A stretch of 64,000 bases of DNA, taken from an uncultured Psychroflexus sp. (GTDB lineage: Bacteria > Bacteroidota > Bacteroidia > Flavobacteriales > Flavobacteriaceae). The DNA is taken from assembly GCA_913056525.1 (NCBI GenBank), contig CAJXLO010000003.1:1-64000 (forward strand). The letters are read 5' to 3'. This document shows, in pieces, positions 1 through 64,000 of the stretch. How positions within the stretch are numbered: position 1 is the first letter of the stretch; the number at the start of each line of letters is the position of its first letter. The translations under genes were made by a program, and so were the position numbers. Below the pieces are notes generated by a model, which saw only the letters and a program-made list of their open reading frames with translations, was not told where the DNA came from and did no database searches.

Positions 1-178
1 AGTTCAGTTCAAAATCCTGTGGCGTTACATTTTGATTTCTGCCAAAACTTCCGCCACCGGTAGAAACCTGGACGTTCTTAAATAATGCATCAAGGATAGA
101 GCCAATGAACAGGCCTATTATGGCACCTACAAAACCTCTTGCCATGAATCCTAAAAAAGCACCTATCCATTTTAACAT
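1..178 (-). CDS. N-terminal part of a TerB/DjlA-like membrane-anchored protein (truncated by window edge)
   Basis: Reverse strand from ATG at 178 reads MLKWIGAFLGFMARGFVGAIIGLFIGSILDALFKNVQVSTGGGSFGRNQNVTPQDFELN with no stop to base 1; Gly-rich TM anchor typical of TerB/DnaJ-like proteins. Confidence 0.6.
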   Translation of the reverse strand, partial: MLKWIGAFLGFMARGFVGAIIGLFIGSILDALFKNVQVSTGGGSFGRNQNVTPQDFELN

Positions 179-190
179 TGGGTATTATTT

Positions 191-502
191 TTAAGCTGTG
201 AAAAATTCATGCAATTGAACAACAAGCTCAGACTCATAATAGCGGATTAGCGAAATCACTATAATGCTAATTATTACATAAACCCAATTTTCCATTTTAT
301 TTTTGAGCATGTAAATACCGGCTAAGCCTAAGATCAAATAGGGAAGTGCCAATGTTAAATTTGCCCATATCCATTGACCCTGAAAGACTGCTGAAAATTT
401 GAGAATGATATAAAAAGCAGAATAGATCACCGTTATTTTTGTGATGATGTTCTTATTTCTATTAGCGGAAAACGGTTTTCTTTGCGATCGTTCTTCTTCC
501 AT
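191..502 (-). CDS. small multi-pass membrane protein, hypothetical
   Basis: ORF 103 aa with several hydrophobic segments; abuts ftsY. Confidence 0.6.
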   Translation of the reverse strand: MEEERSQRKPFSANRNKNIITKITVIYSAFYIILKFSAVFQGQWIWANLTLALPYLILGLAGIYMLKNKMENWVYVIISIIVISLIRYYESELVVQLHEFFTA

Positions 503-1452
503 TAATCTTGTTTAAAAAATGAATCTACAAATTCTTTTTTATCAAAAACCTGCAGATCATTGATTCCTTCTCCTACGCCTATATATCTTACAGGAACTTT
601 GAATTGGTCGCTTATTCCTATTACAACACCACCTTTAGCGGTACCGTCTAATTTGGTCACCGCAAGGTCTGTCACTTCAGTGGCATTAGTGAATTGCTTC
701 GCCTGTTCAAAAGCGTTCTGACCGGTAGAACCATCTAATACTAATAATACTTCATCTGGTTTGTCCGGTACTTGTTTGCTCATAACACGCTTGATCTTGC
801 TGAGTTCTTTCATCAAGTTGACTTTGTTATGTAATCTTCCTGCGGTATCAATCAATACTACATCAGCTTCATTTTTAACCGCATACTGTATGGAATCATA
901 AGCCACAGATGCCGGATCGCTACCCATTTTTTGTTTTATCAAAGGTGCACTGACGCGTTCCGCCCATATCTCCAGTTGATCTATGGCCGCGGCTCTAAAG
1001 GTATCGCCAGCGCCAAGAACCACTTTCTTACCTTGTGCCTGAAATAAATGAGCTAGTTTACCTATCGTGGTGGTCTTTCCTACACCATTGACGCCCACCA
1101 CCATGATGACGTAGGGTTTTTTAATGTTCTCTTCTTTTTTTTCCTCTTTTTCCTGTTCGCTCAAAAGACCGGCGATCTCTTCTCTGAGTATCAGGTTCAA
1201 CTCGTCTGTTCCCAGGTATTTGTCCCTTGAAACGCGTTCCTCTATCCTTTCAATGATCTTTACCGTAGTGGCAACGCCTACATCACTGGCTATCAGCACT
1301 TCTTCCAGGTCGTCCAGCACATCATCATCTACCTTTGACCTTCCGGCAACGGCCTTTCCCAGTTTCCCAAAAAAATTGGACTTTGTCTTTTCAAGACCTT
1401 CATCCAACTTCTCTTTCTTTTCTTTCGTGAATATTTTCTTTAGGATTCCCAT
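502..1452 (-). CDS. ftsY: signal recognition particle receptor FtsY
   Basis: GVNGVGKTTTIGKLA, DTFRAAAIDQLEIWAER, DTAGRLHNKVNLMKEL, TKLDGTAKGG motifs of SRP GTPase NG domain. Confidence 0.97.
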   Translation of the reverse strand: MGILKKIFTKEKKEKLDEGLEKTKSNFFGKLGKAVAGRSKVDDDVLDDLEEVLIASDVGVATTVKIIERIEERVSRDKYLGTDELNLILREEIAGLLSEQEKEEKKEENIKKPYVIMVVGVNGVGKTTTIGKLAHLFQAQGKKVVLGAGDTFRAAAIDQLEIWAERVSAPLIKQKMGSDPASVAYDSIQYAVKNEADVVLIDTAGRLHNKVNLMKELSKIKRVMSKQVPDKPDEVLLVLDGSTGQNAFEQAKQFTNATEVTDLAVTKLDGTAKGGVVIGISDQFKVPVRYIGVGEGINDLQVFDKKEFVDSFFKQD

Positions 1453-1516
1453 GATACGTAATTAAAAAGTTCAAAGATAAGTCAATTCTGACTCTTAGTC
1501 CGATCCTGTATACAAC

Positions 1517-1545
1517 AAAAAAACCGCTTCATCATTGAAACGGTT
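1517..1545 (-). terminator. Rho-independent terminator of the L28-L33-DUF4295 operon
   Basis: Minus strand AACCGTTTCA-ATGA-TGAAGCGGTT (one G:T wobble) followed by T run. Confidence 0.8.
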
Positions 1546-1581
1546 TTAAAGAATTCTTAAGGAGTGAGTGGTACGGAAAAC

Positions 1582-1734
1582 CTATTTGCCTTTGAAGAAA
1601 TTATCCACCTTGTCTGGTGTGACCATTTTTTCTACAAAAGTATAAGCACCGGTCTTGTCTGATTTGACCATCTTCACTGCCTTTGTTAATCGCTTGCTTC
1701 CTGCCTGGAATGTTGCTACTGATTTTTTAGCCAT
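1582..1734 (-). CDS. DUF4295 family small basic protein (50 aa; below the ORF-track cutoff)
   Basis: Reverse strand MAKKSVATFQAGSKRLTKAVKMVKSDKTGAYTFVEKMVTPDKVDNFFKGK; characteristic Bacteroidetes neighbour of rpmG/rpmB. Confidence 0.88.
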   Translation of the reverse strand: MAKKSVATFQAGSKRLTKAVKMVKSDKTGAYTFVEKMVTPDKVDNFFKGK

Positions 1735-1736
1735 AA

Positions 1737-1919
1737 TTATTTGATTTCTTTATGGACCGTCATGCGCTTAAGGATAGGGTTATACTTCTTAAGCTGGATA
1801 CGATCCGGTGTGTTTCTTTTGTTCTTCGTGGTGATGTAACGGGAAGTTCCTTTTTCTCCGCTATCTTTATGTTCTGTACACTCTAAGATGACTTGTACGC
1901 GATTTCCTTTCTTGGCCAT
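1737..1919 (-). CDS. rpmG: 50S ribosomal protein L33
   Basis: [49 protein letters not shown]33 family. Confidence 0.97.
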
Positions 1920-1931
1920 GATCTAAGGCTT

Positions 1932-2171
1932 TTATTTCTTTAAAATTCCGTTTTTCCTAGCTTCTTTCACCATAGTGCTAATACCTTTCTTATTAATGGT
2001 ACGTAAGGTAGAAGCGGCTACTTTCAATGTGATGTACCTATCTTCTTCAGGAAGGTAAAAGCGTTTCTTAACGAGATTGATATGAAATCTACGTTTGGTG
2101 TGGTTCATGGCGTGAGAAACATTGTTCCCCGTCATAGAACGCTTTCCTGTAAGTTCACAAACTCTTGACAT
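1932..2171 (-). CDS. rpmB: 50S ribosomal protein L28
   Basis: MSRVCELTGKRSMTGNNVSHAMNHTKRRFHINL, L28 family. Confidence 0.97.
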   Translation of the reverse strand: MSRVCELTGKRSMTGNNVSHAMNHTKRRFHINLVKKRFYLPEEDRYITLKVAASTLRTINKKGISTMVKEARKNGILKK

Positions 2172-2339
2172 GAATTGTTTTTTTTAAGGTTTGCAAATGT
2201 AATCGATTTTTATAAGTAAGCAAAGAATTATCTGGAATATTCTTGAAGATCATTCGTGTTCACGGACTTATATCATCGGTCGGGTATTGATATATTATTT
2301 ATTGTGATGATAACTACAAGTTAAAAATGCTTGACGTAC

Positions 2340-2624
2340 TTATTTAAAGCTTTTTTTAAGGTCTTCAAAACCGGCCTTGAATTTCTTCAAAGCTTCGTCA
2401 ACATTACCTTTGATTTCTTCAAGCTTTTCATCTGAAGCATGTTCAGCTTCATCTATCTTTTGAGTAATTTCTTGTTTTTTAGATAGAAGTTGGGTCAACT
2501 TGGTTTGAAATTCCGCTTTTCCCTGCGCTTCTTTGATCTCTGCTTCACGCTCGAACTGGTCGATCTTGGATGAAACTTCATCTAACTGATCTTTTAATTT
2601 TTGGATCACTTGTTCTTTGTTCAT
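2340..2624 (-). CDS. coiled-coil protein, hypothetical
   Basis: 94 aa Lys/Glu-rich heptad-like ORF with clear start/stop. Confidence 0.65.
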   Translation of the reverse strand: MNKEQVIQKLKDQLDEVSSKIDQFEREAEIKEAQGKAEFQTKLTQLLSKKQEITQKIDEAEHASDEKLEEIKGNVDEALKKFKAGFEDLKKSFK

Positions 2625-2641
2625 ATTATTTAATGTTATAT

Positions 2642-3061
2642 TTAAGGTCTTTGATATATTTCTTCAGTCGTTGAATTCCTTATTATCTTTAAGTTATTTC
2701 CTACAAATTCAAACTCGATAACTTCTATATCAGAGCTTGAACTCAATGGAGTTAATTCTATGGATTGCTCTGATAAGGCTTCCCATGTTCCATTTATCGT
2801 ACTGGCTTCCTGGCAATTATCCTGTGCATTGAGAGAAAATTCTTTTTTTTCATAGGTGTTATCTGAATTGAATTTATAATACAATCTTTCAGAACACAAT
2901 GGATCTTCAACACCAGTTCCATCATCTATGAACTGCATCGTCCACTCACCAAATAGATCATTTGATACCTGTGGACCTGATGGTCCGTCGTCATCGCTTG
3001 AACATCCGGCAAACATGATTAGCGCTAGAATCAGGCTTGATAATAATTTTATCGATTTCAT
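2642..3061 (-). CDS. lipocalin-like lipoprotein
   Basis: Lipobox LIMFAGCSS; GEWTMQFIDDG...YYKFNSDNTYE...INGTWEAL lipocalin-like repeats. Confidence 0.7.
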   Translation of the reverse strand: MKSIKLLSSLILALIMFAGCSSDDDGPSGPQVSNDLFGEWTMQFIDDGTGVEDPLCSERLYYKFNSDNTYEKKEFSLNAQDNCQEASTINGTWEALSEQSIELTPLSSSSDIEVIEFEFVGNNLKIIRNSTTEEIYQRP

Positions 3062-3091
3062 TTTATGCTTTTTTATTGATTGTAAAGATAA

Positions 3092-5587
3092 TTAAAATTT
3101 AAAACGGTAACCTATCGCTAATTGGTTAAACTTAAACAAATTCCTGTTGGTATAATCTACATAGATCCTACCACCCAAAGCATCCGTATAAAAACCGATC
3201 AACAAGTTCCCGGTAAGATGGGATATTTCATCGTTATACAAATAACCGGTTCCTATTCCGGCATACGGACTTATATTATAAGGTAATTCTGCTTTAAAAG
3301 GATGAACCGCATTAATGGCTATACCAAATGAAAACGGGCTTGCAATACTCAAGCTCACTTCCGGCATAACTTCTATAGAAGTGTCTTTTATTCCATAATG
3401 CATTCTCGAACCAATATTAAATGTTCCTTGTTGACCAATATTAAATCCAGTAAACGCTGACAATCCTTTATATTCTAAAAAATCTGCGATATAGAACTCC
3501 TTTTTAGCTTCATCATCGATATATTCAAATGAGTTAAAATATTCCCTGGTATACGTTTTTTTAGCGGTCGTATCTTTAACAGTTTCTTTTTCTGGTTCTT
3601 CCTTTTTTTCTTTTGTTTCTTCTGATCTGATAATCGTTTCCCTATTCGTCACTACGCGATTTTTCTTAGGCGACCTGTCAATTTTATTAACTTTCCTATT
3701 CAATTTTTTGATCTCGCCTTCATTTTCTTCTAACTGATCTAAAAGTTGATTCAATCGATCCAAAAGCGCTTGATCTTGCTGATCGGGTGCTGTAGGTTCA
3801 TCTACCTTTTTTTCCGCTTCTGCTTTTTGCACGTTCTTATCCAGCCGATCTTTTTGCTTTTCATTTGATACCGATGGAGTGTCTTCCACCTGACCTTTTT
3901 CTTCTTGCTGTTTACCACTTACGTTATCTCCTTTTGATGATCTTTCATTTGATGATATTGGGCCATCAGTAGACGTTTTTTCATTTATTTTGGATAAGTT
4001 ATCTGAATAAGCATCATTAAGATCTTCTAATTTTTCAAGTTTACTCAATTCCACTTGCAGGTTCTTCCTCTTATCAAAGATATCAACCGCATCACTTAAT
4101 CGACCTTCATCTATCGCTTTTTGGTAGTCTTTATTAAGTGAATCGATCTCTTTTTGGTAATAATTCTGGAGCTGATCGATCTTCTCCTGATTTTCTCTTT
4201 TCTCTTGATAATTGAGCTTATCATAAGTCTCAGCTAATGCTCGTCTTTTTGCGTTAAGTTCTTGCTCAAGCTCTTCTTTATCTGCTAAGCTATCTTTTGA
4301 TGTAACTTTATTTTTTTCACTTTCATCGTCATCAATATCAACTTTCTGCTCAAGTTCATTTTCTTCTTTTTCAGTAACATCATCCGCATCCTGTTTTTTG
4401 CCTAACTTAAGGTGCAGCCCGATGCTATAAGCCCAATTGGTTTGCAATTCATCATTATTACCCAGGTCCTCAAAATCCTGACCACTGGTTAATAAGGAAC
4501 TGGCACTGGCATTTATAGAGAAGTATCTACTTACCGGGATTTCCAGGCCTAATCCGCCTTTAGCAAATTCACTGGATGAAACTGATACGTTCTCAACGCC
4601 TTGATAAGTGCTTTCATATATATTAATGTATCCGCCACCTAAAGTAAGGTAAGGAACTACACCGTTACCGTCATTTAAATTGGCTCTCAATTCAGCGCCA
4701 TACATTGCCAGGTCGTCAAAATCGTTAAAGGGTTTTTCATCTTGCGTTGATTGGAAATAAAATCCACGGATACCTAAGTATTTATTAAAATCAAAACCTA
4801 AGTAACCGCCTAGAAGCCAGGTATCTCTGATAAATGTATCGGTATCAAAATCTATATAGCTGGCCGCCGGTTCAAATAAGAAAGTAAAACCCTTGAAACC
4901 TTGTTTGAGCTTACTTTTGTAAGTCTTATCTAATTCAGACAATTTGCCCGGCGCGCGACCGCCCAAATAAAATTGTAAAGCAGCTAATGCACTCCAGTTG
5001 TATAACCTTTCACTTTCAAAGAAAGAATCGGTCAAACCTAAGCTAGAACGCTCATTGTCAGTTAATAAAGATAAACCGGTGTTAGCGTTCATCACTGTAT
5101 TCCTACCTTCTAAAACCAGCGCGATCCTATCTGAGAAACCTATTTTAAAACCTAAGCCCAGAGACGCATAGATGTTATCTACACTTGTGTCAAAATCTGT
5201 TTCTATTGTTTGGACACCGCTTCCTAAAACTACATACGGATTAAAACTACCGGAACCGATATTTGCTTTGAATTCGCCGCCCCAGCGTGTTAGGTCAAAC
5301 TCCCTATCAGAGGCTATGATATTTTCAAAACCCAGCGGCAAGCCAAAACCGGTAAAATCCCGTTTGATCCCATCTTTACGTAAATGCGTAGCCCGCAATT
5401 CTACAAATTCACCAAATCCAAAACCTACATTCCCGCCGTATAAAAAATCATCTTCTAAACCGGATCGGTCGCTCCACCAGGTATAATTAGCTACCGGGGA
5501 AAAGGTCAAGCTCAGGTCTTTGACCTGTGAGAACATGAAGCCATTGATCAGCCCGATCAAAGCGAAACTTAAATAGATCTTTTTCAT
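3092..5587 (-). CDS. large outer-membrane beta-barrel protein with long central coiled-coil/linker region
   Basis: Signal peptide; N-terminal barrel-like repeats; about 300 aa Lys/Glu/Gln-rich central section; C-terminal barrel-like segment ending in aromatic ...LAIGYRFKF. Confidence 0.7.
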   Translation of the reverse strand: MKKIYLSFALIGLINGFMFSQVKDLSLTFSPVANYTWWSDRSGLEDDFLYGGNVGFGFGEFVELRATHLRKDGIKRDFTGFGLPLGFENIIASDREFDLTRWGGEFKANIGSGSFNPYVVLGSGVQTIETDFDTSVDNIYASLGLGFKIGFSDRIALVLEGRNTVMNANTGLSLLTDNERSSLGLTDSFFESERLYNWSALAALQFYLGGRAPGKLSELDKTYKSKLKQGFKGFTFLFEPAASYIDFDTDTFIRDTWLLGGYLGFDFNKYLGIRGFYFQSTQDEKPFNDFDDLAMYGAELRANLNDGNGVVPYLTLGGGYINIYESTYQGVENVSVSSSEFAKGGLGLEIPVSRYFSINASASSLLTSGQDFEDLGNNDELQTNWAYSIGLHLKLGKKQDADDVTEKEENELEQKVDIDDDESEKNKVTSKDSLADKEELEQELNAKRRALAETYDKLNYQEKRENQEKIDQLQNYYQKEIDSLNKDYQKAIDEGRLSDAVDIFDKRKNLQVELSKLEKLEDLNDAYSDNLSKINEKTSTDGPISSNERSSKGDNVSGKQQEEKGQVEDTPSVSNEKQKDRLDKNVQKAEAEKKVDEPTAPDQQDQALLDRLNQLLDQLEENEGEIKKLNRKVNKIDRSPKKNRVVTNRETIIRSEETKEKKEEPEKETVKDTTAKKTYTREYFNSFEYIDDEAKKEFYIADFLEYKGLSAFTGFNIGQQGTFNIGSRMHYGIKDTSIEVMPEVSLSIASPFSFGIAINAVHPFKAELPYNISPYAGIGTGYLYNDEISHLTGNLLIGFYTDALGGRIYVDYTNRNLFKFNQLAIGYRFKF

Positions 5588-5974
5588 TAATATTACATTT
5601 TAAAAAGCTCCGCAATTACGATTATTTTTCAATGTCAAACAATAGGAAGTATGAAAATTATTCAAAAAAATAGTTTCTTAAATAACTGGAAAACAGATTA
5701 ATATGAAATATCATCACAATTGCTCATAAAAACAAAGGTCATTGACCGGTAAAATGTATCCTGAAAACAATTGAAATGGATGCTATTGTCTACATATCGG
5801 GCGGATACGAGCAGAGCTCAAGGTTCTCCTGTCTGAGATGGTCCGTTTTTGAACAGTATAATTCCAATGCTACATCTGAGGTTTATTGTTCAGTTCCAAG
5901 GCTAAGATATTGTGTATTGGAGCAGGAAAAGGATCAAAAGGAGATAATGAACGAATGTTCCACTTTAAAACTGT

Positions 5975-6412
5975 TCAATTAGCGTTGTTCAGTTCATCAG
6001 AAAATTGCGTCAGCATATAGGATGTGGCTTTATCTACAAACTCTTCCATACTATACACTAAGCTTTTTTTATCCTTCATATATTCATCGAGTTTATTCGC
6101 ATTATTAAAAGGTAGAACAAGATATTGATATTCATCATATTGACTTCTCTTCTGGACACAGGTGATAAATAGACCGATCGTTACCTTAGACCTTTTATTG
6201 ATGATGTGGTCAAATTGACAACTGAAACCCTCTTTAGCATAGCCAAAATCCGTTTTTTCGATCTTTATTTTATCAGGAACATCTGCATCTTTACCATCTG
6301 TTAATTTTTCTGCATATTGCTGTAGTTCATCAAAAGTTTCATCTGTCATACTAGCCTGAGAGAACACAACACTAGTAAATAACAGCAAAGCAAAAATTAA
6401 ATAGGGTTTCAT
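5975..6412 (-). CDS. hypothetical secreted protein
   Basis: 145 aa ORF with N-terminal signal peptide. Confidence 0.6.
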   Translation of the reverse strand: MKPYLIFALLLFTSVVFSQASMTDETFDELQQYAEKLTDGKDADVPDKIKIEKTDFGYAKEGFSCQFDHIINKRSKVTIGLFITCVQKRSQYDEYQYLVLPFNNANKLDEYMKDKKSLVYSMEEFVDKATSYMLTQFSDELNNAN

Positions 6413-6565
6413 CTTTTTTTGTTCAAAAATAATGGTTTTTCATAAGCTTTTTTAAACGGATGATCATATTATTGATTCCTAGATGAAGGTCATATCTGAT
6501 CCCATCATTCGTATCGATAAAAATAGAACGCAAAAGAACCACTTCAAAGTTGAGGTGAATTTATC

Positions 6566-6573
6566 TATATTTG
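6566..6573 (+). promoter_or_regulatory. candidate -7 promoter element TATATTTG
   Basis: TATATTTG 12 nt upstream of ATG at 6586; matches the Bacteroidetes TAnnTTTG -7 consensus. Confidence 0.5.
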
Positions 6574-6585
6574 AAAAAAACGTAT

Positions 6586-7107
6586 ATGGTTTCTATCAGA
6601 TCTATTTTTCAGGGTTTATTTTTATTGATGTTTTGTCTGGCATCAGCGCAAGATCTGAAGACGCTTAAGGTCGAGGATGTATCGATAGAATATCCTCCAA
6701 GATGGGAAGTTGACACATCAGGTTTTATCAATTCTAAGTTCATTATCAGGGCGCCGGCCGATAGTAAGAATGATAGATTAAAGGAATATGTGATGTTTAA
6801 TAAAAGTAATCTGAAGAAAAACGGGATGAACATGGACCTGGAACAATTTCATCAACGAAACAAGTTTGCTCATACAAAAAATGACTTGATAGGATCTTTT
6901 GATGAGCATAGCGGAATGAAAGGGAATCACCCTTTTAAGGCGCTAAATTTCAATACATCAATAGGAGGATTAAAAGTAAATGTTCATAAAAAATACTTTG
7001 TCATAAACGGTATAGCCTATATTTTAGTTTTTATGGGAGAAACATCGAAGATGGGCGAGTACTATGATATAAAAAACCAAATAATATCTAGTTTTAAGAT
7101 CGAATAA
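6586..7107 (+). CDS. hypothetical secreted protein (PsbP-like)
   Basis: Signal peptide; VSIEYPPRWEVDTSG...; start moved to ATG 6586 because the track start (TTG 6571) overlaps a -7 box. Confidence 0.6.
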   Translation: MVSIRSIFQGLFLLMFCLASAQDLKTLKVEDVSIEYPPRWEVDTSGFINSKFIIRAPADSKNDRLKEYVMFNKSNLKKNGMNMDLEQFHQRNKFAHTKNDLIGSFDEHSGMKGNHPFKALNFNTSIGGLKVNVHKKYFVINGIAYILVFMGETSKMGEYYDIKNQIISSFKIE

Positions 7108-7402
7108 TATTTCTCAATCTATCTGATTTTGGAAACTATCCAGGGAAGAGAAAAAAAGTCCCTCGCTCTTTGAAGCCTGTGACTTCGAAGCTGTACAATG
7201 TTACGAAAGAAGTATAAAGCACAATAGTAGTTTGTAACTGCTTCACAAACCCGATAGCTCGGCATTACAGTCCGGGATTAAAAAGTCATAAGCCAGCTTC
7301 GATGAGGTTTTTTCTTATGCTTTAAAGCGAAGCGACATTTTTTCAAAAATTTCAACCTTCAGAATTTGTTATATTTCAATGGTGTCCGACAAAAATTTAA
7401 AA

Positions 7403-7430
7403 GCGGGATTTCCTAAACAGGATATCCCGC
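7403..7430. terminator. GC-rich inverted repeat, terminator-like or IS-end relic
   Basis: GCGGGAT-N14-ATCCCGC followed by TTATTTT. Confidence 0.45.
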
Positions 7431-7569
7431 TTATTTTGATATCTTTGTTTTCACCACAAAAACAGATATATAAACAAAACTAAGAACTTTCAAGAAAAAA
7501 AAGCCACGAAAGACATAAGCGTACAAAAAACCTAAATTGCCCTTAATTTTATCTTGATATCTTCTTCAA

Positions 7570-8253
7570 ATGAAAATGCCCCGAACCAATATCAACGTTA
7601 TTATTTATTGTTACCGCGGAATGACCCTGCTCGACGCCATCGGTCCTTATGAAGTCCTGGCCCAACTCGATTATATGAACATCAAATGGGTAAGCGAAAG
7701 CGGAAGGTCGGTCACTGCAGATTCAAAAATGGCAAGCATCGCCGTTGACCATTCCATACAAAACGTTCATCAGGCGGATTTGCTCATCATTCCGGGCTCG
7801 TCCATCACCTTTGTGCGCGAAATGACCAACTCGGCAGTAACGGATTGGATCAAAACGATAGATAAGACCACTCAGTTCACCACCAGCGTTTGCACCGGAG
7901 CTTTTATCCTGGCGGCCACTGGTTTATTAAATGGACAAAAGGCCACCACGCATTGGCAATCGATCGATAAACTCAAGTCATGGAATATCCAACCGGTTCA
8001 GGACAGATATGTACGATCAGGAAAATATTTGACCGCGGCCGGTGTGTCAGCCGGAATCGAAATGGCCTTGGAATTGATCCGATCTATAACCGATGAGCAT
8101 ACCGCTCACGCCGTCCAAAAAGCCATTGAATTCTATCCCGATGTCAGCAATTCCTCTTCATCCGATACCTTAGTACATAAAAAGGCATTGGACATCCTTG
8201 ATCAAAAAGCCAACGCAGAACCGGAACTTTTAGAAAAATGGAAAAATCTGTAG
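7570..8253 (+). CDS. DJ-1/PfpI family (class I glutamine amidotransferase-like) protein
   Basis: LLIIPGSS...TTSVCTGAFILAATGLLNGQKATTHW nucleophile-elbow motif. Confidence 0.88.
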   Translation: MKMPRTNINVIIYCYRGMTLLDAIGPYEVLAQLDYMNIKWVSESGRSVTADSKMASIAVDHSIQNVHQADLLIIPGSSITFVREMTNSAVTDWIKTIDKTTQFTTSVCTGAFILAATGLLNGQKATTHWQSIDKLKSWNIQPVQDRYVRSGKYLTAAGVSAGIEMALELIRSITDEHTAHAVQKAIEFYPDVSNSSSSDTLVHKKALDILDQKANAEPELLEKWKNL

Positions 8254-8297
8254 TTGTAATTTCCATCAATTTTAACATTTGATACACATGCTATTAG

Positions 8298-8313
8298 ACT
8301 AACACTTGTTAGT
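8298..8313. promoter_or_regulatory. candidate repressor operator overlapping the paaE -7 box
   Basis: ACTAAC-ACTT-GTTAGT perfect inverted repeat; overlaps TAGTTTTG (8310-8317). Confidence 0.55.
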
Positions 8314-8321
8314 TTTGTTGT

Positions 8322-9395
8322 ATGTCAAATGTTTATCCACTTCAAATAAAGGCAGTAGAAAAGGAAACCGATGATTGTACGGTTGTTTCCTTTGATGTTC
8401 CTGATGAGTTGAAAGCCGAGTTCCAATTCCAACAAGGCCAGCATCTCACGCTTGAACGCCAAAACGGTGATGAAACCATCAGACGTTCTTATTCGCTTTG
8501 TAGCAGTCCGGTGGATGATGAATGGCAGGTTGCGGTCAAAGAAATTCCCGAGGGACGATTTTCTACCTTTATCAATCGTGAACTAAAAGCTAATGATCAG
8601 CTGAATGTCCTGCCGCCCAGTGGCGAATTTGGTGTTCCAGTCGATACCAAAGCATCAAAAAACTACTTGTTCTTTGCCGCAGGTAGCGGTATCACACCGA
8701 TCATTTCCATGATCAAAACCCATCTCGCTAAAGAACCAAATTCGAAATGTCAGCTATTTTATTTGAATAAGACCGCAGGATCCATTATCTTTAAAGAACG
8801 TTTAGAACAACTGCGAAATCAGTTCTTTGGAAGGTTGGAGATCTATTATTTCCTTACACGCGAACAGCGCGATATCGAATTGTTTAACGGTCGATTGGAT
8901 GCAGATAAGGTCAATACGCTTTGTAACACCCTGATCGATATTGATGAGGTAAATGATGTGTTCATCTGCGGACCGGAGCAAATGCTGTTCACCATTCGGG
9001 ATACGCTGGTCGAAAATGGATTAGCAAAAGACAGAATTCATTACGAACTTTTCGTGACCGGATTGAGTGAAGCGGATAAAGCGCGTGTGAGCCAATTAAG
9101 AGAACAGCAAAAAAGCGGTTCAAAGATCACTATCTTAGATGGTGGGAAGGAATTTCATTTCACCATGTCACAAGAAGATGACAACGTGCTCGATGCTGGA
9201 TTAAAGGCAGGCGCTGATCTGCCATTTGCCTGCAAAGGCGGCGTTTGTAGCACTTGTAAATGTAAGATCATAGAAGGTGAAGCAGAAATGAAGATCAATT
9301 ACGCTTTAGAAGAAGATGAACTGGATAAAAAATATTTATTGAGTTGTCAGGCGATACCAACAACCGATAAATTAGTAATAGATTACGACGTTTAA
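8322..9395 (+). CDS. paaE: 1,2-phenylacetyl-CoA epoxidase subunit PaaE (FAD/NAD(P) reductase with 2Fe-2S ferredoxin domain)
   Basis: [37 protein letters not shown] motifs; adjacent paaA/B/C/D. Confidence 0.95.
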
Positions 9396-9406
9396 AAACA
9401 AAACTT

Positions 9407-10351
9407 ATGGAAGACAATGTAAAAGCAATGGAAGCGATATTCGAACAGAAAATCGCTAATGACGAAAAGATCGAGCCTAAAGACTGGATGCCGGAGAAAT
9501 ACCGGAAAACGCACATCCGTCAAATTTCACAGCATGCGCATTCTGAGATCGTAGGGATGTTACCAGAAGGCAACTGGATCACCAGAGCGCCTTCTTTAAG
9601 ACGTAAAGTAGCTTTATTAGCAAAAGTTCAGGATGAAGCCGGTCATGGTCTTTACCTGTATTCCGCCTGTGAAACCTTAGGGATCTCTCGCGAAGAAATG
9701 TATGAGCAATTACATAGCGGAAAAGCTAAATATTCCAGTATTTTCAACTACCCAACATTAACCTGGGCAGACATGGGTGCGATAGGTTGGTTAGTAGACG
9801 GCGCAGCGATCATCAATCAGGTGCCGCTCTGCAATACTTCATTTGGTCCTTACGCCAGAGCCATGGTTAGGGTTTGTAAGGAAGAAAGTTTTCATCAGCG
9901 TCAGGGTTATGAGATCATGATGACACTTTGTAACGGAACACAAGAACAGAAAGATATGGCACAAGATGCTCTGAACCGTTGGTGGTGGCCAAGTTTAATG
10001 ATGTTCGGTCCGAATGATGCGGATTCTACTCATACGGAACAATCCATGAAATGGAAGTTGAAAAGAAAGACCAATGACGAGCTACGTCAGCAGTTTATTG
10101 ATCAAACTGTACCGCAAGCTGATATCCTGGGATTAGAAGTACCGGACCCGGAACTGAAATACAATCACGAGAAAGGTCATTATGACTTTGGCGATATCAA
10201 TTGGGACGAATTCTGGCAAGTGGTCAAAGGTCACGGACCTTGCAATAAAGAAAGGATCCGCGATAGAAAGAACGCCTGGGAAAACGGCGAATGGGTAAGA
10301 GAAGCTGCGAATGCCTACGCGGAGAAACAAGCAGAAAGAAAAGCGAGTTGA
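9407..10351 (+). CDS. paaA: 1,2-phenylacetyl-CoA epoxidase subunit PaaA
   Basis: [35 protein letters not shown] di-iron motifs. Confidence 0.97.
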
Positions 10352-10465
10352 TACTCAGGTAATAGATTTGAGATGTTAGATATAAGACTTTTGACCATCA
10401 CAGTTTCTTTAGAGTGCAAATGAGCTTTTTTGACAACCGATAACTGAAAACAGATATAATAAAAT

Positions 10466-10930
10466 ATGAAAAAACAGCGAATCTATTTAGATACATCTGT
10501 TTTTGGTGGTTATTTTGATAATGAGTTCTTAGAATTTACTCAGCCATTTTTCAATAGAATTTATAAAGGAGAATTTGTAATACTATTTTCAGCAGTATTG
10601 CAAAGAGAATTGAAACCAGCACCTAAGAAAGTTATCAAATTGATTTCTAATTTAAGTGATGATAATACTGAATTTTTAGACGAAAATAATTCTGCTGTAG
10701 AATTAGCAAGAGAATATATATCGGAAAATGTAGTTGGAAAAACGAGTTTTGCAGACTGTCTTCATATTGCACTTGCAACGGTAAATCAAGCTGATTTACT
10801 TGTCAGTTGGAATTACAAGCATATAGTTAACATAGAGCGAATTCGTGGTTATAATTCTATTAATATAAAAAATGGATATAAGCAACTAGAGATTCGCTCA
10901 CCAAGAGAATTAATGAATTATGAAAACTAA
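10466..10930 (+). CDS. PIN-domain protein, probable type II toxin (VapC-like)
   Basis: MKKQRIYLDTSVFGGYFDNEF, SFADCLHIALATVNQADLLVSWNYKHIVN: PIN acidic residues. Confidence 0.85.
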   Translation: MKKQRIYLDTSVFGGYFDNEFLEFTQPFFNRIYKGEFVILFSAVLQRELKPAPKKVIKLISNLSDDNTEFLDENNSAVELAREYISENVVGKTSFADCLHIALATVNQADLLVSWNYKHIVNIERIRGYNSINIKNGYKQLEIRSPRELMNYEN

Positions 10931-11075
10931 AACAAAAAAAGATTTTGATGCAGTCAAATTTGCCAGAGAACAAAAAAAAGATCTTAGTGCAAAATTATCA
11001 AATATGACCAATGATGAAATTATTGATTATTTCAAAAAAATAAAGCGGGTAAGTAAAATAAAACCAAACGCTTAA
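10920..11075 (+). CDS. 51-aa probable cognate antitoxin (not in ORF track)
   Basis: MKTKTKKDFDAVKFAREQKKDLSAKLSNMTNDEIIDYFKKIKRVSKIKPNA; ATG overlaps the 3' end of the PIN gene by 11 nt. Confidence 0.7.
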   Translation: MKTKTKKDFDAVKFAREQKKDLSAKLSNMTNDEIIDYFKKIKRVSKIKPNA

Positions 11076-11132
11076 TTTGATTGTAATAGTAAAGATTTTA
11101 TCAGCATAATATAACTGACAAAATAAAAAAAT

Positions 11133-11417
11133 ATGAAAAAAGATTGGCCACTTTGGGAGGTTTTCGTTAGAAGTAAGAATGGTTTAGAACATCGGCATTT
11201 TGGTAGTCTTCACGCGCCAGATGCAGAAATGGCCATAAAGAACGCCCGCGATGTTTACACACGGCGAAGCGAAGGTGTGAGCATCTGGGTGGTAGAATCT
11301 AAGAATATAACCGCCTCAAATCCGGATAATAACGCAGAAAATTTTGATCCGGCCGCTGATAAAGCTTATCGGCACCCTACGTTCTATGACCTACCGGATG
11401 ATGTAAAACATATGTAG
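11133..11417 (+). CDS. paaB: 1,2-phenylacetyl-CoA epoxidase subunit PaaB
   Basis: WPLWEVFVRSKNGLEHRHFGSLHAPDAEMAIKNARDVYTRRSEGVSIWVV. Confidence 0.97.
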   Translation: MKKDWPLWEVFVRSKNGLEHRHFGSLHAPDAEMAIKNARDVYTRRSEGVSIWVVESKNITASNPDNNAENFDPAADKAYRHPTFYDLPDDVKHM

Positions 11418-11420
11418 CTC

Positions 11421-12179
11421 ATGAACAATAAGAACTTACAACAATATATTTATAGTATTGCCGATAATGCGTTGATCCTAGGTCAGCGACTAGGTGAACT
11501 TTGCGGTCACGGACCTACGCTTGAAACCGATATTGCTTTAACTAATATCGCCTTAGATTTGTTAGGACAAACTCGTAGTTATTATCAATACATCGCGCAA
11601 GAATTGATGAAGGAAGATCAAACGGAAGATGATCTGGCTTTTTTACGTAAAGAACGCGAGTACAGGAACGTTCAACTCGTGGAGCAGCCCAATCACGACT
11701 TTGCTTACATCATCGTACGTCAATATTTCTTTGATGTTTTTCATCATCGGTTTTTAAGTAGATTGCAACGTTCAAAAAATGTCAATCTGGAAGCCATCGC
11801 TTCTAAAAGTATAAAAGAAGCCGCTTATCACGAAAGATTTTCTGGAGATTGGCTTAAAAGATTAGGTGATGGCACAGCAGAAAGCCATCAGCGCGCCCAG
11901 CAAGCGGTTGATGACCTTTGGGTATATACCGATGAGCTTTTTCATACAACTGATGATGATCAGGCTTGTATTGATGCCGGACACGGCGTGGATGTAACAT
12001 CTTTTAAGTCTGAATATTTTCAGGTGATCACTGATTTGCTTGAGGAAGCAACTTTGAAAGTACCGGAAACTGAATTTTTCCAGAAAGGTGGTAAAAAAGG
12101 AATCCATACAGAACATATGGGTTATTTACTTGCCGAAATGCAATATATGCAACGAACGTATCCTGATATGAAGTGGTGA
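11421..12179 (+). CDS. paaC: 1,2-phenylacetyl-CoA epoxidase subunit PaaC
   Basis: NALILGQRLGELCGHGPTLETDIALTNIALDLLGQTRSYYQYIA. Confidence 0.97.
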   Translation: MNNKNLQQYIYSIADNALILGQRLGELCGHGPTLETDIALTNIALDLLGQTRSYYQYIAQELMKEDQTEDDLAFLRKEREYRNVQLVEQPNHDFAYIIVRQYFFDVFHHRFLSRLQRSKNVNLEAIASKSIKEAAYHERFSGDWLKRLGDGTAESHQRAQQAVDDLWVYTDELFHTTDDDQACIDAGHGVDVTSFKSEYFQVITDLLEEATLKVPETEFFQKGGKKGIHTEHMGYLLAEMQYMQRTYPDMKW

Positions 12180-12180
12180 T

Positions 12181-12217
12181 GATGAATTTTGAATGATGAA
12201 TTATGAATTATGAATTT
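12181..12217. repeat. short ATGAATT-type tandem repeat between paaC and paaD
   Basis: GATGAATTTTGAATGATGAATTATGAATTATGAATTT. Confidence 0.7.
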
Positions 12218-12269
12218 TCTCTCGATATCGAGATTTAAAAATACGTTTTTAGCAACTGAACCTTATTAG

Positions 12270-12770
12270 ATGACACTAAACGATATACATATAGACAACC
12301 AACTTTATCCGATACTGAAAAACGTATCCGATCCGGAAATACCGGTTTTGTCTATTATAGATTTGGGTGTTGTTCGTTCCGCTCATCTGGAAGATGGAAA
12401 AGCTAAAGTAGAGATCACGCCAACTTACAGCGGCTGCCCGGCGATGGATATGATCACTGATGAAGTTGAAAAAGCTTTGCGGGAAAAAGGTTATGAGCCG
12501 GAAGTCAAGCTCATTCTCTCACCAGCCTGGACCACCGATTGGATGACGGAAGAAGGCAAAAAGGCATTAAAAGATTATGGTATTGCACCGCCAACAGACG
12601 CTGTTTCTGATAAACAAGCCTTATTAGGCAATAAAAAAGTTATTGAATGTACAAACTGTGGCTCTACTAATACTAAATTGGTCAGTCAATTTGCTTCCAC
12701 CGCCTGTAAGGCCATGTTTCAATGTGAAGATTGCGGAGAGCCTTTTGATTACTTTAAATGTTTGACCTAG
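12270..12770 (+). CDS. paaD: 1,2-phenylacetyl-CoA epoxidase maturation protein PaaD (MIP18/DUF59 plus Cys cluster)
   Basis: VSDPEIPVLSIIDLGVVR, PTYSGCPAMDMI, C-terminal CTNCGSTNTK...CEDCGEPFDYFKC. Confidence 0.95.
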   Translation: MTLNDIHIDNQLYPILKNVSDPEIPVLSIIDLGVVRSAHLEDGKAKVEITPTYSGCPAMDMITDEVEKALREKGYEPEVKLILSPAWTTDWMTEEGKKALKDYGIAPPTDAVSDKQALLGNKKVIECTNCGSTNTKLVSQFASTACKAMFQCEDCGEPFDYFKCLT

Positions 12771-12794
12771 TTTTAGCGTCATAATTTTCTACAC

Positions 12795-13398
12795 TACGCT
12801 ATCCGAAGTTTGAAACTTCGGAATCTAACGCTCTCTAAAGTTTTCATTCTACCGGCGGGCTGAAAAACTTTTGAATCTTAACCTAACACTGGTATAAATG
12901 TTCATAAAAATCAGGTTACAACATTAAATTATTGATGCAAAGTTGCAAACTTCGCATAGCCAAGGTGTTTGACATAGTTTAACATTATAAATAAATATTA
13001 CGCTATCCGAAGTTTGAAACTTCGGATCCACACACTCTCAGAGGTTTTCATTCTACCGGCTGTTTGGGAAACTTCGCATAGCGGTGTATAACTAATTCTT
13101 ACATTATTTGCATGATCTATTAAGCCAACGGTTTAAACAGTTGGCTAAGTTGCCAAAGAGCACGCTATCTAAAATTAATTATCTACCGATATTCATCTCC
13201 TAATGGAGATTTGAATAAATAACCTTTTCTTGCTTTATATTAGTTATGGCAAAAAAGTCAAAAAAAATTATGCGCCATAAGGTGCTCCTAATGGTAAAAA
13301 ATGGGACACCAACACATAGAAGTGCCTTTAGGTACGAGATATGGAAGTTTGGAATATCGAAGGTTGATGTTCAGGCGTAGTTGTAAACTTCGCATAGC
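12795..13398. repeat. intergenic repeat cluster: two 62-nt repeats, three AAACTTCGCATAGC copies, several hairpins
   Basis: 12795-12856 and 12999-13060 share TACGCTATCCGAAGTTTGAAACTTCGG...TTTTCATTCTACCGGC; AAACTTCGCATAGC at 12947, 13069, 13385. Confidence 0.75.
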
Positions 13399-13665
13399 GA
13401 TTCAATCTTTCCACATTAAAAAATGTTTTCTCATGAAAAGATTCTTCAGTTGCTTAGCAGCTCCATCAGAATTACATGAGCTGTTGAGATTCAAAGGGTC
13501 GCGCATTGTTGTTTTCCCCTTGCTTTGACATTGAAACCTGTCATTCATTTTCCTATACTTCTGGAGATAAATTTAATATAGTATCTACAGCATCATTCAT
13601 TCATCTGAACCATCATATTATTAGCAAGATTGTTAAGCCATTAAAAAAATCGTTATTTGGTTTGA

Positions 13666-14346
13666 TCAGGATACGGCGATCGCCATACTGGCAAGGCTTA
13701 GTTTAGTTCCGGGGATATCTTCTAATATTTTTCCGCAGGCTTCTATGGTAGAACCGGTGGTGATAATATCATCTACGAGCAGCAAATGTTTACCTTCCAA
13801 TCCTTTGACATTGTTTTTGAAGTAATGGGACTTTAATACTTGTGCGCGAGCAAATTTTCCTTTTAAAACCTGGCTTGTCGTTTCGTTCTTCCGTCTTAAT
13901 GCTTTGGTGTTCAGTTCGGCATGCAATTCTTCTGCTAAGGCCTCGGCATAACCTTGAACCTGATTGTAGCCGCGTTTCTTTAGTTTCTTTTTGTTGATGG
14001 GAACTGGAATGATGACATCAACATCAAACCAACCTTCATTAGAAGTAAGGAGCGCTGCATGTTTTTTGCCTAAATAATAGCTCACCTGTTCGTTGTGATG
14101 ATATTTGAGGTCCTGGATCATCTTTTGTGCTGCTGTAAACTTCTCATAATACATCAGTGAACTCGCCCGTTGGATGTCTAATCGGCCACGGAACATCTTA
14201 TAGGTTTCGTTCATATCATCTAAATGGTCTGTGGTATATGAGATCTCCGTGCTACAAAAAAGACACAGGCATTCCTCCTCTTGTAACAATTTTCTATTGC
14301 AAGCTGCACAAACATCAGGGAATAAGAAATCGACCAGTGCTTTCAT
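13666..14346 (-). CDS. ComF family amidophosphoribosyltransferase-like protein
   Basis: CxxC...CxxC N-terminus (CAACNRKLL...CLCLFCSTEI) and LLLVDDIITTGSTIEACG PRPP motif; start set at MKALVDFLFPDVC. Confidence 0.9.
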   Translation of the reverse strand: MKALVDFLFPDVCAACNRKLLQEEECLCLFCSTEISYTTDHLDDMNETYKMFRGRLDIQRASSLMYYEKFTAAQKMIQDLKYHHNEQVSYYLGKKHAALLTSNEGWFDVDVIIPVPINKKKLKKRGYNQVQGYAEALAEELHAELNTKALRRKNETTSQVLKGKFARAQVLKSHYFKNNVKGLEGKHLLLVDDIITTGSTIEACGKILEDIPGTKLSLASMAIAVS

Positions 14347-14401
14347 TTTGAACGATATAAAACTAATCAAATATGACCACTTTCCATATGAACGGATTTG
14401 T

Positions 14402-14409
14402 TAATTTTG
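14402..14409 (+). promoter_or_regulatory. candidate -7 element TAATTTTG of glyS
   Basis: TAATTTTG ends 4 nt before ATG 14414. Confidence 0.5.
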
Positions 14410-14413
14410 CGCC

Positions 14414-15964
14414 ATGGCAAAAAAACAAGACTTCTTTAAACAGGTAATAGGTCATGCGAAAGAGTATGGTTATATATTCTCATCCAGCGAAATTTATGAT
14501 GGGCTAAGTGCTGTCTATGACTACGGTCATAATGGTGTAGAGCTGAAGAACAATATCAAGACCTACTGGTGGAAGAGCATGGTACAATTACATCGCGAGA
14601 TCGTAGGTTTAGATGCGGCGATATTGATGCATCCTAAGACCTGGAAAGCCTCTGGACATGTGGATGCATTTAATGATCCACTGATCGATAACAAAGATTC
14701 TAAGAAAAGATACCGAGCGGATGTTCTGGTAGAAGATCATGTGGAAAAGATCGATCAAAAAGTCCAAAAAGAGATCAAAAAGGCCAGAAAGCGTTTTGGT
14801 GATGATTTCGATGAAGACCAATTCGTGAGCACACATCCGCGTGTGGTCAAGTACAAAGAACAAATGAAGGAGATCATCGATAGGATGACCGATGCGCTAG
14901 AAAACAACCAATTAGCCGATCTCAAACAATTAATAGAACAATTAGGTATCGCTTGCCCTGTTTCCGGGTCAAAAAACTGGACAGATGTTCGTCAATTCAA
15001 CCTGATGTTTGGTACTAAGCTTGGTGCCTCATCTGATACGGCATCAGATCTCTATTTAAGACCGGAAACCGCACAAGGTATATTTGTTAATTTTTCGAAT
15101 GTCCAGAAAACCGGTAGGATGAAAATACCCTTTGGTATTGCGCAAATCGGTAAAGCCTTTAGAAATGAGATCGTGGCGCGGCAATTCATCTTTCGTCAAC
15201 GGGAATTCGAGCAGATGGAAATGCAATATTTCGTTCGTCCAGGCGATGAAATGAAGTGGTTCGATCATTGGAAGGCGCAACGAAAGAAATGGCATGATGT
15301 CATGGGCCTTGGCAACGAGAACTATCGCTTTCATGACCATGATCAATTAGCGCACTATGCCAATGCTGCAACTGATATTGAATTTGACTTCCCTTTTGGG
15401 TTCAAGGAGTTAGAGGGAATCCATTCCCGTACGGATTTCGACCTTAAAGCGCATGAAGAATATTCCGGGAAAAAACTACAATTCTATGACCCTGAACTAG
15501 AAAAGTCTTATGTTCCTTATGTCATAGAAACTTCCATTGGTTTGGACCGTATGTTCCTGGCAGTTCTATCAGCAGCTTTAAAAGAGGAGCAAGTGGATGA
15601 AAAGAACACGCGAACGGTCCTTAAGATACCGGCATTCCTGGCGCCGGTGAAAGTAGCCGTCCTTCCATTGCTTAAAAAAGATGGACTTCCTGAATTAGCC
15701 AATGAGATCATCAAAGAACTACAATGGGAAACTCAGGTAACTTATGATGATAAGGATGCAGTAGGTCGCCGATATAGAAGACAGGATGCAGTGGGAACTC
15801 CGTATTGTATCACGGTAGACCACCAAAGCCTTGAAGATAGGACAGTGACCTTAAGAGATCGCGATAGTATGGAACAAAAGAGGGTCGCGATGAGTGAGCT
15901 CAGATCCGTGGTATTGGACAAGGTAAGCATGATCAGGGCCTTGAAGGAATTAGAACAGGTCTGA
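14414..15964 (+). CDS. glyS: glycyl-tRNA synthetase (class II)
   Basis: LRPETAQGIFVNF, IGKAFRNEI, RQREFEQMEMQYFV, PYVIETSIGLDRM. Confidence 0.97.
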   Translation: MAKKQDFFKQVIGHAKEYGYIFSSSEIYDGLSAVYDYGHNGVELKNNIKTYWWKSMVQLHREIVGLDAAILMHPKTWKASGHVDAFNDPLIDNKDSKKRYRADVLVEDHVEKIDQKVQKEIKKARKRFGDDFDEDQFVSTHPRVVKYKEQMKEIIDRMTDALENNQLADLKQLIEQLGIACPVSGSKNWTDVRQFNLMFGTKLGASSDTASDLYLRPETAQGIFVNFSNVQKTGRMKIPFGIAQIGKAFRNEIVARQFIFRQREFEQMEMQYFVRPGDEMKWFDHWKAQRKKWHDVMGLGNENYRFHDHDQLAHYANAATDIEFDFPFGFKELEGIHSRTDFDLKAHEEYSGKKLQFYDPELEKSYVPYVIETSIGLDRMFLAVLSAALKEEQVDEKNTRTVLKIPAFLAPVKVAVLPLLKKDGLPELANEIIKELQWETQVTYDDKDAVGRRYRRQDAVGTPYCITVDHQSLEDRTVTLRDRDSMEQKRVAMSELRSVVLDKVSMIRALKELEQV

Positions 15965-16177
15965 AGAAAAGCCATATATCATTCACTCCGTGAAATGATC
16001 GGCTGAAAATAAAAGTGCCTTTTGAAACTCTTCTATTTAGGAATCGAGCTGTTTAAATGATAAACAAATTTCTGTAATCTGGAATATGTCTAAATAGCTT
16101 GGATAACATTGTTTCTTTTACAATTGAAATGTAACATTTGATCAATAAGTTAGTCATATTTAAAACTCCGATCCAAA

Positions 16178-16879
16178 ATGATAGATATAAAAGACCTTCA
16201 TAAATCTTACCAGGTTGGTAAGAACAAGCTTCACGTCCTTAAAGGTATCAATTTCCATGTAGAGGAAGGTGAACTGGTAGCTATCATGGGATCATCTGGT
16301 TCCGGTAAATCCACCCTGCTTAATATTCTGGGCATATTGGATGAAGCTGACGAAGGATCATATCATTTGGACGGAACGGAGATAAAGAACCTCACGGAAA
16401 AAACAGCGGCCAGATATAGAAACAAGTTCCTGGGATTCATATTCCAATCCTTTAATTTGATAAATTATAAATCTGCTTTAGATAACGTGGCGCTTCCCTT
16501 ATTTTATCAGGGAATGAGTGGAAAAGAAAGAACAGCAAGAGCGAATGATTACCTGGAAAGAGTAGGTCTTTCAGATTGGGCGACGCATTTGCCCAATGAA
16601 CTATCGGGCGGCCAAAAACAGAGAGTAGCCATTGCCAGAGCTATGGCCAGCCACCCTAAAGTCCTTCTAGCCGATGAGTTGACCGGCGCCCTAGACTCGC
16701 AAACTTCCTATGAGATCATGGACCTGATCCAGAAGATCAACGACGAAGGGAAGACCATACTTGTAGTGACGCATGAGCCTGATATAGCCCAAATGACCAA
16801 ACGCATTGTGAACTTAAAAGACGGTATCATCATAGATGATAAGAAGATAGAACAGCAAAAAGCATTAGCTAATGTTTAG
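16178..16879 (+). CDS. ABC transporter ATP-binding protein (MacB/LolD type)
   Basis: GSSGSGKSTLL Walker A, LSGGQKQRVAIARA signature, VLLADELTGALD Walker B. Confidence 0.96.
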   Translation: MIDIKDLHKSYQVGKNKLHVLKGINFHVEEGELVAIMGSSGSGKSTLLNILGILDEADEGSYHLDGTEIKNLTEKTAARYRNKFLGFIFQSFNLINYKSALDNVALPLFYQGMSGKERTARANDYLERVGLSDWATHLPNELSGGQKQRVAIARAMASHPKVLLADELTGALDSQTSYEIMDLIQKINDEGKTILVVTHEPDIAQMTKRIVNLKDGIIIDDKKIEQQKALANV

Positions 16880-18116
16880 TTTAGAACGCTGGCAAGAAGT
16901 CTTCCAGACCATAGGCAAGAACAAGTTGCGCACCATTTTGACCATGATATCCGTTATTACTGGAATTTTCATTCTTGTTGTGCTCTTAGGGGTTGGAGAA
17001 GGTATGAAAAATGGAATAAAATCAACTTTTCAGGACGATGCTGAAAATGAGATAAGCGTTTATGATGGAGTTACTACGGTTGAATATAAAGGCTTGAACC
17101 CTGGAAGAAAGATCCAATTTAAAAATGAAGATTTTGAGCAAATTTCCAGGACCCATGCGAGTGATATTGATAAAAAATCATCAATGTATAGGATCTGGTC
17201 AGGTCTCATATCCTATAAGGATGAAAGTGGCAGCTATAGAATAGAAGGCGTGTTACCGGATTATGAATTCATAGAAAAGGTGTCTTTGATTTCAGGAAGG
17301 TTTTTAAATCAACAAGACCAGAAAGCGACTGAAAAATATATGGCCATCGGAAAGAAAGTAAAAGATGATCTTTTTGGCGACAATAAAGCATTGGGAAAAA
17401 TGGTGGAAGTATCCGGAATTAATTTTAAAGTGATAGGAGTTTATACAGATCCCGGCGGTGAACGAGAAGAATCAAGAGTTTATATCCCTTTATCTACTTC
17501 GCAGAAGGTCTTTGGTGGTGGCCAGAACATACGTCAAATGAACTTCACTATTCCTAAACGCGATAACTACGATGAAGCGCTTGCAGAATCAAACAGGATC
17601 GTATCTAAGATAGAGAGAGATCTAAAATCAATTCATAAGGTTGCCCCTAGCGATGCTAGTGGAATTCGCGTAAGAAGTACGATAGAAGAAACAAAACGCT
17701 TTTATGACCTAACCAGTGTTATATCACTTTTCTTCTGGTCAGTAGGAGTTGCAACTTTATTCGCCGGTATCATTGGTGTGAGTAACATCATGCTCATTAT
17801 TGTAAAAGAAAGGACAAAAGAGATCGGGATAAGAAAAGCCCTGGGTGCTAAGCCGTTTTCTATTATTGGTATGGTTTTACATGAATCTATTTTTGTAACG
17901 ACCATTGCAGGTTTTATAGGCTTAATTTTAGGGTTGATCTTACTTGAAAATTTAGGGCCTTTAATAGATACTGAATTTATTAAAAACCCTGAGGTCAATT
18001 TAAATATTGCTGTAACAACACTTGGATTATTAGTTATTGCGGGTGCATTAGCAGGATTTTTTCCTGCCAGAAAAGCAGCCAAGATAAAACCTATAGTAGC
18101 ATTAAGAGACGAATAG
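16872..18116 (+). CDS. ABC transporter permease (MacB_PCD/FtsX)
   Basis: KNKLRTILTMISVITGIFILVVLLGVGEG...IGVSNIMLIIVKERTKEIGIRKALGAKP. Confidence 0.95.
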   Translation: MFSLERWQEVFQTIGKNKLRTILTMISVITGIFILVVLLGVGEGMKNGIKSTFQDDAENEISVYDGVTTVEYKGLNPGRKIQFKNEDFEQISRTHASDIDKKSSMYRIWSGLISYKDESGSYRIEGVLPDYEFIEKVSLISGRFLNQQDQKATEKYMAIGKKVKDDLFGDNKALGKMVEVSGINFKVIGVYTDPGGEREESRVYIPLSTSQKVFGGGQNIRQMNFTIPKRDNYDEALAESNRIVSKIERDLKSIHKVAPSDASGIRVRSTIEETKRFYDLTSVISLFFWSVGVATLFAGIIGVSNIMLIIVKERTKEIGIRKALGAKPFSIIGMVLHESIFVTTIAGFIGLILGLILLENLGPLIDTEFIKNPEVNLNIAVTTLGLLVIAGALAGFFPARKAAKIKPIVALRDE

Positions 18117-18117
18117 T

Positions 18118-19389
18118 ATGTTTAATAAAGACAAATGGAGTGAAATACTAGAATCGCTAACGGCTAATCCCTTTAGAACGGTATTAACGGCATTTGGGGT
18201 TTTTTGGGGGATTTTTATTTTGGTATTGTTACTGGCAGCCGGTAACGGATTAGAAAACGGTGTAAGACAAGGTTTCTCAGGCATTGCCACAAATTCTATG
18301 TTTATGTGGAGCCAAACTATATCTAAGCCTTATAAAGGTTTACCCAAAGGACGACGTTATAATTTTGAAACCGAGGATGTTCAGGCTGTTAAAGATAATG
18401 TAGATGGTTTAAAATACGTACTTCCCAGGAATAGGCTTGGTGGCTGGGGCGGCGCTAACAATGTGGTTAGAGGTTTACAAACCGGTGCTTATACCGTTAA
18501 CGGGGATTACCCTGATATTATCAATCAGGAACCCATGGATATATTAGAAGGTAGGTTCATCAATCAAAATGATATTGAAGAAAGACGTAAAGTGGCCGTC
18601 ATTGGTAAAGGAGTTAGAGATGGATTATATAAGATAAATGAAGACATAATAGGCACTTACATAAAAATCCAGGGCGTCAATTTCATGGTAGTTGGTATGT
18701 ATAAGAAGAAAAGCGGGATGGGAAGAGATGCTCAGGAGGCTCAAAACACTATATTTGTGCCGTTTACAGCATTCTCACAAGCCTTTAATACGGGTGATCG
18801 TGTAGGCTGGATGGCAGTTACTGCAAAAGACGGTTATTCTATCACCAATTTAAAAAGCGAGGTTTTTAGTGTTATTAAGAAAAGACACAAAATAAGTCCA
18901 GAAGATGATCGGGCGATAGGTAATTTTGATCTATATGAACAATTTAAAAAAATATCAGGGTTGTTCACAGCGCTAAATATCGTTGCTTATTTTGTGGGAA
19001 TATTAGTACTTCTTTCTGGTGTCATCGGGATAAGTAATATTATGCTGATCACCGTTAAAGAAAGAACGAAAGAGATAGGTGTTCGCAGAGCATTGGGTGC
19101 AACGCCATGGCAAATAAGAGGTCAGGTATTATTAGAATCCATCGTGCTCACGCTTGTATCCGGTATGGCCGGAATTGCATTTGCCTCTGGTTTATTGGCC
19201 ATTGTCAATTCAATACTACCATCGGCATCAGAAGCTGATGCAGAAGTGATGTTCCTTAACCCCAGTGTGGAACTAAGTGTCATTGTCACTGCCATGTTCA
19301 TATTGTTGTTTTCTGGCCTGCTTGCGGGTTTCATACCAGCACAGAACGCGATAAGAATTAAACCTGTAGATGCCCTTAGAACAGAATGA
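18118..19389 (+). CDS. ABC transporter permease (MacB_PCD/FtsX), paralogue of previous
   Basis: NPFRTVLTAFGVFWGIFILVLLLAAGNG...GISNIMLITVKERTKEIGVRRALGATP. Confidence 0.95.
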   Translation: MFNKDKWSEILESLTANPFRTVLTAFGVFWGIFILVLLLAAGNGLENGVRQGFSGIATNSMFMWSQTISKPYKGLPKGRRYNFETEDVQAVKDNVDGLKYVLPRNRLGGWGGANNVVRGLQTGAYTVNGDYPDIINQEPMDILEGRFINQNDIEERRKVAVIGKGVRDGLYKINEDIIGTYIKIQGVNFMVVGMYKKKSGMGRDAQEAQNTIFVPFTAFSQAFNTGDRVGWMAVTAKDGYSITNLKSEVFSVIKKRHKISPEDDRAIGNFDLYEQFKKISGLFTALNIVAYFVGILVLLSGVIGISNIMLITVKERTKEIGVRRALGATPWQIRGQVLLESIVLTLVSGMAGIAFASGLLAIVNSILPSASEADAEVMFLNPSVELSVIVTAMFILLFSGLLAGFIPAQNAIRIKPVDALRTE

Positions 19390-19438
19390 TAAAAAAACCA
19401 ATACATATAAATATTTACATATATCAATTCCTTAATTT

Positions 19439-20560
19439 ATGAAAAAGACAGCCACCATTATTATCCTCGTTTTGATCATCTTATCTTTTGGAGGTGCATT
19501 GTACTACTTTTATCAAAAGAACAATGAACCTCCGGTGACCTACGATACGGAGGAACCGCAAAAGAAGACCATTGTAAAAAAGACCGTGGCTACAGGGAAG
19601 ATCGTTCCCAGAGAAGAGATTCCCATTAAACCCAATATATCTGGTATCATTGATGAAATATTCGTAAAAGCAGGAGAGAAAGTGAAACGTGGTGAACTGA
19701 TCGCCAAGCTTGAAGTCGTTCCTGATGTCAATAGTTTAAACGCTGCCAAGAACCAGATCAGGACAGCGGAGATCAATCTTAAGAATCAGCAAAAGGTCTT
19801 TAATAGACAGAAAGAACTTTTTGAAAAAGGCGTGATCTCAGAAAATGAATTTGATAATGCGGTCAATCAATATGAGATCGCTCAACAAAACCTGGAATCA
19901 GCTCAGGAGAACTTTGAGATCGTGAAAACCGGTACGACAGAAGGCATAGGAGATGCTGCCACGACAAAGATCAAGTCCACCATTAACGGTATGGTGCTTG
20001 ATGTCCCAGTAAAAGAAGGAAATCAGGTCATACAGGCGAACAATTTCAACGAAGGTACGACTATTGCCAATGTCGCGGATATCAATGATATGATCTTTGA
20101 GGGAAAAGTCGATGAATCTGAAGTGGGCAAAATAGAAGAAGGACTTCCGCTTGAGATCACCGTAGGAGCTATAGAGAACAAAACCTATGATGCGACCCTG
20201 GATTATATCGCCCCTAAAGGTGTAGAAGAGAACAGCGCCGTACAGTTCAAAATAGAGGGTACACTGAACCTTGAAGGGGATAGTTTCATCCGTGCCGGTC
20301 TTAGTGCGAATGCTTCGATCATTTTGGATAAGGCCAAGGATGTTATATCGATAAAGGAAGCTTTAGTCCAGTTCAGAGAAGAAACGAACGAACCCTTCGT
20401 GGAGATAAAAACGGGTCCTAAACAATATAGAGAGCAAGATATAGAGCTAGGTATCAGCGACGGTATATATGTGCAGGTCAAAGATGGAATATCCATGGAA
20501 GACGAGATCAAGGTATGGCGTAAAATAAAGAAGTCTGAAGGAAGACCAGGGAGAAGATAA
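19439..20560 (+). CDS. efflux RND/ABC periplasmic adaptor (HlyD/MFP family)
   Basis: TM anchor; VKAGEKVKRGELIAKLEVVPD biotinyl-lipoyl motif; coiled-coil hairpin. Confidence 0.93.
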   Translation: MKKTATIIILVLIILSFGGALYYFYQKNNEPPVTYDTEEPQKKTIVKKTVATGKIVPREEIPIKPNISGIIDEIFVKAGEKVKRGELIAKLEVVPDVNSLNAAKNQIRTAEINLKNQQKVFNRQKELFEKGVISENEFDNAVNQYEIAQQNLESAQENFEIVKTGTTEGIGDAATTKIKSTINGMVLDVPVKEGNQVIQANNFNEGTTIANVADINDMIFEGKVDESEVGKIEEGLPLEITVGAIENKTYDATLDYIAPKGVEENSAVQFKIEGTLNLEGDSFIRAGLSANASIILDKAKDVISIKEALVQFREETNEPFVEIKTGPKQYREQDIELGISDGIYVQVKDGISMEDEIKVWRKIKKSEGRPGRR

Positions 20561-20588
20561 TCGATCAATAATCTTAAATTCAATCTAC

Positions 20589-22025
20589 ATGAAAGTACTA
20601 CTTTCCTTAATCCTATTATTATCCATAAGCTTTAGCAGTGCTCAGACCGATGGTCAAGAATGGACCTTAGAAGCCTGCATCCAGTATGCTATTGATAACA
20701 ATATTTCCATCAAACAATCTGAGCTGGACGTAAAGAACGCAGATATAGATAAAAGTGATGCGATAGGTAATCTCCTGCCTAGTGTTAATGCTAACCTTAG
20801 TAATTCATGGGCATCCGGTCTAACGCAGAACGTAACTACTGGTGTATTAGAAAACCAGACGGTAAGGAACTTTTCTGCAGGAGCCACTGCCAGTATCACA
20901 TTGTTCGATGGATTAGCAAATATTAGACAGGTGCACAGAGCCAAGCTAGCCCAACTTGCGGGTAAATATTCACTCAACAAGATGAAGGACGATATTGTAT
21001 TATCCGTGGCTAATGCGTATCTACAGATATTGGTTAGCAAGCAGACCCTGGAAAACCTGAAAGAGCAAAACAAGGTTACGCAAGAACAGATAGCTCAGAC
21101 ACAGGCGCAAATTGACTCAGGAACATTACCAGAAGGAGATCTGCTCCAGCTAGAAGCAACATCAGCGGATGAACAGCAACAGATCGTCGTTGCCCAGAAC
21201 GATGTTAGGATAGCCAGGATCAACCTGGCACAGATCCTTCTTATAGAAGATTATCAAAACTTCAGAATTGCTGATGACACCTATGATATTCCAGTTACAC
21301 CTTTATTGAACAAAACACCAGAAGAGATCATACAGGAAGCTAAAAAAGACCGATATGAAGTAAAGATTGCCGAGCAGAACCTGGCCATAGCAGAAAAAGA
21401 CCTTCAGATCGCCAGAGGAGCTTATTATCCTACCTTAAGTGGTTTTGTTAACTTTAATACCAGAGAATCCAGTAGGGAGCGATTTGGTAGAGGTGGAATA
21501 GATGAAGATAACCCTACTCAGGAAATCGGTGTAGTAGAATCTACTGGAGAAACAGTGGTTGCACCTAACTTTGAGACCTTAGCTCTCGAACCATTGGACT
21601 TTTTCGACCAACTGGACAGGAACCAGGGAACCTCTTATGGTGTCCAATTAAACATCCCTATTTTTAATGGAAATGCTACAAGAAATCAAGTAGAAAGAAG
21701 TAAGGTGAATGTCATGCGCTCTGAATACAATTTGCAGCAAGCAAAATTAGACCTGGAATCCAATGTTTACCAGGCTTATGTTGACGCCCAGGGAGCTGCC
21801 CGGTCTTATGAAGCGGCGCAAAAGTCAGTGAAGGCACAGCAAACAGCATTTGAATATGCTAAAGAGCGTTTTGAAGTGGGTATGATCAATAGCGTTAATT
21901 TTGCGCAATCCCAACTAAGCCTAACACAAGCGAAGAATAGACTGACCAACGCTAAATACAACTACATCTTCCGATTAAAGGTCTTAGAGCTTTATTTTGG
22001 TGAAAGACCCATTGAATATGAATAA
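20589..22025 (+). CDS. TolC family outer-membrane protein
   Basis: WTLEACIQYAIDNNISIKQSELDVKNA; repeated OEP helices. Confidence 0.94.
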   Translation: MKVLLSLILLLSISFSSAQTDGQEWTLEACIQYAIDNNISIKQSELDVKNADIDKSDAIGNLLPSVNANLSNSWASGLTQNVTTGVLENQTVRNFSAGATASITLFDGLANIRQVHRAKLAQLAGKYSLNKMKDDIVLSVANAYLQILVSKQTLENLKEQNKVTQEQIAQTQAQIDSGTLPEGDLLQLEATSADEQQQIVVAQNDVRIARINLAQILLIEDYQNFRIADDTYDIPVTPLLNKTPEEIIQEAKKDRYEVKIAEQNLAIAEKDLQIARGAYYPTLSGFVNFNTRESSRERFGRGGIDEDNPTQEIGVVESTGETVVAPNFETLALEPLDFFDQLDRNQGTSYGVQLNIPIFNGNATRNQVERSKVNVMRSEYNLQQAKLDLESNVYQAYVDAQGAARSYEAAQKSVKAQQTAFEYAKERFEVGMINSVNFAQSQLSLTQAKNRLTNAKYNYIFRLKVLELYFGERPIEYE

Positions 22026-22699
22026 TGGCTAATATACTTCATATAGAAACTGCTACGAAGAATTGTTCTGTGAGCGTTGCCACTAAAGGACAATGTATCG
22101 CATTGGTCGAAGAGAACGACAAGCAGTTCAGTCATGCTGAAAAACTGCAGCGTTTTATCAACCGATCCCTTCAGCATGCTGGTATGGGATTGAAGGATAT
22201 TAACACAATAGCCGTAAGTGAAGGGCCAGGTTCCTATACCGGCCTTAGAATTGGCGTTGCCACTGCAAAAGGGCTATGTTACGCTTTAGATATACCACTG
22301 ATCAGCATTTCCACATTAGAAATTATCGCGCGTAAGGTTAAGGGATATCAAAAGATCATCCCACTTTTAGAAGCAAGGAAGATGGAAGTTTATACGGCCA
22401 TTTTTGATGACCGATATCAACTATTAGAAAAGCCACATACGAAAATCCTCAATAGTGATAGTTTTAAGGAATACACATCAGTCGAGAAGGTCGCTTTTAT
22501 AGGAAATGCGGTAGAAAAATGGAATGAACTTACAAAAGGAGAATGCACAACGATAAAAACATTGCCGAGTGCAAAAGAGATGATAGCTCCTGCCTTTGAA
22601 GCCTACCAGAACCAGGAATTTGTGAATACGGCCTACTTTGAACCCTTTTACCTTAAGGATTTCATAGCCGGTCCATCAAAAAAAGCTAAAGCCAGATAA
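22025..22699 (+). CDS. tsaB: tRNA t6A37 threonylcarbamoyltransferase complex protein TsaB
   Basis: ILHIETATKNCSVSV...AVSEGPGSYTGLRIGVATAKGLCYAL. Confidence 0.95.
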   Translation: MANILHIETATKNCSVSVATKGQCIALVEENDKQFSHAEKLQRFINRSLQHAGMGLKDINTIAVSEGPGSYTGLRIGVATAKGLCYALDIPLISISTLEIIARKVKGYQKIIPLLEARKMEVYTAIFDDRYQLLEKPHTKILNSDSFKEYTSVEKVAFIGNAVEKWNELTKGECTTIKTLPSAKEMIAPAFEAYQNQEFVNTAYFEPFYLKDFIAGPSKKAKAR

Positions 22700-22732
22700 G
22701 TTATATATCGTTTCCCCTTTCAAATAATTTGC

Positions 22733-22740
22733 TACTTTTG
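22733..22740 (+). promoter_or_regulatory. candidate -7 element TACTTTTG of ruvA
   Basis: TAnnTTTG match 19 nt upstream of ruvA ATG. Confidence 0.45.
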
Positions 22741-22759
22741 AGCCTTTTAAACAGAAGGT

Positions 22760-23338
22760 ATGATCACAAAGATCGAAGGTAGATTAACGGAAAAAAACCC
22801 TACGCATATCATTATCAACTGTAATGGTATCAGCTATTTTATCAATATTTCCCTTTATACTTATGAGCAACTTCCAGATGATGAGTTCATAAGTATCTTT
22901 ACACACCTTCAGGTCAAGGAAGACGCTCATACCTTGTACGGGTTCATGTCCCGGCAGGAAAGGGAAATATTCAGAAAATTGATAAGTGTTTCCGGTATCG
23001 GAGCAAATACGGCAAGACTGATGTTCTCCTCACTATCTCCTGATGAGATTACGCATGCGATAGCCACGAGCGATGATGCTACGATAAAAGCTGTTAAGGG
23101 AATAGGAGCGAAAACAGCCCAACGAGTGATCATCGACCTAAAAGACAAGATCGAATCCACCGAAGAAGCTAAAACTTTAACATTTCAAAGCAATACTAAT
23201 AGGGATGAAGCGTTATCAGCCCTAGAAACACTTGGATACGCAAAAAAACAGGCTGAACGAGTAATTGTTAAGATCATGAAAGATCAGCCCGATGCCAGTA
23301 TCGAAGCTATTGTAAAACAAGCCCTAAAAAACCTATAG
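22760..23338 (+). CDS. ruvA: Holliday junction branch migration protein RuvA
   Basis: MITKIEGRLTEKNPTHIIINCNGISYFINI; LISVSGIGANTARLMFS; VKGIGAKTAQRVIIDLKDK. Confidence 0.97.
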   Translation: MITKIEGRLTEKNPTHIIINCNGISYFINISLYTYEQLPDDEFISIFTHLQVKEDAHTLYGFMSRQEREIFRKLISVSGIGANTARLMFSSLSPDEITHAIATSDDATIKAVKGIGAKTAQRVIIDLKDKIESTEEAKTLTFQSNTNRDEALSALETLGYAKKQAERVIVKIMKDQPDASIEAIVKQALKNL

Positions 23339-23342
23339 TCAC

Positions 23343-26300
23343 TTGGTGAGATCAAAGTCCTTGATTCCTAATCCCTATATTCTTATTGCCAGTTTGATCA
23401 TGTCAGGTCTTACGAGCTATGAACTATACGCTCAGGAGGAAGAGCAGGATACCACTGAAACACAATATTCTATAAAAGAACTTCAATTAAAGGATGCGCC
23501 CAGCATCAGTGAACAATATACTTATGACCCGCTTCTGGACAGATATGTGCTGGACAGAAAAATAGGAGAGGTCTCTGTGAACTTTCCTTTGTTCTTAACG
23601 CCGGAAGAGTTTAGGAAAAGGCTCATGAAAGAACAGATGAAAGAATATTTCTACCAGAAGACACAAGCTGTTGATGGCAAGAATAAAGAAGACCAAAAAG
23701 ACCTTATTCCAACGCTTTATGTTAACAACACCTTCTTTGAGACCATATTTGGTGGCAATAAGATAGATATCACACCACAAGGTTCCGTATCCGTTGACCT
23801 GGGAGTTCTTTATTCAAAGCAAGATAACCCATCATTATCACCCCGGAATCAAGCTAATACTTCCCTTGAGTTCGATCAACAGATCAACTTGAGCATAGAT
23901 GGTAAAGTAGGGAAAAGACTGGACGTAAGCGCACAATTCGATACGCAATCCACCTTTGATTTCCAGAATCAGATAAAATTGGACTACACACCAACGGAAG
24001 ATGATATTCTCAGGAAAATAGAGGTAGGTAATGTGAACATGCCGCTGAACAGTTCGTTAATACAGGGAGCGCAAAGTCTTTTTGGGGTAAAAACCCAGTT
24101 CCAGTTTGGAAAAACGACCATTACCGGTGTATTCTCTGAACTTAATTCAGAAAGGAACAATGTAACGGCACAAGGGGAGTCCACCATCCAGGACTTTAAG
24201 CAGTTCATATTGGATTATGATGAAAATCGGCACTTCTTCTTGTCCCAATATTTTAGGGACAGGTATAATGAAGCATTAGAGAATTATCCGTTCATTAACA
24301 GTAACGTACAAATTACGCGGATACAAGTCTGGGTGACCAACAGGAACAACAACACGCAGAGTATTCAAAATGCCAGAAATCTTGTGGCCATACAAGATCT
24401 GGGAGAATCAGATCCAGATAATATAGGACTTTTCTTAAATGAAGAAGGTGAACCTATTTCGCCACCAGTGCCCAACTTCATCAACGATCAGAACCCTTTA
24501 CCGGATAATAGTAATAATGATTTCAATCCAGAGGCCATAACAGGTCCAGGATCAACGATCCTCACAGAAGCCATTCGTGATATATCATCCATAGGTCAGG
24601 GTTTTGGCCCAGCATCAGGTTTTATAAGTGAAGGTGTTGATTATGGTAAATTGGAAAACGCCAGAGAGCTATCCCCAAACCAATACACGCTCAATGAGGA
24701 ATTAGGCTATATTACGCTTAATCAACGTCTGAGCAATGATGAAATATTAGGGGTGGCCTTTCAGTATACTTCTAATGGTGAAGTATATCAGGTAGGTGAA
24801 TTTGCCAACGATGGCGTAGATGCTACCCAAACAACGGAAAATCCTAACAACCAGCAAGGCCAAGAAGTACAACAGGTCCCGCTGAGTCAAAACCTCATCG
24901 TAAAGATGCTCAAAAGCCCGATCGTAAGTGTTAACGAACCTTCCTGGGACCTTATGATGAAGAACTTCTATAGCCTGGATGCGAATCAACTGGAAAAAGA
25001 GGGTTTTAGACTCAACATATTATATTCTGACCCACAACCCGTCAATTTTATCACACCGGCAGAAGGTGCGAACGAAGAACTACCAGATGATGTCGCCGAT
25101 AGCAACCTGTTACAGGTTTTCGAGCTGGACCAGTTGAACATCAATAATGATCCCATTCAGTCAGGAGACGGATTCTTTGATTTCGTGGATGGTATTACCG
25201 TTGACAAACAAAATGGTTTGATAAAGTTCACAAAAGTGGAACCCTTCGGTAGATATTTGTTCAATAAACTAGATGATGATCCTGGTGCTGGTCCCGAAGA
25301 TTATAATGATCCAGACACTTATAACGCTAATCAGGAAAAGTATGTTTTCAGGAGCTTATATGAGACCACAAGGATACAAGCTTCTCAATTAGGTGCAGAC
25401 AAGAACAAGTTCCAGCTCAAGGGAAGATACAAAGCATCTTCACAGGAAGGTATTCCCATAGGCTCTTTTAATGTTCCGCGTGGCTCTGTCACGGTAACGG
25501 CCGGTGGAAGAACCCTTCAGGAAGGTGTAGATTACGTGGTCAACTATGAGTTAGGTCTAGTTAAGATCATCAATGAGGCGTTAAAGGCTTCTGATACTCC
25601 TATTAATGTATCAACTGAAAACAATGCGCTATTCGGTCAACAAACAAAGCGATTTACGGGAGTCGATGTTCAACATCAGTTTAGTGACGAGCTGCTACTT
25701 GGTGGAACATTCCTCAATTTGAATGAGCGACCGATTACCCAAAAGGCGGACTTTGGTAGTGAACCGATCAATAATACGATGTACGGCTTTAACTTTAATT
25801 ACGATAAGGAAGTTCCTTTCTTAACGCGAATGGTCAACAAATTACCCAATATAGAAACGGAAGTCCCTTCCAACTTATCAATTCGCGGCGAGTTTGCATA
25901 CCTGAAACCGGGAACTCCTAAAGGGGATAATTTTCAGAACGAAGCGACATCATTCGTAGATGATTTTGAAGGTTCGCAAACCAAGATATCCATGCTCAAT
26001 CCCGATCCGTGGACCTTATCAAGTGTTCCCGTAGGTTTTAGAGGACCCAATGACCAGAACGGGAACTACGATGCTAATGACGACCTGAGCATCAATAATT
26101 TCCGGGCGAAATTGAATTGGCACGCCATCGACCCTATTTTTTACAGCAGCCAGCGACCGCAAGGTATATCCGATGAAGACATATCAGACTGGAAGGCCAG
26201 AAGAGTGTTGATCAATGAGCTATTTCCAGACACAGACCTCGTTCCAGGTCAATTGCAGACCATTTTCACCTTAGACCTTGATTACAGACCTGATGAACGA

Positions 26301-29300
26301 GGAATGTACAATTATAACCCACAAGCTACAGATAACACCTTACCTGAACCAGAAGATAACTTTGGAGGGATCATGAGAGGAATGCAAACCACGAACTTTG
26401 AACGTGCGAATGTTGAGTTCGTTGAATTTTGGGTGATGGACCCTTTCATCTATCAAGAGAACGCCACTAATAACGGTGGAAAATTAGTGCTCAACTTTGG
26501 GAGTATGAGCGAAGATATCCTTAAAGATGGTAGAAAACAATACGAGAACGGGCTTCCAGAGGATGGAGGAACAGCCAATACATTAGAAACGGAATTCTCT
26601 AAATTGCCGGCCAACCAGTCGCTCGTCTATGCTTTTGATACAGAAGGTGAACAAAGAGCTAATCAAGATGTAGGTTTTGACGGTCTGGATGATCAGGATG
26701 AAGCTGATAAATTCCCTGCATTTGCTAATCTGGAAGATCCTTCTAATGATAACTATGGTTTCTATTTGAGCGAAGACGGTAATGTCCTGGAGCGGTATGA
26801 GAACTTCAATGGAACGGAAGGGAATAATCCAGTGGAAGTTACAGAAGACTTTAGAGGCAATTCTCCTTTTCCTGATGTTGAAGATGTCAACCGGGATAAC
26901 ACGATGACCACCATAGATAGTTATTTTGAGTATGAAGTGCCACTCTTCCCTGCTATGAGCGTAGACAATAATACAAGTAATATCGCCGGGATCGAAGAGG
27001 ACTACATCACTGACATCAGAGAACAAACAGTAACTACGCAGACCGGTGACGAGATACCGGTTAGATGGGTGCAATTTCGCGTTCCCTTAAGGACAGACAG
27101 TGAATTTTCTGTAGGCGGAATAGCTGATCTACGATCTATACGCTTCATGCGGATGTACATGACCGATTTCCAACAAAGAACCGTATTACGATTAGGTAGT
27201 TTAGACCTGGTACGCGGCGATTATCTTACTTATGACCAACCTATCGTTCCAGAAGGGAACGATCCTACGATAGGGAATACCACTTTTAATGTTGAAGCCG
27301 TCAGTGAGGAAGTAACGACCAATTATGTAACTCCACCTGGCGTAAGGCGAGAAGAATTCATCAATAACAATACTTCCGTGAGAAATGATGAGCAATCGTT
27401 GTCCTTAACGGTTAAAAAACTCCAGCCTGACGATTCCAGAGGTGTTTTCAAGAATTATCTCGTGGACATGAGACAGTATGAGACCCTGGACATGTTCCTT
27501 CATGCGGAAGCACTTCCACCACCTGATGGAGGTTTAGAGGATGACGAGCTGGTTGCTTTTATAAGAATGGGCATAGATTTCACAGACAATTTTTATCAAA
27601 TAGAAGTTCCGCTTAAAGTGTCAGAACCGGATGCTACGGCGCCAAGAGCTATCTGGCCGGCTGAAAATGACCTTGAACTGCCTTTAGAGCTCCTTCAAAA
27701 CGTAAAATCCACCGTACTGGGTGATGATGCGATCAGCAATCTAGACCTTACTTTTTTCGATGAAGACCTGAACATAAGCAATGAGAACCAACCGGGACAA
27801 CTAAGGGTCGGTGTGAAAGGGAATCCTAGCTTTGGAGAGATACGTGTGATCATGTTAGGCTTGAAAAATGCCAGTGGTCAGGAAGTTTCCGGTGAGGTCT
27901 GGTTTAATGAACTACGTTTGAAAGAACTCAAGAACCAGGGCGGTTGGGCATCAGTGCTTAACCTTGATACGAACATCGCAGACTTTGCCAATATTACGGG
28001 TACGGCCAGCAGGAACACCATAGGATTTGGAAGTATAGAGCAAGGTCCTAATCAAAGGAGTAGAGAGGATACTCAGCAATACTCGGTTAATACTGCCATC
28101 AATCTAGGGCAACTTTTACCTCAGGATTGGGGAGTTAAGGTGCCGTTTAACTACGAGATAGGAGAAGAGCTGATCACACCTCAGTTTGACCCCGTACTTT
28201 TGGACATAGAACTTGATAATCTTCTGGACAATACCGCTGATCCAGAGCTAAGAGAAAGTTTCAGGGAAAGAGCAGAGAATTACACGAAAAGACAGAACAT
28301 CAGCATTATAGGTCTACGCAAAGAGCGCATGAACAATGAAAGTACGCCTATGCCTTATGATATTGAGAACTTTACCTTTTCAGGTACTTATAATCAGACC
28401 GATCACAGGGATTTTGAGATCAGTGAGTCCCTGGAGCAAAATGTGGACGTTAGTGCTAATTACCAGTATAATCTCCCGGACCTGAAATTAGAACCTTTTA
28501 AAGAAATTGATTTCCTTGACAAAAGCGATTATTTCAAGATCTTGAAAGATTTTAACTTCAATCCCTTGCCCACACAAATAACGGTCAATACATCCATAAG
28601 CAGGGATTATAGCGAACTACGCTTCCGGGAGTTCAATCTTACCGAGGGTAGCCTACCTTTGCCAAAGCTCTATCAGCGTAATTTTTTCTATGATTGGGAT
28701 TATGCGATCAATTATAATCTAACCGATAATCTTAATTTTAATTTTCAGGCCAATAATAATAGGATAGTCAGGAATTTCATTGACGAAAATAATGAACAAG
28801 ATAATTCCGTAGGTGTCTTTGATGACTTTTTCAACGTTGGTGTACCTAATCGGCTTAAACAAAGCCTTCAGCTTAACTATACATTACCTATAAATAAGAT
28901 ACCAGCATTAGAGTTCATTCAGGCACAGTATTCCTATACCGGTGATTTTCAGTGGCAAAAGGGTTCTGAGATAAGAAGGAACCTGGATGATATCCCTAAT
29001 GTAGGGAATACAGTACAAAACTCTTCCTCTCATCAGATCAACACAACTTTCTCAATGTCGACCCTTTACAGCTATATTGGCCTGGAAAAGAAGACCGGAA
29101 ATGAGAATGATAATGCTCAAAATGGCATAAGGTCTTCAGTTCAGGGAGATCGTCGAGGTGGGAATGTAAGACGATCCAATGCGGATTCTTCAACAGAGAT
29201 AGAAAAAGGTGACCTCAGCTTTGGAGATAAGCTGTTCAATGTAGGTGTAGACATCCTCGGAATGGTTAAGCAGGTTCAGGGAAATTATACGCGTGATAAT

Positions 29301-30596
29301 GGTATTTTCCTACCAGGATATCTACAGGATGTAGGATATATAGGGACCTTAAAACCTTCATCTGGATTTACCTTTGGACTACAAGAAGATGTCAGGCAAA
29401 TTGCCGCGACCAATGGTTGGTTAACCACATATCAACAATTCAACGAACAATATACGTCCACGGAAAACGAAAGTTTTGACTTTTCGGCAACGATAAGACC
29501 AATTAAAGGTTTGACCATCGACCTTAGAGGGAATCGCATATATTCTGAAACTTATACGGAAAATTTCCAGGTTAGTCCGGAAACCCTGGACTATCAATCC
29601 TTAACCCCTAATGTGTTTGGTAATTTTTCGATATCTACTAATATGATCCGTACTGCTTTTAACGAAAGTACACGAGAAGAATCAGAGAACTTCGAAGTGT
29701 TCCGTGAAAATCGTTTGGTAGTGGCCAATAGATTAGCAACTCAGGCCGGTATAGATCTCAATGACCCGGATAATATCGATGAGGATGGATTTCCAGAAGG
29801 TTTTGGTCCTACGAGTCAGGCAGTCTTGATACCATCATTCTTATCAGCTTATACGGATCAGGACCCTGAAGACGTCAGTTTATCTACCTTTAGGGATATT
29901 CCTCTTCCCAATTGGGATTTAAAATATACGGGATTAATGCAATTAGATTGGTTTAAGGAAAGGTTCACCAGATTTTCTATTGAACACGGTTATCAATCTA
30001 CTTATACGATCAATCAATTCCAGTCCAATCTCAACTACAACAGGAATAATCCTTTTGATCCCTTTAACCGTGACCAGAACGGCAACTTCCTTAACGAGCT
30101 GGTCATTAATAACATGAACCTTGTAGAACAGTTCAATCCACTGGTAAGTGTTGATTTTGAGATGAAGAACTCATTAAGTATATTAGCCGAGATAAAAAGA
30201 GACAGGAATCTATCCTTGAGTTTCAATAACAATGTCATGACCGAGATAAAAGGCAATGAATATACAGCAGGCTTTGGATACAGGATTAGAGACGTCAAAG
30301 TAGTAACAAAATTTGAAGGTAGGAGAAGAGTACTTAGCAGTGACCTGAACTTTCAGTTAGATGTTTCCCTGCGTTCTAATCAAACCATTCTTAGGTCTCT
30401 GGACGTAGAAAATAACAGGATCACTTCAGGCCAGGACATTTGGAACATCAACTTTACGACGGATTATGCATTTACTAAGAATTTTGAAGTCTTGTTCTTT
30501 TATAATCATGTATTTTCGCAAAATGATATTTCAACTATTTTTCCACAAACAACGATCAGAACCGGATTTACATTAACGTATAACTTTAATAACTAA
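23343..30596 (+). CDS. sprA: cell surface / gliding motility protein SprA (type IX secretion translocon)
   Basis: 2417 aa; very large barrel protein with SprA-type sequence and conserved ruvA-sprA-gcvH neighbourhood. Confidence 0.95.
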
Positions 30597-30607
30597 AAAT
30601 AGGAAAG

Positions 30608-30988
30608 ATGAACTTACCAGAGGAACTTAAATACACTAAAGACCATGAGTGGGTAAAGATAGAAGGTAAAACAGCTACAGTGGGTATCACTGATTTTGCC
30701 CAAGGTGAACTAGGAGACGTAGTTTACGTAGAAGTAGAGACCGTAGATGAAGAACTGGACAAAGATGAGGTGTTCGGTACTGTAGAAGCGGTAAAGACTG
30801 TTTCAGACCTTTTTCTACCTGTAAGTGGTAAGGTTATAGCATTTAACGAAGACCTGGAGGATGAACCAGAAAAAGTGAACGAGGATCCTTATGGCGAAGG
30901 CTGGATGATCAAGTTCGAGATCACAGATGAAACTGAGCTGGACCAATTACTGGACGCAGATGCCTATCGATCACACGTTGAAGGTTAG
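30608..30988 (+). CDS. gcvH: glycine cleavage system H protein
   Basis: [12 protein letters not shown]...[18 protein letters not shown]...[20 protein letters not shown]. Confidence 0.97.
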
Positions 30989-31346
30989 GGTTATACTACT
31001 GATAGCGGTTTCCGTTACACTCAGTATACTATTCCTTTCCCTTATTCGTTTGGATGACCTACCGGATCTTAAAGTCAAGCAAATGGATAAGTATTATCAT
31101 ACATTTGCTTATTTCGTTCTCACATTAAGTTGGATCGCATACTTTAAGATAAGGAACAAAAAACTTAAAATTAATTTTTTATTCTATATTGTTATAGGAT
31201 TGATCCTATTTGGCATTGTTATTGAAGTTCTTCAGAGAGCCTTAACGGACTACAGATTGCTCGATTATCAGGATATGATAGCTAATACAATAGGTGTCAT
31301 ACTGGCAACGACACTATTCATACCAGTCAGGAATAAGGCATTTTGA
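30978..31346 (+). CDS. VanZ family membrane protein
   Basis: [20 protein letters not shown]...[29 protein letters not shown]; probable TTG start at 30978 (track ATG 30927 would overlap gcvH by 62 nt). Confidence 0.8.
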
Positions 31347-31405
31347 ATAGACTGTTTGTAGTTTGTAAATAATTTATAATTTAGTGCACAATTTAAAACT
31401 GATTT

Positions 31406-32122
31406 ATGGAACCTAAAAAAAATCCAAAAGCAGACTTGAACAGGAGCAGCTTTCTGTTCTTTACCATTGGTCTTTTCATTATGCTAGGCGTTTCGCTTGC
31501 TCTTATCGAATGGAAAACCTATGACAAGGAGCAAATTGAAACCGGCAAGGTCAACATGGACCAACTAGAAGAGGAAGAAGTGCCGATCACAGAAATAAAA
31601 CAACCACCACCACCGCCACCACCACCGCCACCTGCACCCGAAAAGATCGAGGTCGTTGAAGACGATGAAGAGGTAGAAGAAGTGGTGATCGAATCTACAG
31701 AGACCGATCAGGAGGAAGAAGTAGAAATCGAAGAGGTACAGGAAGTAGAAGAAGTCGTTGAAGATGTCCCATTCTCCGCTATTCAGGATGTGCCGGTATT
31801 CCCGGGTTGTGAAAAATACACTTCCAATGATAAGCGAAAGAAATGTATGAGCGAAAAGGTCAGGAAGTTCGTGAACAAAAGATTTGATACATCTTTAGGC
31901 TCTGATCTGGGCCTTTCAGGTGTTAACAGAGTCTATGTTCAGTTCAAGATAGATCAGAACGGACAAATAGTTGATGTTAGGGCTAGAGCCAATCATCCTA
32001 AATTAGAAGAAGAAGGCGAGCGCGTGGTTAAGAAATTGCCTGAAATGAAACCCGGTAAACAAAGAGGTAAGGCCGTAGGAGTTATCTATCAATTACCTAT
32101 CACCTTCAAGATACAGGATTGA
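31406..32122 (+). CDS. energy transducer TonB
   Basis: Single N-terminal TM, PPPPPPPPPPAPEK linker, C-terminal TonB domain VYVQFKIDQNGQIVDVRA...PGKQRGKAVGVIYQLPITFKI. Confidence 0.93.
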   Translation: MEPKKNPKADLNRSSFLFFTIGLFIMLGVSLALIEWKTYDKEQIETGKVNMDQLEEEEVPITEIKQPPPPPPPPPPAPEKIEVVEDDEEVEEVVIESTETDQEEEVEIEEVQEVEEVVEDVPFSAIQDVPVFPGCEKYTSNDKRKKCMSEKVRKFVNKRFDTSLGSDLGLSGVNRVYVQFKIDQNGQIVDVRARANHPKLEEEGERVVKKLPEMKPGKQRGKAVGVIYQLPITFKIQD

Positions 32123-32145
32123 TAAAAACCATCTATCATATCCAG

Positions 32146-32175
32146 ATCTCGACCTTGCAAAAGGTCGAGATTTTT
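32146..32175 (+). terminator. Rho-independent terminator
   Basis: ATCTCGACCTT-GCAA-AAGGTCGAGAT followed by TTTT. Confidence 0.92.
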
Positions 32176-32220
32176 ATATATACTTATTTTCTCAATAAAT
32201 AATCTCTTACCTATCCTTCC

Positions 32221-34326
32221 ATGGCTAAAAAAATACTCATCGGGATTCTATTTTCCGTCGTTCTTTTAAAGGTCCAGGCTCAAGGTACTTCTAGCGAAAC
32301 AACCACACCAAAGTTCGACAACTGTAAGAACATAAGATCAAGCGAAAGGGAAAATTGTTTCAGGCGCACTTTACAAGAGTACCTGCTGTCTTTCTATGAT
32401 GAACCAACGATCGTAAAAGAACAGGATTATGAAGGAAATGCATTCGTACTTTTCGAAATAGACAAAGAAGGGAAGTTCAACACCATATACGTTAATGCTG
32501 AGCATAAGTCCATCATCAATGCATTGGAATCTGCTTTTGAGAAAATGCCAAAAATAGAACCTGCAAAATATAATGGTGAGCCTACCTACTATCAGCTAAG
32601 GATGCCTTTAAAGATCCCTTTTAATGCTAAGACCTACCGATCTGAAGACAATCCATTCATTAAAGAAGGAACTGACCAGTCAAAAGACACAGATACTCCT
32701 CTAAAAAAAGAATATGAGCAGGCGCAACCTGATGAATATGAGCAGATAGAATATAACAGACCGCTGAGGATACCTTTTTCCCATGAACTTTACAATAGGT
32801 TCGATCAGAACATGAACCTTGTAGGGACTAATTCCCATACGGCTACAAAGTCCTATCGTTTCAACGAGGTCGATCCTTATTATGATTTCTCAAAAAAAAG
32901 GGAAAAGATGAACTACGATGTAGATAGCTGGTTCAGCAGGAAATTGTTCAATGAGCACCTTGCAGCTTTCCAAACCGATAAATACTGGCTGACCTTTGAT
33001 ATAGCCGCCGACCTTCAATTAGGGAGCGATGCTGATGCCGCTTTCAATACCACTTATAATAACACAAGAGCTGCCTATGTACAGGGAGGAATAGGAGAAA
33101 GGTTCACCTTCTACGGTTCCATATTTGAAAGTCAGGGAAGATTTGCAGATTATTACAACAGGTTTGCTAGAAGTTTGGCTCCAGTAGACGGCTGGGAAGC
33201 CATTGTACCTGGACGTGGAGTTGGAAAATCCTTCAAGGACGACGGCTTTGATTATCCGGTTACAGAAGGATATCTTGGTTATGAAGCGTCGGATGCTTTT
33301 TATTTTGAACTAGGGATGGGCAAGAATTTTATAGGGGATGGTTATCGATCGCTTTTCACCAGTGACAATGCTTCGCCACAACCCTATTTTAAGGTAGATA
33401 CTGAGTTCTGGAAGATCAAGTATACGAACACTTGGATGTCGCTAAGGGACACACAAAGTTTAACGGATTCAGGTGCCTATACCACAAAGTTCATGGCCAC
33501 GCACTTCCTTAGCTACAATGTGACTAAGAAATTGAACATCGGTCTTTTTGAAGCGGTCTTATGGGAGAACGAAGCGAACAGAGGTTTTGATATCAGCTAT
33601 TTGAACCCTATGATCTTTTATCAGATGGTAGAGTTCTCAACAGGCACGGAAGGCGGCAAAGCTCTTGTGGGTCTAAGCTATAAATATAAGTTCAGCGACA
33701 GATTGAACACCTATGGGCAATTTCTCATCGATGAACTGGCCACAGATGATATATCCAGCTTTAATAAGAGTTGGCGAAACAAGTTCGGTCTTCAACTAGG
33801 GCTGAAGCACTACGACCTGTTTTCCATTGACAACCTGAACTTCCAATTAGAATATAATCAAGTGAGGCCTTTCACTTATTCTCATAATACACAAACACTG
33901 AACTTCGTTCATAGTGGACAATCCATGGCGCATCTTTGGGGAGCGAATTTCAGGGAGCTCCTGGCGATATTACGCTATAATAAGAACAGGTTCTATGGTC
34001 ATGCCAAATTCGTTTTTGGCGAACGCGGTTTTGAGCCTGAAGCTGATAGCGACCCCTTTTACGGCAGCGACCTCTTTGGTGATGAAGCGAACCGAAACGC
34101 TGATGAAGGCGTGAACATAGCTCAGGGTAATCGGGTGAATTCCTATTATGCAGAACTCGAAGCAGGTTTTATCGTCAATCCCATCACGAATTTAAAATTG
34201 TTCGGCCGAGCGATATACAGGGATTTCGATGCTACTACAAATAATGCAAGGACCTTTGATAATAATACCACCTGGATAAGTTTTGGACTGCGTACTGACC
34301 TGTTCAACCGATACTATGATTATTGA
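32221..34326 (+). CDS. TonB-C-like domain fused to Wzi-like outer-membrane barrel; gliding motility RemB-like
   Basis: Signal peptide; FDNCKNIRSSERENCFRR...VLFEIDKEGKFNTIYV...YNGEPTYYQLRMPLKIPF followed by about 500 aa barrel. Confidence 0.7.
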   Translation: MAKKILIGILFSVVLLKVQAQGTSSETTTPKFDNCKNIRSSERENCFRRTLQEYLLSFYDEPTIVKEQDYEGNAFVLFEIDKEGKFNTIYVNAEHKSIINALESAFEKMPKIEPAKYNGEPTYYQLRMPLKIPFNAKTYRSEDNPFIKEGTDQSKDTDTPLKKEYEQAQPDEYEQIEYNRPLRIPFSHELYNRFDQNMNLVGTNSHTATKSYRFNEVDPYYDFSKKREKMNYDVDSWFSRKLFNEHLAAFQTDKYWLTFDIAADLQLGSDADAAFNTTYNNTRAAYVQGGIGERFTFYGSIFESQGRFADYYNRFARSLAPVDGWEAIVPGRGVGKSFKDDGFDYPVTEGYLGYEASDAFYFELGMGKNFIGDGYRSLFTSDNASPQPYFKVDTEFWKIKYTNTWMSLRDTQSLTDSGAYTTKFMATHFLSYNVTKKLNIGLFEAVLWENEANRGFDISYLNPMIFYQMVEFSTGTEGGKALVGLSYKYKFSDRLNTYGQFLIDELATDDISSFNKSWRNKFGLQLGLKHYDLFSIDNLNFQLEYNQVRPFTYSHNTQTLNFVHSGQSMAHLWGANFRELLAILRYNKNRFYGHAKFVFGERGFEPEADSDPFYGSDLFGDEANRNADEGVNIAQGNRVNSYYAELEAGFIVNPITNLKLFGRAIYRDFDATTNNARTFDNNTTWISFGLRTDLFNRYYDY

Positions 34327-34514
34327 TATCAAAAGTTCTTCTTTCAGTTATAATGCTGATGATACACATTAGCAACCTGATAGCGATATCAATGACGCTT
34401 GTGTTCAGGTATACCAAAAAAACCAAACCGCATCATAAGATACAGCTCTATCAAATATAGTTTCGCCATTCCGATCAAGTGTTGTATTTTTAAAATTATA
34501 AAATCACTTGAAAG

Positions 34515-35075
34515 ATGAAAATATACACAAAAGGTGGTGATCAAGGAGAAACCTCGCTTTTCAGCGGAACCAGAGTTGCTAAACACCACTTAAGGATCGA
34601 TAGTTATGGCACATTGGATGAACTCAATGCTTACTTAGGATTACTGCGTGACCAGAAAACTGCTGGAGAACATAAGGATTTCCTGATATTTGTGCAGGAC
34701 AGGCTTTTTAATATTGGGTCTCACCTTGCTACTGAATCCGATAAGGAAAAAGCCGTTCAAAAACTACCCGAGCTACAAGAAAATGACGTGGAACGAATAG
34801 AAGATGAGATCGATCAGCTTAATGAAGACCTTCCACCTATGACGAACTTCATCCTACCAGGCGGACATACAACGGTATCCTACTGCCATATCGCACGTTG
34901 TGTTTGCAGAAGAGCCGAGCGACTGGTTACCGCATTACACCAGGACGTTGACCTAGATGAAACTATCTTGAAGTTTATCAACAGGTTGTCAGACTACCTC
35001 TTCGTCCTGTCCAGGAAACTGAGTAAAGACCTTGATTGTAAAGAGATCAAATGGATACCAGATACTTCTAAATAA
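34515..35075 (+). CDS. PduO-type cob(I)yrinic acid a,c-diamide adenosyltransferase
   Basis: MKIYTKGGDQGETSLFSGTRVAKHHLRIDSYGTLDELNA; RCVCRRAERLV. Confidence 0.95.
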   Translation: MKIYTKGGDQGETSLFSGTRVAKHHLRIDSYGTLDELNAYLGLLRDQKTAGEHKDFLIFVQDRLFNIGSHLATESDKEKAVQKLPELQENDVERIEDEIDQLNEDLPPMTNFILPGGHTTVSYCHIARCVCRRAERLVTALHQDVDLDETILKFINRLSDYLFVLSRKLSKDLDCKEIKWIPDTSK

Positions 35076-35107
35076 AGTTCGCATCCATTATTTAATGATA
35101 TACTAAC

Positions 35108-35136
35108 TTGATTGTTAGCTAAAAAAATTACATTTG
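35108..35136 (+). promoter_or_regulatory. Bacteroidetes-type promoter TTG-N18-TACATTTG
   Basis: TTG 35108-35110; TACATTTG 35129-35136. Confidence 0.7.
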
Positions 35137-35161
35137 CAAAAATTTCAAAAAACCAATTTTT

Positions 35162-35383
35162 ATGTATTGGACTTTAGAATTAGCTTCTTATCTAAGTGAT
35201 GCACCATGGCCGGCCACGAAAGATGAGCTTATAGATTACGCCATTAGAACAGGTGCACCACTAGAAGTGGTAGAGAATCTTCAAGACATTGATGATGAGG
35301 GAGATACATATGACTCTATCGAAGAGATCTGGCCAGATTATCCTACGGATGAGGATTATCTTTGGAATGAGGATGAATATTGA
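35162..35383 (+). CDS. DUF2795-like small acidic protein
   Basis: MYWTLELASYLSDAPWPATKDELIDYAIRTGAPLEVVENLQDI, conserved small protein upstream of secA in Bacteroidetes. Confidence 0.85.
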   Translation: MYWTLELASYLSDAPWPATKDELIDYAIRTGAPLEVVENLQDIDDEGDTYDSIEEIWPDYPTDEDYLWNEDEY

Positions 35384-35414
35384 TAAGTATTATCTTTGAA
35401 CTAAAATTACATTT

Positions 35415-35442
35415 AAGGTCTCTCAATGAGACCTTTTTTTTT
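35415..35442 (+). terminator. Rho-independent terminator
   Basis: AAGGTCTC-TCAAT-GAGACCTT followed by T7. Confidence 0.9.
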
Positions 35443-35474
35443 CGTTATCTTTGAATGACTATAAATAATTGAAT

Positions 35475-38400
35475 ATGGGTTTACTGGACACAGCAATAAA
35501 AATGTTCGTGGGTGATAAGAACAAGAAGGACCTTAAGGCGATCAATCCTATCGTAGAAAAAATAAAAGCAGCTGAAAATGAGTTGGAAAAGCTCAGTTTG
35601 GATGAACTTAGGGCAAAGACCTTTGCCTTCAAGGATAAGATAAGAGAATCTACAAGTTCCGTTCAATCCCAGATCGATGAGCTACTGGAAAAAGCGGAAA
35701 ACGAAAAGGATATCGTAGAAAAGGAATCCATTTATGCACGTGTTGATGAGCTCAAGGATAAGCGTTATAAGCTATCAGAAGATTCGCTCAATGATATATT
35801 GCCAGAAGCTTTTGCTGTCGTTAAGGAAACGGCTAAACGATTCTTCCATAATGAGACCTTAGCGGTCACAGCTCAGGAATATGATAGAACGTTCTCTGCA
35901 CAAAAAGACTATATAGAGCTAAAGGACGATAAAGCTATTTGGCATAATAAGTGGGATGCTGCAGGCAAACCCATCACCTGGGACATGATCCATTACGATG
36001 TTCAGTTGATCGGGGGAATAGCTATGCATCAGGGAAAGATCGCAGAGATGCAAACCGGAGAAGGTAAGACACTGGTGGCCACTTTGCCGCTCTATTTGAA
36101 CGCCCTTACCGGAAACGGAGCACACCTTGTCACCGTAAATGATTATTTGGCGAAAAGGGATAGCTTATGGATGGCTCCGCTCTTTGAGTTCCACGGTATG
36201 CGTGTGGATTGCATTGATTATTATAAACCCAACTCTGAAGAAAGAAGGAATGCCTACAAAGCTGATATTACCTACGGAACGAATAATGAGTTCGGCTTTG
36301 ATTATCTGAGGGACAATATGAGCCATTCACCGGAAGAACTTGTTCAGCGAGAGCATAATTTCTCTATCGTTGATGAGGTGGACTCCGTATTGATAGACGA
36401 TGCCAGAACGCCGCTCATCATATCTGGGCCAGTACCTAAGGGTGATGATCATGAGTTCAATGAACTAAAACCAAAGGTCGCACAGATCGTCGATCAACAA
36501 CGGAAAAAGCTCACTAAGATACTAGCGGAAGCCAAAGAACTTATCAAAGAAGGCAATACAAAAGAAGGAGGCTTCAAGTTATTACAAGTCCATCGGGGAT
36601 TACCTAAGAACAAAGCCCTTATAAGGTTCTTGAGCGAAGACGGCATGAAACAGCTTCTGCAGAAAACAGAGAATTTCTATATGCAGGACAACAATAAGGA
36701 AATGCATAAGGTAGATGAAGACCTTTATTTCACGATCGAAGAAAAGACCAACCAAATAGACCTGACTGATCGCGGAGTTGAATTCCTTTCAGACGATAAG
36801 GATGAGGATTTCTTCGTGATGCCTGAAATAGGTATGGAGATCGCCAATATAGAAGAGCAGAACCTTCCCAAAGAAGAAGAGGCCGAAAAAAAAGAAGAAG
36901 CCTACAAGAACTTCAGTATAAAAAGCGAACGCATTCATACCATGCGTCAGCTTCTCAAGGCTTATACATTGTTCGAAAAGGATACGGAATATGTTGTCGT
37001 AGATAATAAAGTAAAGATCGTTGACGAGCAGACCGGAAGGATCATGGAAGGTCGCCGATACAGTGACGGACTACATCAGGCCATAGAGGCAAAGGAAAAC
37101 GTCAAGATCGAGGATGCAACACAAACTTTTGCTACGGTTACGCTCCAAAATTACTTTAGGATGTATCGTAAATTAGCGGGTATGACCGGTACGGCAGTAA
37201 CCGAAGCTGGCGAGTTCTGGGAAATATATGAGCTTGATGTTATGGAGATACCTACGAACAAGCCGGTCATTAGGAAAGATAAACAAGATATGGTCTATAA
37301 GACCAAACGCGAGAAGTATAATGCGATCATTGATGAGGTCGTAGAGCTTTCCAGAGCAGGGCGTCCTGTCCTTATAGGAACAACATCAGTGGATATTTCT
37401 GAGCTCTTGAGCAGGATGTTAGAGATGAAAAAGATAAAACATAATGTACTAAACGCCAAACGACATAAAAAAGAAGCAGATATCGTAGCTGAAGCCGGAA
37501 ATGCAGGCGTGGTCACCATTGCCACGAACATGGCCGGTAGAGGGACGGACATCAAGCTCAGCGACGAGGTGAAAAAAGCTGGCGGATTGGCTATCGTAGG
37601 AACAGAAAGACACGATTCCAGAAGAGTGGACCGGCAATTACGTGGTCGGTCAGGTCGTCAGGGAGATCCTGGTAGTTCACAATTCTATGTTTCACTGGAG
37701 GACAATTTAATGCGCATATTCGGCAGTGACCGCATATCCAAGTTGATGGACAGAATGGGCTTAGAAGAAGGTGAGGTCATCCAACATTCCATGATATCCA
37801 ACTCCATTGAACGTGCACAGAAAAAAGTAGAAGAAAACAACTTTGGCACCCGTAAGAACCTTCTGGAATATGATGACGTGATGAACGCTCAAAGGGAAGT
37901 CATCTACAAGCGTCGCTATCATGCGCTATTTGGGGAAAGGTTACGTATAGATATCGCGAACATGATATTCGACACTGCAGAAGTGGTTACTGATAGCAAT
38001 AAGCAAGCCAATGATTATGCTAACTTTGAGTTTGAGGTTATCCGTTTCTTCTCAATGAACCCTACGATCTCTAAAGATGAATTCGAAAAAATGAGCGTTC
38101 AGCAGATCACAGAAAAGCTCAATGAAGATGCTTATGCGCATTATGAACAAAAGATCAAACGAAGTGCAGAAGAAGCCTATCCTGTGATAAGTAATGTATA
38201 TGAAACCCAGGGTGAAAAGTATGAACGTATCGCCGTGCCTTTCACCGATGGCCAAAAGAACCTTCAGGTCGTCACGAACCTCAAACAAGCTTATGAGTCA
38301 AAAGGAGAGCAACTCATTAAGGATTTTGAGAAAAATATAACATTGGCCATCATTGATGAAGCATGGAAAAATCATCTTCGTAAAATGGATCAATTGAAGC

Positions 38401-38846
38401 AAAGCGTACAATTGGCAGTACATGAGCAAAAAGATCCACTGCTGATCTACAAGTTCGAAGCCTATGAACTCTTCAAGACGATGTTAGAAGAGGTGAACAA
38501 AGAAGTCATATCATTTCTCTACAAAGGAGAGATCCCACAACAGGATGGATCCAATATTCGTGAGGCGCGAAGTAGAAGAAGACAAGATGAATATAAAACA
38601 AGGAAGGATGAGGTTCAAAATCTTGATCAACAAGCCGCACAAAACAGACAAGCAGGTCAGAATGCCGGCGGACAGCAAAATGTAACGGAAACCGTTGTTA
38701 GAGATAAACCGAAAATAGGTAGGAATGAACGTGTAGTCATCCAGAACGTAAAGACAGGCGAAGAGAAAACTCTTAAGTACAAACAAGCTATACCGATGAT
38801 AGAAAAAGGCGAATGGGTGTTACAGCAAGAGGATCATGTGTCTTAA
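35475..38846 (+). CDS. secA: preprotein translocase subunit SecA
   Basis: MQTGEGKTLVATLPLYLNAL, VDEVDSVLIDDARTPLIISG, GTERHDSRRVDRQLRGRSGRQGDPGSSQFYVSLEDNLMR; start ATG 35475. Confidence 0.98.
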   Translation: MGLLDTAIKMFVGDKNKKDLKAINPIVEKIKAAENELEKLSLDELRAKTFAFKDKIRESTSSVQSQIDELLEKAENEKDIVEKESIYARVDELKDKRYKLSEDSLNDILPEAFAVVKETAKRFFHNETLAVTAQEYDRTFSAQKDYIELKDDKAIWHNKWDAAGKPITWDMIHYDVQLIGGIAMHQGKIAEMQTGEGKTLVATLPLYLNALTGNGAHLVTVNDYLAKRDSLWMAPLFEFHGMRVDCIDYYKPNSEERRNAYKADITYGTNNEFGFDYLRDNMSHSPEELVQREHNFSIVDEVDSVLIDDARTPLIISGPVPKGDDHEFNELKPKVAQIVDQQRKKLTKILAEAKELIKEGNTKEGGFKLLQVHRGLPKNKALIRFLSEDGMKQLLQKTENFYMQDNNKEMHKVDEDLYFTIEEKTNQIDLTDRGVEFLSDDKDEDFFVMPEIGMEIANIEEQNLPKEEEAEKKEEAYKNFSIKSERIHTMRQLLKAYTLFEKDTEYVVVDNKVKIVDEQTGRIMEGRRYSDGLHQAIEAKENVKIEDATQTFATVTLQNYFRMYRKLAGMTGTAVTEAGEFWEIYELDVMEIPTNKPVIRKDKQDMVYKTKREKYNAIIDEVVELSRAGRPVLIGTTSVDISELLSRMLEMKKIKHNVLNAKRHKKEADIVAEAGNAGVVTIATNMAGRGTDIKLSDEVKKAGGLAIVGTERHDSRRVDRQLRGRSGRQGDPGSSQFYVSLEDNLMRIFGSDRISKLMDRMGLEEGEVIQHSMISNSIERAQKKVEENNFGTRKNLLEYDDVMNAQREVIYKRRYHALFGERLRIDIANMIFDTAEVVTDSNKQANDYANFEFEVIRFFSMNPTISKDEFEKMSVQQITEKLNEDAYAHYEQKIKRSAEEAYPVISNVYETQGEKYERIAVPFTDGQKNLQVVTNLKQAYESKGEQLIKDFEKNITLAIIDEAWKNHLRKMDQLKQSVQLAVHEQKDPLLIYKFEAYELFKTMLEEVNKEVISFLYKGEIPQQDGSNIREARSRRRQDEYKTRKDEVQNLDQQAAQNRQAGQNAGGQQNVTETVVRDKPKIGRNERVVIQNVKTGEEKTLKYKQAIPMIEKGEWVLQQEDHVS

Positions 38847-38869
38847 AATAAGCGGTTCATAATATATAG

Positions 38870-39328
38870 ATGGGAAAGTTCGAGATAGAGTTCAAATGGG
38901 CAGTTTATTTTATCATACTATTATTCGTATGGTTTTATATGGAGAAGTTTCTAGGTCTTCATGACCAACATGTCAAATGGGAAGGCCTGTTCTCTTTTCT
39001 GATCATCCTGCCGCAAGCATTGTTATATCATTTTGCCCTAAAGGATAAAAAGTACAACTATTATCAAGGGAATATCAGTTGGAAGCAGGCTTTTTTCTCA
39101 GGTGCTATACTATCATTGGTGATCGCCGGTCTTTCACCGGTTGTCAGTTATACAGCTACGGCTTTTGTTTCACCAGACCTCATGGAGAATCTTAGACAAC
39201 AAAGTGGCGCATCCGTGGATGTTTATTCAGCTAACAGATTTGCAACGAACATGTTGTTCAGCCTTCTTTCAAACGGCATCGTCATTGCGGCCGTCATTGC
39301 TTTAGTGAACAAGAAAAGACAAAATTAA
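38870..39328 (+). CDS. DUF4199-like membrane protein
   Basis: Four hydrophobic segments, YNYYQGNISWKQAFFSG; 152 aa. Confidence 0.7.
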   Translation: MGKFEIEFKWAVYFIILLFVWFYMEKFLGLHDQHVKWEGLFSFLIILPQALLYHFALKDKKYNYYQGNISWKQAFFSGAILSLVIAGLSPVVSYTATAFVSPDLMENLRQQSGASVDVYSANRFATNMLFSLLSNGIVIAAVIALVNKKRQN

Positions 39329-39454
39329 AAGTTGGTACTTGCGAATCCTTATAAAGCGTATCAAGTTAATTTAGACTATACCTTTTAGCGGATATATTTA
39401 ACATATAGGCATTCCTGAATGTTCAGGTACTTTTTATATTTGCAAACTTCACCT

Positions 39455-39526
39455 AGCTCCGTAGTTCAATGGATAGAACAAAAGTTTCCTAAACTTTAGA
39501 TCCAGGTTCGATCCCTGGCGGAGCTA
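39455..39526 (+). tRNA. tRNA-Arg (anticodon CCT)
   Basis: Cloverleaf: AGCTCCG/CGGAGCT acceptor, GTTC/GAAC D stem, AAAGT-TTCCTAA-ACTTT anticodon arm, CCAGG-TTCGATC-CCTGG T arm. Confidence 0.95.
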
Positions 39527-39640
39527 CTTTTCTAATATATCTTTGGCTCTTGTAGAAAAGTTTGGGTAGCTCTCCTGGCGTTCTTTGTTTCTTTGTGGTA
39601 AAAGTTTATTAGCCATTAATATACAACCTTATCAGCTACC

Positions 39641-40483
39641 TCATTTATCAGAAAGGAATTCAATGCTTTTTTGTACTAAGGCTGTGGCTTCGGCTGGAAG
39701 CTTATCTTCATGCCATGGATGTTTGGTATTGAACACATGGTCGGCTTTATCGATGATCTCTAATTTGGCTTCGGGTTGCCATTCTTTAAGTTGATAAGCC
39801 TCATCTACTTTTACCGTGGGATCTTTACTGCCGTGAATGAACAACAAAGGTTGATCTATATTTTGAACGGCATTTTTAATGTTGAGCCTATCTTGATGTT
39901 GAAGGAAATCTTCATAAAATTGATAAAAATGCGGCATTTGCTGCTTTGTCCTACCATTTTTTACATAATAAACACCTGCATTCTTCCATTTTTCAAGTTC
40001 ATCGCCCTGAGGAAACCGGGACTTGATATCGCTAATGCTCGCCCATGTGATGACGTGTTTAATGCGCTTATCTTCTGATGCTTTTATGATGACAACACCG
40101 CCACCGCGACTATGACCAATGACCGAAAGGTTTTTATCATCGATATTTTCATTTGAGGAAAAATGATCTCCTATCCAATGGATCACATGGTCCAGGTCAT
40201 AAAGCTGTTTAGAAAAATTATCATTGCCAAAAGCAGTGAGGTCTGGGAAATCTATCGGTTGTTCTTTTGTGCCACCATTATGTGAAAAATTGAACTTGAC
40301 GAAACAGTAGCCAGCTTCAGCAAATGCTTCTGCTATCAAATGCCAGGCACCCCAATCCTTAAAGCCTTTATAGCCATGACAGAACAAGACTACAGGCTGG
40401 TTATCTGCTTCAGAAAAGGTCATATCGATAAGGATATCCCTTTGATCGCTTCCTTTTATCACTACATCCTTTTTTAATAACAT
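39641..40483 (-). CDS. alpha/beta hydrolase (dienelactone hydrolase/prolyl-oligopeptidase-like)
   Basis: VVLFCHGYKGFKDWG; VIGHSRGGGVV nucleophile elbow; LLFIHGSKDPTV. Confidence 0.9.
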   Translation of the reverse strand: MLLKKDVVIKGSDQRDILIDMTFSEADNQPVVLFCHGYKGFKDWGAWHLIAEAFAEAGYCFVKFNFSHNGGTKEQPIDFPDLTAFGNDNFSKQLYDLDHVIHWIGDHFSSNENIDDKNLSVIGHSRGGGVVIIKASEDKRIKHVITWASISDIKSRFPQGDELEKWKNAGVYYVKNGRTKQQMPHFYQFYEDFLQHQDRLNIKNAVQNIDQPLLFIHGSKDPTVKVDEAYQLKEWQPEAKLEIIDKADHVFNTKHPWHEDKLPAEATALVQKSIEFLSDK

Positions 40484-40596
40484 AACACTCTCATTTATTT
40501 CAAATGTAAGGTTTATCTAAAGATCAGGTCTAAAATTAATACAGATAAATTCTTAATCTCGATCAAAATCGGTTAATTTGTTAGTCAATTACTAAT

Positions 40597-41214
40597 ATGA
40601 AGTTAATAAAAATTTTATCAGTACTTTTGTTCATCTTCAGCTCGAGTCTGAAGGCACTGGAATATTCAAACCTAGAAGATGTGAACGGTCTTGAAGTAGG
40701 TGAACTTGTTGATGATCTTAAGGTTCAACCCAATGAGCAAGGTAATATTCGTTTAAGTAAGCTCTTAGCTAAGGATCATAAGTTGTTCGTGGTCTTCTAT
40801 GGCGCGCAATGGTGTCCGATCTGCAAAGAACATCTCAGTACATTGAAGGCTCATTATGCGTTCATTAAGGAATTAAATGCGCAAGTCCTTGCCATCTCAC
40901 AGAAGAGACCCAAATGCCAAAGGGAAACAAAAAACAAGACCACGGCGGAATTCCTCATAGATATTGACGAGGAACACAAGGTCGCAGGACAATTTGACGG
41001 GTTGTATCAACCTGATGGAGCAAAAAGGAGCATGTACAATATTGCCTTAGGCGCGAAGCTCAAAAAAGCGCATAGCGATAAAAGTAAACCAATACCCGTT
41101 CCGGCCACGTTCATCACAAACGCTCATAAAGAGATCATCTGGAGACACTTTGATAGGAACTATAAGAATCGACCTTCTGTTAAAGCCATCTTAAAAGCAA
41201 TAAAAAATGCCTAA
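40597..41214 (+). CDS. secreted thioredoxin-like/redoxin (AhpC-TSA) protein
   Basis: Signal peptide; VVFYGAQWCPICKEHLSTLKAHY CxxC thioredoxin-fold motif. Confidence 0.85.
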   Translation: MKLIKILSVLLFIFSSSLKALEYSNLEDVNGLEVGELVDDLKVQPNEQGNIRLSKLLAKDHKLFVVFYGAQWCPICKEHLSTLKAHYAFIKELNAQVLAISQKRPKCQRETKNKTTAEFLIDIDEEHKVAGQFDGLYQPDGAKRSMYNIALGAKLKKAHSDKSKPIPVPATFITNAHKEIIWRHFDRNYKNRPSVKAILKAIKNA

Positions 41215-41767
41215 TATACGAGTTGTTCAACCGGAAGAAGCTACTGGCGAACTCAGGGAGGTCTATAACGACCTTGAAAGATCGCGCGGACAGATCGCCG
41301 AGGTCCACAAGATACAAAGCTTACGACCGAAAAGCATCGTTAAACACATGGAGCTTTATATGGAGATCATGTTCGCCAGGTCCGATTTGAGCAGAGCACA
41401 GCGTGAGATGATAGCCGTGGTGGTATCGGCTGAAAACAATTGTGCATATTGCGTTCATCATCATGGAAGTGCGTTGAACAAGTACTGGAGAAATGATGAA
41501 TATGTCCACCAACTATCTGATGATCATTCAGTACTAAAGCTATCAGAGATTGATCAACAGCTCTGTGAATTGGCTGTCGCGCTTACTGCGGACCCTTCAT
41601 CGAGTAAATGTCAAAACATCAATAGAAGATTAAAGAAATCTGGACTTTCTGATGCGGCTTTCCTGGATGCGACCCTGGTCATCGCCTACTTTAATTTTGT
41701 GAACAGGATCGTGCTTAATCATCAGGTTGAATTAGAAGAAGATAAGGGAGAAAATTATAAATATTGA
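41207..41767 (+). CDS. carboxymuconolactone decarboxylase / AhpD-like peroxidase-related protein
   Basis: LSRAQREMIAVVVSAENNCAYCVHHHGSAL CxxC-x3-H motif. Confidence 0.93.
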   Translation: MPNIRVVQPEEATGELREVYNDLERSRGQIAEVHKIQSLRPKSIVKHMELYMEIMFARSDLSRAQREMIAVVVSAENNCAYCVHHHGSALNKYWRNDEYVHQLSDDHSVLKLSEIDQQLCELAVALTADPSSSKCQNINRRLKKSGLSDAAFLDATLVIAYFNFVNRIVLNHQVELEEDKGENYKY

Positions 41768-41768
41768 T

Positions 41769-42416
41769 ATGATGGGATCAACACGAGATGGATTTGCTTT
41801 GGTACTTTGCTGGCCGGAAAAGAAATGTTTGCGTACTTACGCATGGTATGATCATTTGATGAAATTAGCAGGTGTAATGAAAGACGACCGCTATGCCGTG
41901 GGTCATTCTGCTATTGTTCTGGTCAATGCTAATGGTGATTGTCATTATTTTGATTTTGGACGATATGGAACCCCTATCGATTATGGCCGAGTGCGAGATG
42001 ATAGGTCCGATCCTTTTTTAAACATTGATGTTAAAGCGGATATTAAACAAGGCAGTATCACTAATATCGATGCGATTCTGGTGCATATACAGCAGATAGA
42101 AGAAACGGAATGCGACGGGAAATTGATGGCCGCCACACTGCCCGTTGATTTTGACGTGGCTTACTCACAGGCTAAACATCTTAAGAATAAAGGTTTAGTG
42201 CCTTACGGACCGTTTATTTTGAAAGGTACGAACTGTTCAAGGTTCGTTAGAAACTTAATAATAAACGGCCAATTATCGCCTATTCAAAAAATCAAGCTAA
42301 AATATCCTTATATGATCACACCTTCACCGCTTTATCTGGTGAAGACCATAGGTGTTGACGTTGTGGCAACATCACCTGAAACAGAAACTGCAACCTTAGA
42401 CCTGGAATACGCTTAG
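41769..42416 (+). CDS. hypothetical protein, possible permuted papain-fold (DUF4105/YiiX-like) cysteine protein
   Basis: YAVGHSAIVLVNANGDCHYFDFGRYGTP and FILKGTNCSRFVRNLI (H-then-C order). Confidence 0.6.
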   Translation: MMGSTRDGFALVLCWPEKKCLRTYAWYDHLMKLAGVMKDDRYAVGHSAIVLVNANGDCHYFDFGRYGTPIDYGRVRDDRSDPFLNIDVKADIKQGSITNIDAILVHIQQIEETECDGKLMAATLPVDFDVAYSQAKHLKNKGLVPYGPFILKGTNCSRFVRNLIINGQLSPIQKIKLKYPYMITPSPLYLVKTIGVDVVATSPETETATLDLEYA

Positions 42417-43705
42417 TTGTTCATTATATCTTCAATTTCTTCAATATCAATAGGAATGTCTCTCATCAGGTTCTGAGGTTCACCTTTTTCCTGTACAACG
42501 ACATCATCTTCAAGGCGGATCCCGAATCCTTCATTCGGAAGATAAATAGCAGGTTCTACCGTAAATACCTGATTAGCCTCTATCGGCTCGTGTAACAGGC
42601 CATAATCATGTGTGTCCAACCCGGTGTGATGGGAAGTCCCATGCATGAAATACTTTTTATAGGCCGGCCAGTCGGGATTTTGACCCTTAACATCAGCTTT
42701 ATCTAATAAACCTAAGTTCAGCAGTTCATCGGTCATCAGATCGCCTACTTCCTCGTGATAGGATTTCCAGTATGCGCCCGGCACCAGTAATTTTGTCGCC
42801 TTGTCCTTAACGCGTTTTACAGCATTGTAGATCGCTTTTTGTCTGTCAGTGAACCTTCCGTTCACAGGTACTACGCGAGACATGTCACTGGCATAATTGG
42901 CATATTCAGCTCCAACATCTAAAAGGATAAGTTCATCTTCCTTACATTGGTTCTTATTTTCAATATAATGAAGTACAGTGGCGTTCCTCCCGCTAGCGAC
43001 AATAGGTGTGTAGGCAAAACCACGAGATCTGTTGCTAAGGAATTCATGCATGAACTCTGCTTCGATCTCGTACTCCATGACACCAGGTCTTACAAATTCG
43101 AGGACCCTTTTAAATCCTTTTTCAGTAATCCTGCAAGCGTGCTGCATAACCTCTAGCTCTTCGGGCTCTTTTACACTGCGAAGATGCTGTAAAATAGGAT
43201 TGGACTTGGCGACCTTATGTGCCGGATAATTTTCTTTGACCCATTTATTGAAACGGTCTTCGCGGGTTTGCGTTTCATGGGCGGCACGGTAATGTTCATT
43301 GGTGTTGATATAAATGGTATCCGCCTGAGCCATGAGTCCGTGGAATACCGTCTCAAAATCCTTTAGCCAGTAAACGGTTTTGACGCCGCTGGTCTTGTAA
43401 GCCGTGCTTTTATTCAATTTCTCACCTTCCCAAACTGCAATGTGTTCATTGGTTTCTCTGACAAATAGGACCTCTCTGTGTTTTTTGTCCGCAGCGTCCG
43501 GGAATAATACAAGTATGCTTTCTTCCTGGTCTACACCGCTTAAATAATATAGATTCCTATCCTGTTCGAATGGCATTGTACTGTCAGCACCGATGGGATA
43601 AATATCATTAGCATTGAAAACGGCCAGGCTTTTGGGTTGCATTCTTTTCATGAACTTTTCACGGTTCTTAGTGAAAAGCGATGATGATACAGGTTGATAT
43701 CGCAT
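42413..43705 (-). CDS. Xaa-Pro aminopeptidase (M24B)
   Basis: ILLDVGAEYANYASDMSRVVPV, GTSHHTGLDTHDYG, FTVEPAIYLPNEGFGIRLEDDV; start at MRYQPVSSSLF. Confidence 0.95.
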   Translation of the reverse strand: MRYQPVSSSLFTKNREKFMKRMQPKSLAVFNANDIYPIGADSTMPFEQDRNLYYLSGVDQEESILVLFPDAADKKHREVLFVRETNEHIAVWEGEKLNKSTAYKTSGVKTVYWLKDFETVFHGLMAQADTIYINTNEHYRAAHETQTREDRFNKWVKENYPAHKVAKSNPILQHLRSVKEPEELEVMQHACRITEKGFKRVLEFVRPGVMEYEIEAEFMHEFLSNRSRGFAYTPIVASGRNATVLHYIENKNQCKEDELILLDVGAEYANYASDMSRVVPVNGRFTDRQKAIYNAVKRVKDKATKLLVPGAYWKSYHEEVGDLMTDELLNLGLLDKADVKGQNPDWPAYKKYFMHGTSHHTGLDTHDYGLLHEPIEANQVFTVEPAIYLPNEGFGIRLEDDVVVQEKGEPQNLMRDIPIDIEEIEDIMNN

Positions 43706-43845
43706 AAGATGTTTTTTTACAAATGTAGGTATTATCAAGAGAAAAATATCCGATCTCGATCTTAGACCATCGATGGGATCGAACAGGAGCAAAACTGCTT
43801 TTAAAACTATTCTAAATTAGTATTAAATGCGTTTACATTCTTGTT

Positions 43846-43873
43846 GATGAAGCTTTTCTAAACTAAATTTGTG
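43846..43873 (+). promoter_or_regulatory. sdhCAB promoter TTG-N17-TAAATTTG
   Basis: TTG 43846-43848 and TAAATTTG 43866-43873, upstream of ATG 43890. Confidence 0.75.
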
Positions 43874-43889
43874 TAAAATTTAAAGATAG

Positions 43890-44579
43890 ATGGCAAAATT
43901 ATTATCATCATCGATAGCGCGTAAAGTTTCTATGGCGTTGTCCGGCTTATTTTTAATTGTATTCCTCACACAACATTTCACAATAAATATTACCTCGGTG
44001 ATCAGTCCAGAAACCTTTAATGAATGGTCGCATTTCATGGGTACCAATATTCTAGTGCAAGGTGTTCTTCAACCGATACTGATATTTGGTGTCGTGTTTC
44101 ATTTTGTGATGGGATTCATCCTGGAATACCAGAATAGAAAAGCGAGAAGCGTTAAATATGCGAAGTTCAGTGGTAATTCAAATTCACCCTGGATATCCAG
44201 GAACATGATCATATCTGGAATAGCCGTTCTATTGTTCCTTGGACTGCATTTTTATGATTTTTGGGTACCTGAGATGAACACCAAGTATATTCAAGGTGAT
44301 ATGTCTGGCACGATGATGATCGATGGAGAGAATCAACTTCGTTATCACCATGAAACTGTAGAGAAGTTCGCACATCAACCGGTAAGAGTAGGAATTTATG
44401 TGTTAGCGTTCGTTTTTCTCATGCTGCACTTGCTTCACGGATTTGCTTCTTCTTTTCAAACGGTAGGATTTAACAATAAATATTCAAAAGCATTAAATGG
44501 ATTTACAAAGGCATTTTCCATTGTAATCCCATTGGGCTTTGCGTTCATCGCATTGTACCACTATTTTTCAACTTTATAA
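43890..44579 (+). CDS. sdhC: succinate dehydrogenase cytochrome b subunit
   Basis: SSIARKVSMALSGLFLIVFLTQHFTIN...; five hydrophobic helices; followed by sdhA/B. Confidence 0.95.
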   Translation: MAKLLSSSIARKVSMALSGLFLIVFLTQHFTINITSVISPETFNEWSHFMGTNILVQGVLQPILIFGVVFHFVMGFILEYQNRKARSVKYAKFSGNSNSPWISRNMIISGIAVLLFLGLHFYDFWVPEMNTKYIQGDMSGTMMIDGENQLRYHHETVEKFAHQPVRVGIYVLAFVFLMLHLLHGFASSFQTVGFNNKYSKALNGFTKAFSIVIPLGFAFIALYHYFSTL

Positions 44580-44583
44580 ATAA

Positions 44584-46593
44584 ATGATGATGGCAGAATT
44601 AGACGCGAAAATACCAGAAGGACCGATAAGTGAAAAATGGACCAGACACAAGAATGAGATCAATCTTGTCAATCCCATTAACAAAAGGAACATTGATGTA
44701 ATAGTCATAGGAACAGGTCTGGCAGGTGCAAGTGCATCAGCTACAATGGCTGAGCTCGGTTATAATGTTAAAACATTCTGTTACCAGGATTCACCCAGAA
44801 GAGCACACTCCATAGCGGCCCAGGGAGGTATCAATGCCTCTAAGAACTACCAGGGCGATGGCGATTCTGATTACAGATTGTTCTACGACACCGTGAAAGG
44901 TGGCGATTACCGATCCCGAGAAGCCAATGTTTACCGTCTGGCGGAAGTGTCAGGAAATATCATTGATCAGTGCGTGGCTCAAGGTGTTCCTTTCGCACGA
45001 GAATATGGTGGACTTTTAGATAATCGTTCTTTTGGCGGCGTTTTGGTTTCCAGAACATTCTACGCTAAAGGTCAAACCGGTCAGCAATTACTGTTAGGAG
45101 CCTATTCAGCGATGAACCGACAGATCAATCGTGGGAAGATCAAGCCTTACAACAGACACGAAATGATGGATGTTGTATTAAAAGATGGTAAAGCCCGCGG
45201 CGTTATCGCACGAAACCTCGTGACCGGCGAACTTGAAAGACATGCGGCACACGCCGTAGTTCTGGCTTCAGGTGGATACGGTAATGTGTTCTATCTTTCC
45301 ACCAATGCGATGGGAAGCAATGTTACAGCCGCCTGGCGAGCCCATAAAAAAGGGGCATATTTTGCAAATCCATGTTTTACCCAAATACACCCAACTTGTA
45401 TTCCTGTTTCGGGTGAACTTCAATCTAAGCTGACCTTGATGTCAGAATCCTTAAGAAACGATGGTAGAATCTGGGTGCCAAGAAAGAAAGAAGATGCAGA
45501 AGCTATTCGTGATGGTAAATTAAAACCAACAGAGCTTTCTGAAGAAGATAGAGATTATTATTTGGAAAGAAGATATCCTGCATTTGGCAATCTTGTTCCA
45601 AGAGATGTTGCCTCAAGGGCTGCTAAGGAGCGATGTGATGCTGGACATGGCGTCAATAAGACCGGACAGGCTGTTTATCTGGATTTTGCCAGCGCGATTG
45701 AGCGTTACGGTAAAGAAAAAGCTTTCAGCTTAGGATTGAACAACCCTGATAAAGATAAGATCACAGAACTAGGAAAGGAAGCGGTTTCCGCCAAGTATGG
45801 CAACTTATTTGACATCTACGAGAAAATCGTGGATGAAAACCCTTATGAAACCCCGATGATGATCTATCCGGCCGTTCATTATACGATGGGTGGACTTTGG
45901 GTAGATTATAATTTGATGACCACTATCCAGGGTTGCTACGCCATAGGAGAAGCGAACTTCTCCGACCATGGAGCTAATCGTTTAGGTGCATCTGCCCTGA
46001 TGCAAGGTTTAGCCGATGGTTATTTCGTTCTACCTTATACCATAGGGGATTACTTATCCAATGATATTAAGACCGGACCAATATCAGCTGATAGTGAGGA
46101 ATTTGATGAAGCAGAGCAAGGTGTTAAAGAACAGCTTGATAAATTCCTAAGCATCAAAGGAAACCAACCGGTCGATTATTTCCATAAGAAATTAGGGAAG
46201 ATCATGTGGGATAAATGCGGGATGTCTAGAAATGAAGAAGGTCTTAAAGAAGCCATAAATGAAATACAGGCGCTCAAAGATGAATTCTGGAGCAACGTAA
46301 ATGTTCCCGGAAGTTCAGAGACCAAGAACTCAGAGCTTGAAAAGGCAGCTCGAGTGGCTGATTTCCTCGAACTAGGAGAACTGTTCGCCAAAGACGGGCT
46401 GGAAAGAAATGAATCCTGTGGCGGACACTTCAGAGAAGAATATCAAACTGAAGAAGGTGAAGCCTTAAGAGACGATGAGAATTATAGATATGTGGCCGCC
46501 TGGGAATATACCGGTGAGCCAAGTAAAGCGAAGCTGCACAAGGAACAGCTGATCTATGAAAACATAGAACTTAAAACAAGAAGTTACAAATAA
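44584..46593 (+). CDS. sdhA: succinate dehydrogenase/fumarate reductase flavoprotein subunit
   Basis: [59 protein letters not shown]. Confidence 0.98.
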
Positions 46594-46605
46594 GGATAAA
46601 CGGAT

Positions 46606-47352
46606 ATGGAGTTAGATTTAAAAATTTGGAGACAGAAGAATCAACATACAAAAGGTTATTTTGAAGATCATCATCTTAGCGGTGTTGAAAAAGATATGTC
46701 ATTCCTCGAGATGTTAGATGTTTTGAATGACCAACTTGTAAAAAAAGGAATTGAACCGGTAGAATTCGACCATGATTGCCGTGAAGGTATCTGCGGCTCC
46801 TGCTCACTACAAATAAATGGAGAACCACACGGACCTATGCGAGGTACAACGACCTGTCAGTTGCACATGCGTAAGTTTGATGACGGCGATACGATCGTTA
46901 TCGAGCCTTTTAGAGCAAATGCATTCCCGGTGATCAAAGACCTGGTCGTAGATCGTTCTTCCTTTGATAGAATTCAGCAAGCTGGTGGCTATATATCCGT
47001 AGGTACATCAGGGAATACCCAAGATGCGAATGCAACACCTGTTGAGAAAGAGAATGCGGACATGTCGTTCGCAGCGGCAACTTGCATAGGTTGTGGAGCT
47101 TGTGTGGCTGCTTGTAAGAATGCGAGCGCAATGCTGTTCACTTCTGCTAAGGTTTCACAATTTTCACTATTACCTCAAGGTGAGGTAGAAGCTACTGAGC
47201 GCGTTCAGAACATGGTTCGACAAATGGATGAAGAAGGATTTGGTAACTGTACGAATACCGGAGCTTGCGAAATAGAATGTCCTAAGGGAATTTCTTTAGA
47301 GAACATCGCACGGATGAACAGGGAATATCTTTCTGCTAGTTTAAAAGGATAG
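46606..47352 (+). CDS. sdhB: succinate dehydrogenase/fumarate reductase iron-sulfur subunit
   Basis: [45 protein letters not shown]. Confidence 0.98.
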
Positions 47353-47353
47353 A

Positions 47354-48058
47354 TCAAGCAAATATATCCTTTACTACCGCATAAGACCTTGGAATTCTAA
47401 AATCTGGAATCATTGTGCGGTAGTAAATCATCAGTATGTTCAAAATTCCCAACTTTTCCTTTTTTTCTATTTTGAATTGATGGGATGTTGTTATATCTAT
47501 TCCCTGATGCAAAATTTGCTCAAGCCTTTTAATGTTCTTAGGGTCAAATTTAAGTTGGGTATCAAAAGTTTCTTTCTCAATGTTCTCATTCAAATGATAT
47601 AGTTCAGGATAAATACCTAAGTATCGGGAAAAGCCTACTAAAAAAGCAATGTGGAAATTTTGGGTGCTTTCATGGGTGTCGAGCCAATAGATCGCATTTT
47701 CCAAATAGCTGAACATGTTTTCATTGACCTCTTCCTCCTGGATAGCATTTTCAACGATCTCTGTCAACAAAAAGACGATACTGGATTTCCTGATATCTTG
47801 ATGAATATGGGTTAGAGGTAAGTCTATATTAATCTCTTTGAAGTAAAGTAAATTCTTGTTTTCCCTGTACTGAAAGGTAGCCCACAATATATTAAAAGGG
47901 AGAAAGTAGCTCATTCCCGTTTTCTTTTTACCGGACCTTCTGGCACCTTTCACCAGGAACGAAAGCTTCCCCAGTTCCTTTGAGAAACATTTTATGATGA
48001 GATCAGCATCCGCGTATTTTATGGTAGATAAGATGATTATCTTAGAACGAGTATACAT
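47354..48058 (-). CDS. recO: DNA repair protein RecO
   Basis: YADADLIIKCFSKELGKLSFLVKGARRSGKKKTG; recO-porZ neighbourhood. Confidence 0.92.
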   Translation of the reverse strand: MYTRSKIIILSTIKYADADLIIKCFSKELGKLSFLVKGARRSGKKKTGMSYFLPFNILWATFQYRENKNLLYFKEINIDLPLTHIHQDIRKSSIVFLLTEIVENAIQEEEVNENMFSYLENAIYWLDTHESTQNFHIAFLVGFSRYLGIYPELYHLNENIEKETFDTQLKFDPKNIKRLEQILHQGIDITTSHQFKIEKKEKLGILNILMIYYRTMIPDFRIPRSYAVVKDIFA

Positions 48059-50346
48059 TATCGGATGACCATTATCTTTTCCACCTTAGTTTCCACCTGA
48101 TCTGCTCCGGTCACCAGCACCAGGTAAACACCAGATGAAACTTTATGTTTCCCAAATGCTCTGGTATCCCATTGAACACTTCCACCGCTTGAGTCTTCTT
48201 CAAAGACCAGATTACCTGTAATATCGGTAATTTTCACATTGGCATTATCGGTTAGTCCTTCTATGGTCACCTGACCATTAAAATCAGGTTTTACCGGATT
48301 AGGGAATATCTTAATTTCAGACAGATCATCTTCAGCGTTCGTAACCCGCGTTTGGAAAGATACCAGTCCTTTTGTAGTAGCAAAGAAAACATTGCCATTT
48401 TCACCATTAATACCTAAACTAATCACCTGATCACTTGGCAATGGAGAATTATCCCTGGTAAACCTGTTCAGCGTTTCCTGACCATTTGGGCTAACCTGGA
48501 AGACCCCGGACGATGATGTGGCGATCCATTTGTTATTAGCTCCATCTACTTGTATGTCTGTAATAGTCTGTTCGAATAATAGTTCTTGAGGTGTTCCGTT
48601 ATCATCAAAGATGATCGGTGAGATATTAAGCCTTGCTTCCGGGTCGAATACCGCTGATGGGTTAAAGAAAACGCGCAAACCCCGGTTAGTACCAATCCAC
48701 AGATTTCCGTTATTATCAAAGCTTAATGCGGTAATATTAGGGTTTGATGCAAATACTTCCGGGAAATCAACTCCAGTGTCAGCTGAGGTCGCCGCTTCGC
48801 TTTGCTCCGTTTCAGGATCATAAGCAATGATGCCTTCCCTGATGGTGGAGAAATAAAGATCGCCTGACGGACTTGCTACAACTTTAGCAATTGCTGTCCC
48901 TAAAGGATTGTTTAGACCATCAGAGGTATCATATACCTGGAAATCACCTTCTCTGTTCAAGCTCTTTAAAGGGTTTTCGGTCAGAGAATTCGTAAAGAAA
49001 AGTTGATCATCCACAAAAACAGTTGATCCGATCCTGTTATCATCAGAATTACTGACTACACCGCTAATAGCAGAATTATTAGCGTTATAATTTTGTACTA
49101 ATGTATCATTCTCTATGACCAGTATACCATCAAAATAGCTGCTTATATAAACTCTATTCCTATCTTGCGGGTCAATGGTAATGTGCGATAGCTCCGCGAG
49201 GTTATCAATTTCTTCAACCCTTTGGTTTATCCATTTCCCATTTTTGAAATGACTTATACCACGTCTGTTCAACGGATAAGGATTATAAAATATAGAATAT
49301 TCCCCGTAGACGGCCCATATTTCATTATTGGCAACAGCAATATTGAACATCCGGTTTTGTAAAGGGCCATTCGGACTTAGGAAATCGAGCTCATTTGATG
49401 CGTTCATCTTGATAAGACCAACCGAGCCATCTCCCAGGAAAAGATTATTTTCTGGACCGATATAAGCGGTTTTAAGGTTCGTGTTTTCATCTTCAAAACC
49501 GGTGAATAACAGGTTGCTTTGTCCATTTGTATCAAAATTTACCACGCGTTCTTTTCCAACGATAAGAAGTGAATCGCCATTTGACTTCATTTCCCTGACA
49601 TTAAAATTGAACTGGTCTACAAAATTAATGCTATTTCCATCAGTGACCCTTACAAGTACATTGTTCAATTGCATGGCGAAAACATCATTGTTCACGTTCG
49701 CTATATACTTGAAGTTGAGCGAACTGATGGATTGCCATTCATTAAAATCGATAAGGTTCGGGTTGTCCAGACTGGCAAATTTAATACCATTACCTATAGT
49801 GGCCGCATATATGATATTTTCACTGATGGTGATCTGGTTGACGATGACCTCTTGGCCTGCATCACCTATAAAGAAAGTGTCACCAAATTCGAGGTTTTCA
49901 AGGTCATAGGTGACGATGCCAAAATCCGTAGCGATATATGCTCTATTATCCTTTATCAAAAATTGGTTGATCTGTTTTTGATCCGGTGCTATGTTCTGAT
50001 TATCCAGGATATCTACCACGAACTTTACTTCATTCGTTATTCTGTTATAGATTTGTATCAATCCGTTCTGATAGCCTAATAATATGATGTTCCTGTCCTG
50101 TACTGACCTTAAAGAACTTATTTCATCACCGGAAAGTCCTTGAACGGTCGAAAACTTCTTAACCGCTTCAGTGCTCATATCATAACTAAAAAACGAATTC
50201 TCAGCTCCGACGATCAGTTCATTATCACCTTCTTCTATCTGTTGGATATTAAAGTAGGAAAAGTAGCCTTTCCAACTAAGGGTGTCATTTTGGCCATAAC
50301 TAAAGAAGACCAAGGTAAACATTGTAATAGAGAAACAGCGTTTCAT
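48058..50346 (-). CDS. porZ: T9SS protein PorZ (beta-propeller plus C-terminal sorting domain)
   Basis: WKGYFSYFNIQQIEEGDNELIVGAENSFFSYD; propeller repeats; T9SS type A tail IKIFPNPVKPDFNGQVTIEG...GVYLVLV; start at MKRCFSI. Confidence 0.9.
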   Translation of the reverse strand: MKRCFSITMFTLVFFSYGQNDTLSWKGYFSYFNIQQIEEGDNELIVGAENSFFSYDMSTEAVKKFSTVQGLSGDEISSLRSVQDRNIILLGYQNGLIQIYNRITNEVKFVVDILDNQNIAPDQKQINQFLIKDNRAYIATDFGIVTYDLENLEFGDTFFIGDAGQEVIVNQITISENIIYAATIGNGIKFASLDNPNLIDFNEWQSISSLNFKYIANVNNDVFAMQLNNVLVRVTDGNSINFVDQFNFNVREMKSNGDSLLIVGKERVVNFDTNGQSNLLFTGFEDENTNLKTAYIGPENNLFLGDGSVGLIKMNASNELDFLSPNGPLQNRMFNIAVANNEIWAVYGEYSIFYNPYPLNRRGISHFKNGKWINQRVEEIDNLAELSHITIDPQDRNRVYISSYFDGILVIENDTLVQNYNANNSAISGVVSNSDDNRIGSTVFVDDQLFFTNSLTENPLKSLNREGDFQVYDTSDGLNNPLGTAIAKVVASPSGDLYFSTIREGIIAYDPETEQSEAATSADTGVDFPEVFASNPNITALSFDNNGNLWIGTNRGLRVFFNPSAVFDPEARLNISPIIFDDNGTPQELLFEQTITDIQVDGANNKWIATSSSGVFQVSPNGQETLNRFTRDNSPLPSDQVISLGINGENGNVFFATTKGLVSFQTRVTNAEDDLSEIKIFPNPVKPDFNGQVTIEGLTDNANVKITDITGNLVFEEDSSGGSVQWDTRAFGKHKVSSGVYLVLVTGADQVETKVEKIMVIR

Positions 50347-50725
50347 TAAGTTTTTAGAATATAAACTTTGCAAATTAAACATTTATTACCTGAAGTATGA
50401 ACTATTCAGTGATCAACTTGTTTTATTCACGGATTCAACAATATGTTCGTTCAATTTTTTTCAACTGATGATCAAGTTCCAACATCAAAGGGAATAATGA
50501 TAAAAGATGTTCAGAAAAAAGGTGACCTATAGAAATTTGAACAGACATCTAAATATTATCTTATCATTATGTGGTTTATCTTTATCATGTTAATTAACAT
50601 TCCTGACTTTACGACTGCTATTTAATTATATGGTCTTATATTAGCCAGAGTTATTTTATTGTTATCATTTAAGCAGGAAAAGGAACCCATAATGCACTTT
50701 ATCCGTGTCGGGTGAAAATAATTTT

Positions 50726-50754
50726 TTGATAAGTGTTTTGTTTTTATATATTTG
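50726..50754 (+). promoter_or_regulatory. promoter TTG-N18-TATATTTG
   Basis: TTG 50726-50728; TATATTTG 50747-50754. Confidence 0.7.
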
Positions 50755-50776
50755 CCAGCAGTATATGTTTAAAGTT

Positions 50777-51556
50777 ATGAAAACCAATCTATCTAAATTA
50801 ACTTTTATATTTTTCATACTGATAACTTTTCATTCGAATGGTCAAGAACTTTTCAATGAACTCAGTATAGGTGTTGGACCAGTCTCTTTCAGAGGGGATT
50901 ACGGTGAAAATCAAGATAATGAGACCAATCTTGGGAATACAGGTTTTGGGCTTTCTCTTACTCATTTTCTGAATTTCGCTTATGGTCGTAATTCTGGTTC
51001 ATACTTTGCTGAACATTTTAAGTTACGTACTCAATTGTTATATCAAAATACTTCACTCGAACATTTTGGAAGCTATGCGGACGGTCAAGGTGATGACGCT
51101 ATAAAATTAAGAGCCATGACCGGAGAGGTCAGTTCTTTTGAAATAGGTACAGGACTTCAGTGGTTCTACAAAGAGATAAGAGAATATGAAAGAAGTGTCA
51201 ACACCTTATCTCCATATGCAGGCTTTGGCATAGGTGCCATATTTTCAAGCCCTTCCCACGAGACCTCTTTACCTGGCAACCTAGGCTCAACAACTAACAC
51301 TTTTCCTACATTCTTACCAGATCCAGCATCTGGCGAGAAAAATCCGATAAGTAACGATTCTGAAACTGCTTTTGCCGTTAACTTTCAGGCGGGTACACTT
51401 TACAGGTTAGATGAAAGAAGTGATATTTTCTTAGAAGCGAGATGGCATTTCTACTCTTCTGATTTCGTTGATGGATTATCCCCGATAGGAGGTCAAAACA
51501 AAAGCAATGATTGGAGCTTCTGGTTAGCTGTTGGCTACGTCTATTATTTTGATTAA
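50777..51556 (+). CDS. outer-membrane beta-barrel protein (THC0290_0291-family-like)
   Basis: MKTNLSKLTFIFFILITFHSNGQELFNELSIGVGPVSFRGDYGE; porin-like repeats; start corrected downstream of promoter. Confidence 0.75.
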   Translation: MKTNLSKLTFIFFILITFHSNGQELFNELSIGVGPVSFRGDYGENQDNETNLGNTGFGLSLTHFLNFAYGRNSGSYFAEHFKLRTQLLYQNTSLEHFGSYADGQGDDAIKLRAMTGEVSSFEIGTGLQWFYKEIREYERSVNTLSPYAGFGIGAIFSSPSHETSLPGNLGSTTNTFPTFLPDPASGEKNPISNDSETAFAVNFQAGTLYRLDERSDIFLEARWHFYSSDFVDGLSPIGGQNKSNDWSFWLAVGYVYYFD

Positions 51557-51628
51557 AAACTGAGCGGTCTTCACCTACTTTTCAACAAAAAATTATCTTT
51601 GTATCCCATAATCATTTGATACGGGATA

Positions 51629-52876
51629 TTGTTCATAAAAAGTAAATATTCAGAAGCTTTTAAGATACTCTTTGAGGGTATATCTGAGGCTATATTGATA
51701 GTTGACAGTAAACTGAGGATATTAGATATGAACGCTTCAGCGGAAAAACTTTTTCAATACAAGTATGAAGAGCTCTTAGAATATTCAATTAACAAATTGA
51801 TTCCTGAAAGGTTCCATCATGCGCACGACCGATATGCCCACGCGTTCATAGAAAAAGGAGAGAAGCGACAAATGGGCTCAGACAGAGAGATTTCCGGTGT
51901 TAAGAAAAATGGTGAGGAATTTCCTCTAGAGGCAGGACTCAACCCTTTTACTTTAAACGGTGAGGTTTTTACTATGGTGCTTATCACCGATATTACAATT
52001 AGAAAGGAGAGAGAAGCAGAGATCAAAAGGCTTAACAGGTCATTAGAGGAAAAGGTAAAGGAAAGGACCGCAGAGCTAGAGGCTATAGTAGAGAAGTTAG
52101 AACGGTCCAATTCACAACTTCAAAGTGAGATAAAAAAAAGAAAACAAGCCGAAAATAAGATAAAGGATGCTCTGACCAAAGAGAAGGAGCTCAATGAACT
52201 AAAATCCAAGTTCCTTTCACTGGTCTCCCACGAGTTCAAGACCCCGCTTAGTGGGATACTCAGCTCCTCAACCCTTGCTAGTAAATACACTAAAACCTCT
52301 CAACAAGATAAAAGGGAGAAACATTTACAGACCATTAAGAACAAGGTACACTATCTAACCGGTATTTTGAACGATTTCTTATCTTTAGAACGCTTAGAGT
52401 CAGGAAATGTGAATTACAAGTTTGAGAAGTTCAGCCTGCAGAGCCTTGTGAATGAAGTTGTCTATAACGCGAACATCACCTTGAAATCCAATCAGAACCT
52501 GGACTATACTGGTGATTTTAACGATATGATACTTTATCAGGATAAAGGAGTGCTTGAGCTAGCTTTATCCAACCTTTTGGGAAACGCGATCAAATATTCA
52601 AAAGAAGATGCACTTATCAAGTTCGTCATTGATAGCAATGAAAGCAAGGTGTTCTTTGAGGTGCACGATGAAGGCTTGGGTATCCCTCAGAAAGATCAAA
52701 AACACATTTTTGACCGATATTTTAGGGCGGAGAACGTAGCCAATCAGCAGGGAACGGGAATAGGTTTGAACATTACCAGGACTCACATCAACAATCTAGG
52801 AGGAGATATCTCTTTCCGGAGTAAAGAAGGGTCAGGAACCAGTTTTTATATTTCAATACCTAAAGAACATGACTAA
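51629..52876 (+). CDS. PAS-domain sensor histidine kinase
   Basis: PAS segment ILIVDSKLRILDMNASAEKLF; LSLVSHEFKTPLSGIL H-box; LLGNAIKYSKE N-box; GLGIPQKDQ, GTGIGLNIT; TTG start inferred. Confidence 0.93.
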   Translation: MFIKSKYSEAFKILFEGISEAILIVDSKLRILDMNASAEKLFQYKYEELLEYSINKLIPERFHHAHDRYAHAFIEKGEKRQMGSDREISGVKKNGEEFPLEAGLNPFTLNGEVFTMVLITDITIRKEREAEIKRLNRSLEEKVKERTAELEAIVEKLERSNSQLQSEIKKRKQAENKIKDALTKEKELNELKSKFLSLVSHEFKTPLSGILSSSTLASKYTKTSQQDKREKHLQTIKNKVHYLTGILNDFLSLERLESGNVNYKFEKFSLQSLVNEVVYNANITLKSNQNLDYTGDFNDMILYQDKGVLELALSNLLGNAIKYSKEDALIKFVIDSNESKVFFEVHDEGLGIPQKDQKHIFDRYFRAENVANQQGTGIGLNITRTHINNLGGDISFRSKEGSGTSFYISIPKEHD

Positions 52877-53891
52877 AAAGATATTATTAATTGAGGATGA
52901 TGAAACAGTAAGGGAGAACACCGCTGAAATATTAGAACTATCTAATTATCAGGTGAATGTCGCTGTAAATGGTAAAAAAGGAGTGGAAGCTGCAAGGTCA
53001 GTAGTTCCTGATATTATTGTATGCGATATTATGATGCCAGAGATGGACGGATATGAAGTGCTTAATGAGCTTTCCCATGACCTGAAAACCTCAGGTATAC
53101 CCTTCATATTCCTTTCCGCTAAAACAGACCATAAAGACGTAAGAAAAGGAATGAACCTGGGAGCTGATGATTATCTGACCAAACCCTTTGAAGAAGAAGA
53201 ACTTATTACGGCTATAGAAAGCAGGATCGCCAAGACAGAGATATTAGAGAAGTCCAAGCCCGTCGATGATTATTCCATCAAAAACCTAAGGAAAGAGTTG
53301 TATCAATACCCTGAACTTGAAGTAAATGAAAAAGACTATGTTTATGAACAAGGAAACCAAACTGAAGCGCTTTACCTTGTAGAAAAGGGAGTTATAAAGA
53401 CCTGTATGATCGATAAGAACGGTAAGGAACTCATCACCAACTTATGTAAGCCTGATGATATTTTTGGAGATCTATCACTTAGCGGTAAGAAGGACCAAAA
53501 AGAATATGCCATTGCCTTAGAGAACAGCCTGGTCCACAGGATACCCAAACCAGAATTGGAAAACATTATCAGGAAACATCCTAACGTACTCAAGGACTTA
53601 ATGCACATACTTGACGAACACCTTTCTGAAACAAAAGATCAGTTGTTAGAAATGGCCTATAGCAGTGTTCAGAAGAAAACGGCTCAAACGATCCTACTTT
53701 TTTCGGAAAGACTGAAGAAGAACAAACTAAGACAGATAAGGATAAGTAGAGCAGACCTTGCTGCAGTAGCTGGTATTGCATCGGAAAGCCTTATCAGGAC
53801 CCTGTCAAAGTTCAAGGAGAAAGGCATCATAGAAATAGAAGGTAGAAATATTAAGATCATTGATTTTGAAGCACTTAATGAAATCGAATAA
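52869..53891 (+). CDS. response regulator with C-terminal Crp/Fnr-type cNMP-binding and HTH domains
   Basis: REC: ILLIEDDE..DIIVCDIMMPEMDGYEVL..LSAK; Crp-type VEKGVIKTCMIDKNGKELITNLCKPDDIFGDLSL; HTH ISRADLAAVAGIASESLIRTLSKFKEKGIIE. Confidence 0.95.
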   Translation: MTKKILLIEDDETVRENTAEILELSNYQVNVAVNGKKGVEAARSVVPDIIVCDIMMPEMDGYEVLNELSHDLKTSGIPFIFLSAKTDHKDVRKGMNLGADDYLTKPFEEEELITAIESRIAKTEILEKSKPVDDYSIKNLRKELYQYPELEVNEKDYVYEQGNQTEALYLVEKGVIKTCMIDKNGKELITNLCKPDDIFGDLSLSGKKDQKEYAIALENSLVHRIPKPELENIIRKHPNVLKDLMHILDEHLSETKDQLLEMAYSSVQKKTAQTILLFSERLKKNKLRQIRISRADLAAVAGIASESLIRTLSKFKEKGIIEIEGRNIKIIDFEALNEIE

Positions 53892-53903
53892 ATGATTTCA
53901 AAT

Positions 53904-53917
53904 ATGATTTTTGTCAT
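53904..53917. promoter_or_regulatory. candidate Crp/Fnr-family operator ATGA-N6-TCAT
   Basis: ATGATTTTTGTCAT, centred about 42 bp upstream of the inferred start; -7 box TACATTTG at 53940-53947. Confidence 0.5.
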
Positions 53918-53966
53918 TTAATCCAAGCAATATTGCCACTACATTTGTAACTTATTACCTTCAGTT

Positions 53967-54752
53967 ATGAATGTACTATTGCTAACGGATTTTTCTTCGG
54001 GTGCCAGGCACGCCCACAAGTACGCCTTGAACCTGTTCGCAGGTACGAAGGTGAACTATTTTTTGTTGCATTCAGATGATAGTGCCGAAAGTCCCATTGA
54101 AGGGATGAAGCTGGACAAAGATGAACAGCTGGCCAATGAGGTTAAGACTTACAATGATCTTTTTCCAGAACATACTGAGCTCACAACGATAAACACATCC
54201 AGAAGTCTTATAGATGCCATAAGACATATGATGAAAGCACAAACGATAGATCTGGTCGTAATGGGTGCCAGTGGTAACTCAAAACAATTCACTCAAGAAC
54301 TAGGTAATAATACAACAAGCACGGCTACAAAGATCAAATGTCCTGTGCTCATCGTTTTTCAGGAAAGCACTATCAAGAACCCACTGAACGTGGCATTTCC
54401 TGTGGACTATACGGATAAATTACAAGTAAAGTGCGTTGAAAGGTTAAAGGCTTTGCCTACCAGCCACAAGTTTGTCATTGAAGTTTTGGAAATAAATCCT
54501 CAAAGCCCGGCATCCTCGCTTACTAAAAACTCTAAAAACATTTTAGACAAAGGCTTAGAACAATTGAACTTTATCTATAAAAAGGACATCGACCTTAATA
54601 TAAAGGAACTTGAAACATCGAACAAAAAAGAATTCGACCTGATATCTTTCGCCGCGAAGAATTTAAGTGTTTATAATAAGGTCTTCAGCCAGCTTAAGAA
54701 TATGGACAAACCATTGACAAAGCAGCCACCTTTATATATATTACACGCCTGA
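53967..54752 (+). CDS. universal stress protein (UspA family)
   Basis: MNVLLLTDFSSGARHAHKYALNLF...IDLVVMGASGNS...KIKCPVLIVF. Confidence 0.85.
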   Translation: MNVLLLTDFSSGARHAHKYALNLFAGTKVNYFLLHSDDSAESPIEGMKLDKDEQLANEVKTYNDLFPEHTELTTINTSRSLIDAIRHMMKAQTIDLVVMGASGNSKQFTQELGNNTTSTATKIKCPVLIVFQESTIKNPLNVAFPVDYTDKLQVKCVERLKALPTSHKFVIEVLEINPQSPASSLTKNSKNILDKGLEQLNFIYKKDIDLNIKELETSNKKEFDLISFAAKNLSVYNKVFSQLKNMDKPLTKQPPLYILHA

Positions 54753-55595
54753 TCATCCTATCTTAAAGGCAACAACTGGTATTTTTGCATGATTGACAAG
54801 GTCTTCACTTAAACTTCCATTGATGAACCTACTAATTCCTTTCCTGCCATGCGTGCCTATACAAATGACATCAAATTCAGCATCTTCTGCATACTTCACG
54901 ATACCGTCTTCCATATTTAGCTGATTTCTCACCGTAAAAGGTATATCATCTAAAGTGGCACCAACTTGATCATAGAAAACTTCTCTTCTCTTTTCAATTT
55001 CTTCAGAGGTCTTGAATTTTTTTGCAGTATTAACGAAAACAACCTCCATTGATGCTTTGAAATTAATGGCGAACCTTTTCGCTTCAAGAAATGAGCTCGC
55101 TGTCTCTGTTGCGAGGTTCGTGGCATACAGCACCTTGTTCACCTTGAAAACATCAAATTTCTTTTTTATTACCAGAACCGGAATATCGGAATGCCTCACC
55201 ACCTTCTCTGTGTTAGAGCCTATGAACAGTTCTTTAGCTCCTTTTGAGCCACTTGAACCCATGACGATCAGGTCACAACCATGTTTTTTGCTTATCTCCA
55301 TAATGCCATCAAATGCTTCGTGAAACTCAACGGTCTCATGCACTTTAATATCCTTAAGGAATTCTTTCTTCATAATAGCGCTAAACTTTTGATGGGCTAG
55401 TTTCATGAAGAAAATGGCTTCAGGAAGGTCATTTGAACTGGTATCATTATCAGCTGGGTTTATTAATTCCAATGGTAGTTCCAGCATGTGCAGCAAATAT
55501 ATCTCACAATTGTGTTCGCGAGCGATCTGTGCTGCGACTTCAAGGGCGTTTTCAGCTTGCTCAGAGAAATCTGTGGGAACTAAAATGTTTTTCAT
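54753..55595 (-). CDS. universal stress protein, tandem UspA domains
   Basis: MKNILVPTDFSEQAENALEVAAQIA; two copies of G-x2-G-x9-G(S/N) (VMGSSGSKGAKELFIGS, CIGTHGRKGISRFINGS); start corrected. Confidence 0.93.
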   Translation of the reverse strand: MKNILVPTDFSEQAENALEVAAQIAREHNCEIYLLHMLELPLELINPADNDTSSNDLPEAIFFMKLAHQKFSAIMKKEFLKDIKVHETVEFHEAFDGIMEISKKHGCDLIVMGSSGSKGAKELFIGSNTEKVVRHSDIPVLVIKKKFDVFKVNKVLYATNLATETASSFLEAKRFAINFKASMEVVFVNTAKKFKTSEEIEKRREVFYDQVGATLDDIPFTVRNQLNMEDGIVKYAEDAEFDVICIGTHGRKGISRFINGSLSEDLVNHAKIPVVAFKIG

Positions 55596-55673
55596 AATAA
55601 ATGATTTATAAAATTTTAAAATTAAGAAAAAAAAATGACGGGTTAAAGATCTTTTCGAGTTCATTTTTTATTT

Positions 55674-55681
55674 TATATTTG
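55674..55681 (+). promoter_or_regulatory. -7 element TATATTTG of the rimP-nusA-infB operon
   Basis: TATATTTG upstream of the leader hairpin. Confidence 0.6.
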
Positions 55682-55693
55682 CATGACTATTAT

Positions 55694-55717
55694 GAGGGGA
55701 CATTGTCCCCTCTTTTT
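55694..55717 (+). terminator. leader hairpin/attenuator upstream of rimP-nusA-infB
   Basis: GAGGGGACA-T-TGTCCCCTC perfect palindrome followed by TTTTT, between -7 box and rimP. Confidence 0.75.
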
Positions 55718-55738
55718 ATAGGCTAAAATAATATATGA

Positions 55739-56209
55739 ATGGATCTTAATGAGTTTAAAGATCTTATGAATAAAGTACTGATCGACCATAATGACCTTTT
55801 CATCTTAGAACAAAACATCTCAGCTGAAAATGACATAAAGGTCGTCATAGACGGTGATAGACCTGTCAATATAGAAGACTGCAGGAAAGTAAACAAAGCA
55901 TTAGAAAAAAAACTTGAGGAAATACAGGTAAATGCTTCTGTGCAAGTGACCTCACCAGGAGTAGATGAACCTTTAAAGTTAAAGCGACAATTCCGTAAGA
56001 ACATCGGCCGAAAATTAGAGGTCATGACCAAGGACTTTAAGCTAAAAGCAAACCTAGAAGCAGTAGATGAACATAGCATCGTTTTAACCTGGAAAGCAAG
56101 GGAGAAGAAAGAGAAAGGAAAGGGAAAGATCACGAAGGAAAAAAGACAAACTATCGCTTTTGAAGATATAGAAAAAGCTGTTGTTATGATTAATTTTAAT
56201 AAAAAATAA
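55739..56209 (+). CDS. rimP: ribosome maturation factor RimP
   Basis: VSVQVTSPGVDEPLKLKRQFRKNIGRKLEV; position before nusA. Confidence 0.93.
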   Translation: MDLNEFKDLMNKVLIDHNDLFILEQNISAENDIKVVIDGDRPVNIEDCRKVNKALEKKLEEIQVNASVQVTSPGVDEPLKLKRQFRKNIGRKLEVMTKDFKLKANLEAVDEHSIVLTWKAREKKEKGKGKITKEKRQTIAFEDIEKAVVMINFNKK

Positions 56210-56211
56210 GT

Positions 56212-57447
56212 ATGAAGAACATCGAATTGATCGAGTCCTTTTCAGAGTTTAAGGATGATAAGTTCATAGATAGGATAACACTAATGGGTATCCTGGAAGA
56301 AGTACTTAGAAGTGCTCTTAAGAAGAAGTACGGAGATAATGATAACTTTGATGTGATCATCAACCCGGATAAGGGTGATCTTGAGATCTGGCGGAACAGA
56401 ACAGTCGTTGAAAACGGTGAGGTGGAAAATCCTAACCTGGAGATATCCTTAGATCAGGCAAGAGAGATAGAACCCGACTTTGAAGTAGGAGAGGACGTTT
56501 CAGAAGAGGTGAAGCTCAGCGACCTGGGTAGAAGGTCTATCTTATCGCTCAGACAGAACCTCATCAGTAAGATCAAAGAACATGACAATACCAACACCTT
56601 TAAGTATTTTGAAGATCTGAAAGGGGAAATATACACAGCAGAAGTACATCACGTGAGACATAATGTGGTCATTCTACTAGATGATGATGGAAATGAGCTT
56701 GTAATACCTAAAGACCATCAAATACCTAATGATTTTTACCGTAAAGGGGATAGTGTCAGAGGTGTGATTGAGATCGTAGAACTAAGAGGGAACAAACCCT
56801 ATATCGTATTGTCCAGGACATCACCAGAGTTCTTGAAAAAGCTCTTTGAGCAGGAGATCCCTGAAGTTTTTGATGGTTTGATCAACGTCAAGGATGCGGT
56901 AAGAGTTCCCGGAGAAAAAGCAAAAGTAGCTGTTGATACTTATGATGACAGGATAGATCCAGTAGGAGCTTGTGTAGGGATGAAGGGTTCCCGCATACAT
57001 GGTATCGTACGAGAACTGGGCAACGAGAACATTGATGTGATCAATTATACCACAAATCCACATTTGTATATCTCAAGAGCTTTAAGTCCCGCGAAGATCG
57101 GAGATATAAAATTTGACGAAGAGAACAAAAGAGCTGAAGTGTCTATCAAACCGGATGAGGTTTCCAAGGCTATAGGTCGTGGCGGTCATAATATTAGACT
57201 AGCTGGAAAACTCTGCGGTTACGAGCTGGATGTTTACAGGGAAGGACTTTCAGATGAGGATGTTGAACTCTCTGAATTCTCAGATGAAATAGAAGACTGG
57301 GTGATCAAGGAATTCCAGAAAATTGGTTTAGATACCGCCAAAAGCGTATTAGAGCTCCCTAGAGAAGACCTCATTAGAAGAACGGACCTGGAAGAAGAGA
57401 CAATAGATAATATTCTTAGTATATTAAAAGAAGAATTTGAAGATTAG
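56212..57447 (+). CDS. nusA: transcription termination/antitermination factor NusA
   Basis: RVPGEKAKVAVDTYDDRIDPVGACVGMKGSRIHGIVREL; KAIGRGGHNIRLAGKLCGYELDVY. Confidence 0.97.
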   Translation: MKNIELIESFSEFKDDKFIDRITLMGILEEVLRSALKKKYGDNDNFDVIINPDKGDLEIWRNRTVVENGEVENPNLEISLDQAREIEPDFEVGEDVSEEVKLSDLGRRSILSLRQNLISKIKEHDNTNTFKYFEDLKGEIYTAEVHHVRHNVVILLDDDGNELVIPKDHQIPNDFYRKGDSVRGVIEIVELRGNKPYIVLSRTSPEFLKKLFEQEIPEVFDGLINVKDAVRVPGEKAKVAVDTYDDRIDPVGACVGMKGSRIHGIVRELGNENIDVINYTTNPHLYISRALSPAKIGDIKFDEENKRAEVSIKPDEVSKAIGRGGHNIRLAGKLCGYELDVYREGLSDEDVELSEFSDEIEDWVIKEFQKIGLDTAKSVLELPREDLIRRTDLEEETIDNILSILKEEFED

Positions 57448-57499
57448 TGCTTAATCGCTGATCTTTTGTATATTTTTGAAGCAGAATTTGAATAAGTAT

Positions 57500-60280
57500 A
57501 TGGCAGAAGTTAAAAAGATAAGACTGAACAGGGTTTTAAAAGAGTTCAATATATCATTGGACAGGGCTGTGGAGCATCTTAACGAAAAAGGTTATGATAT
57601 AGAAGCACGTCCTACTACAAAGATTTCACAGGAAGTCTATGAAGTCTTATCTGACCAGTTTGAAACAGATAAATCAAAGAAAGTAGCTTCTAAGGAGATC
57701 AGCGAGGAAAAGAAAAAGGAAAAAGAAAAGATCAAGCTCCAGAAAGAAAAGGAGCTCCAGAAAAAAGAAGAGCTTAGAAAACAACAAGAACTCCAGAAAG
57801 CTAAAGAACAGGAAGAGGCTAAAAAGCGAAAAGCCGAAGAAGAAAGGGCACAGGAAGAACAGGCAAAACAGGACAAGGAAACAAAACAAGCCCCCGAAGA
57901 AAAAAAGAAAGAGGATTCATCTAAAACAGCTTTCAAAGGTCCTAAGACCGTCGGGAAGATCGAACTGGATGATAAGACCAAAGCTAAACCGCATAAAAAA
58001 GGAAAAGAGGTAAAAGATAAAACGTCTACTTCTGCTGAAGATAAAAAGCAGAAAACCACGACACATCAAAAAAATAAGGGCAACGAAAGGGCAACGAAAA
58101 AAGACGAAGGCCAAGAACAAGCGCCAAAAGAAACAAAACACTCCACACAATACGAAAAGCTTAAAGGACCTAACTTCACTGGCGAAAAAATAGATCTGGG
58201 CAAGTACGACGAAGAAAAGAAAAAGAAAGAAAAGGAAAAAAAGGAGCGACAAGAGAAAAAAGATCGACCTAAGAGAAGAAGGCGTAAGCGAATAAGCAAA
58301 GAAGCTCCAGGCAAAAAAAGACCACCAAGGAAAGGTAAGACAAAGCCTAAAAAGGCAACTCCTAATGAAGACCTTACTGAAGAACAAATACAAAAACAGG
58401 TAAGAGAGACCCTAGAGAAACTTGAAGGCAAAAGTTCGAAGAAGAAAGGGGCTAGATACAGGAAAGATAAGAGAGAACAACACAAACAGAAAACACAAGA
58501 CGAACTAGAACAACAAGAAAAGGAAAGTAAGGTCCTTAAGGTGACTGAATTCGTGACCGTTAGCGAAGTCGCCAGTTTAATGGACGTTTCCCCCAATGAG
58601 GTTATCTCGGCTTGTATGTCTTTAGGTATGATGGTGACCATGAACCAGCGTCTTGATGCTGAAACCCTTAGTCTTGTAGTTGAAGAGTTCGGATACGAGG
58701 TTGATATTGTTACTGAGACAGAAGATGAAGTCGTGGAAGAAGAACCAGATGACCCGGAAGACCTGGAGCCACGCGCGCCTATCGTAACGGTCATGGGCCA
58801 TGTCGACCACGGAAAGACCTCTTTGCTTGATTACATAAGAAAGGAAAATGTTATTGCAGGAGAAAGTGGCGGTATTACCCAGCATATAGCAGCTTATGCG
58901 GTAGAACTGGAGGACGATCAAAAAATTGCCTTCCTGGATACGCCAGGACACGAAGCATTTACCGCCATGAGAGCACGTGGTGCTCAAGTGACCGATATAG
59001 CGATCATCGTAATAGCCGCTGACGATGATGTGAAACCACAAACTAAAGAAGCCATCTCTCATGCTCAAGCAGCTGGTGTGCCCATAGTTTTTGCTATCAA
59101 TAAGATAGATCTGCCAAATTCAAACGTTGAGAAAGTAAAGCAAACCCTGGCAGGAATGGACATGCTGGTAGAAGATTTTGGCGGTAAGATCCAGTCACAA
59201 GATATTTCAGCGAAGAAAGGTGATGGAATTAACGACCTTCTTGAAAAAGTGCTTCTTGAATCTGAAATACTTGATCTCAAAGCAAATCCTAATAAGAAAG
59301 CATCGGGAACGGTAGTGGAAGCTTATCTTGATAAAGGTAGAGGATACGTTTCTACCATGTTAGTACAGGGAGGAACTTTGAAAGTTGGTGACTTTTTGCT
59401 CGCAGGAACGACTTGTGGTAAAGTGAAAGCACTTCATGACGAGCGTGGAAATGATATCAATAACGTAAGGCCATCCACACCGGTTTCTGTGTTAGGGCTT
59501 GATGGTGCTCCGCAGGCAGGAGATCACTTTAAGGTAATGGAAGATGAGCGTGAAGCTAAAGAAATAGCTACTAAAAGAGCTCAACTTCAGCGAGAGCAAA
59601 GTGTAAGAACACAAAAACACATCACTCTGGATGAAATAGGTAGAAGAATAGCCTTAGGCGAGTTCAAAGAACTCAACATCATTCTCAAAGCTGATGTAGA
59701 TGGCTCTGTAGAAGCATTATCTGATAGTTTACAAAAATTATCGACTGAAGAGATACAGGTGAACATCATCCATAAAGGAGTAGGAGCTATAACAGAAAGC
59801 GATGTGCTCTTAGCTTCCGCTTCTGACGCCGTCATCATAGGTTTCAATGTAAGACCTGCAGGTGGTGCCAGACAACTATCAGACAAAGAAGAAATTGACA
59901 TCAGGACGTACTCGATCATCTATGATGCTATCAATGACATTAGGGATGCCATGGAAGGCATGCTTTCCCCTGAAGTAAAAGAAGAGGTTACAGGTACGGC
60001 TGAAGTTAGAGAAACCTTTAAGATATCTAAAGTTGGAACCATCGCTGGATGTATGATCACCTCGGGTGTGGTCTATAGAAATTCTAAGGTTAGAATGATC
60101 AGGGATGGCATCGTTATAAAAGACGCTACACTGTCAACACTTAAACGTTTTAAAGATGACGTCAAAGAAGTGAAGAAAGGTTATGAATGCGGTATTCAGA
60201 TCAAAAACTTCAATGATATTAAAGAAAATGATATTATTGAAGCTTATCAGGAAGTAGAAGTGAAAAAGAAATTGAAATAA
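57500..60280 (+). CDS. infB: translation initiation factor IF-2
   Basis: [62 protein letters not shown]; start ATG 57500 ([10 protein letters not shown]). Confidence 0.98.
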
Positions 60281-60443
60281 TATCAACTGTAATTACTTTT
60301 ATTCATTGATCTATTAAAACATTGATGGCAAAATTTTGATGCTTGCTATCTTTTACAAAAGATTTCATTTCACTTGTAACATTTGAAAAAAATAAGTGTC
60401 TAACATCTGTAAAATATCGATGATAAAACTAAATTTATTTTTT

Positions 60444-62495
60444 ATGGATAACTATTTAAAGATCTTTTCAGCCTTAATCATTTTAACGTTAACTACCGCT
60501 TGTAGCAATAATAACCAAAAGAAGTCCTCAGTTGAAGCTTTGGACCTGGCGAACATGGATACAACGGTAAAGCCGCAAAACGACTTTTATCAGTATGTGA
60601 ACGGATCATGGGTCGACAAAGCTGAAATACCCGATGACAGAACACGCTGGGGCGGATTCATGATACTTCGCAAAAAAACGGATGATGACGTTTTAGAGAT
60701 ATTGAAAAAAGCAGAGCAATCCGGTAAATATGTGGACAGCACGGACCAGGGTAAAGCACTATTGGTCTTTAATTCCATAATGGATACAGTTTCCCGGGAT
60801 GAAAAAGGATTAAAACCTTTACAAGAAAGTCTAGCTAAAATAGAAGCTATTTCATCAGTAGCGGACTTGCAAGAACTATTAGCTGAAAACCCTACTGAAA
60901 TAGACAGTCCTTTTTTTGGTCTTTCCGTTTTTTCAGACCCTGACAATAGTGATATGAACATTTCCTATATTGGAACTAGCGGTTTGGGATTGCCTGAAAG
61001 GGATTATTATCTCAATGATGATAAGGACTCAAAAGAGACCCGGAAAGAGTACGTGGAATACATTACGGAAATGCTCCAATATATAGATGTTGAGGTAAGT
61101 AAAGCCAGAGAACAGGCAAAAAGGATCCTCCAACTGGAGACAAGATTAGCTAAACCCAGGTTAAGTAAAGAAGAAAGAAGAGATTTCAGGAACTTCAATA
61201 ACAGATACGCACTAGAGGATGTCCAAAATGAGATAGGCAGTATCAACTGGAAAGAATACATGAACAGTCTGGGCGTTCAGGAACTACCGGATACAGTATT
61301 GATCACCCAACCAAAGTATTTCAAAGAACTTGACGATATGTTAAGGGAAAACAATGTTGAAGATTGGAAAATGTTGATGCGCTGGCATACATTAAATGAT
61401 GCAGCCGGTCAACTGACCACCAGGCTTAATAAGGAGAAATGGGAGTTCTACAGTAAATATCTTCGTGGAGCCAAGGAACAAAGGCCACTAGATGAAAGAG
61501 CTCTTTCAACTGTCAACGGAACCATAGGTGAAGCTGTAGGTCAACTATATGTGGATGAAAAGTTCCCACCTGAAGCTAAGCAAAAAGCCGAGGACATGAT
61601 AGATAATGTCATCCTTGCATTTAAAGATAGGATCAATGACCTGGAATGGATGACGGATGCAACAAAGGCTAAGGCCATTGAAAAACTGGATAAGTTCACG
61701 GTAAAGATTGGTTACCCGGACGAATTCAAGGATTACTCAGAACTGGAGGTTACACCCGATAAGAGCTATTACGAGAACATGATCGCCGTATCTGAGTGGA
61801 ATTTTAGGGATGATATAAAGAAAATAGGAAAACCTGTAGACAAAACAGAATGGGGTATGTCACCCCAAACGGTTAATGCTTATTTCAATCCGTCCTTCAA
61901 CGAGATCGTATTTCCTGCTGCTATTCTGCAACCACCATTTTATAACTATAAAGCCGATGCGGCTGTGAATTATGGAGGAATAGGTGCTGTAATAGGACAC
62001 GAGATATCCCATGCCTTTGACGATAGCGGAGCTCGATTTGATGCAGATGGTAATTTGAACAATTGGTGGACCGACAAGGATAAAAAAGAATTTGAAAAAA
62101 GAGGTGATCAACTTGCGGAATTCTATAGTAACATTGAGGTTCTAGACAGCCTCAACATAAACGGTGAATTCACCTTAGGAGAGAATATTGGCGACCTGGG
62201 CGGAGTTCTGGGAGCTTATGACGGACTAAAAATGCATTACAAGGAAAACGGAAGACCCGGCAAGATCAACGGATTTACAGCAGAACAAAGATTCTTTATG
62301 TCTTGGGCAACTATTTGGCGTACTAAGATGAGAGATGAAGCTCTACGAACACAGATAAAGACTGATCCTCATTCACCTGGTCAAGTTAGAGGGTATGCGC
62401 CATTGCAGCACGTTGACGCTTTCTACAAGGCTTTTGACGTAAAACCTGAGCACGACCTTTATATTCCACCCAAGGAACGAGTGAGAATCTGGTAA
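60444..62495 (+). CDS. M13 family metallopeptidase (PepO/neprilysin-like), lipoprotein
   Basis: Lipobox TTACSNN; NAYFNPSFNEIVFPAAILQPPFY; GAVIGHEISHAFDDSGARFD (HExxH); GENIGDLGG. Confidence 0.96.
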   Translation: MDNYLKIFSALIILTLTTACSNNNQKKSSVEALDLANMDTTVKPQNDFYQYVNGSWVDKAEIPDDRTRWGGFMILRKKTDDDVLEILKKAEQSGKYVDSTDQGKALLVFNSIMDTVSRDEKGLKPLQESLAKIEAISSVADLQELLAENPTEIDSPFFGLSVFSDPDNSDMNISYIGTSGLGLPERDYYLNDDKDSKETRKEYVEYITEMLQYIDVEVSKAREQAKRILQLETRLAKPRLSKEERRDFRNFNNRYALEDVQNEIGSINWKEYMNSLGVQELPDTVLITQPKYFKELDDMLRENNVEDWKMLMRWHTLNDAAGQLTTRLNKEKWEFYSKYLRGAKEQRPLDERALSTVNGTIGEAVGQLYVDEKFPPEAKQKAEDMIDNVILAFKDRINDLEWMTDATKAKAIEKLDKFTVKIGYPDEFKDYSELEVTPDKSYYENMIAVSEWNFRDDIKKIGKPVDKTEWGMSPQTVNAYFNPSFNEIVFPAAILQPPFYNYKADAAVNYGGIGAVIGHEISHAFDDSGARFDADGNLNNWWTDKDKKEFEKRGDQLAEFYSNIEVLDSLNINGEFTLGENIGDLGGVLGAYDGLKMHYKENGRPGKINGFTAEQRFFMSWATIWRTKMRDEALRTQIKTDPHSPGQVRGYAPLQHVDAFYKAFDVKPEHDLYIPPKERVRIW

Positions 62496-62523
62496 TTAAC
62501 TACTTATTTAATATCAAACATCA

Positions 62524-62553
62524 AACCGACATATTGACCATGTCGGTTTTTTT
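62524..62553. terminator. terminator downstream of the M13 peptidase gene
   Basis: AACCGACA-N9-TGTCGGTT followed by TTTTT, between convergent genes. Confidence 0.85.
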
Positions 62554-63055
62554 AATAGGCCACGACCTGATAGATCATGATGATCAAAAAAGCAAGGCTT
62601 ACTAAAAACTTAAGTAGGTCTGTCGCAATAACTCCTAGAAAAGAGCCTATCGCAGCTTTGTAAGCTTGCCTATGATCAGATTTATAGAGCATTTCCCCAA
62701 TAAAAGCTCCCAGGAATGCGCAGATCAATATAGCCAGCGGAAAAGGAACGAAAATACCGATGATCAATCCCAGGGAAGCGCCAATTCCTCCATATTTTGA
62801 GCCACCGTATTTCTTGGAGGAAAGGTACGGAATGACATAATCGGCAATCATTAATGCGATTGAAACAATCAGGGTGATGCTCAGTATGTAGTAATTTACT
62901 GGTACAGGTGTAGCTAATTGTAAGATCAATATACCTGACCAACTCACAAGAGGTCCTGGAATAACCGGCAGAAAACTTCCGGCGAGGCCTACTAAAGCAA
63001 TTATAAAACCTACCCCATACCATATTGAATTCAGACCAGCCATCCAAATATCCAT
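62552..63055 (-). CDS. DUF456 family membrane protein
   Basis: LAGSFLPVIPGPLVSWSGILIL; KYGGSKYGGIGASLGLIIGIF; FIGEML. Confidence 0.9.
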   Translation of the reverse strand: MDIWMAGLNSIWYGVGFIIALVGLAGSFLPVIPGPLVSWSGILILQLATPVPVNYYILSITLIVSIALMIADYVIPYLSSKKYGGSKYGGIGASLGLIIGIFVPFPLAILICAFLGAFIGEMLYKSDHRQAYKAAIGSFLGVIATDLLKFLVSLAFLIIMIYQVVAY

Positions 63056-63108
63056 ACTTAGCGATTGAATTATAAATGTAATATAAATCGAATGATTAAT
63101 TTTGCTCT

Positions 63109-63579
63109 ATGCAAAAGTATTGTTTCGTTATCCTTCTACTGCTCATCTTGAGCTGCGACCTTCCGCCTGAAAACAGGCAAGAAGAACAGAACGTTGACAT
63201 AACAGAAAAAGCTGATTTCTTAGAGGTTGACACCTATCCAAGATTCCCGGATTGTAGGGAAACATTGAAACCGGACAAAGAACAGAATTGTTTCATAAAA
63301 GAGCTGAACACTTTTATGAACAATACTTTAAAACAGCGTTCAGACGTGCTTCGATCAGTGGATGAAAAAGATTTTGAACTATACATAAGTATCGATAGAG
63401 AAGGGAAGATGCAGGTAGATTCATCAAGCATTAGTCAATCTTCTTATGATAAGATAGATCAGCTTATCATCGATTTGAACCACCAAGCGGGGAAACTAGA
63501 TGTTCAGCCCGCTTTAAAGAGAGGAACACCCGTTAAAGTCAGCTTTGCAATGCCCCTGAGCATTCAACACATAGATTAA
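63109..63579 (+). CDS. lipoprotein with divergent TonB-C-like domain
   Basis: Lipobox LLILSCDLP; PRFPDCRETLKPDKEQNCFIKEL...LYISIDREGKMQVDSSS...PVKVSFAMPLSI. Confidence 0.65.
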   Translation: MQKYCFVILLLLILSCDLPPENRQEEQNVDITEKADFLEVDTYPRFPDCRETLKPDKEQNCFIKELNTFMNNTLKQRSDVLRSVDEKDFELYISIDREGKMQVDSSSISQSSYDKIDQLIIDLNHQAGKLDVQPALKRGTPVKVSFAMPLSIQHID

Positions 63580-64000
63580 AGATCGAACTTCAAACCAAAC
63601 CTTATATCTAAAGGAGATTCATCATTATCATCCAGACCCAGGAAAACAATATTGTTATAATTGGCCGTCAGGTAGAAATTTTCAGCCACTTCATAAGCTA
63701 TTCCACCGCCAATGCTCAGTGGTGGTTCTACTTCCCAATCGCTGGAAGGTTCTATCGTAACTCCTTCTTGATCAGGTGTAATAGATTCGTCAAAATCCAA
63801 TCTATGAAGATTAAAGAACTCGGTCTCAAAATATAGATGGAATTTCTCTGTATTTATTATCTTAAATCTATAACCTATGCCAATTTCCCAAACATCCAGA
63901 TCAATATCACCACTATCAAAGTTCTTTCTTACCTGAAGGAGCAATGAATGTCTATTAAACTTCTCTTGATTGTAGAACTCGAATGATATTCCACCAAAGT
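63576..64000 (-). CDS. outer-membrane beta-barrel protein (N-terminus outside window)
   Basis: Frame stays open to the window edge (FGGISFEFYNQEKFNRHSLLLQVRKNFDSGDIDLDVWEIGIGYRFKI...); the track start at 63944 is an internal TTG. Confidence 0.7.
   Translation of the reverse strand, partial: FGGISFEFYNQEKFNRHSLLLQVRKNFDSGDIDLDVWEIGIGYRFKIINTEKFHLYFETEFFNLHRLDFDESITPDQEGVTIEPSSDWEVEPPLSIGGGIAYEVAENFYLTANYNNIVFLGLDDNDESPLDIRFGLKFDL

Follow-up and report, generated by a model that had tools for sequence, protein, structure and literature searches.

Toxin-antitoxin (TA) systems of the VapBC type pair a PIN-domain toxin with a small partner encoded next to it, with the antitoxin gene located upstream. 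In HigBA, HicAB, and MqsRA, by contrast, the toxin gene is upstream and the antitoxin gene overlaps or adjoins it, as in the pair described here. The toxin folds and antitoxins of these three systems differ from those of our pair. The reverse order has also been reported in Synechocystis, at some of its TA loci (PMC4963859), and a GNAT family of Geobacillus has been proposed to have the toxin gene first (PMC6929052). Integrons often carry TA pairs as cargo (e.g., PMC7923331). According to the IntegronFinder 2.0 survey of 2022 (PMC9024848), only integrases without cassettes had been known earlier from the Bacteroidetes proper, and Salinibacter ruber then provided the one complete integron.

The locus analyzed here consists of a PIN-domain gene and an overlapping open reading frame (ORF) for a 51-aa protein, located within the phenylacetate (paa) operon of an uncultured Psychroflexus sp. 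(assembly GCA_913056525.1, contig CAJXLO010000003.1, positions 1 to 64,000; this 64,000-nt stretch is referred to as the window). The draft genome is 80% complete, consists of 93 contigs, and appears to be a metagenome assembly. Like VapBC, the pair combines a PIN toxin with a predicted VapC fold and catalytic residues with an adjacent small partner. Unlike VapBC, it has the toxin gene first and a partner without a recognized DNA-binding domain (AbrB, RHH, Phd, or HTH). Since two features that define VapBC, the gene order and the recognized DNA-binding antitoxin, are missing, the locus is most aptly described as a PIN TA pair with the toxin first, from a family that has no name; it would work like VapBC. 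The most probable reading, to which we assign a probability of about 0.75, is that this is a complete toxin-first TA pair of the PIN family whose usual carrier within this genus is a chromosomal integron and which has moved to the gap between paaA and paaB. The locus brings together subjects that are usually studied apart: PIN toxins encoded ahead of an unnamed antitoxin, the integron cassettes of Bacteroidota, and the occurrence of a TA pair in a catabolic operon. In the literature searched, which left most subscription papers out of reach, we found no description of attC arrays in this genus or of a PIN/51-aa pair inside a paa operon.

The gene pair between paaA and paaB

The operon is encoded on the plus strand in the order paaE (8322..9395; 357 aa), paaA (9407..10351; 314 aa), paaB (11133..11417; 94 aa), paaC (11421..12179; 252 aa), and paaD (12270..12770; 166 aa). 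PaaA, PaaB, PaaC, and PaaD all exceed the respective NCBIfam cut-offs (543 bits with TIGR02156, 149 bits with TIGR02157, 278 bits with TIGR02158, and 187 bits with TIGR02159), and PaaE, at 405.5 bits, falls just under the TIGR02160 cut-off of 420.8. Between paaA and paaB, and in the same direction, lie an intact PIN gene (10466..10930; 154 aa) and the ORF for the 51-aa protein (10920..11075), which overlap by 11 nt in different frames. A stretch of 114 nt (10352..10465) separates the pair from paaA and a gap of 57 nt (11076..11132) separates it from paaB. The initial annotation had placed the two ORFs at these coordinates and in these frames, and its impression that the insert is more AT-rich than its flanks also held. 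The GC content of the insert is 25 to 29%, compared with 40 to 45% in the paa genes; in 300-nt windows, it drops from 40 to 45% to 24 to 31% at the insert, and GC3 is 0.18 in both insert ORFs versus 0.33 to 0.45 in the paa genes.

The assignment of the larger ORF draws on profile matches, a multiple alignment, and structural modeling. The window copy matches the PIN domain (Pfam ID PF01850) weakly (E = 1.6e-4; 22.7 bits with a cut-off of 23.6), and 28/32 members of the toxin family match it. Alignment of 32 relatives identifies D9, E48, D97, and N116 as invariant acidic/catalytic residues. The AlphaFold model (pLDDT 89, pTM 0.85) has VapC/FitB proteins as its top Foldseek matches (TM about 0.55 to 0.6, E-values from 2e-4); the toxin fold is thus predicted to be VapC-like, and, judging from this fold, the protein would have RNase activity. 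No sequence match was found between the toxin and solved VapC proteins, and sequence searches of solved structures with the PIN and antitoxin families returned nothing meaningful.

The 51-aa partner belongs to no family in Pfam, NCBIfam, or PADLOC, and searches with 22 of its relatives gave no consistent family either. It is a conserved small protein (FDAV...KPxA family) with the consensus xFDAVKFMRxQRDKLSxKLSKMTKEEIxEYFKK...IKPSA, whose orthologues occupy the same overlapping position with respect to a PIN gene in dozens of loci; in nearly all full-length Bacteroidota relatives, its gene overlaps the end of the PIN gene. In comparisons of the window copy with its relatives, pN/pS is 0.19 to 0.28 for the toxin and 0.25 to 0.45 for the partner, and by this measure both ORFs are under purifying selection. 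Given this selection and the conserved overlapping position, the small ORF, which the initial annotation had singled out as a candidate antitoxin, is more than a chance reading frame. In the mechanism that we propose, the PIN protein would slow growth as an Mg-dependent RNase, its 51-aa partner would bind and block it, and the overlap of the ORFs would couple translation of the antitoxin to that of the toxin.

Gene order and decay in the toxin-first family

Toxin-first pairs of this family are widespread in Bacteroidota, with distant versions at loci assigned to Spirochaetota, Chloroflexota, and others, where the partner likewise comes after the PIN gene. The gene order in the window was described initially as the reverse of that in VapBC, which is true, yet members of this family normally have this order whenever a partner can be recognized. 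The suggestion of a plasmid-style origin fared less well, since the close relatives are integron cassettes and only distant ones are found on plasmids. The latter are pairs on Leptospira plasmids, distant matches at 44 to 48%, with the toxin gene first, an 8-nt overlap, and a replication-initiation gene next to them. A phage or plasmid origin was set aside, as there was no phage match and the only plasmid matches were these distant ones. Within the genus, the pair is patchy, being found in 5 of the 26 congeneric genomes, and the closest intact relative of the window pair is only 78% identical, so that the direct donor is unsampled.

The family shows a one-sided pattern of decay. A broken or truncated toxin accompanies an intact partner at 23 loci, about 20 of which are distinct once duplicates are removed, and the reverse, a broken partner next to an intact toxin, is seen at no locus among the Bacteroidota relatives. 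On the basis of length alone, roughly 3/4 of random lesions would be expected in the toxin gene, so that 20 out of 20 corresponds to a p value near 0.003. Part of this toxin-only decay may reflect sequencing frameshifts in draft genomes. As far as sequence comparison can tell, it is the pattern expected of a TA pair, and the family resembles type II TA systems both in the conservation of the adjacent pair and in that the toxin is never kept without the antitoxin at the Bacteroidota loci. We propose that the pair persists because losing the antitoxin alone is harmful. Toxin-only decay at 23 loci and conservation of the small ORF both favor the original description of the insert as TA-like.

These observations also bear on the view that the locus is not a TA system at all, with the PIN protein serving as a housekeeping RNase and the small ORF encoding an incidental or regulatory peptide. 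In its favor, the window copy matches PIN only weakly and the partner lacks a known family or antitoxin domain, but a patchy distribution with carriage on cassettes and plasmids is what one expects of a TA pair rather than of a housekeeping gene, as is the decay of the toxin next to an intact partner. We regard this view as quite improbable. Should the pair prove to be no more than a passenger in its operon, the family would still offer a clean comparative signature of TA behavior.

Several loci show unusual remnants or rearrangements of the pair. Two of them (L062:3902-4420 and L064:416-934) encode a natural in-frame fusion of a GNAT-like stretch, the C-terminal half of the PIN protein, and a complete antitoxin-like protein. 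At several others, L066 to L072, the toxin is reduced to its final 35 to 60 residues and the antitoxin is intact.

Integron cassettes, attC sites, and integrases of the genus

Congeners of the window organism carry the pair as an integron gene cassette bounded by attC sites. Thus, in locus L112 of genome G009, attC sites at 1308-1437 and 2105-2236 flank the pair (1501-2107), and the stop codon of the antitoxin gene lies inside the R'' box (GCCTAAC). Cassette arrays are also seen in L133 and L143 to L145, and in G009 and G010 arrays of 127- to 138-nt attC sites extend for tens of kilobases. According to the covariance model, on which the attC assignments rest, such sites are present in 27/27 genomes of the genus, with up to 85 per genome. 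The window's own genome is included, with six attC sites on six contigs (C20, C34, C38, C42, C60, and C81), several of them near contig ends. Across Bacteroidota, 556 kb of sequence around PIN relatives contained 30 matches to the attC model, 30/30 on the strand of the PIN gene, and the antitoxin gene terminates in an RYNTAAC box in 25/62 relatives. The 127- to 138-nt attC sites found throughout the genus apparently represent large chromosomal integrons in Flavobacteriaceae, where one cassette of the pair comprises toxin, antitoxin, and attC. An attC scan of our own design that used loose boxes was discarded, since shuffled sequence gave as many matches as the real one; a stricter box filter, used next, gave 118 matches versus 72 in shuffles and was then superseded by the covariance model.

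The recombinase associated with these arrays was found upstream of the attC array and on the same strand in 4/4 arrays checked. It is encoded at L143:7977-9758 (plus strand) and L146:2716-4485 (minus strand), as well as at G011:C2:289386-290201 and G019:C1:2043317-2044120, and is about 590 aa long, although some congeners have a form of about 400 aa. The catalytic half is similar to both XerA and IntI, with an XerA-like protein as the best structure match. In contrast to canonical integron integrases, it lacks the IntI-specific insert and carries a 300-aa N-terminal extension. The 590-aa protein aligns in two pieces both with TIGR02249, where about positions 180-240 are missing, and with IntI4, where 186-247 are skipped. 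The N-terminal 300 aa matched no family and are rare beyond the genus, being detected, mostly weakly, in 7/251 genomes of the family.

Two other elements were seen near attC sites of the window's own genome. L148:2270-3112 encodes a reverse transcriptase similar to a group II intron protein. In L149, regular repeats at 1187-1423 and 2661-2864 (translated frames FNPNLFWIWSL and LKDQIQNKLGLK) possibly form a CRISPR-like array.

Probable insertion into the paa operon

The window copy can be compared with the TA cassettes of chromosomal integrons and CALINs, since its relatives in congeners are flanked by attC sites within large arrays; the copy itself, however, is not part of an array and has no attC that could be detected. 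PaaB is present in 24/26 congeneric genomes, and the paaA-paaB gap is readable in 22 congeners (20 loci plus L190 and L191); G009 has no paaA within 7 kb upstream of paaB. None of the 22 readable gaps, which span 29 to 528 nt, contains a PIN gene, and three contain a small gene of the 23S_rRNA_IVP type. This comparison with relatives, which the initial annotation had suggested, indicates that the pair is an insertion; its loss from all other lineages is less likely. The pair was probably acquired by the window lineage. The congeners closest by PaaB, G026 and G010, have empty gaps of 118 and 129 nt, similar in length to the 114-nt stretch between paaA and the toxin gene in the window.

DNA homology between the window and the cassettes starts at 10463-10466, at the toxin start, and fades within the antitoxin gene. 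The stretch at 10352..10465 shows no homology to the cassette leader of the congeners, with its R' box and TAnnTTTG box. The covariance model found no attC in the window up to E = 10 and none in 29 paa loci of relatives; no R' or attC relics flank the window pair, and alignment of its flanks with cassette flanks is at chance level. The antitoxin tail (11060..11076, plus strand; AAAACCAAACGCTTAAT) matches the cassette end AAGCCCAGTGCCTAAC, where the stop codon sits in the R'' box of attC, save for a change of the last base from C to T, and may therefore be an R'' relic; the tail in the form AAACCAAACGCTTAAT is likewise still similar to the cassette end. Synonymous sites are near saturation (pS 0.62 even with the closest cassette), so that a decayed attC would be indistinguishable from one that was never present. 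The copy would have been transferred to the gap without a functional attC, or the attC would have been lost since. It may have arrived through illegitimate recombination, or through the integrase acting at a secondary site, with the attC lost afterwards. Integrase-mediated integration of the attG type was not retained as an explanation: it would bring an attC, whose past presence or absence is not demonstrable at such divergence. Both the toxin gene and paaB begin with AAAATATGAAAAAA, a microhomology that might have been the junction of the insertion. The stretches before paaB and before the toxin gene are weakly alike (p = 0.002 with the shared start codons and 0.09 without them), and a target duplication was not adopted, the latter value being suggestive only.

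Other genes have also entered the paa gaps of the genus. An intact MntA/HepT pair lies in the paaB-paaC gap of G023 (L097), and the paaC-paaD gap of G008 (L096) contains a DUF433 gene and a DUF5615 toxin gene interrupted by stop codons. These resemble the window pair as TA-type pairs inserted in the paa operon, but they consist of unrelated proteins, occupy other gaps, and have the antitoxin-type gene first. Four-helix 23S_rRNA_IVP genes are found in paaA-paaB (L089, L090, and L102) and paaB-paaC (L098, L099, and L107) gaps. The initial premise that epoxidase genes are contiguous therefore holds only in part: within this genus the paa gaps are loose and often contain other small genes. Gaps of more than 300 nt account for 8/104 paa gaps and 0/71 trp gaps in relatives (Fisher p = 0.02); trp genes being far more tightly packed, the excess points to permissiveness and not to a special target. 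We propose that the site is tolerated because paa gaps are loosely spaced and a co-directional insertion leaves the operon unbroken.

These data are also consistent with the pair being a neutral passenger, i.e., an ordinary acquired TA locus that entered a permissive gap by illegitimate recombination and has no functional link to phenylacetate catabolism, with the integron merely the place where its relatives are stored. The absence of both attC and R' at the insertion, the possible microhomology at the two AAAATATGAAAAAA starts, and the unrelated small genes in paa gaps, which have no counterpart in the tight trp operon, all fit this view, whose chances we rate at slightly below even. It differs from the preferred reading only in the route and in the lack of an operon-level benefit; the two intact ORFs and the purifying selection on them argue that the pair is not simply decaying. 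We conclude that the pair is real and that it is probably an acquired and functional member of an integron-cassette TA family, fixed in a catabolic operon. Overall, what the initial annotation observed has been confirmed, and its interpretation has been upheld with respect to an acquired TA-like insert, if not a plasmid-style source.

In 24/55 relatives (a raw count), a TAnnTTTG-type box occurs no more than 70 nt from the start of the toxin gene, whereas none is seen over this distance in the window; the pair is thus probably read with the paa genes. Having no clear promoter of its own, it would be transcribed from the paa promoter. Co-expression with the operon would make the pair a testable case of how TA genes pass from mobile storage into core metabolism. 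Such expression could make loss or silencing of the operon costly and lead to selection of the pair as its stabilizer, which would agree with the co-directional insertion, the lack of a cassette-type box directly before the toxin gene, and TA-type insertions that arose independently in three paa gaps of a single genus (the window, G023 paaB-paaC, and G008 paaC-paaD). However, the toxin half of the G008 pair is already broken, 22 congeners keep paa without the pair, and non-TA genes enter paa gaps as well, so that we consider operon addiction improbable. A broader scenario, in which the genus runs large chromosomal integrons with a non-canonical recombinase (an undescribed N-terminal region of 300 aa joined to a catalytic domain of the XerA/IntI type that lacks the IntI-specific insert), and TA cassettes escape into metabolic operons, losing attC and turning from cargo into fixed operon-borne addiction modules, with the phenylacetate operon as a repeated landing site, is speculative and, taken as a whole, rather unlikely.

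Sequence alone leaves some room for an assembly join at the insert. The draft genome is fragmented, and integron repeats break assemblies, as illustrated by the six attC sites on six contigs. However, neither junction has an attC repeat, there is no cassette flank at the join, and the operon is continuous and intact on both sides with normal spacing, which makes an assembly or binning artefact that joined a cassette to the paa contig very improbable indeed.

Repeats are a further feature of paa gaps in this genus, which are filled by low-complexity arrays of degenerate units. Examples (AAGTATTGAGTACAAAG; TTAGATTTGAGATGTTAGATATAAGAC) are seen in the paaA-paaB gap of L190 from G014 and at positions 10352-10400 of the window. 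Some of the 23S_rRNA_IVP inserts are flanked by degenerate repeats, e.g., GAAGTTGAAGTTGAA...TTTCAACTTCAACTTC, that resemble imperfect inverted repeats.
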